From Dermatophagoides farinae (Eukaryota; Arthropoda; Arachnida; Sarcoptiformes; Pyroglyphidae), in the NCBI RefSeq assembly GCF_024713945.1, contig NC_134677.1:5521001-5585000 (forward strand): 64,000 nucleotides of DNA. Direction: 5' to 3'. The notes under the pieces were generated by a model. That model searched no databases. It saw nothing but the letters and a program-made list of their open reading frames with translations, and was not told the DNA's origin. Of the stretch, positions 1-64,000 are shown piece after piece. The number at the start of each line of letters is the position of its first letter. The first letter of the stretch is position 1. The position numbers and the translations under genes are program-made.

Positions 1-1319
1 CAATTCGTCAATGGTAGTTACATTTGTCATTTCATTGATTCGATGATCAACCAAACAACCTGCCGAAAAAAAAACCAAACTCACATACACAAATAAATAA
101 AAAAAAACGTGTGTGGCTTTCTTCGGTCTTTCTGATACTTGTAATTTGGACCTACTACAACCACAGCAATTGATTAATTTATTTCAGAGTATTTTGATTT
201 GTTCTACCATTCATTCATTTAAAATTGTTGATGATCATCATAACAGAAAAAATGGACATAATTATTGCTCTGATTGATATTTCGGTCACTAAGAAAAAAA
301 AATGAGTGAAATTCCTATTCGAATTTTTAGTCTATTCAAAAACTGAGTTGACTTGTGCCGACATATAACTATTCAGGAATGATTGAGTGGTCAGATAATC
401 ATAGCCTTTTTTGAATTGGAAAAAATTTTTTCGTTTCCGTTTTTAAAAACACAAACACTATACAAAAACATACAAGCATTTCCATAGTTAGTATACTTGA
501 TTCTCATAAATCAAACAAAAAACCAATTCATATATAAATATATGATGATATAAAGTTTTAATTTTTTTTTAACTCGCTTTTTCTCTCTCTTTCTCTTTAC
601 GATTCATTTCTAATTACAGCTTGTGACAAAATATATATGTTCATTGATTGTTGTGATTTATTCGAAAATTTTATCGACAATGGTTCGATGTATTGTGATG
701 GTGATGATAGTAGACGAAGATTTTTTTTTCTTTTTTTTTGTTGTATGTGTGTGAGTTCATGTTTGTGTGATCGGGTGTGTTGGTTTTATGAATCTTGAGA
801 AAAAAAAATTACAAAAGATAAATAAAGAAAAGAAAAAAAAAATTCATAATAATCAATAATAATTTATGTAAAACAAGGACAATCATCAAAATTAAAAAAT
901 ATTTATAATAATCAATAATAATCATAATGGTTGCCATTCGAAAAAATATATTTTGAATTATTCTTCATTAACTCGAAAAAATGATGATGATGATGATAAT
1001 GATTCTTCATTGATGAGAATAAGATTATAAATCTTTTTCTTAATCTGTGCATTTTTTTTTAATATGGAATTGATGTATTTATTTCATTGGTTTAGGTGGG
1101 TACGCTTGTGTTTCATGCGTATTTATAATTTAATTAGTAGTGAATTTGTGATTCAAAATGGAGGTTTCGAACAAGAACAATGAGATTTATCATTTTTTTT
1201 CCATTCAAAATTTTATAATCATAATAATACAGAAAATATATCTCAGATCGTCTTATTATGGTATTCAGATTTTTTTCGCCGTTTTTTTTTGCCAACTCAT
1301 ATGGAATTATTATTTTTTT
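1..1319. other. Non-coding, downstream of dpp
   Basis: No open frame here has protein-like composition. The stretch is AT-rich with A/T homopolymers and short GAT/ATC triplet runs, for example near 980-1000. On the minus strand it lies 3' of the dpp stop codon, so the first few hundred bases are probably its 3'UTR. TTTATT at 1078-1083 reads as AATAAA on the minus strand and is a candidate poly(A) signal about 240 bases past the stop. Nothing else is seen. Confidence 0.6.
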
Positions 1320-4053
1320 CTAACTACAACCACATCCTTCGACAACCATATTTGGATAGTTTTTGAGCACCACTTTTTCTTTATGATCCAGATATAGTAA
1401 CGTCACAGATGATAGATCAGTAGGTATACAACATGGCTCTGGTACGACAGCAGGATTGACCGAATTGATTAGCGATTGTATGATGGCATGATTCGTTTTA
1501 TTCATCTGTTGTGACATCGGATATGAACATTCACCTTTACAATAGAATGCCTGATAACCAGGAGGTGCAACGATCCAATCCATCCAGCCTACATCTTTAA
1601 AATCGAAATACATCTTATATCGGCGACAATATTGACGTCTTCTGGAGCTATTTTTATGATTTTTCTTCTTTGATCGTTGTTGGCCATAATTATTTGATTG
1701 ACCATTTCCCATTTCTCCACTTCCTCCTCTTTTTCGTTCACGTTTAGATCGATTCAATAGCTTTTCCTGACTCAAAAGATAATGTTGGTGCGTTTGTGCA
1801 TCATTTGAAAATGTTATAATCAAAGGCTGTAGCTCATGCCATTCATGATTTTCATCGATTTCTGGCTGTTGTTGATGTTTTTGCTGTTCACTTGTTGCCG
1901 ATTGCACTTGGCCAGAATTAAATACGAACAAATGGGAATTTAATGATTCACGTCGGTTATCAAGATCTTTAATGGTGATCAATAGGCCATAATTTTCCGT
2001 TGGATGTTTTAGCCACCATTCAACGGCTGGATATACATCAAAACTAAGCCAACCCGAATCACGTAAATCAATCACTTGTGTATCAATCAATTTTGATCTC
2101 TTCAGAATGGTCTCACTTGTCATTTGTTGTTGATCATCTTTAGATAATGGTCGTAATAAATGATAGATATTGACACGCTGTAGATATCGATGGTTATCAT
2201 TAACATCAGATGATGAATGTGTTGAATACTCTTCACCGGAATTCGAGAGAGAATTATTAACTTTCGATATTATTGGATGACTATTGTCGAAAGTAGTCGA
2301 TTTTACCATCGTCGATAATGATTGATATGTGGATGGCCAGAACTTATTATGCGCAGATAACAAACTTTTTCTTGTTAAATCATTATCGATTATTGTTGGC
2401 TGTATTTTTGATGATGATTCATGTTCCTGTATAGAGTGGCGATAGAGACGCAATTCAGCTCCAGTCAATGTTTCATCACTGGGTAGTTGGATTTTAAATT
2501 TCAGATGAGTTATAGGTGTTTGATGTTTTGATGAATATTTTTGATTTGCGTCCTTATTGTCAATGTTAGACGGCGATTCAGGTCTTTCTTTTTCATGATC
2601 TAAATCACGGAAAAAAAATAGGAAAAATAAATTCCATTCATTTTAATTTTTTTGAACAGAAAAATAATCAATAATTTGAGTAAAAATACTTACCATCTTC
2701 TTTAGATATAGACGTCGTAAGATGTGTTGATAATGATGATGTCTTGTGACTAATTACTGTTGTTGATGGACCTTGTAATGTCACACGTGAGAATTGTGTG
2801 GATCGACGCCGTCGTATGAGACGATGATGTTCAATAGGGCCATCATAATCATTGTGATTATGAGGCAACGAATTTTGAATATCATACAAATCCTCGGTAG
2901 TTAAACCAATCAATGAATTTGATTGCATTTTATTATCAACATTTTCATCATCTTGATCATTATTTAATTCATCTTCTTGTTTAGAATGTGCTATTTGATC
3001 GGTACTTTGTTTAAACCACCTATAGAGATCAATTATATATTCAGGTACCTTATGATGTTTGGCTGGATTTGGTCTTTTCGATATGCCCATCATGCTTAAA
3101 AATTGTCGTTCAACACGTTGAAAATGCTCACTATCGAATTTTATCGATGATGATAGCGATAATGGTGATCCATTAGTATTTCTGGAATGTATATCATTAT
3201 CGTTCACTTGTTTGTGACTTGATTCATCAAATACGGAAGATGCAACAGATACAGATTCGGCATTGACGAATATTCTATTTGTTAATAATAATAATGGTGA
3301 TGATGATTGATGATTTGGATGAACGTCGGCACGAAAGATCGTCAACGAAACCATCGCAATTAGAATCAATCGTATGATTTGTTTTCGAGACAATGAAAAT
3401 GATAATAATGATACGGCCGCCGTCCTTTCAATTTTGACCAGATTATTATAATTCACCCTTTGACTTTGGTTTGATAATGAATGATGATTATGATGATGAT
3501 GATGATGATGAACAAACGACAACAACAGCAACAATAATGATGATAATGATGTTTTAAGTTGATCAAAACAAAAATATAATAAATATTTGATGCACAATAT
3601 TATACAAAGGTTAATGAAAATGGATGATAACAATTTGAATGACGATGTGTAAGATGCTGTTGATGATGGAATTAATATGAGCAAATGAATTATAATTATA
3701 AACGTTGAAAGTAGTGGTGGAAATTTACAAATGGAACGGGAAATAATCGATGAATGATTGATGAAAGACCTTGTTGTCGTTGTTGGATCTGTTGACGATT
3801 GATTCTTAATAATCGATTTGTCTTTGGACAAACTGAGCAGATTCTGTTGGGCATCAATTTTATTTGTCGTTGTTTCACAGTTGTGATGATTGGTTATGAT
3901 CGGCGACGAAACATCCGGATAACAAATCAATGAAAGCGATGGCAATGGATATGAAGATGTTGATGATAATGATGATGATGCAAAAGCAACCGGTATGCTT
4001 TGTGCCAATCGTTTCAGGAGGAAAAATGTTATGTCCCTGCCCTCGACAAGCAT
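1320..4053 (-). CDS. dpp: Decapentaplegic / BMP2-4 type TGF-beta ligand precursor
   Basis: Secreted BMP morphogen. Exons on the minus strand are 4053-2694 and 2599-1320, with a 94 bp intron (GTAAGT donor, TTTAG acceptor). They join in frame to 879 codons if the ATG at 4053 is used. The C-terminal cystine-knot domain (about 1323-1628) has all seven cysteines: CRRY, the FYC/GEC pair, a CC pair, and CGC just before the stop. Its wording ([40 protein letters not shown]) is BMP2/4 class, not BMP5-8 or activin. A basic furin-type site (NRSKRERKR) precedes it. The propeptide begins with [10 protein letters not shown] and [11 protein letters not shown], as in BMP2/4. The start is doubtful: the only signal-peptide-like segment ([15 protein letters not shown]) lies about 230 residues in, behind low-complexity His/Ser/Leu sequence. 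The true start may therefore be a downstream ATG near 3354 or an unseen upstream exon. Confidence 0.93.
1323..1628 (-). other. TGF-beta cystine-knot mature domain of dpp
   Basis: This 102-codon stretch runs from the first structural cysteine (CRRYKMYF) to the terminal serine. It contains seven cysteines with TGF-beta family spacing and one N-glycosylation sequon (NKT) at the position conserved in BMP2/4. A lysine/arginine-rich, glycine/asparagine-rich segment of about 35 residues separates it from the furin-type site. Basic segments of this kind bind heparan sulfate in known BMPs; that role is inferred here. Confidence 0.93.
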
Positions 4054-6404
4054 GTCGATGACAAATATATGTGACCTATGGGTTCGATAATAAAAATGAA
4101 TTCAAAAAAGAAAAAAGATTAGTTAATCAATCTGATGATGGATGTGAAATGATTGATATTGTTATTGTGATTTCAATATTTATTGATCATAAACAAATCG
4201 TAAATGTCGTTTCAAAATTTGAATATTTTGTCTTTTATATATTATTACAATGGTAGCAGTCAATAAATAAAATAAAAAATGCATCAATGCAATGCCATGT
4301 TGAATAGATGAAATCGATTCCACTGAACTATAATAATATCATAATCATAAACCAAAACAGGCCATTTCATTAACTAAGCTTTTCTTCCCCCCTTTGTTTG
4401 ATTTGTTTCAGCTATTATTTACAATCTCATTTTTTGAATCTGTCATCTGAAAAAAGTGAATTTCCAATGAAATATAGCTCATTTCAAATTCATGGCTCAT
4501 AAGGATGATGATTATCATCATCGTGTTTTTTTTTATTTTAGTTTTGTTTATTGTTTCAACTAAAGCAAAAATGTTTTTTTTTTTATTTCATTATTCAATG
4601 TAAATGCCAGACACAATCATAGACATATAGTTGTACTACTATCCTACCAGATTTCATCGTTCCACTTAACCCTTTGATTGTTTCTATTTTTCCTGGTTAT
4701 TAAATGAATGATGTATGATGTAGCTGTGGTTGGTAAAATTTGGTAACGTAATAACCACCATCATCATAACCAGAACCAGAACTTTTTTCTTTTTGGTTTC
4801 AATTACCGGTATCAATTGCGATAGTTAGATCTATCAACCAGAGAATTAAAAAAAAAACAAATTTGTAAACAGATTTTTTTTTATTTCATGGACTTCTGCA
4901 TCCGTTCTTTCATTTAAATCTTTCAATAGGGTATGCACATAAATATATGAGTTTTGTGTGTGTTTTTTTGGCATCATTCGAATGTGTTTGGTCTTGATCA
5001 AATTTGATCATCATCATTTGATCGATGGTGATGATAGTAAATGTGTATGTGTTTTCAATTGATATTAGTCGTCATCGTCGTGTGCCAAAACATTCGATTT
5101 AAACATTTATGTTTATGTCTCACATTTGCTCGTGCGTATATAATGTTTATATGTATCGATTATGGTTGTTCAAATTCGTGATTATTTAATAAGAATATAA
5201 ATAGGAACATTTTAAATGGAAGCCTGGTTGCTTTTTATCGGTTTAGGCTTAAGTTCATTTGTAAAACGACAAAAAATGCAAATTCTATCAATATTTATCA
5301 ATAATAAATCACCAAAAGAATCTAGTTTTTTCGGATTTTTCATTGTTGTTTATGTTGGTTTTTTTCTGGCTATTTGTAATTTTTAGCCAGATGTATGTAA
5401 GTGTAAATTTGTTCGATTCAACTGAATTCAATTATCATCAATTTGCCAAGATAGTAAGACAGAATTAATGAGATTCAGTCATTATCACCATAATAATAAT
5501 AATAATATAAATTTTATTATGTTCCTGAACATCTCGAAACTCGTTTCATAAGGTCACATTTTCATGATAGTCGTCAACAACATTGTTATGTGAGATATGT
5601 GCAATAAAATTTTACGAAAATGAATTCCAGAATCGTTAACAAAGGAGTGTCATAAAAGTTCCACATGCATGAAAAATCTGTTATTCTCGATAAATATTTC
5701 GATTTGGCTTATCTTCCAAAAAAATGATGATGACAAACAAACCATAACAAACTATCACCATGCAATTCAAAATTGCAAAAGGGCATTTCGGATTATTCAT
5801 AAGCCTAAATAAATTATCAAGAGAAAAAAAAATCGATCAATGGTGATGACAGAATATAGCTTCTTCTTTTATTATATTTCACCAAATACCCAGATATTTT
5901 GAATATTTTCGTTTTTCGCAAAGAATTACATTCATTTATTTCTACAAATAGCGAGTCAAATCAAATGCAATTAAATAATCATTAAATACTGAGCTCAAAA
6001 TCAAGGACCTTTGTTTAACTTGAGTTTTGACAATTCTAAGATAAATGTTTTTTTCGACCTTGCAGGTCGATCTGTTCTTGCTCAACATTGAGTCTGAAAT
6101 CAGATTTAAAATGTTTATAGTATAAAAATCGTGTCATTGATATTATATTATTGACTATCTTATTGAATAAGGTATAAATCATTTGATCAATATAAAATTG
6201 ATCGACTACAAACCGGATTTTATTTGGTTCCCGTTGATGATGATTATAATAATAATATCGGTATTTTTTCCATTTCCATTTGACATGGTCATTTAATTTT
6301 CAAATCCTGATCGCGTTGTATTCTTGGTCATTGGGTGTCAATCTTCATAAATGATTCTCTCTCACGTTCGATTGATGACTTTTTTTTTCTTTTGCGGCAT
6401 TCAC

Positions 6405-6406
<2 letters not shown>

Positions 6407-6436
<30 letters not shown>

Positions 6437-6437
6437 T
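6407..6437. repeat. (AC)n microsatellite
   Basis: About 31 bp of uninterrupted AC dinucleotides in the gene-free block. A TTA-triplet run follows at about 6557-6581. Confidence 0.95.
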
Positions 6438-8133
6438 TACACTTACACTAAATTGAATGTGAATTCGAATAGCCGATACAATCATCTTCATCATCGACTA
6501 CAACAAAGAGGTAAATTTTCCGAGCTAGAAATCACTACTAACGCAAGGGTCCATTTATTATTATTATTATTATTATTACAGCGACAAATGTAGAGGGGAA
6601 TTTTTTTTACATTTGTAGAAAATGTTTCACAGGTGTGTTTATCAGATTTTTTTTTTCTTTTGGCTTATTTCATTTGGATAGGCAAAAAAAAATTATATGC
6701 CAAGTAATTATATCTCAGGTTACCTCCTATTTTTCAGGCTATGTTTTGATGAACGTAAAAGTGACTGTGAAAGGTATTTTGAAACCAATTTTTCCTCGTC
6801 ACTCATTCAAAAAAGTTTTTTTTTAATTTCTTAGGTTGATTCCTAGCCATTGAGATTAATTCATTCATTTATTTTATTTAATCAAAGTTTCAAAATTTTA
6901 ATAACGATCTGACTTGAATCGTCAATCGATTGACTAATCAGGTTAATTTCCGACCAAAAAAAAGAAAGAAAATTTTAAAAGTGAATAATGAAAATTGGAT
7001 TTTTTTTTCTTGAAACAACAATTCCAGTTAATCGTATTTACATTGTGTGTGGTTTTAGAAATTTTGACATTATGAGCTTTATATGTAGTGATTTGATTTC
7101 AAAATTGGCCATCAATAAGTGTATGTTTGTGTATGTCAACCACAAACTAACAAGAAAAATATTTGAAACCTGCCATTTTTGATATATTTAAATAAATGTG
7201 GTCAGCTTTTGACCAAAAGTTCGAAGGCCAAAGTAGGAAAAGTACCATGCAGAAAACTAAGAAAAAAAAAGCCAGCAGGGGTGTGTATGTGTGTGGTGGC
7301 CAAATGAACAAACCATACGATAAATTTATTTTACCACCACAACTACAATCATCATAATGAATAATATCGATTTGAAACTCTATCAGAATACAGTGAAAAA
7401 AAAATCGCTTCCTTTTCCCAATAGCCCGGTAACGATTTCACTATCAATGTTAAAGCATTGCAAATCTCTGTGTGTTTGTGTATGTCAATTTTATATGACC
7501 ACTATTATTGAATACAATCAATTCAATGACCAAAGGAAATTAGAAATTTTATTTGAAGGGAATACCTATAAACAGCAGCAGCAACAACAACAACAAGAAA
7601 AATGTATAGAATGGGACTCTATTTTTTTTCTATTGGGACAATGTAATGTATGTATGAGTTATAGTTGTTGTTATGGAACATTTTTTATATTGAGATATTG
7701 GCAATAAAATATGACGGCTTGACGACAATGAAAGCAGATTTTTTTTCTGATTGCTGCCATCATCATCATAAACAACAAGGCCTGAAAGTGTTTTTCATGA
7801 AAAATCTGAATGTAAATTCTTTTGTTTATTATTTTCAAGAAAATAGACGCTTAAATTATAAGGGAGAGAGAGAGAAGAAGAAAGCTTGATATAGAATGTC
7901 AAAAATGTTATTACATAATCAAATTGTAATGTAAATATAATATATACCAAATGTGAATGATTGGAGAATAAATTTTCATCTGTCAAATTAAATGATGATC
8001 AAAGTATAATGAATAAAGATGCGACGTAATGCTGAATAAACAAACAATTTCAAAAACATTGTAGAAAAAAATGGATATAATTTTTTAAGGATGTTCATAA
8101 AAAGGCAATCCATTAATTATCAAACTAAATCAA

Positions 8134-8152
8134 ACACACACACACACACACA
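8134..8152. repeat. (AC)n microsatellite
   Basis: A 19 bp AC run in non-coding sequence. A short overlapping GATCGATC stretch lies further on, near 8275-8290. Confidence 0.9.
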
Positions 8153-11100
8153 GTGTATATATTGATGTAACTTATCAATCATTTATAGTAATCGTGTATT
8201 TTGTGGGGTGGGGGGTTCAAAACACATATTTCACGTTTGTTTAACGTATTTGGATTTGATTTCAGATATCATCATCGATCGATCGATCAATAGCGACCGA
8301 TTTTGGCGATCAAAAAAAAAAGAGGAAAAAAATGTATAAAAAACAAATCATATCACATACATACCTTAAGCATTTGGATCAAAATTAGTTGTTAAATGAA
8401 GATTTTTTTTTTGTTGGTTTTCGTTGATTTTTGGATTCAATACTTTGTTCCACAGCTTATTTGATTATTTGTAAGAATGTTTTCAAGGTTAAAATGAATA
8501 TTTTAGAGCTGAACAACAACAACAATTAAAACAAAACAAAACAAAAAAAAAAACATTCAAAAACGAACGTATTTATATACACACTCCACTCTCTAGCGAT
8601 GAGTAACAGAAAATTAAATTTTAAATTAGTTATATTTTCACAAAACAAATAATAGACTGCAATGAAAAGAAACTAGCTGTTGATTTGAAAGAAGAAAAAT
8701 TAAATTAATTTTAAATTTAAAAAAACGATGGAAATGTTCTTTTTTTCACAATGATATATGATAGCATGTCTTCAAATGATGAAAAAATTTATTATTCACA
8801 ATGTGCGATGAAAACTGTCTGCATTAGTTTTTGCATGAAATAAATGTCTCAAAATGTATTGTTTTATACACACTTACGAATCGTTGATTACATTGAATGG
8901 ATACAATGCAATGTTTCATAAAGCAGTAAATATAACGATATAGCCAATGTGCCAACAAAAAAAAAACCATCGCACGCACACACAAATCACTAACAAAAAC
9001 GCCGGATCAATTCAAAATTAATAAACGACGCATTCGCAAACTATACATAGATAATCTGAATTGAGCCAACAAAAAAAATGTTTTGCTTGAATCATTCGAA
9101 TTTAAATCCAAATCACGAAACATAATTTTTTTTTTGAAAACACAACACTTGATGATTGCTTTGTGTATTGATGGCCGGGTAATGTGGATTGATGCAAGCA
9201 TTAACACAAGTTTGATCCATTAACAATGGTTGAAGACTATGATAATCTTGTTGGTAACTATGTGAGTATGTGTATAAATTTGTGGTGTTTGGAACTTTGA
9301 AGCCAAGTTGCTAGTGGTCATCGAGAAATGATACCGATAACGAGATTTATGCATGGTAGGTAGGTAGTAGGCTGTGCCGTTGTAACCAATAAGCAGGTAT
9401 ATACCACATCGATGGTCATCATTGAATCTTAAACATTGTCTGAATACAGATAGATAACAAACCCACACTCGAATATACATAAAATGCGAACACAATCAAA
9501 ACAGAGGAGAATCGTTTGAAGCTTCGTTTTGTGTTTTAAGTTTTTCTGTTTGCTTGTTGGTTGGTTTTTCAGTAGATAAATATCATAGTTGTTATTATTG
9601 CTGTGCACTTGTAAAAAAAAACTTTTGCCTCAGGCTTATTTTCTTGAAAAATGCTTTTTACACCAACTTCTACGGCAATACATGTATTGTATTTGTTTCG
9701 TTGGTTGGTCACAAATTTTCATTATCATCAGTTCAATAAAAAAAAACTTTAGAAAGTCAAATTATTATTACATGCACACATATGTTTTGAACATTTTTTT
9801 CCGGGAGATTCAATATATTCTGATTAGAATAATATTGATTGATTGATTTATCACAAAAAAATATTGATTAAAAATGGCTAACAGGTAAATTGGGTCAAAT
9901 TCAATACGAAATCAAAATCTGCACATTTTTTCATTATTTTCTAAAACATTTGAATGATCTGATGATTGTTGTTGTTGTTTTCGTCGTCTTTAGCGACACC
10001 ATTTTTTCGTTTATCATCAAATCTAATAGAGAGAAAGTAAAATCGATTCATTCAATAATATACAAAACATCATAGCGTCACACACACACACAACATTAGT
10101 GATAATATCATCACGTTTGATTGGCGATTTTATTTTTTAGCCAATATCGTTGAAATCAAAAATGAATATATATTGAATCGAATCAATATGAAATGACAAA
10201 AAAAGAAGGGATACTTCTTTCTCTTCATATATGAACTGAATGGTGAGGAAATCTTTTCTTTTATTTTTTTTTTTTTTTTTAGTTTCTAATCAAAATCAAG
10301 GCGATAGTCGTCTTCATGATGATATTATCATGATCCAAACCGATTTGAACAGAGGAAAATATTCAGAAAAAAAATATCATCAACGAAGATATGGATGAAC
10401 ACCAATACACACACACACACACATCAAATGGCAACAACAACAAGTGGTCGTGTTATCGAAGTAATAATAATAAAAAAAATTTGTCAAATAATGTTATACA
10501 TAAATCATATCGATCTTATTTCGGATCAATCAATCGATTATTACAATTATCAGTATACTCTGTATTTCTTAGACACAAAAATGGCTTATATATGTACGCA
10601 TATAAGTGTATATCTGTTGAAACATTGAAAAAACAAGTGTTTTTTTTCCATATTTTCTATCGATATTTGATGCTTATATAAATGTATGTGTGTGTGTGTG
10701 TTTGTGGACATCCATATCGATGATTCCATATATTCAATAATGTTTACAGTGTTTCGCATCTTTATGATTCAAGGAAATGATATATATGATCATAACCATA
10801 ATTCATAATCGAATAATAATTATTATTATTATTATTTAATCAAAATTTGTCTTTGTATTATGAAAACAAACAACCCCTGAATGTACAACTTGATTAATTT
10901 TCAATTTTCTTTTATAGACATTGTTATTTATCAAACAAAAATATATTCTAACTAATATATTAAATCAACGATGGCGGCTCATGATAACGTTTCTCTATTA
11001 CTATTATCATCATCTAATGTAGACATTTCAATGAGACATATAATAATTATAACATAACATTAATAATTATGAAAAAAAATCCAATTTAAATGTAGTTTAA

Positions 11101-11210
11101 TTCTGAACAAAATTCTAATTTTGTAATTCTTATAGTATGAAAAAAAAATACATTCTAGATAATTTGATTGATCGAGCAAAGTTTATATCACAATAGCAAA
11201 TATCACATAT

Positions 11211-11242
11211 TGATGATGATGATGTTGATGATGATGATGATG
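11211..11242. repeat. (GAT)n triplet repeat
   Basis: Nearly pure TGA/GAT triplets with one GTT interruption. A related compound repeat lies at 11395-11431. Confidence 0.9.
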
Positions 11243-11394
11243 CTAATGGATGGTTACATTTATTTGTTTCTTTTCAATTTGTTTGAAATTTAAAATTGAA
11301 TTTTGAACAAGAGTGAAAGAAAAATTGATTGATTTTGATGAAAGATTCTCTTTTTTTTTCTTTTTTTTTATATATTTATCGATGAAATGATTAT

Positions 11395-11431
11395 ACACCA
11401 CCACCACCACCACGATCATCATCATCATCAA
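11395..11431. repeat. (CAC)n(ATC)n compound triplet repeat
   Basis: CAC/CCA triplets run directly into ATC triplets. The local frames read as poly-His or poly-Asp and Met, but nothing around them looks coding. Confidence 0.9.
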
Positions 11432-14400
11432 TCGAATCAATGTGTGGCTTGTTTATGTTTTTATATATTGGGCGTCTTTCAGGTTCGGGTGTTATGCCCA
11501 CGACAGCGATCAAAGTCTTTGAATTTTATTGTTCAAATGATCGGGTTGTTTATGATGATGATGATGATATATATGTGTGTGTGTGCGGGGGTTTTTCGTT
11601 TCCATTGATTTTAATACATATATCATGATGAATTTCAAATTGAAAAATTTTTCTTTGTTTTCTCCAGATCTAGTCTAATTGAATCAAGGCAATGAAAAAT
11701 GATCAATTCTTTTTTTTGTAAACTATTTTTTTTTCTTCAATTTTTTGTTTGTTTGTTTGGTTTTCAACATGGAGGTCTTTTTCTTCAAGACATTAAAGTG
11801 TATCTGGTTTTCAAAATGGGCAAAAAAAAGAGAATGTAGAAAGTAAAAAAGAATTATTCATTTTCAAATCAAAATCACTTTATGTTCGTTTACAATAATA
11901 TATCAAGAACGGAAAACAAAGCAAGAAAAAAAAGAAGTTTTTTCTTATAAGCTAAATCGATTTGCCAACTTGATTGTAGATTAGATTGACCATTTTGATT
12001 CAATTCAACAACAACAACAAAAAATCAAGCACGTGCGTGGGTTCTTCTTTAATTATTTATCTAATCATGAATCTAATTTGATTTGTATGTATGCTCATAG
12101 TCATCATAACACACGATTCTTCAAACATTTTATATCTTGTTATAATCAGAATATACTATGGTCACATACATGTGACGTTTATGTTCAAATGTAATCTTTC
12201 AATCCAGGAGAAATAATGAATATAAAAAAAAATAAACAAAATAAAATAAAATTTGTGAATGGCCATAGGCAAAAAAGATAACAACGACAACAAACTTGAA
12301 TCAATTTTTTCTTCTTTTTCGATTCGATTCGAGTACGTGCCAAAGTTTAGTAAAAAAAAAAAAAAAAAAGAAAAACTTGATGTGATGATGCCTGAGAGTG
12401 TAAATCTACCTAAATTGCTCTGAATGGCCATTCCTATCTTGGTTGATTGAATTTGACTATTTGCCATTGGCATTGAAGACTATAATAAAAATATATAAAA
12501 AAAAACTTTGAATTGCAAAAAAAATAGCAAAAACAAATGGGCAACAGCCAATCAGGATGGAATATGTAGCCAATGTGGGATGCTATTAACCAGACTAAAT
12601 GGCAATACTCTCCACCTACTCTATTGCCACCTTTGCTTATAACTTTACAACATCATCATGTAATGCAGTTGTGTATTTTTTTCCGTTTTATATACCTATG
12701 AATTATGGTTGATCGATTTGGTGATGAATCATCATCCGTTAAATCAACTAAACAATCAATACATTTTGGTTGAATCTGACTACAAACATAGGAAAAAAAA
12801 TGATGAAAAATTTTATTTTGAAATAAATAAAACGAAAAACATGCATGAATATTTTCATCATATGAGTTGAAACAAAAGTTGATTGTATCCATAAAAATTG
12901 ATTTTAAAACAAACTGAGAAAAGAGAAAGCTTCTGCGTTGTCGTAAAAAAAAGAAAAATTTCAAAATGTTTGAAGGAATAAAATTCATTCATACACACAC
13001 ACACACACAAAAAAACAAAGATAGACATCGTAACATTTGACAACAATTTTTTTTTTCAAATGATTCGGTAAGTTTAAATGGTATTGACCATTGCATTTTG
13101 TTTGTTTGATACATGTTTGCCGACGATAATTTTATATTATCGAGATGAGTGCACTATAAATTGGTCGGTTCTTCAATTTACAAGTAACAAGTCTTTACAC
13201 ACAAACACATACACACACACACATAAACATGATTCTCATAATTGACTTCTTCGATTCGCGGATTCAATTCGAAACGTCAAACAAAAACAAAAAAAAACAA
13301 ACAAACAAACAAATGGCCAATATTACAAACAAGCTTATTGTTTCGATTTTTTTTTCTCAAATGTCAAGATTTCAGATGATGAATATTCTCATCATCAACG
13401 TATATAACCTTTGACCTTTGATGAATATTGCCATTCTTTCGCATATTCTAGCAAGAAGAAAAAAACGAATATAAAATGATAATAACCAAGTCATTCGATC
13501 TAGGCATCCGGCTTTTATGATTTCTTTGCTGTTTTTTTTTTTTTTGGTTCAGCAGAATTTTTTTATAACAATCTTGTAGTAATAATCATCCATATGTTGA
13601 ATTCTTATTCTCTAGATAATGACGATGATGATCATCATCATTTAAAAAAAACTTGCAAAATCATCTAGGTAAATTTTCCTAAACAAATTATTTGCCAATC
13701 GTTGTTATTATTATTGCTATTGTTATTGCTATTCATAATAATATCGGACAGTTATGACCATCATTTCCGATCATTTTTCATTTTTTTCTCTTTATATTTC
13801 TATTAAAATCTTTTGTATTTGTTAAAAAAGATGAACTGTTTCAAGTTGGAAATCAAATTTAGTTTTTTTTTCACCTGTCTGAAAAATTTAATGGAAAAAA
13901 AACAAACAGTTTTCATTCGAATGACTGAATGATTGATTGAATCGTCTTGTTGTGTTCAACATCATCAACACCAGCATCATCACCATCATCTTCGTCGTCA
14001 AGCAGTCTATGTATTGACCATCAAAAATTGTTTGAATATCATGATTATAGAAAATTGTCACTCTGTTCAACTTAGGTTAGTTATATCAGATTTTTAATTT
14101 ATAGTTATATCTGTTTATTATCATAAACCATCATCTATCGCCCACACACACACTCTCTCTTTCAGATGACTGTCGAATGTCATCGTATCTGTCAATTCTA
14201 AGCAGTGATAAACTTTTTTCGTGTGTGTGGGACGAGAAAAAAAAGAGATATAGGTTAGGCTGCAAAAAAAAAATTTGAAAATAAAGCTAGGACTGATAAA
14301 AACATAGTGAATAAAATCTATAGATATATATTGAATCTGTTGCTATAGCTGCATTTTAATTTTTAAAATGATCAAAATGTCAATTTTTAGCAATTGTTCA

Positions 14401-14677
14401 ATACAAAAATAAAATAATTTTGAAAATCGTTCTCCATCTATTGGTGAAATTTACTATTATTAAGACTGTGAAGTCAACATTTCAAAACTGTTTTTTTTGA
14501 ACAAATAAAATTGTGTCAATTTATTACTTGAATAATAAAAAAAAAATTTGAGAAATAATAAACGAAATGAATGGGAAAAAATAAAAAATTTTTGACTTTG
14601 ATATATTATTGGAATGAAAAGTGATGATGAGTAGTGTTTGTATCATATGTGTGTTCATTTGAAAAAAAATAAATAAA

Positions 14678-15902
14678 TCAAGACCTTATGATAAGAAATA
14701 TAAACAAGAGAAATAAAAAAAGACCTGCGCCAAGAATAAGTTTTAATTTACGGACACGACTAATGCTTCGATGTGCTTTCTCAAGACTTACTGCTCCCAA
14801 TTCGACTTTATGTTCAACTTGTTCAATATTGTAATCAATCCTATCCAATGCTGAACCTTGGTCAATAACAAGTGTTTGAACTTCTTGAAATAATTGATTC
14901 AATTCAACAAATGATTTCATTATTGAATTCATTTCACGTTCACGTTCATAAAGATGGTCATTAATAGATTGATCTATTTTGTTCTGATCATTTAATGAAA
15001 TCTGTAACTGTTTCTGCTGTTGCATTTGATTATGATTATCATTATTATTGGCGAAAAAAACAGTATCATCTTCGAATGAAGTTTTCACAAATCGATTATC
15101 ACTATTTAATTCTTTTTCCAATAGATCGCTATCAAATGTGATGACAAATTCAGGATCAACTTTTGTTGCTTCATTACGTCGTTCGAAATAGACACGTTGA
15201 CAAGACCGAAACAATTGAGTAAGAGCAACGACTTCTTGTACCTGATATTGGAATATGTTTTTCAAAATATTTGATACCATTCGAGCTTGAGTTTGTGTTT
15301 GTTTCAAATTGCCATTCATCTGGCCATAACTTTTCAGTGTTTTAAAATGCATCACGATCGAATGAAGCCGATTGAATAATACGTTTAGATCTTGACATCG
15401 GCGATCGATTTCCATTTCGTAATCTTTCAGTTTTTCATTGGCCACATCATCGGCAAATATGGCTGTACTTTGCTGTTTAAGATGTTCTAATTGAGTTTTT
15501 TTCAATTGTTCAACTGTAAAATGGACAAAAATTTATATGTAAATCTTAGATATAACAATATGTCACTATACTTTTATCTCGTATATAGAAAGACTCATAA
15601 CGGAATTCATCCAATGAAGATATCCATGAAGGAAATGCTACATCATGAACTAGTTCGACATTTTGACCTACGAGAATCTTATTATTGGTCAATTCCATGT
15701 CATAAATCTCCTCATCATCGTCGCCATTATCTCCGACTAATTTGACACGTTCATCATCTTTATTAAACTTTTAAAGAATTGATAAATTAAAAAAAACTTG
15801 TACATAACAACTAAACAGACTTACATCTCGGTAAAAAGAACGATTCTTTTGAGCATTATTTCTCAAAAGAATAAAAGTTTCATTGTGACTACGACAAGCC
15901 AT
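14678..15902 (-). CDS. STX16: Syntaxin-16, Qa-SNARE of the trans-Golgi network
   Basis: Target-membrane SNARE for endosome-to-TGN fusion. Three exons on the minus strand, 15902-15825, 15767-15572 and 15513-14678, have GT-AG borders and consistent phases and give 369 residues. The first exon (MACRSHNETF, then ILLRNNAQKN) matches the characteristic syntaxin-16 N-terminus (DAFLLLRNN type), which in the family binds the SM protein Vps45. A Habc-like helical region follows. The SNARE motif carries the family signature DQGSALDRIDYNIEQ. The last 20 or so residues are a hydrophobic tail anchor (LILGAGLFLFLLFIFLII) ending three residues before the stop. A Gln/Asn-rich insert separates Habc from the SNARE motif. 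The gene is divergent from glycerate kinase with 272 bp between start codons. Confidence 0.93.
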
Positions 15903-16174
15903 AATAATTTATTTAAAGTCTGTCACTCTTAAGAATGATGGAGATGAATTTGGAACTCCAATTTTTATTTTGTTTTTTCAAAAAATGTAGATTCATGTGT
16001 GCACATTCAAGGGAGCTACTGTATCACAAAATTTAATTTATAAAAATCAATTCTAGATTGATTAATTTGGAATTGTAACATGAAACAGATGTTTGCATAA
16101 ATATTTTTGACGATTTCATTCTATTTGCACAAAGTGGCTATACGAACTCGATAGGATCGTATTTTATTTGCGAT
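15903..16174. promoter_or_regulatory. Shared divergent promoter region, syntaxin-16 / glycerate kinase
   Basis: Only 272 bp separate the two start codons, which point away from each other. Both promoters and 5'UTRs must therefore lie here, unless an untranslated exon sits elsewhere. No TATA box or other motif is obvious enough to assign. The bidirectional-promoter call is inferred from spacing alone. Confidence 0.45.
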
Positions 16175-17683
16175 ATGTCGAAACCGAGTGTCCAAATTTT
16201 GAATCAGATTTTTACTTCGGCAGTCAATGCTGTATTACCTCAACAATTAATTCGATCGGCCATTCGATTCGAATCTCAAGATGGTATATTGAATATTCGA
16301 TTGAGACAGGCCGATAGCGATCAGCTAAAATGGCATAAAATTCGGATGGTCGATCGTGATGTATTCCTGTTCGGGGCCGGTAAGTTTTGGATAAAAAGTG
16401 TTCATATCATTCAAAATTGTCAATAATTGTAGGAAAAGCCATTGTGGGAATGTGTCAAGAATTGTTGGAACAAATCGATAATACTCAATTATCAATTAGA
16501 GTCAAAGGTCATTTAAACATACCTTTTAGTTCAACTGTTGAAAAACCACATTTGTTCTCCAAATACAACACTATCTATCAGGAATGTGGAAGAAATAATA
16601 TGCCCGATGATTATTCTGTCCAAAGTACCAAAGAATTAATGCAAAAACTTCGCCAACATGTAACTCAGCACTCGAATCCATTAGTCATAGGCTTCATATC
16701 TGGTGGTGGTTCAGCATTGTTATCGCTTCCTAAAGAATCGATTTCGATACAAGATAAATTAAATGTCATCACATCAATGGTACGACACGGTGCAAACATT
16801 ATCGAGTTGAATTCGATACGAAGTTGTTTATCAAGTGTCAAACATGGAAAACTTGCACAACAAATATTTGAATGGAATGTGCATTCAGAATTGTTCACAT
16901 TTATCATTAGTGATATTATTGGTGACCCAATCGAAATGATTGCCAGTGGTCCTACTGTCCTACAGTCAGCTCGATTGAAACCGGAAGAAGTTTTGCGAAA
17001 ATATTCTCTCAAATTCGAAGAAAGAATCAGTAAACAAATCACTACCGAGCACAGAGAAATGCTGCCCAGAATCAATTTAACCAACGTAATTATCGGCAGC
17101 AATTCTATAGCATTGAATGAAGCAAAAATACAAGCTGAAAATTTCGGTTTTAAAGTTGTAATGCTAGGTTCAGGGCTTTCAGGTGAAGCACGGTCGATCG
17201 TTCGTAAACTTATAGGAATGATCCGTAATTATAAATTTGTACCAGAAGATCGATCTCGATTCAAAGGAATTGTATGGCTTGCTGGTGGGGAGGCTACCAT
17301 TCGTATGGATCAAACAAGAAAATTAGGTCCGTAAAATTAAACTATTCAAACTAAAATCTTTAAAATTTTCTCTCTGTTTTTTAGGAATCGGTGGTCGATG
17401 TCAAGAAATGGGTATATTATTTCTAGATGAAATGGATAGTCTTGGTTGGGTTGGTCCTGAAATTTACGCTCTGTTTGCCGGAACTGATGGCCAAGATGGT
17501 CCGACACCAGTGAGCGGAGTTCAATTAAAGTGGCCATTTAAATCTCCTAATACTTGGAAGCAATCATTGGTTAATCATGATTCGTATAATTTTTGGCTCG
17601 AAAATGCACCAGAATGTCTAATTCGAAGCGGAATAACTGGAACAAATGTCATGGACATTTATGCATTAATGATTCAATTCTGA
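16175..17683 (+). CDS. GLYCTK: Glycerate kinase (class II, GLYCTK family)
   Basis: Phosphorylates D-glycerate to 2-phosphoglycerate in serine and fructose catabolism. Exons 16175-16379, 16433-17326 and 17385-17683 join in frame to 465 residues. Family blocks in order: FGAGKAIVGMCQ near residue 67, ISGGGSALL with the glycine-rich phosphate loop, HGANIIELNSIRSCLS, SDIIGDPIEMIASGPTV, VIIGSNSIALNEA, WLAGGEATI, the TDGQDGPT loop and the C-terminal GITGTNVMD. All are typical of GLYCTK. Two oddities stand out. The conserved GGRNQE block reads GGRCQE here (Asn to Cys). The donor of intron 2 is a weak GTCCGT, but it is the only one that keeps the conserved frame. No mitochondrial leader is evident, so cytosolic location is likely. 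Confidence 0.95.
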
Positions 17684-17929
17684 AAATTCGTTATAAGCGC
17701 CATCTGAGCTTGTTTTTTCACACAATTCATCACATGTGATGCATCGAAAAGAAAGTAACAGTGGCGAGTACTTTCCAAAAATTTGTAAATTTTCATCAAT
17801 ATTGGCGAAAAAACTTGCCATTGTTGATGAGTACTCGTTAAAAGTTTTATTTCTTTGTTTATAACTTGATTTACTGGGTGTATTTTTTAATTGTGCAATT
17901 TCTCAAATAATGTGATAAATTTTTTAAAA

Positions 17930-19933
17930 ATGCTTAAATTAGATTCAAATGATGATGATGATGAAGTCGAGATAATGAAAAGGTAAATTCCAATAAATGA
18001 CTAAGTTGTGTTGAATTTAATTTTAAAAACTTCATTTTCACAAAAGTAAAAGCAAATTATCCAACATATTTGATGATGATGGTGATAATAATTTGATTGA
18101 GGATTCAAAATCTCGTTTATTTTACAAACCAAAACAAAATAAAAAAACCGAAGAAAAATCATCTCGGAGATCGTCATCTGCTTCAAATTCTTCTGGATCG
18201 AAATTGACTGTTCTTATTGCGTTTGCCGTCGATGTTTATAAATTGTAAGATTTTAATGATTTTTTATTTAATTTTTTTTATAATCATACTTTGTTCTTTA
18301 TAAAAGTGAAAATTCACAATATTCTTATGTAGGAAAATTTGGACTTGCATTGTGCGGTAATGAGCAAGAATCTTTATATCGAATTATTTTATATACGGCC
18401 AAAAATCAGCCGATCTGTTCGGCTACAATATCGGAAAATTTTCCCTTTCTTGTTAGTTGTTAACAATTTTGTATTTTTCATTTGTTATCATTCATTATTT
18501 TTTTTTCATAGTGTCAGCAAAAAAATTATTGCCTTATTCAGGATGACCAACGACAAAAATGGTCCATATTGTTTAGCAGTCATTCCGACGTATGTCAATT
18601 TTGTCGCCATCTTGCTCATTGTTTGTTTTCCGTTCGATTCATAAAACATAGTGATAATGGTGACATTTCAGTTAAACAACCATTAGGTTTTCATGAACAA
18701 CTCAATGATGATTGGAGTAAAAAATACGAATTGATGAATACTTTGATCTGTTTTCGGTTAGAAATTACTGCGTTCGAACAGAATTATTCCTTGCATTCTA
18801 ATCTTCGAGGCTCTGCCATTTGGCTTGAAGAATCTGTACATCGATGTGCATTAAAAGATGATAACCGGCAATTATTCAAATGGATTTGTAAGAATCCTGG
18901 TGATCGTTATTACCTTGTCATACCATACTCACAATTTGATCATTATCGAAAAATCATTCCGATTGAAAAGCTTGACAAATTTGTTAAACAAAAACAAGAT
19001 AAAATCTGGAAAATAGCCATAGAAATCGAAATGGTCGGTTTTGAAGCAGTTGAACCAACAAATCTAGAATCTAGTCATCAATCATCATCCGAAACTCTTG
19101 AAACAAAAGATAAGAGTATAGATTTAGCAACGAAAATGTCACGAATCGGAGCTATGCCAATCTTTCCATTAATCCAACAAATTCAAAACACTGCAGATAT
19201 TCAACGTTCAACAACCAGAAATGAAATTGAAGAAATTCACAATGATGATCAACAGCTTCGAGATGATAATCCAAATAGATCATCGGTTAATTCTTTAGAT
19301 TATTTTCAAAATTTTTTACAAACTAAATTTGATTTGATTACAAAAAATTTCGAAGATTTAAAGCATCAAATCGACATTAGTAAAAAATCGAACGATAACA
19401 ATATTTTACAACATACCAATCTTACACTAGATTCGGCCCTTCTAATGAATTCAATACAGAAAATTATTGATGAAAATCATAAACTCAAATCAGAAATCGA
19501 AGAAAAAAAATTGGAAACAACTCGTGTGCAACAGAAACTATTTCAAATGATTGATCGTGGCGATACCGGTTGTTTATCTCCACCGAATGCTGAATTAATT
19601 TTAAAATTAAAAGAAGAGATAGTCGATCTTAAAGATCGAATCCAAAGACTCAAAGAGGAAAACTACCGGTCAATGCAAATAAATTATCCAGCACCTAGAC
19701 CACGAGCTCGTAATCAAATGAAACAAATATTTCATGATATTCGTGAACGATTCAATCTTCATCCTAAGCTGGAATCTTTATCGGAACAAAATCGACAACT
19801 AGTTGATGATGTTCTTGCCGAAGTGTTGACAATGCAGATTGAATCCAGTGATTCATTTACTATCCATAATAATGTTTCTCATAATAATCATGATGACGAG
19901 CATGAACAGCTGAAACAAGAACCAACTATTTAA
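17930..19933 (+). CDS. FKBP15: FKBP15 (WAFL) homologue with eroded FKBP domain
   Basis: In vertebrates FKBP15 acts on early endosomes and actin. Exons are 17930-17982, 18047-18244, 18307-18451 and 18512-19933; all join in frame to 605 residues. The acceptor of exon 2 could also be 6 bases downstream. The N-terminus keeps the acidic start, the FYKPKQNKK patch and the WH1-like domain (SGSKLTVLIAFAVDVYKF, SYVGKFGLALCGN, DDQRQKWSILF). Residues about 190-312 occupy the FKBP position but lack recognisable FKBP active-site wording. Then come the SRIGAMPIFPL motif near residue 341, a coiled coil (about 440-520) starting with LTLDSALLMNSIQKIIDEN, and the C-terminal block NQMKQIFHDIRERFNL. The vertebrate protein has a far longer coiled coil. 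The gene starts 246 bp after the glycerate kinase stop. AATAAA lies at 20058-20063. Confidence 0.88.
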
Positions 19934-22465
19934 ATTGATAGGCAATTTTTAATCAAAAGAATAACTCGTCGAATTTGAAATGTGATTGTATTCATCTGTT
20001 TTGTATGTTCTCATATGAATTTTAAATTGAAAAAATAAGAAAATTCAAAAAAAAATCAATAAAAAACCACTTTTTTAGTTCAGATATGATTCATAATGAC
20101 ACATAAATGAAACTCGGAAATCGGTTTCGAATTTTTTTTCCTGACTATCCTTTATGATGATCATTTTATAATCGACGTCGCAACAAAAAAAAATCATTTT
20201 CAATGTTTCTGCATATGCTATCTGAATGTTGATGTATTTGTTCGAAATGATAATTTTTTTGTTTTGTTTATTTCGTCAAAACATTCAAATATTAATAAAA
20301 CATTAGCCGCATTGTTTATCTGCTTGTGTGTCTATTTGAATGCAACCAATGTTACGGAACAACAGTCACAATTTGAAACAAACAACGAATAATATTTCTA
20401 TTTTTTCATTGGTCATTATGTTTTGTATAGAAACATCGGATACATCTAATCGTCTATCCATTCATCTTTAAGGCGAACATATTATCGGAAATTTTTTTTT
20501 TCATAACTTTTTTTTCGGAAGCAACAACAACAACAACAGCATTATATATGTAGATGGATTCGATGATGATTGAAACAAATTATTCACTTTATAAGCCATC
20601 TGTTGCATATCATATTGTTGATTGTTTAGAAATTTTTCTCCCTTAAAATGCTACCACGGTAGCCACGAATTTCTGCTTCAATGAATGACAATTATATGAC
20701 GAAGACAAGACAATATTGTTGTTGTACATACAATGCATGCCATGTTTTGATGGAATGATTGATCGATTAATCATCATCATACAAAGATAAAATACATGTT
20801 GAGATTTGAAATTATCGTTTTTTATTATTACATGACCGAACCGATCATTTCCGAAAGAATTAGGAAATCAATTGCAAATTATCATACGTCATTTATTGAT
20901 GTGCTAGATGGAATTTGTTTTTTTTAGTTACAAGATTCTTTTTGTTTGTTCGAATTTTCTCTGGCTTTTCATTAGAATCAGTTTTATTGGAAAAAATGTT
21001 TTCATTGAACAAATTCTTTTTTTTCTCTTGTTATTGTGCTCGTGCATGTAGTGATCCATCATCATAATCATCATCTTAATCCATCTAAAACTACCAAATC
21101 CTACAACATCGAATATGATGATAATCCACAAAAATACACGCAATAATTTAGCTAAAAATAGCTTTTCCATTGGCTCATCATCATCACTATGATGCGTGAA
21201 ATAAAATGAAAATGACCACAACTGACGTTAACGAACAACATAGTCGGCCGTCTTTTCTTCAATCCATATTATGATGAACGCAAAATCATGAAAGTTGAAA
21301 AAGAAAATGAAATGATATCTCACAATTCATATATTCAAACCACAACCCAAATTGTAAACGTGTGATTCGACCAATGAATGAATGAGTCGTCGGACATCAT
21401 CATTGTCAGAAAAAAAGAAAAGAAAATTGTTCAAGCTTCCCATCATTATCATCTATTCTCATCATCAAACTACCACAATGGCGATGATGATAAGTTTAAA
21501 TTATTTTTTTTTTTGCTATTGACTACCGCTTTTTCAACACTTTATATTTATCACCAAATATAAATATATTGAATCATATATAGTGTTAAAAATATCAGAT
21601 TCGAATCCTTTGCTATGACGTTTGTTGCCTATCACTATTTTAACTTATTTTGATTTTCTTTTCTTTATATATCATCGTTTACCGATAAAAAACGATAGAA
21701 AAAAATTTGAAAACATGTGTCTGGATGTGATTTTTGGTTTTTAAAACATACAATTGATTGAATTTCATAAATTTTGTAACGGAAAATGAAAGTTTTTTTT
21801 TCATTAGATTAGATTTCACTTGTCTACACAAGCGATAGTTTTTTTCAATTTGTTTAATTCAATTATTTTCTTGATTCATTAATAGTCACTGAGGTTATTA
21901 GGTTATTCAATATAACGTGATCATTATGGCTAATGATGATGATCAACATATATGTTAAATGTTTTCCGCTATTCGACATTGTATTATGAGATCGATGTTA
22001 TACAAAACATTTTTTTATTATTTCAATTGTATACAGAAAGAAATGTACGATTCCGTTTGTATATCATGTCCGTTCATCATCATTATCATCTGGATTGATT
22101 AACAACGACAACAACAACAACAACAATAATCATAATAATGGTAAGAGGAGAAGAAAAATTCTCCATAACAATTACATAATAATGATTATGGTTGATCATT
22201 ACATGGAACACTTTTTGATAATGATCATTTATTTAATTCTATTCAATTCAATTTTAAACTACAAAGAAAAAAATGAAAAAAAAATATTCAAGTTCCTCAT
22301 TCAATGGTAATGGAAGGAAACATATAAACACATGCATAAAAGACAGAAAAACACCTTTGGCATATTTGTATTTTTATATTATTCATCATCTAGATCTGGA
22401 TCCAAAATTTCAATGGGTGCCCATGTAATTGAATATTGTATGTCTATCCATTGTCTTTTTTGTCA

Positions 22466-22499
<34 letters not shown>

Positions 22500-25400
22500 G
22501 GTGGTGGTGGTGGTGGTGGTGGTGGTGGTGGTGGACACAACACCATAGACGACACCTGTCGATCAAATGAAACCATCAAATTATACTTTATCTAAAATGA
22601 TCAGTATAATTTTTCTTTTATTGTCTGTTGTTGTTTTTTTAGGCTTTTCTTGTCACATTAAAATTATTATTATTATTATTATCATCATATATCTAATCTA
22701 TATCACACATACTCTAAACACTATGTTTTTTAATAATAGCCAAATGGAACAAAGCAATAGGCATTGTTCGCAATCACACATACAATACACACACATGAAC
22801 AGTTATCGCTGCAGGTGAATTGATTGTTATTGAGATCAATTGGACACTTATAGTTGGAACTGAAATTCATTCAAGAAAGAAAAAAAAGAAACAAATTCGT
22901 GCTCTCCGATCCGATGATTTTTTTTGTTGTTAAAATTTTTATTTTCATGTTTATTGTTTTGACAAATTTTCATAACTATATTTATAAATTAAAAATCATT
23001 GTGATCATCACCGAGAAAAAAAATATGAAAAAGTGAGAAAACTATAGTATATACTATTAGTTATCACTGAGGTCGACGATGAATGGGAAACATTTTGAAA
23101 AAAAAATTGTTAATATATCTAGTTTAGTTTTGTCAACAAAATTTTACTGAAATTATTTTTACCGTTCATTTAATCGGCTGCAAAAATAGCCGATTTTGTT
23201 TTTTTTTTGTTGAAAAAAAAACAAAATTTTCATTTACTGTTGACAAGGATCATCATCTCTTTTTCTGTCCACACTATATATGTATGTGTGTGTGTGTTTG
23301 TGTTTTAAATTCGAAAACCTAGAAAAATATCACAGATATAGAATTCAGGTAAGAGATATTTTTAGTATAATACGATATATGATTTGTGATAATCATCATT
23401 ATCATTAATTATGGATGATATGATATGTTTATGCTGGCGTGCATTATTAGTTTTTCTTATTAAAAAAAAATTTTTATCATCGTTTTTCATAAGATAAAAT
23501 CACGAAGAAGGAAAGAACAGTCATTTTGTTCGATTGACCGTTTACCGACAACACGAAATTCATACTGATGCAACAACAACAACAACAACAAAATTCGTCA
23601 TAATTTTGAAAAAAAAGTTCAAAGTATTTGTCCTTGATCAAAAATCGATTATATTGACATTTTTTTTTCTAGCGCTTTTATCATTCATATATATTATCAT
23701 CAATACATATTATAATGGATTCTAACAGTATATGGATTGAATGAATGGGTAAAATATGCAAAAAAAAATCCGTTGTAATGCTCATATAAGATCCATAGAA
23801 ATATTGGTCATTATGATGTTGATGATCAATATCTTTGACCAACATCTTTTCATCAACACAATATGATTAGCAATCAACGAGCAGTATGTTATCTGTGATT
23901 CATTCATATTTTTTTTCTTTGATTTTCATTTCTGTCAATAATTTAATATATATAGAAATTGTTCAAGCAAAAATATCAACATTGACTTGATCAATACATT
24001 TATTCATTCATCAATCCTATTAAGATTCATATTATAGTCAATAATAAAAACTAAATATTTTCTTTTTTATTATTATATCAAACATGAAACATGAATGATC
24101 GAATTGACAAATTGTCGAAAGTCTTTTATCCTTGCTCTCCACATGAATATTAGATACGCCATCACACTTTATTATTATTTTTTCATTATAAGTAACCATA
24201 AATTGATCACATGCAAATGTTCAAATTATATTTGATCTTAGATTGATCATAATCTTGTATATATCGGATAGTAATAATGCAAATTCATTTTGACCAGATT
24301 CAATTATTATTTGTTATTTTTGTTTCATTCCTAATCTATTATTCAAACAAAACAAAATTCCTATTCCTATACACATATAATAATCATTGAAAATTCAAAG
24401 TTGATTATTTATCATATATTACGATTATGTTTGCCCACAAGACAATTGATTATTTAGTTTAATATAAATTTTTTTTTCCAATAACAAATAAATAGATAAA
24501 AAATCTTGACCTTTTTTTAACTTTATCTTTTTTTTCTTTTTCTTTTTATTTAGCTTTGTAAATAAACATCACATGATGCTTTATTTTATTCGACTTTTTT
24601 CCATATGATGATAACTATATCATTAGATGGCAAAAAAAACATTTTCATTTTTTTTATATTTACCTGCAAGTTTTTAGTTCATTCAGTATTATATAAGTTG
24701 GTACATCTTGTCACTTTCTATCTCTGTATCTCTGTCACTTTATGTGTCCACTTTATGAAAACTTGTTGTTTCATAAAACTAACCAAAAATAATGATGATG
24801 ATGATGATAATAAGGATGAGGATCGTATCAAAAGTGGAATTTGTTTCATTTCTCATCATCACTCATATCTTGACCATACCATTTTATTCATCCTGATAGT
24901 CAAGAGTTGGAACTCAACTGTTTTTTTTTCGTTGATTGAACAGAAAAAAAAGTTCATCATCATTATCAGACAGAGAAAATGATGATGAACATTATAGATA
25001 ATGAATAATCTTTGTATTATAATTCGAAAAATTATCCATTATTATATATTATTATTATCATATTTAATACACCTTATGTTGTATAATTTCTCTAAAATAA
25101 CTGTTTAATAACTATTTAATTATATATGATGAAGATGAGACTTTGATACTGTACAAGTTACTGCACAGAGAGAAAAATTTGTCTCAAGTCCAAAAACAAC
25201 TTTATCAATCTATTTATATGGAACACGAAAATTTTGGAAGTGAGAAATGCACATAATTGATTATCTAGCCCATAAGCATATTCATTTTTTTTGTACGACC
25301 ATATTAAAATGTTCCAGAAATATCAGATGAAATAGTTTCCAAATCTAACCACAAAATGATGATAAAAATCTTTATTTGTTCAACCTTTATTATTCAACCA

Positions 25401-26914
25401 ATAGCTTAATTTAAAATATTACAATTAAATAAATCTCAGCTTATGAGAACATGATCAAAATAATGATTTCGTTAGCAATATAAACTGTTAATATTGATGA
25501 AAATTTTCATCTAATAATTTTCTGAACATCTTGTCACTTAATATTAATATTGTTTTATTGCTTTACCACCCAACGACTGATCGTCATAGTTAATTTTCAA
25601 GAAAAAAAAAGAAAAATAATCAGGACAAAATAAATGGATAAAATAATTATCCGGTTTAATTTGTAGCATACATAACAAATGACACTTGACCATCACTATT
25701 GTATAATAAAATGGTTCGATGATCATTTGCCATGGTCATTTGCAATGAATCCATATGTTCATTAAGCCACGCGCAACATTTCGACTGACAGGTGTTTTTA
25801 AGCCGCCATAAAAATCAAATGGCATGATCTCGTTATTGTAATTGTTATGGGAATCTGTGAACCGAAGCGACATTTTGTCATTTTTGATCTACATCCTGAT
25901 GATGAATGATCATCTGAATTCAAGATGATAGCGATGATGGCGCTCATCATGTCGTTGCTCAATGGCCATATTATTTTTTCGATTCATCATATAGTCATCA
26001 TCGTCGAGTAATTGGATCAGATTGTTATCTCGTTCGGTCAAGTCATCTAGTTTTTGTCTTGTATATTATGAAAAATCCTACGTTTTTTTTGACAGAAATT
26101 TTTTTTTCGTCTCAAAAAAACCACTCGATTCATTTTGTTCGATTATCATTTGATTACATTTAGTGACAACAAAAAAAAGTGTTAAAGATGTGTTGTATTA
26201 CAAGTGATGCTCGACAAACTATGTTCATCATCATCTGGTAAAAAAAGAGTCGTGCTATAATCAAGTAACAATTTTTTTTGTCTAAAAATGTTTTCACTTT
26301 TTTCCGGTTTTCCTGAATTATTGTAATGCACATTCGCAGTAATTGTCATCAATGTTTGTTTTTTATCATATCGAAGGTTGGTGGAAGATTGCGAGAAAAA
26401 GTTTTTTTTTAAACAGAATGATCCAAAATCAAGAAGACGTTTATTCATTGATATGATATGAGAGACACACAGACACACAGTTATCATATAAAAACGAAAA
26501 AGAGTCCCTTAAGATTAAACAAAAAAAATTATTTGAGAGAAAATCCAACTATACGGATTTTGGGCATTTTTGATGATCAAATTCAAGACTGATGAATTGA
26601 AAAATGGTTGGTTTTTTATTTTCATTTCTGCACTTACCCAACAAACATCTTCATGATGATTTTCGTCACATTAAGAAAAAATATCATTGATGTTGAACCT
26701 TTTTAAATTAAAATTACAATTTATAATTTGATTTAAATTAAATTTTTATTGTTTTTTAAAATCATTCATTTATCGATGAAATAAATATTTATCGCTTGTA
26801 AACAGTAAATGTTATCATCATTATCACCGGCAATTTTTTATATATTGCAATCGTGTTTTTGTGTGATTTATCGTGTGTTAGTATCGTTTGTTCCATATTG
26901 TTATAATTAAAATA
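19934..26914. other. 7 kb gene-free block upstream of the MH2-protein gene
   Basis: No supported exon on either strand. The first 130 bases are the FKBP15 3'UTR, with AATAAA at 20058-20063. The rest is AT-rich with many short ATC/GAT and CAA triplet runs, A/T homopolymers and one striking GTG repeat (listed separately). Open frames here are short and dominated by simple-sequence residues. It may contain regulatory sequence or untranslated first exons of the gene at 26915, but I cannot point to any. Confidence 0.55.
22465..22534. repeat. (ATG)n(GTG)n compound triplet repeat, about 70 bp
   Basis: Roughly six GAT/ATG triplets pass straight into about 16 perfect GTG/GGT triplets. This is the longest pure repeat and the most GC-rich tract in an otherwise very AT-rich block. 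One frame reads as poly-Asp followed by poly-Gly inside an 87-codon frame. I take this as an accidental open frame because its flanks look non-coding. Confidence 0.97.
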
Positions 26915-28805
26915 ATGATTTCACGACGAAAAATTATATCAAAATCAGAAGATTCTTCCTCGAATTCTTCATCATCATCTGCATCATCATCATCTGATAA
27001 TCTTTATAAACATCCAGATGTTCTTGATCAATATCTTGTGAATAAAAATGTTGAAGAAGATCCCTATGTTGGTGATGTTGATGATGAAGATGGCGATGAT
27101 ATTGACCATAATAATATTCATGATGATGATGATGATGACGACGAAAATATCTGGCACGATTTTCATCAATTAATCAATGTATGTCAAATAGAAAATAATC
27201 ATATTGTGAATTTTTAATTACCAAATTTTCTTTATTTGGTTTTATATTAAATAGGATCAATTGCAAGAAATCCGTAATAAATGGAATCAAATCGATGATG
27301 AAATATGGGCTAAAATTATCTGCTTCGAACGAAATCGCCGTGTAGCCAAAGCATATGCTCGGTCACAAGTCATATCGATTACTGGTTCCGATCGTGGATT
27401 CGACGGTTATCGTATTGGTTTGAATGGTTTTCCCAATCCTAAACGTGATTTTGAAGTACAAATGATTAAACAACAGATTCGTTCGGTAAATCCGATTCAC
27501 AAACTTTTATAATTATAGTCTACTAATAAAAAATTTATATTATACAAAAATTTTTTGACTTAGGGATTCAAATTAAAAATTGACGATCTAGGTAATGTTC
27601 ATATAAAACGCATTGGTCGATGTCCTGTGTTTCTTGGTCCTGGTATTCCGGTTGGAAATTCGGATTATTATTATTCCCAGCAGCAGCAGCTTCAACAGCG
27701 ACAACATGAACAGAGCATGATTGCGTTGGAAATGAATAAACCACGAATGATATTTGATTTTAAAAAATTCCAACAATCTATGATTTCGATATTGTCTCAA
27801 CAACAACAAACGCCATTAAAGAATTCTGGACAACGAATGAATCCGTTTCACAACTTATCGTCATCATCATCATTAGAGAATCAATGTGTGCATCACATAC
27901 AATTAATGGCTGATAATGAAGAACATCATCAATATCTTCGACATCCATGCTGGATATTATTGATCAACATTGTTGCGTTGGATTTATTTTGGTCAAAATT
28001 CAAACTTAATGGTGCATTCAATCCAGTTATTAGTCGTAAATTATTCACATCAGAGTTAGCAACCGATCATCATTGTAGGGTACCATTAAAGGCTAAAAAT
28101 CCGTTATATGATCCATGCGAGGATGATTATTTTGAAAATAATAATAGCCATAGAGACCATTGTTCGAATCATTGTTTAAATCTACGTGAGAAAGTTTCTG
28201 ATGACCTATACTATTGTGGTTATGCTGCCAAAATATCAAATTCATCAAATCATCGACAATCATCGTCAACCACTATTGCCAAACATTTATTATCTTCAAT
28301 ACCCATACATTCATCATCAAATATTAGCCCGATAAAGAATGGTAGTTTAGAAAATAAAAAGCTATCAGCTTCAGCAACGGCTATAACGACAATGCCCATA
28401 AAAACTAAATCCCGTTACATACCTCTACGGCCGAATCCAATGAAGCAGTTGCCAACATTCAATCGAATTGGATTGGAACAAAGTAAACGATTATTTTTTT
28501 CCTCACATCAATTATCCAATGGTCAAATAAATGAACATCAAGACTTAGCTGTCAAGCATTCAGATGATAAAATTAAACATGTCACATCGTTGAAAAAATA
28601 TTCATCATCAAATCGTTCGAATTCAAAATATTCATCATCATCATCGACATCATCGTCTTCCACAACATCATACAGTCCTCATCATCAACGATTTAACCAC
28701 AATCATAACCGCCATCACCACCAGAATCGTTTTTGTACATCATCCAAACTACATTATCGAATGAAGCAAACATATCGTTCTACATGTGACCTGTTATCCA
28801 ATTGA
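26915..28805 (+). CDS. Expansion/Rebuf-like MH2 (SMAD-like) domain protein
   Basis: Exons 26915-27178, 27255-27485 and 27564-28805, all phase 0, give 578 residues. The N-terminus is a Ser run and then a long Asp/Glu-rich stretch. Exon 2 and early exon 3 hold a conserved block: ERNRRVAKAYARS, ITGSDRGFDGYRIGLNGF, NPKRDFEV, then GFKLKIDDLGNVHIKRIG. This is followed near residue 293 by HPCWILLINIVALDLFWSK. From memory this pattern matches the MH2-type domain of insect Expansion and Rebuf, proteins that shape tracheal tubes, which is not the same as receptor SMADs. Gln, Ser and His runs sit between and after these blocks, and the C-terminus is basic and low-complexity. No MH1 domain and no SSXS tail are present, so a classical SMAD role is unlikely. 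The family call is moderate; that the gene is real is near certain. Confidence 0.7.
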
Positions 28806-29865
28806 ACTTGTAATAGAATTTTCAAATGTAAACTATGATCAAATTCATTCATTAACATAAAAATCATCTGTATTAACAACTTACACTTGCATGCACACAA
28901 ATCCATCGATCCTATCGCAATGTCCATTCAAAATGGATTTATTCGGTTTTTGTTAAACACAAAATAAAGAGAAATCAAAATTGCTCATGAAAAGATAATG
29001 AATGTGTGTGTGTGTGTGATTTTTTCCATTTTTAATTTTGTTGTTTGTCTACACAAAACAAAAAAAAAATCATATCTACCTAATTTTGACTGAAAAAAAT
29101 AATTGATAATTATGATAAATAAGCTTATTATGGAAATTGTGATGATGATAATCATCTAATGGAATCTTCTTACATTATTCGCTGTAACACGAAAAATGTA
29201 ATTAGCTGTTTCCTTGATTCACATTTTCTAACAATTGTAAATTAATGATTAAGGCACCTATTTCTTTCAATGAGTATGCCTGAAAAAAAATTATGAAATG
29301 AATATCTAATTTGTAATACTATGAGACCATAATTTGAGAATGAAACCAAAATATTCCCATGATTAAATTAATTAATGATTAAAAAGAATAGCTTTCATCA
29401 TTAGCATTATAAATGCAAATGTTTTAGACACTATAATATATCTGAAGCAAATTAAGTGTTCGCGAACATCAAAAACTTTTCCGTTCACAATAATATGAAA
29501 CTCGTTTTCAATTGTTATTGTTATAGATGGTTTATGCTTGTAAAGCCAGATGAATCACCAAGTAGAATAATGAAGCTTTTATTGCAAAACGACCAACAAA
29601 CGTTTGATCGACGTATTTATAACCATACAATTTGATGATTTGATGATAATCATCACCATTACAAGCGTGGGTAGGAATTTTAAATTATAGCAATGAATTA
29701 TTAATTCAATGCAGTAGATGGCAATATCATCGTTTTTCGTAAAAACCATCGCCCATGCACCATGAGCGAGTCTATTGCTCAATGTATTTTTCACCGAATC
29801 GTGCATTTATTCCATATAAATGGTATTTGCTAAATAAGTTGTGCAGAATGTTTTACATCGGCCTT

Positions 29866-29949
29866 GTTGTTTAATCATTGGTTCGGGCAACAAAAGTTTT
29901 TTGGCCAAAAATTTTTTTATATCGATTGATGAGGTTTTTTGTCAACATT
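29866..29949 (-). repeat. Left arm: 84 bp inverted copy of TUT1-like coding sequence
   Basis: Read on the minus strand, these 84 bases match 30219-30302 on the plus strand with two mismatches and no gap. The matching bases encode residues 40-68 of the TUT1-like protein. The similarity stops abruptly at both ends. The arms are separated by 269 bp containing the promoter-proximal region and the gene's start codon. A transcript covering both arms would fold into a near-perfect hairpin. Confidence 0.97.
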
Positions 29950-29974
29950 ATATTGTAATTATAAATTTTCAAAG

Positions 29975-30013
29975 TTGACGATAAATTCATTTCACTAAAT
30001 AAATTATCGTCAA
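29975..30013. repeat. Small hairpin nested between the inverted repeat arms
   Basis: TTGACGATAA at 29975-29984 pairs perfectly with TTATCGTCAA at 30004-30013 across a 19-base loop. It sits inside the spacer of the larger inverted repeat, about 90 bases before the TUT1-like start codon. It may be chance in AT-rich sequence. Confidence 0.8.
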
Positions 30014-30100
30014 TCTCACAATTTAATTATTATTATTAATTTTTTATTTTATTATTATTTAGTATATTCAAAACGACTTAATATATCATACCCATTCATC

Positions 30101-31234
30101 ATGGTTGAACCTCTTAAAATACCAGACTTCATCATAGAACATCCTAATTTATCTGAAGAAGATCGCCAATCATTAAAGGTTGAAGAATTCAAAAAATTAA
30201 TTGCCGCTGTCAAACTAAAATGTCGACAAAAAATCTCATCAATCGATATAAAAAAATTTTTGGCCAAAAAACTTTTGTTGCCCGAACCAATGATTAAACA
30301 ACGTTGCCATATGGTGCAACAATTGGAAAATGCTTTATGTAGCCAAGGATTCTCCTGTAAATTGCAAATATTCGGTTCGATTGGCTGTGGTTTAGCCTTC
30401 AAAGATAAATCTGATATTGACATATTTGTCCGTGTACCTGACATACGTTTTGATCGTCAACCTTTAAAGTATCGAGCGGAAAATTTCGAAAACATTCGCA
30501 ATAAATTTCGTTCAATGCGATCGATATTTCGTACTCATGAAGATACACTATTTCCATACAATGTATTTATTGAAACATTGTTACAACGAAAAATGCGCGT
30601 TCCCTTACTTCGTTTGACCATATTCAGCGATATTTGGGAATGTAATCAATACCTAGAATTGATACGATTATCGATTAAATGTGATTTAAACGTTAATTGT
30701 GCCCTTGGTTTGGCAAATACTCGTTTGATACGATTCTTATGTCAATTGGATGCCCGTTTTATGTCAATCGTTCTACTTGTTCGTTTATGGCTTCGAAACA
30801 TTGTACGCGAACGAATCCTATTATCATCGTATGCTGCAACCTTATTGGTTTTATTCTATTTTCAACAAAAATCTATACTTCCAGCCATTGACTATCTCAT
30901 TAAACTCTCCAGATCTCCTTATCCTTTATACACAAACACATGCCGTACGGATTTCTGTACGAACATAGATATTGTGACACAACATTTTCCTCATGATATT
31001 TGCGACGAAAATGTTGCCCAATTATTCATAGGTTTCTTTAAATTTTATTCACAATTTGATTTTAACTCCAATTTTATTTGTACACATACAGCCAAGATAG
31101 TCCCGAAAAATTATCCATCCGATGTCGTCGAAGTTTATGATCCATTTGATATGACACATAATGTTACGGGACGTGTAAATATTGAAGGAATGGTTCGCGA
31201 ATTTATTGATGGCTATGAATCTTATAAAAATTAA
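30101..31234 (+). CDS. TUT1-like non-canonical poly(A)/uridylyl transferase
   Basis: RNA 3'-nucleotidyltransferase of the DNA polymerase beta superfamily, 377 residues from a single exon. The catalytic core is intact: Gly92-Ser93 (FGSIGCGLAF), the Asp105/Asp107 pair (KSDIDIF) and the third Asp195 (KCDLNVN). The PAP-associated part follows (LANTRLIRFLCQLD, RLWLRN, LSSYAATLLVLFY). The final YDPFDMTHNVTGRVN, near residues 346-360, closely resembles the DPF-SHNVA-NV signature of TUT1/Star-PAP. The RRM and zinc finger of vertebrate TUT1 are absent. Whether it adds U or A cannot be read from sequence. An ATTATTTAG just before 30061 could be a 5'UTR splice acceptor. Codons 40-68 are duplicated upstream in inverted orientation (29866-29949). 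Confidence 0.82.
   Translation: MVEPLKIPDFIIEHPNLSEEDRQSLKVEEFKKLIAAVKLKCRQKISSIDIKKFLAKKLLLPEPMIKQRCHMVQQLENALCSQGFSCKLQIFGSIGCGLAFKDKSDIDIFVRVPDIRFDRQPLKYRAENFENIRNKFRSMRSIFRTHEDTLFPYNVFIETLLQRKMRVPLLRLTIFSDIWECNQYLELIRLSIKCDLNVNCALGLANTRLIRFLCQLDARFMSIVLLVRLWLRNIVRERILLSSYAATLLVLFYFQQKSILPAIDYLIKLSRSPYPLYTNTCRTDFCTNIDIVTQHFPHDICDENVAQLFIGFFKFYSQFDFNSNFICTHTAKIVPKNYPSDVVEVYDPFDMTHNVTGRVNIEGMVREFIDGYESYKN
30219..30302 (+). repeat. Right arm of 84 bp inverted repeat, inside TUT1-like CDS
   Basis: Coding counterpart of the inverted copy at 29866-29949 (two mismatches). This arm keeps the reading frame and has family-like sequence either side, so it is taken as the original and the upstream arm as the copy. 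Confidence 0.95.
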
Positions 31235-31488
31235 TAATAATAATATTAATTAATTAAACACATTTAGACTGATTATTCAAACCCATTATAATTTATTATA
31301 TTTATTTATTCATACTTTCATTCATATTTCATAATATTTCAAAATTGTTTCATTGACAATAGACTGAAAATTATTTACAAAATTGCTAACTTGTAAGATT
31401 TTAATAATAAAATATACGTAATTTTAGCTGATGATCGAAATGTGTTATTTAAACTGGATATGCCATAAAGTTTATCTTTTTTTTTTAT

Positions 31489-32540
31489 TTATATCGATGA
31501 TGATGAAGATTGTTTTGTTGGTATGGTTGATAATGATGATGTACTAAAATAATGATATGGTATCAATGTATCTTGATCAAAATATCCATATGTTTCTTCC
31601 TCTTCTTGGCTTTTGTTTGTTGACAATGATATTGGTTTATTATACAGAAAACGATTAATCGGCTGGGTTATTCTTTTATCTTCGAGTTCTGTTGTCGATA
31701 ATTGTTGATGATTGGAATCGTGATCAAGAGTTAAACTATGATGATGTTTTTGGTGTTGATTGACAACAGCCGAAGCTAGCTGTTTGAATGCATCCTGTTC
31801 ATTAATAGATAATGGTGATGGTGATGCTGATGATTGTTCGTTTTGTGATTCAAATTGGGAAACCGAATATGGCAATGTTTCTGGAAATAAACCTGGTGGT
31901 GGCTTTTCGCCAATTTTAATCAATCCCAATGATGGATCGCGTTGAACTAAAAGCAATGTGGAAATTTTGTTTTGTTTATGAAACGAAATTTTTTTTTCAA
32001 TCTTTATCACTTACTTGTAGTAATTTTATTCGTATTAATCCCTTTATTATTGACATTTGGCAACAGTAACATTGATGGTATTTTTCCAAACAATTTTTGC
32101 ACGAAATTTACACGTGGTCGGCTTGAAGGTGGCGGTAAAGGTTGTATTGATAATAAAGTTGCTGGATTAACATCCAAAGTTTCCACTGCTGATGATGGCG
32201 GAGAAGTGGGAGAATGTAATAAGATTGGTAAGCCGGAAATGGAAATTTGATTAGAATTCTGTTGTTGTTGTTTTTGCTCTTTGTATATTGTATGAAGTTC
32301 ATTGAATGTCTGTATAGTTGATAATATCTGCTTAATGCTGACCAAGGCTTTTAAACCATTATTTAATAATTCGATGGTGTTTTTATCAATTTTGATTGAC
32401 GGTGCTGTTTGCACGATTGGTGGCCATAATAACCATGTACAACAAATTATTAATATCATGTATGGAATATAAATTCGTGAAGTGGATATATTGTTGTTTT
32501 TATAACGACGATCATCATATTTGAGATAACATAGCTTCAT
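31489..32540 (-). CDS. Secreted protein of unknown family
   Basis: Exons 32540-32015 and 31946-31489 on the minus strand (donor GTAAGT, acceptor TTTTAG) join in frame to 327 residues. A basic, Asn-rich start is followed by a hydrophobic core (MILIICCTWLLWPPIV) ending in QTAPS, a good signal peptidase context. Translation could also begin at that internal Met near 32459. Just after the signal lies an amphipathic helix-like stretch (IELLNNGLKALVSIKQIL). The remainder is Pro/Ser/Gln/His-rich and probably disordered, with a short KIGEKPPPGLFPETLP segment. There are no mature cysteines, no obvious repeated peptide and no dibasic peptide ladder, so a neuropeptide precursor is not supported. I do not recognise the family. 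The gene is convergent with the TUT1-like gene, 254 bp between stops. Confidence 0.72.
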
Positions 32541-34266
32541 CGTTTTTATAATTGAATATTCTGTTGTTTGATAAAGAATGGTGAATACCGATTCAATGAA
32601 AGTGAGATAATTATAATCACTCTAGATAATTTCATAAAATCTTATGATTGACGAGAATGTTTGTTAGTTGATCAATAGCAACTACCCGATGCTCAACGAT
32701 ATTACCCAAGACCTTAACGATTTATCCGTATAATTATGTTTGTGTATAAGTAGAAAATTCTCTCGATTTTTTCTCTCTTTGTTTGTACGTCGTTTGTTTG
32801 TCAAAAAGCGGTTTGTTTTTTCCTTTCTTATTTTTTCATTTTTGAATCGTATACCATTATCAACTTCATCACTGTCATCATCAATGCTGTTTTTATAAAA
32901 TATAAGAAAAGAATAGAAACAATTAGAGTGAGAGTAAGAGAAAAAATAGAAAAAATTCACCTGGTCATCAACCGTTAGCCATCATCCATGATAATAGTGG
33001 CGATCATGGCCAGTAGACCTTTTTATGATAACAACGAGCTGTCTTAGAATGAATCGAATATGTTCACATCACAATCATCCATTTTATCGTCCATACATCC
33101 ATTTAAACGCGCGAACTCACTATAATCTTGTAATGAATCTATTTTCATTCAATAATATATGATTGTGCTATTTTTGGTTACCTTTAGATATCTCGCCAGT
33201 AGAAAGAAAGAGAGTTTTCTCCATTGAATCTATATATCATTAACATCATAATTGACCAACTGGCCAAATTATTGAAGAGAGACAAGAAAACCATATATAC
33301 AAATAAAAATGTGCTCCCAATTCTCTTGCTTTTGCTATGGGTCAATGTCTATTTGTAATGTTTGAAAATTTGTGGTTAACAACCAATGATGTTGATTGTT
33401 AGTTTTTTTTGTTTTGTTTTTTCTCACTCCTCGTATCTCACTTTTTTCATAAATGACTCGATTTTTTATTTGTTTGTTTGTTTGTCTCCCTATAAATATA
33501 TGAGCAAAAATGTCGACGACAATGTTGATGATGTGATTTTCGTCAACTCAGCAACTACAGGTGTAAAATCTACAATAAGAAAACTCAACTTATTTTGGCC
33601 ACTTGTTTGATGTTGGTCATTAACAGCCAAGATGGTGATGATTAACACAAAAAACTCGGTTAATAAGTATGAGAAAGATGAATTGAAAGAGAGAGAGAGA
33701 GTAGGTCAGATCAGCCTCATAAATATAGGTAGACTTAACAAGTATAGAATGATAGACACGATTGATGGCGATGTCATTTGTTTGTCGTTGTACAATCGAA
33801 GATGTGAATCGAATGACCATGTTAGGTATAGAGGAAAAATCATCATTCAATAAACATGTGATATTATTATCTGCAAATTTTTTCCTATTAATAAAGGAAA
33901 AAATGAATTTTTTTTTCAAAATTGGACCAACAGGTGGTTTCGGTGGTCGATCACATCATTTTATTATTATCATCATATAATTTATAATTGTATTTTTGTC
34001 ACTTTTAACTACGTAGAAATGATGATGATGAATCAGCAATTTGTTATTTTTTTAAATTATAAATTTGAACAAAAACAGATGATCAATCATAAATCAGTTT
34101 GTTGTATCAAGAAAGAAATAATTAGTTTAAAAAAAACAAGAATGATAAAAAAAAATATAATTGTATTGCAATGCACACACAATGCGAGATGATTGATATT
34201 GTCTTCTTATTTATTAAAGAGTCCGATTACACCGACCCATTTCAGGGATTTCACAATTCTATTCTA
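32541..34266. other. Intergenic, nothing recognised
   Basis: This lies between the starts of the secreted-protein gene and the 3' end of the MOSPD2-like gene, both on the minus strand. Open frames on both strands are short and low-complexity. There are no repeats beyond short homopolymers and a GAGA run near 33690. Promoter sequence of the secreted-protein gene is expected at the left edge. Confidence 0.5.
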
Positions 34267-36082
34267 CTATTGTAATTTAATCAATTTTTGAAAATGTTCT
34301 GTCAATCTTTTTAAATCCTTATCGCTTTTGATGACCAATTTTTTTGTATCACCATTACCGGTTGACATTTCTTCCAATGTTGGTACACCTTTTGGTACAA
34401 ATCGATAATCTTTACCACAATAGCCACCCATGTAATCTGGCAGATTAGATGCTTCTATATACTGGACAATATTGTCGATTGTTACAAACCGTACGATACT
34501 TTTAGCCTCTTCATCCAGCCATGATCGTACTAAACGCCATATTTGATTCAATATCCATGGAAGTTCGTAAATATACACGTATGATATGGCACCTAATCAC
34601 AAACGATATTTTAATTGAATGAATTTTCATTGTATCATTTTTAACATACCAGAATAATAATTTGATAAAGTATTTATTATGAAACGAGCCATATCAATGT
34701 CAACATTTGACAATGATGCTTTCCAACAATCAAATATTAATGCAAATCCTTGGTTTGGATGTTGGCTGACAATTTTCTCAACAACATAGATAAAAAAATT
34801 TCGAACCATTGTCTCAATCGATGCTACACCGACTGGTTCTTTTCGATTGAAACGCATACGTAATATAAGTATATTTTTATTCTCACGATCAGGTAGATAA
34901 TGAAAACAGCCGGCAATTTGATAGAATTCGCTTGGAAAATCTGTATCTTTCCTATTTAGGTGTGAATAAAAAAAAAAATAACAATTTCAATCAGAACATA
35001 TTTCAAATACAAACCAATCATCAACAACAATTGAAATTTTTCACCTTGACCTACGCACACATACGCCCAAGTAATTTTTCACAAAAAAAATCATCTTTTT
35101 TTCTGTCATCATTTCTCAAGATAGAGAAATTATTTAAAAAAAAAAATTTTATTTGATTATTTCCAATATTGACTATTTTCTTGTAGATAAAAGCCGTAAT
35201 CGTTTTTTGAAATATTATTTATTTTTTTTATACAAATGAGATCAAAATATTAAGATTTTCAAATATTCCTTGAAAAAATCTGTCAGTGATTTTTTCTTCC
35301 CCAAATTTAATAATTGTTACGCAACATCATTTGGCATGCAAAATGAGTCTGCTTGAAATTTGATGATTGAATTGATTCGCAGCAGCAGTAAATGACCATG
35401 TTTGTTACATAATTTCGCCAATATGGCCATCATTAACATAGCAATTTCTTTTCAACTGTTACACGTCTGTTCAATAATGTCAATGTCAATGGTGCGGTCA
35501 TTTTCATTTTTTTTTATTTCGATTTAACATTGGACCTAATATCTAGTACTAGTAGTCTCATAGTTGTTCATTATGATCCAAAAGTTAAAATTTAAAAATA
35601 AATTTTTTCAGCTTCAATATAGAAAAAAAATCAGGTCAGGTGCAATGATGTTTCGATAATCAAAAATGAGACTGCACTGACCATCATCATGATCAGTTAT
35701 ATGGACATGCATACCAAGATAATAGCATAACGGGTATTTGATTATTTTTGTACTTGGATATTATCGCTTACCATTGATTGATGTTGATCTCTTTTCGCCA
35801 TAACAATGCCTGAATCATTGTTTTGATTGCCTCATCGATGGTCGTGGGTCGCCATGCTAGAAATCGCCGTATGAACCAATCATCATGAGCTTTCAATCGT
35901 TCGATATCAATTGGATCAAATTGATTCACATCATTGGATAACAGCGATTGGCGAACTTGATCAATAAATGCATTATCAAAATATTGTTCCTCACCGGTTG
36001 TAGTAGTTAATTTGTCATTTTCACTATGATTGATATTCGATTGTGATGAATTTTTCTTTTGATTATTATTTTTTGAAGGCAT
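34267..36082 (-). CDS. MOSPD2-like CRAL-TRIO domain protein, truncated architecture
   Basis: Exons 36082-35772, 34951-34650 and 34592-34267 on the minus strand (introns of 820 and 57 bp) join in frame to 312 residues. After a polar Asn/Ser/Lys-rich start comes the CRAL-TRIO N-terminal helix block (IERLKAHDDWFIRRFLAWR, then ALLWRKEININQW). The lipid-binding domain follows (FYQIAGCFHYLPDRENK, FALIFDCWKASLSNVDIDM, RFIINTLSNYYSG, YIYELPWILNQIWRLVRSWL, LPDYMGGYCG). The pattern (DDNW, WRKEI, MDFVRFIIN, MPWLMN, PPHMGG in vertebrates) points to MOSPD2 rather than SEC14 or alpha-tocopherol transfer proteins. Vertebrate MOSPD2 continues with an MSP (FFAT-binding) domain and a membrane anchor. This model stops about 40 residues after CRAL-TRIO, so ER contact-site tethering is not expected. 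Start chosen at the first ATG; an in-frame GTG lies three codons upstream. Confidence 0.85.
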
Positions 36083-37929
36083 TTTTGTCACAATTTTCGC
36101 TGAATTTTATAAACTTAACTTGAAACCACAATTAAGGCACCGACACAATAGAAGTATACGAAAACAACTTTGTTTGACTAGCTTGTATTTGACAATAATT
36201 GACAAATCATCATTGTCATGTTACCTGCGAAGAAGTTCTATTTTTTATATGTTCACTATCATTGATTCAATCAATCAATTTAATTAGTATCATTGTTGTT
36301 CACATACAGTAACAAGAATCTTGAAAAACGATGGTCTTTGATGATAATCAATGATGAGACTTTCGAAATGATTTGCCATTAATAAACATCATGTGTTTGT
36401 CTGTATGTGTCTGAGGATGGTAAAAATAAACCCGATTTAAGCAAGAGACATGTTTTAATCTAGAGAAAGAAAGAGAAATAGATAAATGTTAAGAGTTATT
36501 TGATGGTCGATGACGCCGAATTTTTGTCTCACTTTATCATTTAAAACCTTTTTCTTTCATCTGAATCTATCAAGGATTCATTCATTCAGCATTGCTCTTT
36601 TATTTCTACACAGAAACGATCAAATGTCCAAATCATTACGAATGAGAACAATAACATTAATAGGAATGCTGTTCTCTTAACATATTTTTTTCGAAATAAC
36701 ATTTCATTTCACTTGATCGTAGCTACTTTAACATTGCGACACTTTTTTATGATGATCATTAGATTTTCAATTTCTTTTTCGTTGATTATAATCTAAATTA
36801 TGACGATGATACGAATGATGAGTGATCGTGTGCATATTTCATATCATAAACGAAGCAATTATTTCATTCACTTTTGTGCATACTGAATGTCCAAGGTGAA
36901 AAATTCATTCTGTCCATTTTTGAATTCAAGACCATTATTTTTTCATTGATTTTATTTTCTCTTTCTCTTTAATTTATTTGCCTAGCTATTTTTATTTCCA
37001 TTTTTTTCATATTTGTATAATAATTAACATTATATTTGTTGCCTCAATACTTGAAAAAAAAGAAAAGTTTCGATAGAGCTAATGAATTGCTAATATTTGC
37101 ATTTTTTTGCGATTTTATTCATCAATACGTTTGTATTTGGCTTTTATGGCCATTGTCTTTATTCGTTGATCATTATGATAATAATCATCAATTCGATGTC
37201 AAAACACTTGAAGTTCAAGTTTTCATATCTACATAGTATATCATTTTCATGATACGGAAGTGAATTATGATTGGCGATATTGAATTGATCTATGTCATAA
37301 ATCCGTTGTTTTTCTTACAGTGATGACTATTTTTTTTTTTAACAATCACGATCCAATCATACAGGCCTATAGGCACATAAGAATTATTATGACCCGTATT
37401 AGCATATACAATGATGATCTGATAGATTCATCTTTAATGGAACCCGTTATAATTGTAATAACAATCGCATAGACAATAAAACTACAGTCGGAAGTAATAA
37501 ACAAAATCAATAATAATTTTGTCACATTATGAATGGATATTCAACATTGAAATTCTCTTTATACTGATTTTGAAAAATGTACGCGATTATCTTCATCTCC
37601 ATCTTCATTATTATTTTTTTTTTCATTTTTGATGGTCGAGTTTGAGTATCATCATTATTTCATAATTATTATCATGAAATCGTTTTGTTTAGTTGGCCTT
37701 AGTTGACCATTGACGATAAAGATAATTATTAAGCCATGTGAATTGTTTTAATAATAAATTATTTTTATGAACTGGAACTACATTTAGTTCTGAATTTTTT
37801 TTTAAACAAACAATTTTTTCTCAAATGTTCGATTAAATATGATTATTTATTGAATTTCTGTATTTAAATCATTTCAATAATATACCATATCGATTAGCTA
37901 AATAAAGGAACAGAAGCATAATAGAAACA
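36083..37929. other. Intergenic, nothing recognised
   Basis: Divergent spacer of 1.85 kb between the MOSPD2-like gene and the four-helix protein gene. It is AT-rich with poly-T tracts and short tandem ATGAT-like runs. No exon, repeat family or RNA gene is seen. Confidence 0.5.
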
Positions 37930-38484
37930 ATGAAAGAATTGTTTCAATCGACACTTAAAACAATCAAAAATTCTTCATCCAAATTAATTAGAGAAAAATA
38001 TCGATCGACAATAGATTGGAATAAATTCTTATTTGGTATTCTTCGTTTGATTCTGTTAATTATCGTTCTCATTAATTTGACTTTTCATTCTATTTATTGG
38101 ATCAATTATTCCAATCAACATTCATTTGAAAATGATCGTGAAAATCATCTAGTAATGGCCGTTTTCATAACGATATTTCTGATAAATCTCATTCTAATGA
38201 TATTGACATTCAATGATTCAATCAAAACATTGATTGTTTGTTTGGTCATCGCATTCATTGATCAATGGTTTATCACACGTGTTTCGTTAAAACATGGCTT
38301 ATATCGTTTATTGATTGGTTATCATTCATTTCTTATCAACATGTTAACCTATGCTTGTTTCATCGTTTATTCGATTATAAGATTAGTTAAACTTAACGAC
38401 GATTACAATGCACAAACGGCGAAGAATCGTGCAATAGATCATAGTATAACTGACACCACGCCTACAACGGACATTAATTCTTAA
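37930..38484 (+). CDS. Four-helix membrane protein, unknown family
   Basis: An uninterrupted 184-codon frame with four hydrophobic helices: about residues 34-56, 74-93, 98-115 and 125-151. The N-terminal 30 residues are basic and the C-terminal 30 are polar (Asn/Thr/Asp-rich). Helix loops are short, except for one polar loop of about 15 residues between helices 1 and 2. The layout resembles small tetraspan proteins such as the MARVEL or DUF-type groups, but I see no tetraspanin CCG motif, no claudin W-GLW-C-C motif and no other signature. It is intronless, unlike most neighbours. Regular hydrophobic periodicity and a clean ATG (ACAATGAAAG) support it being real. No function is assigned. Confidence 0.72.
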   Translation: MKELFQSTLKTIKNSSSKLIREKYRSTIDWNKFLFGILRLILLIIVLINLTFHSIYWINYSNQHSFENDRENHLVMAVFITIFLINLILMILTFNDSIKTLIVCLVIAFIDQWFITRVSLKHGLYRLLIGYHSFLINMLTYACFIVYSIIRLVKLNDDYNAQTAKNRAIDHSITDTTPTTDINS

Positions 38485-38870
38485 AATGCAATCATTTTCA
38501 ATCTAAAATCAATCGATTTGATGATGAGTAGATTAAATATTTTTTATTTAACCTCAAATCTTGTTATTTTCAATGTGATTTTGCCCATGTATCTATGATA
38601 AGATTAAATTTCCCAGGTAACAAGAGATCTCACGCAACCATTCAAGAGTTTTATTTATCAAAAAATTATTTTGATATTTTATTATGATATCGGATAAATA
38701 TGACACCCAGTATAATCCCATTCTTTTTTATTGAAATAATACATCAATTTCCATTCGATAAGAAATTGTTACCGAAAATTTATTCTTCTTGTATGTTTGT
38801 GCATGTGTGCTCAATCTTTTGATTTTGTTTTACCATAAGTGTAAAATTGACAGATTTTCAAGAAAGAAAA
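38485..38870. other. Intergenic spacer
   Basis: 386 bases between two plus-strand genes. AT-rich, with no recognisable element. The right end should contain the promoter and 5'UTR of the next gene. Confidence 0.5.
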
Positions 38871-39837
38871 ATGTCATCTTTTTCCAAAAAAATTATTCAT
38901 CTTATTGTAATTCTTTGCACATTTTCAGGTAAAAACGTAAAGTATTTTCATACGAAATTCTAATCATTCAATAACAATTACAGGGATAAATTGCTGGAAT
39001 GATAGCGAAGAACAAGAACAACTTTCGAAATTGATTCATTCATTCAATCAATCAATGAGTATTCGAAATGAATTACTTGGAATAAATAAAACCTACTATG
39101 ATATTGTCGAAACAAATCATATGGAATTACTTGGCCGACCAGAACCAGATTTGAGACCGATAATTGATTCCTTTTTGAAAAACCTTCAAGAAATTCAAAC
39201 AAAATTGAAAGATTTTCATAAAAGATTTCATTGGTTGCGCGAAAAAATGATGCTAAAATCAATTAATCGAAGATTTAATTGTCTTGAATATGAAGATGAA
39301 ATTATCGCTTTAAATGATAGTATAACCATGGTTATTGATCAGTTAACACCATATCGAATAAAAAATGCAGCTCTTCCTTCAAGTGGTTTTGATTCACAAA
39401 TTTTGAATCAAAAATTGTTCAAATTCAAAGAGGACTATCCATCGTATTCCGATATGGAAATAATTAGACGAGAATTCATTACACTTGATAAAAAGATTAA
39501 AATTTTTCTTGAAGACCCGACAAAACAATCACAATTGATCGAATTTTTGGAAAATTCATTTCAACATTCTGAACGCATTAATCAAGAATTGGATCGAATT
39601 CGTCAGGAGACATTCGTTCAAGCCAGAACACGTGCACAACATATTCCAGTCATAATAGATTATAATCTTGTTTTTATCAGTCGAATGCATCGAGATGTAT
39701 GGAATATAAGTCGAATGTATTTGGATAAAATTAAATCTGGTGCAGATCTTTCAAGTGCATCTCAAACTATTCGATTGGAAAATCTTGGATTAATGCTTGC
39801 CATTATTTTAATGATCATCACTAATTCTTGCATTTGA
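38871..39837 (+). CDS. Secreted helical protein with hydrophobic C-terminus, unknown family
   Basis: Exons 38871-38928 and 38984-39837 (55 bp intron) join in frame to 303 residues. Exon 1 is almost exactly a signal peptide (KKIIHLIVILCTFS); cleavage near GINC is likely. The mature part is rich in Glu, Lys, Ile, Leu and Arg with heptad-like spacing and only one or two cysteines, so it is probably an all-helical bundle. The last 20 residues (NLGLMLAIILMIITNSCI) are hydrophobic up to the stop, as in a GPI-anchor signal or a tail anchor. The family is not recognised. The terminal codons and 3'UTR are partly duplicated immediately downstream, and the second copy lacks the segment coding for this hydrophobic end. 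Confidence 0.82.
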
Positions 39838-39973
39838 TAAGTAATCAGTGATTGTGTTTCTTTAAAGGTGTATAAAACAAAAATTTCAATAAATGTTTCA
39901 AACTATTCGATTGGATAAGTAATCAGTGATTGTGTTTCTTTAAAGGTGTATAAAACAAAAATTTCAATAAATG
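39762..39973 (+). repeat. Tandem duplication of a gene 3' end with internal deletion
   Basis: Unit 1 has an 18 bp block at 39762-39779 and a 60 bp block at 39836-39895. Both recur exactly in unit 2 at 39898-39915 and 39914-39973, where they are joined directly. The roughly 56 bp between the blocks in unit 1, which encode the hydrophobic C-terminus, are missing from unit 2. Each 60 bp block spans the end of the CDS or 3'UTR and contains its own AATAAA (near 39889 and 39967). Exact identity suggests a recent event. Confidence 0.95.
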
Positions 39974-40161
39974 ATTAAAGTTAAAGCTAGATGTCGATGT
40001 AGATTCTTTCAAAAATCATGTTCATAAATTAATTAATTTTTAGTGCCAAGAATTTTCATAAGATGCCGCTACTTTGGAATGTTTTAGATTTTCATGATAA
40101 TAATAAATTGAGTTTTCTTATTCACCACGTCATAACGTGCGTGTAAATCCATAAAATAATC

Positions 40162-41015
40162 ATGGATGAGCATTTGGTTTCTGGAACAAAAATTTTAGTT
40201 TCAGAAGGAAATTATTTTCTTCTTTCTATCACCGTTGCTGTATTAGCTGTTTTAATCTCTCTAGGTAATTGTAACAAATCTATTATCATCATATCATATT
40301 AATCTAATCTTGTTACAGTTATATTTTTATTTAGCCGAAAAAGTTCTCGACAGTCAATCTTGTTGATTGGTTTATCAGAATCCGGTAAAACAACACTATT
40401 TACTCAACTTGCATACGATTCATTTGCTTCGACGGTGACTTCAATGAAAGAGAATGAAGCGCCTATAACATTGAAAAACAACAAAACATTAGTGTTGTTC
40501 GATCTTCCAGGATTCGATCGTTTGCGTAATCAATATTGGGACAAATTCAAATTCCGTGCCAAAGGAATTATTTTCGTTGTTGATAGTTTGAATTTTATGT
40601 CCAATGTTCACAATGTTGCTGATTTATTGTACCAGTTTCTTTGCGATAGTTTTGTCGTTTCCAATCGAATACCGGTTTTGATTGCCTGTACAAAACAAGA
40701 CGAAACTCGTGCAAAATCCGCTAAAGTTATTTCGTCAATGTTGGAAAAAGAATTGTATGATTAATATCGATATAATGAATTATCGTCATTATTGAATTTC
40801 TTTTTGATTTTCACAGCAATACCATAAGAGAAACTCGCATGGGAGCTTTGGATACAACATCAGGTGATGATAACAGTATTCAATTATTGGGCAATCCGGA
40901 TAATCCATTTAAATTTGGTGATCTACGAAATTCGATTGATTTCGCCGATTGTAGCTGTTGGAAAGAGCAGAAAAATCTTGATAACATTTTTTCCTGGATT
41001 AATTCGATCGCTTGA
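40162..41015 (+). CDS. SRPRB: Signal recognition particle receptor subunit beta
   Basis: ER membrane GTPase that anchors SRP receptor alpha for co-translational targeting. Exons 40162-40264, 40319-40754 and 40817-41015 join in frame to 245 residues. A short lumenal N-terminus is followed by one membrane helix (about residues 18-39), and then the Ras-like GTPase domain: P-loop GLSESGKT at 52-59, switch/G3 DLPGF at 96-100, and G4 TKQD at 159-162. The LEKE then FNTIRETR segment across the second intron matches the SRPRB C-terminal half (LEKELNTLR in vertebrates). The usual G5 region is poorly conserved. The gene is convergent with gephyrin, only 69 bp between stop codons. Its likely AATAAA at 41070-41075 lies so close to the gephyrin stop that the two transcripts should overlap. 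Confidence 0.93.
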
Positions 41016-41084
41016 TTTATTTCATACTCGATTTTAAATTTATTGATTTATGAATATTTTCTGTATAAAAATAAAAATCAAGTA

Positions 41085-43116
41085 TCAAAATAAAATTGCA
41101 TCCACAAAATTGCCATTTTCTAGGAATTTCTGGCCATCTAGACTACTCGGAATGAACAATAATCCATTTGAATTCATTACATTCAATAATCTACTGCTCA
41201 TTTGATTCGATTCGGTTAGTTTGGCTTCGGGAAACGATGATGAAAAAGTAATGACAGCACGAACGAATTCAGGTCTTGTATCGATTTTGTAAGGCTTATC
41301 AAGAACAACTTTGCATTTGATCCATTTAAATAACTTTTCCATTAGATTTACTTCTTTTTGATTTTCAAAATCAAAATATTTGCCCGAAAGAAGCTGAAGG
41401 AATGGTTCGACAAATATTTTGAAAGTAACAAATGTGCTTACTGGATTACCGGGCAATGAGAAGATGTATTTTTTCTTGCCATCATATGTTGTCGTCGAAA
41501 ATGTTGTAGGCTTTCCTGGCTTCAAATTTACTCGACCGAAATGTATATTGGCATTAAAATCTTCCCCCAAGACTTGTTTGAGCAGGTCACGTTCTCCCAT
41601 TGATACTCCACCCGTAGTGATGACGATATCGGCATTTTGCATTCCTTTATTTAAGTAATTGAATATACTATCTGCTAAGTCTGGTGTTATTCCAAGATCA
41701 ACGACTTCAAACTGCGATAACAAAGACATCAAGACTGTTCGATTTGAGTCCCAAACACAATTCCAAGGTCTAGGTTGACCAGCCGAAACAATTTCATCAC
41801 CAGTAGAAAGTACAGCTATTTTGGGTCGTCGAAATACCTTGATTTCTTTAACCCCGGTTGCCGCAATCAAACCCAAGTCGATTGATGATAAACGTCTATA
41901 TTTTTTTATCAATGGATTCAAATTATCCACTGGAATATCTGAGCCAATCGAACGAATGTCTTGACCAACAACAGGAATGGTTCTGATGTTGATCACTTCT
42001 TCATCGTCATCCTATCATCATCAATAGTGAGTTATACTTGGTGATTAACATTTAATGAAAATTACCTGGGTTTTTATTATAAGCTCGGTATCTTCTACTT
42101 GTACGACAGCGTTGGCACCGGGTGGTACAGCAGCACCAGTACTAATACGAGCACAGAATCCTCGATCGATTCTTGTGACCTCATTCAATCCAGCTACTGA
42201 TGCTTTAGAAAGAACATTTCGGTTACCTTGTCCATCTTCGGCAATTACAGCATAACCATCTTTGATAGACGCGTTGAATGGTGGCAATGGAACGGATGCA
42301 AAGACATCATGAGCCAAAATGAAATTGAGAGCTTTGTGTAAAGTTTTCGCTGATATAAACATTTCATTACGGTCAGTTTGAAAATATGATCCGATTTCGA
42401 CAAATATTCTCTGTTGAGCTTCTTTAATCGGTATCATTTCAAATGGCGAATGTCTTTCACGATTAGCAATCGGTGTTTCTTTCACCTTACCTTTAATAGA
42501 TTATAAAATTAGCGTTACAAATAAATATTATGAATCATACTTTTCATATAATTGTTCATTGTACGATGTAACATATCAACTTCGTTTGAATCTTTTAATT
42601 GATCGATTGCATGTTTCAACACTGGTTTGATAACATCGAAACATTCTTTACAAGCTTTCTGACTTCCAGGTAAATTGATAATCAAAGTCCGATTGAGAAT
42701 TCCACATTTCATCCTAAAAAAATTAACATGAAAACTTTTTGAAAACAAACAGATCAGAATCACCTTGACAACATGGCCATGGGAGTGATCGTAATCGATG
42801 CCGAAATCAATGCAAAACTGATTCCAGACACCTCTTTTTCGATTATTTCATTAGTGGCTTCTGGAGTAACGTCACGTGATGTTAGTCCGGTTCCACCGGT
42901 TGTCAATATACAATGAATATCTGAACGATTCGACCATCGAATAAGAATTTCTTTCAAGTCATTCTTGTCATCTGAAACAATATGATAATCGATCACATCA
43001 AATCGATCATGATGATCTTCAATCAAATGTCGCAACATTGGTCCACTAGTGTCAACATTTTCATTTCGGCTACACCGATCACTGACCGTCAAGATTGCAA
43101 ATCCATACATTTTCAT
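41085..43116 (-). CDS. GPHN: Gephyrin / cinnamon, molybdenum cofactor synthesis fusion protein
   Basis: Bifunctional enzyme that adenylylates molybdopterin (G domain) and inserts molybdate (E domain). In vertebrates it also scaffolds glycine and GABA-A receptors. Exons on the minus strand, 43116-42764, 42713-42541, 42490-42066 and 42011-41085, join in frame to 625 residues. The G domain carries [29 protein letters not shown] (GGTG at 74-77) and TLIINLPGS. The E domain carries [56 protein letters not shown] and [10 protein letters not shown]. All catalytic-type motifs are present. The C-domain linker between G and E is only about 25-30 residues, far shorter than in vertebrates, so the protein looks like the fly cinnamon form and scaffold functions mapped to the linker are not expected. 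An in-frame ATG at 43185 would add 23 poorly conserved residues. Confidence 0.96.
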
Positions 43117-43568
43117 TGATAAAATGATTTCAAAATTTAATCTAATGATAATTATATATAGGTTGAATGTTGGACTCTGATGCATCTAATCAAACATTGG
43201 TGGTATCATTTTGGTTGATCTTGCTTCCCATTGTAGTAATATACAGTACATTTTATATAGAAAAAAACTTGCTTTAATAATATACAAATTTATTAGCTTG
43301 TTGGTTGTTATTTTGATAAAAAAAAGAGTAAAATTATTTGAAAATAAATTAGGCTAAGATTATAGGATTATAAATATGATATCTTGTTACATAGACAAAA
43401 AATAAGCTTATTTCATTCATTCTCATTTATGGTACAAATATAAACTGAAACGAACTAGAATCAATATCACAAATATTTTCGCATTTTTAGGTAAATCAAT
43501 TCAAATTTTATCTTAAATCTTTTAAGTAAATTATCGTAATGATATTGATGATTTTTAAAAAGGTCACT
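43117..43568. other. Spacer between CEP170-like 3' end and gephyrin 5' end
   Basis: 452 bases with no coding evidence; both neighbours are on the minus strand. It should contain the CEP170-like 3'UTR, with a candidate poly(A) signal TTTATT (AATAAA on minus) at 43289-43294, and the gephyrin promoter. Their closeness suggests read-through or overlap is possible. Confidence 0.5.
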
Positions 43569-46500
43569 TTAAATTTCAATAAAGAATCCTGATCGTGATT
43601 GGGATAATGATTCGGATGATGGTGGTGATTGAGAAAAGGCTTTTGCTGATGATTGTTGGGTAGGGATTATAAATGGTGATCGTCGTGATCGATTTATAGA
43701 TGTTTCGGTACTTGTGCAATTGGCTATGACTACCGATCCATTTGTACCATCATCACTTCCGCTAGTATCAGTATCTGAGGCGTTCGTTATGATTGGGCCA
43801 TCTGTTTTGTGGAGTTCGACAATTTTTGATTCATTTGTATACGGTTCGACAACCATGGAGAAAACTAGATTATTATATATGAGATATAAAAATATAAAAT
43901 AAATTGTTTACAAATTGAAAATTCACATACCATCGAAAATTTGTTCGACTTTTTTCAAATTTTTCAATATATTCGACAGATCACGACTAATATTTGATGA
44001 ATCATGATTATAATTGTTACGTATTTGATTAGATTTTGATGAATCAGGTCCGTTTCCATTAGTGTTTACTTGAGGTAAAATTTCATCAATCAATGTTCGA
44101 GCTTCGGATCCAAGCAAATGATTATAGCGTTCACGTTCAAGGAAATCTCGCATTCTTGTTCGAAGTTTAGAAGACAATTGATTAATAGCGGATATTACTA
44201 ATGAATCCAATGGAGAAATGGAAAATATCCGGGCATTTATGCTAGATGCAATGGCTGTGGATGCTGCGGATATTTCGTTTGATTTGATTTCTTGTCTTTT
44301 GCCATCAATACTTGAACGATCCGATAATAAACATTCGGTAACTGAATGAGTCATCAAATTAGGATCGGCTGATAATTGTCGCATTGGTGATGGATTAGCA
44401 CTAGCAGAATGATGGCCATGGATAATGGTGTTGAAATCCTTATCAAATTGTGCCATTCGGTGTGGTTTAGTGGAAAAGAAACGTTTCCCAACCTGAAACG
44501 GAGGGACGATTGGCCTAGCTGTTCTAGGATCAACAATAGAAGGTGATGAAGGTTCAATAGCAGAACTGTAATTTTGGCTCTCGCTCTCCGAGCAATAACT
44601 ATTAGCTGAAGATGTTCGACGTGATCCACCAAATAAGGAATATGAACCTTGATTAATCGGCTGTGGTTGTATTTCTGCCTTATTCCGTTTGTTAACAATA
44701 TCGGCATCTTTTTAAAAGGTAAAGTAAAAATTGAAAAAATTATTAAAAAGGACATTCCAAATCAATAGTAATTAAATCATGCAAAAAACAAAATTCATAC
44801 TTGAATCGACAGATTTATTTGAAAGCGATTTTAGCCATGGTGTGCTATTTTCATTGCAACCAGATGATGGCATAAAACGTAATGAGCGTCTGCCGAAACG
44901 TGTGAAAGGTAATGCAGGATATGTTAGTATTTCGCCATCATCACATGACGAACATTCGGCATCGAATTGAATTTCATTGTCTGAATGAGGAATAACTCTG
45001 CGTTGTGATTGATTACGATGATCTATGGAAGACAATGATTTACTATCTTTCGCCTTGCCTTTTACAGGACCATTCGAAAGATTTTCAATAGATGAACAAA
45101 CGGATGATGATGCTGAATAGGATTTCAATGTTGGGATTTTACTCGAAACCGGTGATTGTTTCAGTACTTTTCGATTAGTTGGCGGAACCACCGTCGTCGA
45201 AGAAGACGGTGGTTTTCGTGATCCTTTTGTCGACTGATTACAAGTGTTGAACGGAATTCGAGCGCCTGGTACCCGAAGACTGAATCTTCCACCATCATTC
45301 CGTTTAAATGATACTGGTGATGATAGTTTTGTCGTTTTAGATGAATTTATTTTTTGTGATTCTTTAGCCTTATTAGCAGATTGTTCGGAAATTTCCACAC
45401 CACAAGTATCCATACCGAGACGAGCACGACGCAATGCAAATGCACGATTGAAACGTAAGCTAGAAGAGGCCGAATTGCTAGATGTTATCGATCCACTACG
45501 AGCTCGTTGTTGACGATCATCATTATCAATTCGTTCAGTTGAGGATGAATATTCGTTATTTGGAATTGCTGACGAGATCCTGGATTTACCGTTAATGTTT
45601 CGACTACACAATCGATTATTGGCCGAATGTTTACGATCATCCAATAATGGCGTCGAAGGTGCTGAACGACACTTTATTGGTAGTTTAGATTGTGCTGAAA
45701 CCGATTTTGTTGAATGATGATTGTCATCATTTGTGTTGGTATTATCGGTACCGACTAACGGTGTGCAACTAGTTGACGAAGATGACAACAATGATAACTT
45801 TCCGAGTCGAGCTGTTTTTTCTAATTTGGAGTTAATCCTCTTGAATGCGCTCATTAATTCACTACTAATTCTTTTTTTAGATTTATCACCGGTGTTTTTT
45901 GAATGTACAACTGTATCGTCGATAACATTAAATAATTGAGTTGATTGTTGAACACCAATCATTTGATTTGGTCGACATGATTTGTCATTATGATATGTCG
46001 ATGAACTATTAACTTCTGAACAGCTGGAACGACGTTTCGATCGAGTGAATGTTGCATCTTTCTTTAGTGGTTGATGGCTACTATTCTTTTTCTGTTTCTC
46101 ATAATTACTGAATAGTTCATCAATCTGTTTTCGGGCTACTTCAAGCTTATCTTCATCATCATCGTCATCTTCTTCGTAACCAAATTCATCGGAATTAGTT
46201 TCACCGTTACCACCTTCACCATCATTACAACGAGCAATAGGTCCACTGCCGACACCTAAATCTCCATCGGATGATTTAATTCGGATCTCGTCATCATCGT
46301 CGGCGAGCTGATGTTTGGGTTGAGCAGATTTTTTCTTCGTAGACGATTTATGGATTGTTTTTTTTGAATTCATAACATTTTCTGATTTTCGTCTAAGTTT
46401 TTCTCCCGTTAGCTCATCAATATCGATAACATACGTTCCAGTATCGCTTAATTCACCATCATCGTCAACAATATTGATGTTCGAATCGATTAACTGTTTA

Positions 46501-49500
46501 TCCATACAAGTCATGGTATCAGCGCTATCGGATACTGAGGATTTAGGAGTATGTCGATGTAATGATGACCGATGTGATTGGACTGCCAAAGTATGTGATC
46601 GATCTTTAATAGAATTCATTAAACTCAATGAATCATCATCATATTCGATACTATGACTATTAGGTGATTTGGCTATTAAATGTGGTTTTGTTGTTTTAGT
46701 TGCTGATGTTTTGATTGACGGTTTTACATTGTTGGCATGAGGAATGTGACCATAATGCTCACCACCGTCAAAATATTCTTCTGGTCGATGATGATTATCA
46801 AAATCAACATCATCACCCAAATCATAACATCCATGGCTATTCGTACTATTGCTACGATGATGATGAGGATTATGTTGATAATTATTATGCTCAAACATTC
46901 GATTAATCAAGTAAACAGCAGACTCACTTAATTGAGCACTTCGCCGTGATGTTGATTGTTGTAGTGTTGCATCACTATGACGACTTTTATCATCATCTAT
47001 CATTTCGACACCTGAAATAATTCGATTCGAATTTGTCTCTATATTCTTCGACATTTCATTGATCTCCGTAGTTGATGATAAAGGTATTGTTACTGAACAA
47101 TGATTATTAGGATTTTTTTGATAATCATTTTTGACAAGATTGTCTTTGTCGTTATTCATATCATTTGCCAATAGTTTATTGATTTTTTTATCGTAAGTAT
47201 CACTTTTCTTCATCGATGATGATGAATGATATTGGGTGTGACCGGAATCGTTTGACAATTCAATAGATGGCTTCTGTTTATCGTTCATATCATTTACATC
47301 GAACACATAAGCAATATTAGTTTTGTTTAATGCAGTCGGTGGTACAGATGTTACGTTTGACAATCGTTTCACTGATGTCGCAGTTATCGTAATGTCATTG
47401 GTGGCAGTATTCGAATTTCCAGTATGAGGAGATACATTAGTCATTTGTTGTTCAACATCACTCATACAATTTACATTAGTATTTGGATTGTTAAATAAAA
47501 GTGGTGATGGTCTTCTGTTATCTTTTTGACCTTTGTTATAATTATTACAAGTAGAATAATGAGTTTTATTATGACTAACATTATCATTGAAATCAATCAC
47601 AAATGCCATGCCACCAATTGAATGACGAGAACGTGGCTGTTGCATAAATACTGGCAATGATTGTGGCTGAGGAGTTTTGGTACAATTACCATGTTGTTGT
47701 TGATAATCAAATTCAACATCATGTTCCAATGAAGACGATTGAGATTCGTTATGATTATTCAAATTAGCCAATGTGGTCGATGTTCCTAATGATGATTGTC
47801 CACTACTGGTCGATGCAAGAAGATTTCCCGTATGATAATGGTCAAATGAACTGGTTATTTTTGTCGATGATGATGATGATGAGGATGGTCGTCGTTGTCC
47901 TCGTCTCAAATGTCCAATATCGTCAATATCATAAAGATCGTTTGTATCGGCATCAGTTACGGCACCTGAATCTGAATCAACCGGTACGACGACTAGTTGC
48001 TGCCTACCACTATGTTTATGTATTGATTTGTTGTTTAACTGATTCAAATGTTGTTCGATATTGTTCCTGTGCTTCAAGGTTGTTTCATTGACAGATGCCG
48101 TTGCCGTAGCGGTTTCCACCGTTGTCGTTGTCAAAGGTAACCATTGTTCAAAATTGAATAGAGTTTTGTTAGCTGAATTGACTTGTTCTTTTTCACCAAC
48201 AGCAGAAGCAGAATATGAAAAATTTATTGAACTACCTCGACACTTTCCATCGTCACCAGAAAAAACGATTTTATCTTTTTGCCTTTCTAGTTTATTTTGG
48301 CAAATATAATCAACTCGATGTTGAACGTTACAATCACTGCACTGGATATGATTATTAATAGTTGATGTAGTCGATGTAACCGATGACTGTTTCGGACTCG
48401 TATATAATAATAAGGAAGATGTTGAGCCAAATGTGACAGTAGTAGTTTCGATTGTTGTCATTGTCGCCGTTTCTTGTTGATGCGACGATGATGATGATAG
48501 TGGTGAAATTATGACGTTATTTTGGCAAAACGACTCATCATTTGATTCTTGTTGATGTAATTTTGTTCGTTTCTCATCATCTAAAAACATATAGAAAGAA
48601 CATATTTTAAATGAAAATGATCAATTTGATTATTCTTAAAAAGTAATTAGGAAAAGATTCTATGCTATATAGTATTATGGTTAACTGTATGTATCTAGAG
48701 TAAAATTATTATCATCATTGTACATCTGAGAATATTCAAACAAACAAACCAAATATCAATTTGATGATGATAATGATAAAAACTATATTTTATGGAATTA
48801 CGCACTTGTTTTGTCGTTCTGTTTGATCTGTATATAATCCGTATGGCAATAATGATGAGGTTTGCATTTCCATTGAAACTCTATTTCTCTATATAACTCG
48901 CTCAAAAAACACTTGTCGTTTTATAGTGTATATACTAGGTGAGCGAAGAGAAATTAAATCTCAAAAGATAGATCGAAAGAGACAGATTGTACATATATTG
49001 TTTGACACGTACAACAAAAATAACATAATATAATAATCATAATAAAGATCCATTGCAGAGAAAGAGAAATTCAAAATAGATCATTAAGCATTTGTGTAAA
49101 TGGATAAGATCTACAGAGCACGTTATCGAACAATAAAAAATCAACAATAATGGTCTAGTCTAGGTTATTTGCAATTTCCTTTTTTTCATATGTTATAAAT
49201 TTCGTTCATTTCTCTGTAAAACATATTCGCATTAACTCTTTTTGTGCCAACATTTTCCATAATTATTTTTACTTAAATGTTTGTTATTGTGTGTGTGTGT
49301 GTGCTTGTGTTCGAGATCAACACCTGAAAAATAAACATAGCTTTTTATGGAGATGTTGAATAGCAAAGAAAACTTGCGATAACACCTTCAAGTCGACCAA
49401 AAAAGGTCATAAATAACAAAAATGGTCAATTGATCACGAATATGTGTGTAGTCTGTTCGATTATCAAGCTAGTGTCAATCATTCAACATGTTTGTGTTTG

Positions 49501-52500
49501 TTTGTGGCCAGGTAATATTGAATTGATTGATTGATTGAACCAAATGATTTAATATCAATGTGTTTGAACTAAAATTGACACATATACAATTTGATTGATC
49601 AATTATTCAACAACAATACCTACAACAAGGTTATCAACTCAATTTGAACATTTAAAGTGGCTAACTTCCTGTATATGTGAAAGTATGAACAAGTTGCATC
49701 CTATCAAATTAAAAATTTAAGCTAAAATTAGCTAAAAAACTTATAATTTTATAAATAAAATGTGTGAAGTATTTCTAATTATACGATCGTAAATGTGTGT
49801 ATTCTATTTTGCTTACCGAACAAGATCGTTGATGAATTAATAGATTTTTCGCAGCTGTCCATTTTGATGTCGCTGCTAGTGTTTGATTCAAACTTGTTGT
49901 TTTTTAAATTTTTCAAGTATTCAAAGTGAACAATGTTTGAATCTAAGCTACTATTATTGTTCAGACGATCTTCACTGTTTAGATGTGGCAAATGATGGAT
50001 CGTTGATAAAGTGGATATTGCTTGTGTCGATGTGTGATTTTCAACGTCAAAACATTCATGTGAATGAGACGCATTGTATTCATCAGTGTCGATAATATCG
50101 TGATGATGATTTTCCAGATACAAGCCACAATCTTGTTGAACACTTGTTGCTGTATTCATAACAGAAGTATGCTTCGTTTTTAAGGACGGCGAATTCGGCT
50201 GCAGTAATTGTAATGGTGTTGATGGGCACAATGTGTGATGATTATGATTGAAATGCTGATTGTTATCATCAACATTGGTTGATGCTTTAGATTCACAGGT
50301 CCATTGTTGTTCACTAACATCAGAACAACAACTAGGAACTTCTTCATCATCATCGGCATCATTATCCAGGTTCAAATCAGGAGTTACTTCATCATATTCA
50401 TGTTCATCTGTAATGAAAGGAAAGCCAGAATGTGAAGTAAACGGATAATCATCAGATAATTTTCTTAGGAATTCTGTATTCTGATATGTATGACTATGAT
50501 AGACATGATGACGAGATTGATTAGGTGATTCTGGAGCTGATATTGAACATGGTTCGATTTTATTCTGTTGATGAATGGGCGGATGATTTTTTTCAAAATT
50601 GTGACGATAACGGATGAAGGTAATGTCATCGTTACCTGAACAAATAAATACTGATTCTTTCTTATCTTTAGCAGAGACCGTGGCTGATGAAGATTTCTTT
50701 TTGAATCGAGCTTTTACCATTTTCATGGCCGACATGAACATCGAAGATGATGATGACGTTGGCTGTTGTGTATAATTTGTTAAAGTCACTGGCGTTGATG
50801 ATTGAGATGATGATGATGATGATGATGACATCAGGGAAAAAGACGATGGAGATAGTTTATTATGCGATGATGAGGATTTGGATGATGATGATGATGATGC
50901 TGATGAAGCTGTAGATGTCGATGCTTGTATCGCATTCTTTTTCGATCCACGTTTAACTGGATCAGATTTTTTATCATTTTTTCTAATGCTAATACGAAAA
51001 AGTTTATTCATTGGTGATTGTTTAAAAGCCGTTGGTGATGCTAATGGATTGCTTATTGAATTTTGTTTCAGTTGCTTGTTGTCATCATTATTAACAGAAA
51101 CATTGTCGTGTTCGTTACCAAGTACGATAAACTCATTTATATTGTCATTTTTCATTGTTGTTAAAGGCGTTGTCGATCGATAATGGTTTTCATCATCTTT
51201 ATTGATATTCACTCGTTGAATGTGTGGGCTGTGATTACAATTGATTTGATTCAATGGTAAATGTTTTAATTGATAAATATCCGGACCAAAACCAAAACGA
51301 ATTTCATCATCAATATTCAAACGTATGAAACTACGAGACCGTACACGAAGTTCATTTACAAATGTCTATATTGAAAGGAAAAAAAATAAAATGTTACATC
51401 ATTTTCATACAAAGAAAGATTTTGATTTCGAATATGGAGTGCAATGAATTTAAGGAAATGAAGATATCAAACGCATACATAGATATACTGATGTGGTAAC
51501 ATAAATCGTTTTTTTTAATCCAATTTATTTGCATCCGTCATCCTGTCAGACAAGCGAGAACAGATAGATAAACGGATTCGAATGAATTATAAAAAAAACC
51601 ACCTACACCTAATCTGTGCAACGGAACGATGGAAAAAAATTTTCTTCAAAATAAAAGAGTTTGATGATGTAGACAATATATCTAGAAGTTAAATATTAAC
51701 AAGATCGAAATCATATTCATCATCATCAAAGGTGATAAGAACAAGCTAAAATTAGCTCCAAACTACAAACTTAATACATGTATATGATTGAAAAAATCCA
51801 TTTAAGAGCAAAATTGAGAAAATCAACAAAGCAAGCAAAGGTGATGATAATCAAACTTATGATAGTAAGAAAAAATATCAATAAAAATGTTGGTGATTAT
51901 TATTATTTTTGGTAATCATAAATAAATGAGACCTAGAAGTCAACATGTGAAAAAATAATCTAGAGTAAAAAGAGAGAGAGAGAAAGAGAAAGAAAAAAGG
52001 TCAAGAGAACAAAAAAATAACCATATTGACACCGGAAATATCTTACTATGTCAATATAAGATGTGATCTATTATTATTATTGTATAAGGATAATGAGGCT
52101 AGGAAAGTTCAACATACAACAAGATTTTCAAGATAAGATTTATGTTCGTTAATTTATATTATATTACAGTGATACGGTAATATTTTTGTTTTATATCAGA
52201 TTACTTACACCGAATTTCGAATCAAGATCTTTAAGATGAAATGATCCGCTGGCATAAATCAATACTGCTTGATGATCGTCTTTATTTTTTTTGTTGCTTG
52301 ATGATTGTATTTGTTTTTGTTGTCGAAGAACAAAATCAGAACCAATGAAACAGACAAAATTTTCTCGAGATTCAAGTTTCAATTGAAAATTATCATTTTT
52401 AGAAATGAGTGCCCAATAATTATTATCGTTACATGATAACGGCGGTGGATTTATGGACATGGAATCACCATTTGCCGATGATGAAAATTCACCCGATGAT

Positions 52501-52900
52501 GGACCATAATAATAATCATCTGAAAAGCCAGACGAAACTGTTGGAGGCGAACCCAACGGATCGCTAAATCTGGCTGTTATCGATGATGGCGATTGTTCAT
52601 TGGTACATGTGGTCATTGCCATCGTCGGTGTCACATCGGTGGTCATAATGAATTTATTATGGCTATCATAAAAATTGGATTGAAATGATGAATTAAGATT
52701 AGAACAGCTGGTCAATGCTTCTTTTGTTGGTACCAATGGTGATGGTGAACAACAACATTCCGATCCTGATGAACAACATCCAACTAATGTTGATGATAAT
52801 GGCGAGGTTTCACAATCATCAGTAATTTCAAATCTGGCTGATATGAATGAACGATGTGGATCAGATTTTTGAATGAAGGATAAAGGTGGATAAAATGATT
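43569..52900 (-). CDS. CEP170: CEP170-like FHA-domain centrosome/microtubule protein, 5' incomplete
   Basis: Five exons on the minus strand, 52900-52209, 51365-49817, 48580-44801, 44707-43931 and 43864-43569, keep one frame for about 2,364 residues. The FHA domain spans the first two (YWALISKNDNFQLKL, DHQAVLIYASGSFHLKDLD, then TFVNELRVRSRSFIRLNIDD, EIRFGFGPDIYQL). It matches the CEP170 N-terminal FHA, although the usual phosphopeptide-loop GR-S is replaced by divergent sequence. Long Ser/Asn/Asp/His-rich disordered regions follow, with a basic microtubule-binding-like stretch in exon 3. The C-terminal segment (LSSKLRTRMRDFLERER, ISRDLSNILKNLKKVEQIFDG) resembles the CEP170 tail. About 140 residues precede the FHA. 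The start codon is unresolved: an upstream exon (phase 1) is needed, or translation begins at the ATG at 52646. The two 842-1236 bp introns hold nothing recognisable. Confidence 0.8.
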
Positions 52901-55900
52901 CTGCAAACAAAAATAAAAAAATAAAAATTTTGAAAATATTTCAAAAATATAATCATTTAAAGGTCATAAAATGGATAATTATGGAAATATTGATTGTGTC
53001 GTAATTGTAAATGGTAAAAAATCTAAATGATCATCAAAAAACGCTATAATTTCATTGAATTCAATAGCCATATTGGGGTAGGCGTAGGTTGATATTAATG
53101 ATCATGATCATTAGGGCGAAAAACAGAGAAAAACTGCTGTCAATATTGAATTCATTGATCTTATATGCAAAAACAAAATGTCTTGGCATGATAACAGTGA
53201 ATATTATATCAATGAAGGGCCATCAAATTTATCAAATTTGGATGTAAAAAAGACCTAGAAACGTCTGATATACCTTTGGTCAGATTTAATGAAACATTTT
53301 CCACTGCTGATGAAGAATTCTTAGAAATCCGTATATTTGAATATTTGGAAAACATTCTTTTTTCTTGCAATGAATTGAATTGTCACAAAGTTGAGATAAA
53401 CGCACACATACACAAACATAAAAATAATAATATGGATGAATTTGAGATGAACATCAATGTTAATGTCGATTTACCACTGGATCATTGATTTTTTCAAAAC
53501 CAAACTTTCAAACACAGATGATCAATATGACTCATCACATAAATGATGATTTTACGACAACCAGGTAGGAATAGAATGAACAATTCTGTATTTCATACGT
53601 TGTCGTCATTAAAATACCTCCTTTTTGTGTGTGTGTGTGTGTGTGTACATTTTGGTGTCACTCAATGTTTATGTGATTGAATGAATATTTTCAAATACAA
53701 GAACAACAATAGCGATGATGCTACGACTACGGATAGGATAAAACAGGAAAAGTCTTCCATTACACACATGAAAAATCAAGAAGAATGAAATGGACATGAA
53801 CGTCAAAAGCCAATGTAAGCATAAACGAGACCCTGACAGGATGAATGAATGAATGGATGAATGCATAAGGATTGATGATGACTAAACAAATGATAAAGTG
53901 AACATACAGGTAAGATCAGACTAACAGCCAGCAGTCATATGCAAGTAAAAAAAAAATAAAGAGACAAGATACAAATTTTTATTTTATTTTTTTATGCATG
54001 TGTGGTTATAGAAGAAGCCAAGTAATACCTTGTTCAACTGGATTCAATTATCATCAAATCAACCGAAAGCCAATAAATGTAATACGAAACAACCACTAGT
54101 TGACTTTATATGCACAACATTCGAACACGTAACAGGATGAAGAGACGAATACATACATATATTATAATTCATTCGTTCAATCCATAATCAAAAAAAAAAA
54201 AAAAAATTATTAAAGAAGAGTTGTAGAAAAAGAGTCAGAGACCGACTAGTATAATAATAATTGGCTACAATTTATGAGATGAAACAATCCAGCTAGTTTT
54301 TTTTTTGTTTTATTTCTACCGGGTTCAATCATCTAAAATTTTGGATTGAATCGGTTGATGTTGGTGATTTTTTTTGTGAAAATAATAGAAAAAGTTTGAT
54401 CCATAAATGAATGGACAAGGATGAAACAAACATAATTTACAAGTATCGTTTCAGATAATGCCAAAGGGGTAAAGCTGAAGTTGTATGGTTGATACATCGA
54501 AAGATCAGATCGAACCATTCAATTTAACCGACAACCGGGGAAAAAAATAACAAGGAAGAATGTTGACTAAAATTATCAACTGACGATTATTTCATTTTTT
54601 TAATGATAAAATGATGATAATGATGTTCGATGGGTCGATACATTGATCCTTTGAACGAAGGTAGATCATTTTTTTCAAATATTTTATAGAATTACGCAGC
54701 TACACAAAACTGCATCAGTCATTATAAAATCAATAATTAATAATAATAGATTATTGATGTAGATGATAATGTGGTAAACATTCAAACGATAAACGGGTTC
54801 ATTGGCCAGGAACATAAACCTACAGATATTTGTTGTATTTGCATTTATAGTCAACACTTTCGATTCGTTGTATATACAGTACAAATAGCTTATTACATGC
54901 ATATATAGAAACATAAATCGAATACAAAATTGAAGAATGAAAAATGACTTCCCGGATGAATTACCGTAACGAGTAAAAAAAACGAGGTTTTATAATTGTT
55001 GCCTACCGCGATTAATGAACACAAGGTTAACCCGTTAACAATCTGAATGTTAAAAATTCGAATAAATCGTGCATTGGAATAAAATGCGTGGATTTAAATC
55101 ATTTGGACATCAATTAAATTTCTTGTTTTTTGAATCAACAATTGGTTGATGAATGTATCAATATTTTTCTTTTGTATGCAAACTATAAGAAGGTAAAAAA
55201 AATCGTGATCTGCAAAAAAAAAATCGGATGCAATGATGCCACACCTACATAAATTACAAAAATTCTGATCATAATTATTTATCATCATCATTGCTATGGT
55301 GGCTGTGTTCAATAAATAAAACCAAAAAAAAAAAAAAAAAAAGATTAGATGTGTTTTCTTTAAAATGGAAAAATTATCTGTTGACAAGGATTAAATGATG
55401 TTAAATGTATTTTTTAAATCATTCATCATTATCTCTAGCAACATATAGCTCTAATTTCTGTGTTAGTATTTTCATCATCATCATCATCATCATAGGTTTA
55501 CCATTTTCAAATCATCACATCATTTTTTTATAGGACGGAAAAAATCAATTAAAACTGTAAACATCGGTCATAGTTATTTTTTCACCGTACCTTCTCTTTT
55601 TTTTTGCATTCTAACCAAAGTACCATCACTCTTCATCTAATTAAGCTATTTCTAATTCGGCAAATCTTTATAAATTTACATTAGTAAATTGAAATTGAAA
55701 ATCAAATCTGAAATTAAAACCAACTGGAACATTATCAAATGAAATGAAAAAAAAACCATAAGATAGATTAGTGTGAATTTATGAAAAAAAATAGGACATT
55801 ACAAACAAACACATACATAGAATAACCGAAAAAACTTGGCTTTGCAATGAATAAAATTTGATTTGTTAGCAAAAAAAAAAAAAAAAAATGAGAGAGACCA

Positions 55901-58281
55901 AAAGGAATGAAAAATGAAATCGTTGTTTTGGCGATAGTTTTTTTTTCTATTTACAGTTGAACAACTTGTTTGGTTTGAAAAGATCAAATCAAAGTAGTAA
56001 AAAAAAATCGAGTTTTTTTTTATCGGCTAAAAATAAAATTCGATGTCTATTGCATGTATTCACATACTTTTAAACCACTTGTTCGAATTGAAATGAAATG
56101 GAAAAAAAATTCAACTTCTACTATTTCTTGGTCTATCATATAGACAGACAGTATCCTTAAATGTGTGTCGTTTGTGTTCAATTTGCACATCGGAAAAAAT
56201 GTGTTATGTTTAATCCGAAAAAAAATCGATCAAATTTAATTAGATATAATAAAATTGACAAACTAAACCTAAAATCATGGAAACCATGACAATTTTTTTT
56301 CTCTGTGACTAATTATTAATAAACAAACAAACCAATGATGAATCTGTACTGATGAGATTGATTCTTTTTAGCAAATGAAAACTAAATCATAGGTCATTTT
56401 TATGAAAATAACGCTATATGAAAATATCACATATTTATGAATATTTCATAATAATCTATGTTTCTCTTTTTTCTCTGGTTACATCGTTTTGATAATAAAA
56501 GTTTTTATTTCTCTTTTTCCTTTTTTAATGTTGGAACAATTGCTCAACAGCAACTATCAACCTTGAATGTGATAATACACACAATGACACGTTGAAAAAG
56601 TGGAAACAAGTCACAAAAATCAGTTCCACTATTCATATTGTGACATGAATTGTAATATTTCGAAATTGTAGTTTTTATATGAAAGAACATGACATTCATG
56701 ATAAAAATATGAATGAAACAAGTTTTTTTAAAGTAAACATTGTAATGAAATTATTGAAAGAGAAACGGAAAAAGATTGAATGGACGAGAATATCAAATTG
56801 ACAATTGATGCATCGTGAAAAGGCTCTTACAAAAAAAAATTGAATGATATAACAAAAATAGATTTGCGAAAAAAAAATGAAAGATAGTAAAATCATAAAC
56901 AAAAACGGTTTTTATTCGAAAATTTGATTCATTTTTCATATTGAAAGTAAAAATGAAGTTATTTTGGCGATTATTATTTCTTCAAATGATTGATAGGTAT
57001 TTCTTTATTCTTTAAATAATAAATGTATTTCAGCTTTTACAAGACAGAAAGGTCATATTCATCAAACTTACTAAAGAAAAAGTCGTGAAATAAATGGTCA
57101 ACTTGAGTTTAAAAGACGAATTTACATAATACTAAAACATATGATTTGATTTGTTGACGTTTGTCATTTGTGTTGATTCATGCCCATCAATAAAGGAGTA
57201 TATATAATGGAACAATTATGAAAAAATGTCGATAAAGAAACAAATCAGCCGAACATCAACACAAAAACAAAATAGATGATGATGCACATAATAATTGAAT
57301 TTTGGGATAGTCGAATGTTTGTTTGTGTATGAATTGCATAGAATCAATGATGATTGAACCATAGTGGACGATAGCGGTGGCAGGTTTTTTTTTCATTCGC
57401 TTCTGCAATGCAGAGAATTTCACTCATACACATTGATTTTGTGTATAGAGATTGTTGTTGGATCTGTTTAAATGTGATTTCTACATCTCCATCAATGTAT
57501 ATAATGTGTTGGCCGATTGTCTATATTCGTCTGTTAGACCTGGCATCCAGCGGACAACTACTATACTTTTAGATATAAGGATGAAAAAAATGGCTTTACT
57601 TGAATAATAATACAGAATAAAATGTGCAGTACATCATGATACAATTGATATCGTCGAGTTTTATTGATTCAATTCTAGTTGATCAGATATGATAAATATT
57701 GATAAATAATTTCTAAAAGATTTAGGAAAAAATTTAATGTGATAAAAATTTCTATCATATTAATTGTATATCTGTGTATAAAACAAGTGTTTCATTTTGT
57801 TTGGGAAAATTTCTCGAATGAAAATTCGTAAAACTCAAAATGAAAAAGTTTCATAAAAATATATTGTAATGGCGGTAGATTCCACTCAATTTACTTGTGT
57901 TGCTTGTGTTGTAGAGTGTATATTGTAAAATATATCAACCACAGTAGTAGTCGTATTATTCCTTTTTTATAACATTGATCAGCGGCATTTATTAAGTAGA
58001 ATAAAATGACTGCTACCATAAATGAATTTGAATATTCTCTTTATATAATGCCACTAGTATTCCATTATCAATTGTGACAATCAGTTCTTTGTTCTTTCTG
58101 CTGATCAGTGTATACTGTAGGTAAAATCGATTTCGGCTCTTTTGTTTCCTTTTCGATTTGTTGCTCAATTTTTCAAATAGCATTGTGTTTAACTGTTCAA
58201 ATCATTAATTGATTTTTATTTTTTACTGGTGCAAAACAGTAGTATATATCTATCAATTTATTATAAAAAGTCTGATCTGAC
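52901..58281. other. Divergent 5.4 kb spacer, probably with CEP170-like 5' exon(s)
   Basis: No exon could be assigned. The CEP170-like gene needs a phase-1 donor upstream on the minus strand; several weak candidates exist but none follows a convincing ATG exon. There is a GT repeat at about 53626-53646, an ATC triplet run near 55475-55494 and poly-A tracts near 54188, 55323 and 55870. A GTAG|GTAAAAT-like donor near 58119 and an acceptor-like AACAG near 58240 hint at a 5'UTR intron of the RRM gene. Confidence 0.45.
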
Positions 58282-59628
58282 ATGGCTGAAATCAAACAAG
58301 AAACGGTTAGTAATAATTATATGATTATTATAGTATTTTATATTTACGAATCATTTCAGCCTGTCGAACAGATAGTAGAGACTAACACCGATGATCAATC
58401 TGCAACAAACAATAAATCATCGGCCGAAGTGAAAGATAACAATGCCGTTGAAGATAAAAAAGATGATGCTAAAAATGCCAGCACAAATTCCAATGCTAAT
58501 GGTGGTGAATTGCAAGTATCAAAATTGTTTGTGGGTCGTTTGCCTTCCGGAACCAAAGAGAATCAATTGAAAGAGTTATTTTCCACATATGGTCAAGTGA
58601 CCCATTGTGATATTGTCGGCAAATATGGCTTTGTGGTATGTTCTGTCATTTCAGGCTTGAATTTGTCTTGATTTTTCTCCATGACTAGCACATGAAAGAC
58701 AAAGAAGAAGCTCGTGTGGCTATGGAAAAATTGAACAATCATAATTTCAATGGATCAACCATTTCTGTGCAGGTACGTCAATTTAATTTAATGTTTGATT
58801 TTCTTAATTCAGCTAATTCCCAAATTGACTTTATTATAGCTTTCTACTTCGACGGCCAAGAAAAGCAAGAGGAAACAAAATCGAAAGAAAAATTTCAGCA
58901 GTAATCGTAATAACCAAAATGGAAACAACAAGCAGAAACAAAACAACAACATGAATAACAAAAATCAGAATAATCGAAGAAACCAAAATAATAATCGTTA
59001 TTCGAATGGGAATAATCAAATGAACAACAATAATCGTATGCGTAATCGTAACAGTGGTCGTTTTAATCGTCCAATGCGGAATTATTCGATGATGCCACCA
59101 GAACCGCCAATGCATCACTATGGGCCACCACCACCACCAATGAATCAATACCAATCTTACCCACCACCACCACCACCACCTCATCATCAATCACCGATTA
59201 ATTATTCATCCTACTATACACAGACTCCACCTGCCCCACAAGCTCCTATGGGCAGCGGTGGTTTAGGAAATGGTGGCCACTTACCATCACCTATGCCTCC
59301 TTCTCGTGATATGTACTATGATAATAGACAAGCTATGGGTGGTACTGGTAGTGGTCTTTACAACACTGGTCCAATTGGATCAAACGTACAACCAATGTAT
59401 CAATCACCAACACAGAATTATAGCCAATATAATCAGAATCGTAATCAGATGAAAAGTGGACTACAGCGTGGTGGTGCTACCGTTGGCAGTCCAATGCCAC
59501 CACAGCAACCACAAATGTATGGTAGCCCTCAAATGGCTCCTCAGGTTGGTGGTTATGGATCTTATGGTGGTGGTGTTGCCGGTGCTGGCCCAATGAATAA
59601 CCCGAACAAATATGTCGGTTATTATTAA
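58282..59628 (+). CDS. Lark/RBM4-like single-RRM RNA-binding protein
   Basis: Exons 58282-58305, 58360-58635, 58689-58772 and 58840-59628, all phase 0, give 390 residues. An acidic Asn/Asp/Lys-rich start is followed by one RRM at about residues 62-133: RNP2 LFVGRL at 64-69, the body ENQLKELFSTYGQVTHCDIV, and RNP1 KYGFVHMK at 96-103. It ends NGSTISVQLSTS; the VQLSTS close is characteristic of RBM4/lark. Unlike lark, which has two RRMs and a CCHC zinc finger, only one RRM is present. The tail (about 255 residues) is basic, then Asn/Arg-rich, then Pro/Gly/Tyr/Gln-rich with PPPPPPP runs, a prion-like composition typical of RNA-granule proteins. The first intron (54 bp) has no stop and keeps frame, so retention would insert 18 residues. 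Assignment could instead be to another hnRNP-type family. Confidence 0.78.
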
Positions 59629-61242
59629 GTTCTAACAGTTTGTATGTATGTGTGTGCTATCGAATCTTCTAATGACCTATTAATTTTTTAATTTATTCTA
59701 CGACCACAACCACATTCTCATTTTATAACATTATTAATTCTTCATGCATTCATTATATACGGACGAATATGAGTGAAGACTTTAGACATTACATTTGAAT
59801 GCTATTTTTTTCTTGGATTTAAATGGTCACAAACACTTTGATGAAGAAAGAAAATCTCATCGTCCTGTTCTTTTTTCGTTTATCAATTTTTCCTGTTAAT
59901 GATGATCAAGAATTCTCACCAGTTCTTGATTCACACAATAACACACTTAAGGAATTTATATTAGCAAAATTACACAAGAATATTCTGATTTTTAACTTAA
60001 TCGAATATTTTAAAAATTTACATGAAGAAAGTCAAGTCAAAATCAAAGCTCATTTAATTTGTCACTTTCGTATCAATATTATCTCTCATCTATGGATCAT
60101 TATTAATTTTTGTTTTCATTCTCCAGAATGCCGAAAATTATGGAGGAAGAAGTATCAATTACCTTTGATTTATAAAAAATTAATCAATCCGATTAATTTT
60201 TTATCGCTTCGGATATATTCACTTCCCCTCCATTATTTCTTTAAATTTGATTCGATTTGATCACATCTACATTTGAACTTAAAGTTTAACCTCTACTATT
60301 CTCCTTTTCTTTTTCCCTATTCAATGATTAATGATAAGAAATTTTCTCTCTCTATCATTTGTAATTAACGGCAAACATTTAAAGTATTCTAGCTTATATT
60401 CTAATGATCCATGATGTATGTTTGATTCTTTCATATATTCTTAAATATAATAAAAGAGATTTTCGAAATGAATTCACTGCTGGCACATTCTCTCAATCTC
60501 ATACTGATTATATATATTGTTTTATATCTCTTCAGGCTTGACTTTAACAAAATTTCCATTTGATACATTGAATCTAAATTCAATGTTGCCCATTATATTT
60601 TTATCCTTTTATTTAGGTTTGCGTCTTTGTATCAGTCACTGCTGATACACACAAATCTTTGGATCATTGAATTTGGACTTTTCCGACCCAAGCAAAAAAA
60701 AAAATTCATCCATTTATTCAATATATTCTCTCTCTCTCTCTCTATCCTCAAATGATTGATCATATTTCTATTCTGATTGATTGATTGTGATTGATTGATA
60801 AATGGATTTATCAGTTTCCTATTCCTGACATATTCGGAACTAAAAAATCAAATTGTGTACAAAAAAAAAAAAATAATTTTTCATTTTCAGGTCAACCCAT
60901 GTCAAAAGAATGATATTTAAATTGGATTATAAATGGATGGGTGTGTATTATTTGTAAATATGTTAAGTGTACATATAAATTTTTCATTCTAATAAATTCA
61001 TGAGAGTTAAATTCACACTGATGTTAACAGTAGACATCAAATCAAAGTTATAATAGAGTAATTTTATTATTATTATTACACAACTAGAGAATTATATTAT
61101 TTTGATTTTGATTTACATATAATTACTCTATTGGCTATGAATTATGAATTACTATCAATTATGTTGGAATTAATTTCATCTTGGGTAAGTAAAGTGAATA
61201 GAATTAATGATAAATTGAAATTAATTCAACTGCTTTTCTATT
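59629..61242. other. Convergent spacer, 3'UTRs
   Basis: 1.6 kb between the stops of the RRM gene and the coiled-coil gene. It is AT-rich, with a CT run at about 60728-60743. AATAAA-like signals occur, for example near 60448. One 145-codon frame at 59823-60260 exists but its composition (Phe/Ile/Leu/Lys-rich, no motif) does not persuade me it is translated. Confidence 0.5.
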
Positions 61243-62340
61243 TTAGCTTTCATCCATACTGTTGAAGTTGAACATGAAATTATCTGTGCCATTATCGTTT
61301 GTTTCCTCGATTGATTGTTCGAAATTGAATTCAAAATCAGACTTAAAATTGTCTTTCAAATCTACAGACATATTTTTTTTCAATAAGCTATTATCTTCAT
61401 CGAAATTAAATTCCATTTTTTCGTTGAATAGTTCATCAGTTTTGGACATGTCAAATAATTTTTCATCAAAAAATTTTTTTTCAGCTTCATCTGTGTCCTG
61501 TTGTTGATGTTCTGGTTCAAAAATGTTTGAAAATCTCACCGATTTTTTTGGCTTGACCATCTCAATTGTAGTCGTAAGTGGTTTATTTTTTGATGGGGCC
61601 AATTCCTCATGACTTGTACTGATCTCATTCGTTTTTTCTGTTTTATGACTAAATACCGGTTCAATGATGGCAGTTTCTGGCCATGAGCCAAACGAAAGAT
61701 TCAAGTCGATTGGACTAATCTCAGCACCATTTTGCATCTATCATTTGTGGAAAATTAAATCTAAAAAAAAAATTCAAAAATAGTTATAAAATTGTACCAT
61801 TCGAACAATGTTTTCTGTTTGTTCATCCCAATCACGTATAAATTCGTGGACCCAAGTCATTTCTTCATCGTTCAATTTTTTCTGCAGCTCTTCAACCAAC
61901 AGCTGTTGTTGCAAATTGAATTTTCGCATCTTATCTTCCGTCAATAAAATCAGTTTTTGCTCTTCTCGTTGTAAATTTCTTAGATCTCTTTCGGCCACTG
62001 GAATCGCTTTGATTAATTGTTTTCGAACATTGTTAAAAATTTTATTTTGTTCTTGAAAATGTCCTATCAAAAAATTGTTGAATTCTAAATTCTGAATAAG
62101 TTAGTCAAAATTACTTTGAATGCAATGATCATTACCTTTGTTGACTCTTTTCAATTCGGCATCTTTTTCTAACAGTTTGGCTTCCCATTCTGCTTCTTTT
62201 TTACGCATTTTTTCTCGGAGCTCAATTGTGGGATCATCTTTCAATTTTTTTCGATGTTCTTGCAGGTTTGTTTCGCATTTGAATTCAAAAATTTTTCGAA
62301 TAAGCGTTTCGTAATCTTGGTCTTTTTTACTGCTAGCCAT
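61243..62340 (-). CDS. Coiled-coil protein of unknown family
   Basis: Exons 62340-62136, 62063-61798 and 61737-61243 on the minus strand, with consistent phases, give 321 residues; an ATG four codons further upstream (62352) is also in frame. The N-terminal half is a strong Lys/Glu coiled coil (for example MRKKEAEWEAKLLEKDAELK, then VAERDLRNLQREEQKLILL). A WVHEFIRDWDEQT segment marks its end. The C-terminal half is acidic and probably disordered, with a basic SVRFSNIF motif and a run of Phe/Asp/Glu (FNFDEDN, DFEFNFEQ). A kinetochore, cytoskeletal or transport adaptor role would all fit such a layout, but nothing diagnostic is seen and no function is assigned. The gene is divergent from SEL1L. 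Confidence 0.78.
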
Positions 62341-63037
62341 AACGAATTTCATTAATACCCAAACTAAAACTGATATATTTGAAATCGAACGTTGTTCGCG
62401 GAAATTGAATCTTTATTTATTCCTAATCTACGTCAACAAACCGGTTACGTCTAAATAGTTTAAAAATTATGATTTATCATTAAATAGTTTGCCAGAGTTT
62501 CCAAAACTTTTTCGACCGAAGATCGGCTGGAACGTGGAACATTGATAATTTGTTCGAAATGATGAAAGACCAGTACCTGTGGGTATGGACCCCAGTTTGA
62601 GAAGCTCTGGTATATCTGTTATATTGCGAATGAATTTAGAAACTTTCCATAAACAATGTGACTACTACACGTAATTGTTTTTCACTTTGTTGATAATTCA
62701 ATCATCATCAATTTTGATTGTTAATTTTACACAAGAATTTGTCTCTACAATATAATCATTAGTTCATACCGAATTTTTCATTATTGTCAACAATATCTTG
62801 TGAAATCTTTTACTGTTTGATTGAACGTAATTTATATCGAAGTTGCATTTTATTTCTCACAATAAATAAATTAATCTTATTGCTTTTATTAGGATTATAA
62901 TCAAATCATGACACAACAAATGTATTAAAGAAATAGCTACAATACAATACAATGTTCTATTGTTGCTTAATAAACAATCGATATTGCCACCAACATCAGA
63001 TCGATCCTATGGATCATAAAAATATCCGAATTTGATA
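62341..63037. promoter_or_regulatory. Divergent intergenic region, coiled-coil gene / SEL1L
   Basis: 697 bases between two start codons pointing apart, so it must hold promoter elements for both genes. No specific motif is assigned. ER-stress elements would be expected for SEL1L from its known regulation in other animals, but I did not find a convincing match. Confidence 0.35.
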
Positions 63038-64000
63038 ATGATGAAACTCATAATTGTGATTTTTGTACTCTTTTCATTCATTTTTGTAACACATTGTCAG
63101 CTGCCACAAACAGCATCAAATTCAGCAGCCACAGATGATTCATTCAACGATCAAGAATCACCCGTCGATAATCCAACTACAACGGACAGTCCTTACGAAC
63201 AAACGGATATCACCGTCGATAGATCAGCTGTACCGGCTAATAATGATGCCGATGAAAAAAATGTGTTCAATTCAGCCAGTGATGATAATAGTAATCACCA
63301 AGTAGCTCAATCTCCACCATCCATATCTTCTACTTCGAACATTGATACTGTTGTCAATGATTCGGCGTTTGGTGACCAGGAAAAATCCAAGGAAAAAACA
63401 ACAAGCGAATCACAACAATTGAATGATAATAAATTTGATTCGCCAACTGTCGATATTGATAAATTGATTGAAAACAAATCACCTGAAGAAGTTGTTATGA
63501 CATTAAAAAAATTAGCCAAAAAAGGCAACGATGAAGCAAAGTTAAAATTGGCCATCGCTTATTTTTATGGTAATCCTCTACTTGATTTGAATACGTCTTT
63601 TGAATATTTTCAGGAATTATCTGTCACAGGAAATAGTTTAGCGCATCTGGTATGAAATGTTTTTTTTATAGTTTCTTTTAATGATTTTTTTATTACATTT
63701 TTACAGTATCTTGGATTTATGTATGCCATTGGGTTGCCACCAGTGAAGGCTAATCAAGCAAAAGCACTATTGTATTATACGTTTGCATCGCTTTCGAATC
63801 ATACGTATGCTCGGATGGCACTTGGTTATCGTTATTGGTCAGGGATAAGTGTTGCATCTAATTGTCAATTCGCTTTGTCCTATTATCGTAAAGTTGCCAA
63901 AGTTGTTGAGCAAAGCTATACATTTTCAAATAATCCATCCATACAACGGATTCGAATCCAAGACGAAACCGATAATTCGGGCTCTTATCCTGGTACACTT
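63038..64000 (+). CDS. SEL1L: SEL1L / Hrd3, ERAD adaptor (5' part, runs off window)
   Basis: ER membrane adaptor that links misfolded glycoproteins to the Hrd1 ubiquitin ligase. Exons 63038-63649 and 63707 onward (phase 0); the reading frame is open to the last base. The first 20 or so residues are a signal peptide (MKLIIVIFVLFSFIFVTHC). About 125 residues of acidic Ser/Asp/Thr/Asn-rich sequence follow. Sel1-like tetratricopeptide repeats begin near KSPEEVVMTLKKLAKKGNDEAKLKLAIAY. The block in exon 2 is diagnostic: YLGFMYAIGLPP, then ARMALGYRYWSGI and CQFALSYYRKVAKVV, ending with the SEL1L-specific QRIRIQDE. The fibronectin type II domain of vertebrate SEL1L is absent, as expected for an invertebrate form. 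Two adjacent ATGs (63038 and 63041) could start it. Confidence 0.93.

Follow-up and report, generated by a model that had tools for sequence, protein, structure and literature searches.

The nucleotidyltransferase gene and its inverted repeat

The window analysed here, a stretch of 64,000 nucleotides (C1:5521001-5585000 of a 9.17-Mb contig), carries a Cid1-family nucleotidyltransferase gene on its + strand and, a short distance upstream, an inverted copy of 87 nt of that gene's coding sequence. The following features are referred to below.

28963..29019, + strand: AATAAA poly(A) signal with a GT-rich tract after it, likely marking where an upstream + strand gene ends; the left arm lies about 900 bp further on (sequence signals)
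29866..29952, - strand: left arm, a derived, non-coding inverted copy of nucleotidyltransferase codons 39-68 (repeat search, assembly search, alignment, substitution analysis)
29960..29992, + strand: predicted core promoter, with TATAAAT at 29960, a TCATTT initiator at 29987-29992 and a start at about 29989 (motif scan; prediction)
30101..31234, + strand: Cid1-family nucleotidyltransferase gene, 377 aa, frame uninterrupted (Pfam MTPAP-like_central, PAP_assoc, NTP_transf_2)
30216..30302, + strand: right arm, the ancestral coding copy, codons 39-68 (repeat alignment; the distant paralogue L005 aligns from residue 38)
30257..30270, + strand: TTTTTGGCCAAAAA, a perfect palindrome of 14 bp at the centre of the right arm (read from the sequence)
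30694..30772, + strand: coding stretch with a 79-bp sense copy on contig C6 (1158388-1158466; record L007 1539-1617) (DNA search)

The three Pfam families matched in the open reading frame (PF22600, PF03828 and PF01909) all scored above the Pfam cut-offs, placing both a nucleotidyltransferase core and a PAP-associated domain in the product. Among solved structures the product comes closest to TUT7/TUT4 and plant URT1, followed by CutA, GLD2 and Cid1. The best match was TUT7 (E 5.1e-20), and Star-PAP, which we take to be the same protein as TUT1, was weaker (1.4e-7) in this ranking among solved structures. A preliminary description had called the gene 'TUT1-like'. The label is too specific given these two scores, and 'Cid1-family nucleotidyltransferase' is the safer name.

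When reverse-complemented, 29866-29952 matches 30216-30302 in 84 of 87 bases (97%), with 263 nt between the arms. The mismatches fall at 29934, 29944 and 29950, so that positions 1-68 of the repeat are perfect, and the left-arm counterpart of the palindrome lies at 29898-29911. The right arm runs from the second base of codon 39 to the first base of codon 68. The preliminary description had given the copy as 84 bp with two mismatches; 29866-29949 contains exactly two, and the full repeat extends to 87 nt. It had also described similarity that ends sharply and arms that flank the start codon and a presumed promoter. Both statements agree with what we found: similarity breaks off abruptly at both ends in the 40-bp flanks inspected, and the ATG at 30101 and the predicted core promoter both lie between the arms.

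The inverted repeat is confirmed. Within 28501-32500, exact inverted matching reaches 68 bp at its longest, whereas 200 sequences simulated under a first-order Markov model gave a mean of 14.2 bp and never exceeded 24 bp, which rules out a simple chance origin. When 29840-30330 was used as the query in a DNA search of the whole assembly (62,435,336 bases, 22 contigs), the arms matched each other at E 1.4e-33, and apart from these matches and that of the query to itself no third copy was among the matches listed, all such counts being lower bounds. No further long repeat partner turned up in the window, a tRNA search of the whole window found none, and 28800-31600 gave no Rfam match. A repeat family, transposon or MITE was considered as the source and rejected, as the assembly search listed two places (a lower bound) and not the many dispersed copies of such an element.

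Local inverted copies look uncommon in this genome, since 70 records (329,914 bases) yielded just two inverted pairs within one record that reach 50 bp and 90% identity. The sample is small, roughly half a per cent of the genome, and its records were non-random, partly overlapping and in many cases fetched for other reasons. The two are the pair described here and a transposon-like 463-bp pair in record L064. Seven duplicate records, covering the focal place or L007, had been omitted from the sample, and low-complexity filtering was on. L063 and L069 contain weaker inverted pairs (68-85%), and the window itself has short simple-repeat pairs. The transposon-like inverted repeat in L064 (8-468 / 1197-1656) is about 460 bp long with 94% identity and belongs to a multi-copy family present on several contigs, as does L007 2981-3126, continuing into L070 1-236. 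Elsewhere in the window, 39832-39979 contains a 70-bp tandem duplication with 96% identity and 78-bp spacing. The genome also encodes a homologue of group 2 mite allergens, matching the structures of Der p 2 and Der f 2 at E 3e-30 to 1e-29, which together with the assembly size suggests an astigmatid mite related to dust and mange mites; searches with cathepsin and trypsin families did not narrow this further.

Direction and origin of the copy

Placed in the gene, the left-arm bases would create a TAA at codon 40, a TGA at codon 42 and the substitution I45T. Since two of the left-arm differences would be stops, and the paralogue L005 can be aligned across the right-arm residues, copying went from the right arm to the left. 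L005, on C6, shares 28% identity with the gene and aligns from residue 38, across the entire right arm. It is the only one of four other Cid1-like places (L005, L006, L009, L010) that covers these residues; genome matches to other distinct Cid1-like genes start further downstream. A working gene could hardly have carried both stops. All three mismatches are confined to the last 19 of the 87 positions (p 0.009 for that end and 0.018 for either end, both calculated post hoc). Simple neutral decay does not predict such clustering, which could reflect partial gene conversion of the inner part of the repeat, or chance.

We regard it as very probable that the left arm arose by templated insertion of a short inverted copy from nearby, and is an ordinary mutational scar that is now decaying neutrally. 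During replication or break repair, a growing strand would have switched template, copied about 87 bases near the 5′ end of the gene in reverse-complement orientation, and rejoined about 260 bp away, between the end of the upstream gene and the core promoter. Fold-back may have been aided by the 14-bp palindrome that the copied bases contain. The left-arm copy would since have been diverging, by 3 of 87 bases, as neutral sequence would. A local switch is favored over a dispersed element because only two arms were found, at this close spacing (the number of copies again being a lower bound). Recent templated insertion had been the fallback idea of the preliminary description, and it gains support from the lone nearby copy, its sharp edges and its polarity. 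No clear microhomology was visible by eye at the junctions in the 40-bp flanks, a feature that is frequent but not universal.

A one-off local event leaves a second short copy of the same gene unexplained. The sense copy of 30694-30772 on C6 is identical at 75 of 79 positions (95%); a further 13 bp is collinear upstream, with about 18 bases missing between, although this extension is at chance level (E 0.33). Its surroundings are mixed, combining pieces 78-89% similar to places on C4, C6, C7 and C10 with multi-copy repeats, and a 146-bp repeat near the copy forms part of a transposon-like inverted repeat. Among the 38 matches listed for query 20001-40000, a listing that omitted the window's own place and the inverted arms, it is the sole match of at least 60 bp with more than 90% identity. 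Intron loss in the C7-like neighbour of the fragment was considered as proof of an RNA origin and rejected: the first gap is coding-like, and the second comprises exon-like sequence as well as an intron-like stretch. That one genome should contain two short copies of the same gene is curious, and may be a coincidence.

Two other origins have been weighed against templated insertion. Reverse-transcribed pieces of the gene, captured through RNA templating or in association with a transposon, could have given rise to both the left arm and the C6 fragment, and the position of that fragment among repeats and pieces resembling other loci is what such a process might leave behind. The coding frame has no intron to lose, however, so the usual test is blind, the C7-like piece beside the fragment lacks clean intron loss, and a random insertion within 263 bp of its source would be improbable; we consider this origin very unlikely. 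The preliminary description had also offered an assembly error as a simple explanation. Chimeric inverted reads are known from amplified DNA, and one of these could have been built into the contig during library preparation or assembly. An artefactual copy should nonetheless be identical to its source, yet 3 of 87 bases differ and two of the substitutions are stops in the gene's frame; an 87-bp insert would, moreover, require two false junctions inside one contig. On this evidence an artefact seems highly improbable.

Possible transcription across the arms

In the 64-kb window, paired TATA and initiator motifs occur three times on the + strand and once on the - strand, and the nearest other + strand pair is at 24258. 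The pattern was picked after the sequence had been seen; in 20,000 simulated 148-bp spacers its frequency was 0.008, and that of a stricter pattern 0.0024. The gene's ATG is the first downstream of the predicted start. A 10-bp perfect inverted repeat (29975-29984 / 30004-30013; TTGACGATAA / TTATCGTCAA) frames the predicted initiator between the long arms. The upstream + strand gene has its stop codon at 28803-28805, ahead of the poly(A) signal. One of its exons, encoding an MH2 domain (27252-27506), resembles three further genomic stretches among the matches listed (73-78% DNA identity). Because the predicted start lies between the arms and the upstream poly(A) signal lies some 900 bp earlier, the ordinary mRNA should be without the left arm. 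As read from these signals, the left arm is probably absent from normal mRNA.

An RNA spanning 29866-30302 has a predicted folding energy of -155 kcal/mol, whereas 60 Markov simulations averaged -59.7 (sd 9.3), a difference of z about -10. The predicted fold of RNA with both arms contains an unbroken run of 78 pairs, one of them G-U. When RNA of the same length begins at the predicted start, its fold is at chance level (z +0.26, 60 simulations), and the capacity to form the hairpin would therefore reside only in a transcript initiated upstream of the left arm. Between 24258 and 29960, no + strand pair of TATA and initiator motifs was found that might direct such a start.

The preliminary description had proposed that a transcript of this kind could feed an RNAi pathway against the gene's own mRNA. 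Part of the claim holds: an RNA containing both arms would form the 78-pair duplex, and family searches of the genome matched the Dicer-dimer domain (4 matches), the Piwi domain of Argonaute proteins (22 matched pieces) and RdRP (4 places, 6 matched pieces). For its premise, a start upstream of the left arm, no sign was found in the sequence, and the predicted signals put the start between the arms. For self-targeting to operate, a transcript started upstream would have to span both arms and be cut by Dicer, yielding siRNAs, perhaps amplified by RdRP, that silence the gene's mRNA. In Drosophila simulans some hairpin RNAs are described as having arisen next to their progenitor genes, one of them through partial duplication of a 5′ region (PMC10317233), and a dust mite is described as using Dicer-made siRNAs and possessing RdRPs (PMC5805368); two astigmatid mites are reported to combine RdRPs with loss of Piwi-clade Argonautes (PMC5805368; PMC6211577). 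The D. simulans births keep the RNAi idea alive without supporting it here. Against it stand the predicted start downstream of the left arm, with the chance-level fold of RNA from that point, and the poly(A) signal of the upstream gene together with the lack of a paired + strand motif in the interval just given. A divergent antisense transcript across the left arm would bear the gene's sense sequence and not its antisense. All told, silencing of the gene by its own hairpin is very unlikely.

Two further proposals would give the left arm a role, and the second is compatible with an origin by templated insertion. The locus might be an 'infant' hairpin RNA at its birth, in which occasional read-through yields the duplex, RNAi equipped with RdRP could amplify it, and the C6 fragment serves as a further source of guides; we attach little likelihood to this. 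Terminal nucleotidyltransferases of the target's kind can tail small RNAs, and were such an infant hairpin RNA real the loop could be self-limiting, the target itself being a terminal nucleotidyltransferase. Alternatively, the copy could have been retained for bringing regulatory DNA to the promoter, for example TATCGATT at 29920-29927, which is presumably close to the fly DRE motif. The arm lies 37-123 bp upstream of the predicted start, but the DRE-like motif would accompany any copy of this coding stretch, and we think retention on these grounds quite improbable. Templated insertion followed by neutral divergence remains the reading we prefer.

Comparison with known systems

The locus offers a clean example of how one copying error would produce a near-perfect long inverted repeat beside a gene. 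Such repeats are considered the starting material of hairpin RNAs, and this one, if transcribed, would show the first step in the birth of a hairpin RNA gene. It also carries a caution, in that a strong fold by itself does not make an RNA gene.

With short-range template-switch mutations, as framed in the four-point model (PMC7954356, PMC8794818), the locus shares a local reverse-complement copy, a hairpin-forming repeat that would be made in one event, and sharp edges; the creation of hairpin stems by template switching has been proposed (PMC8794818). Its size is the main difference. For one gold-standard set of great-ape switches, the copied length is given as a median of 12 and a maximum of 128 (PMC7954356). 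Fold-back or templated insertions at double-strand breaks in yeast are likewise inverted duplications templated from adjacent DNA, but those described are mostly about 5-34 bp and have break-adjacent microhomology (PMC11724301), none of which is clear at these junctions. Set beside both, 87 bp is long for a template-switch or fold-back event and far above typical sizes, yet it is inside the great-ape range.

The de novo hairpin RNA loci described in D. simulans (PMC10317233) resemble this one in that a fragment of a coding gene forms an inverted repeat beside that gene. Here, by contrast, one arm is the gene itself, and a hairpin transcript would be a hypothetical one. The likeness to the dust-mite siRNA master loci (PMC5805368) lies in the setting, since both belong to mite genomes in which Dicer, Argonaute and RdRP families occur. 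Those loci are described as three, spanning 62 kb and composed of pieces of many transposons, whereas the present locus consists of a single 87-bp copy of one gene.
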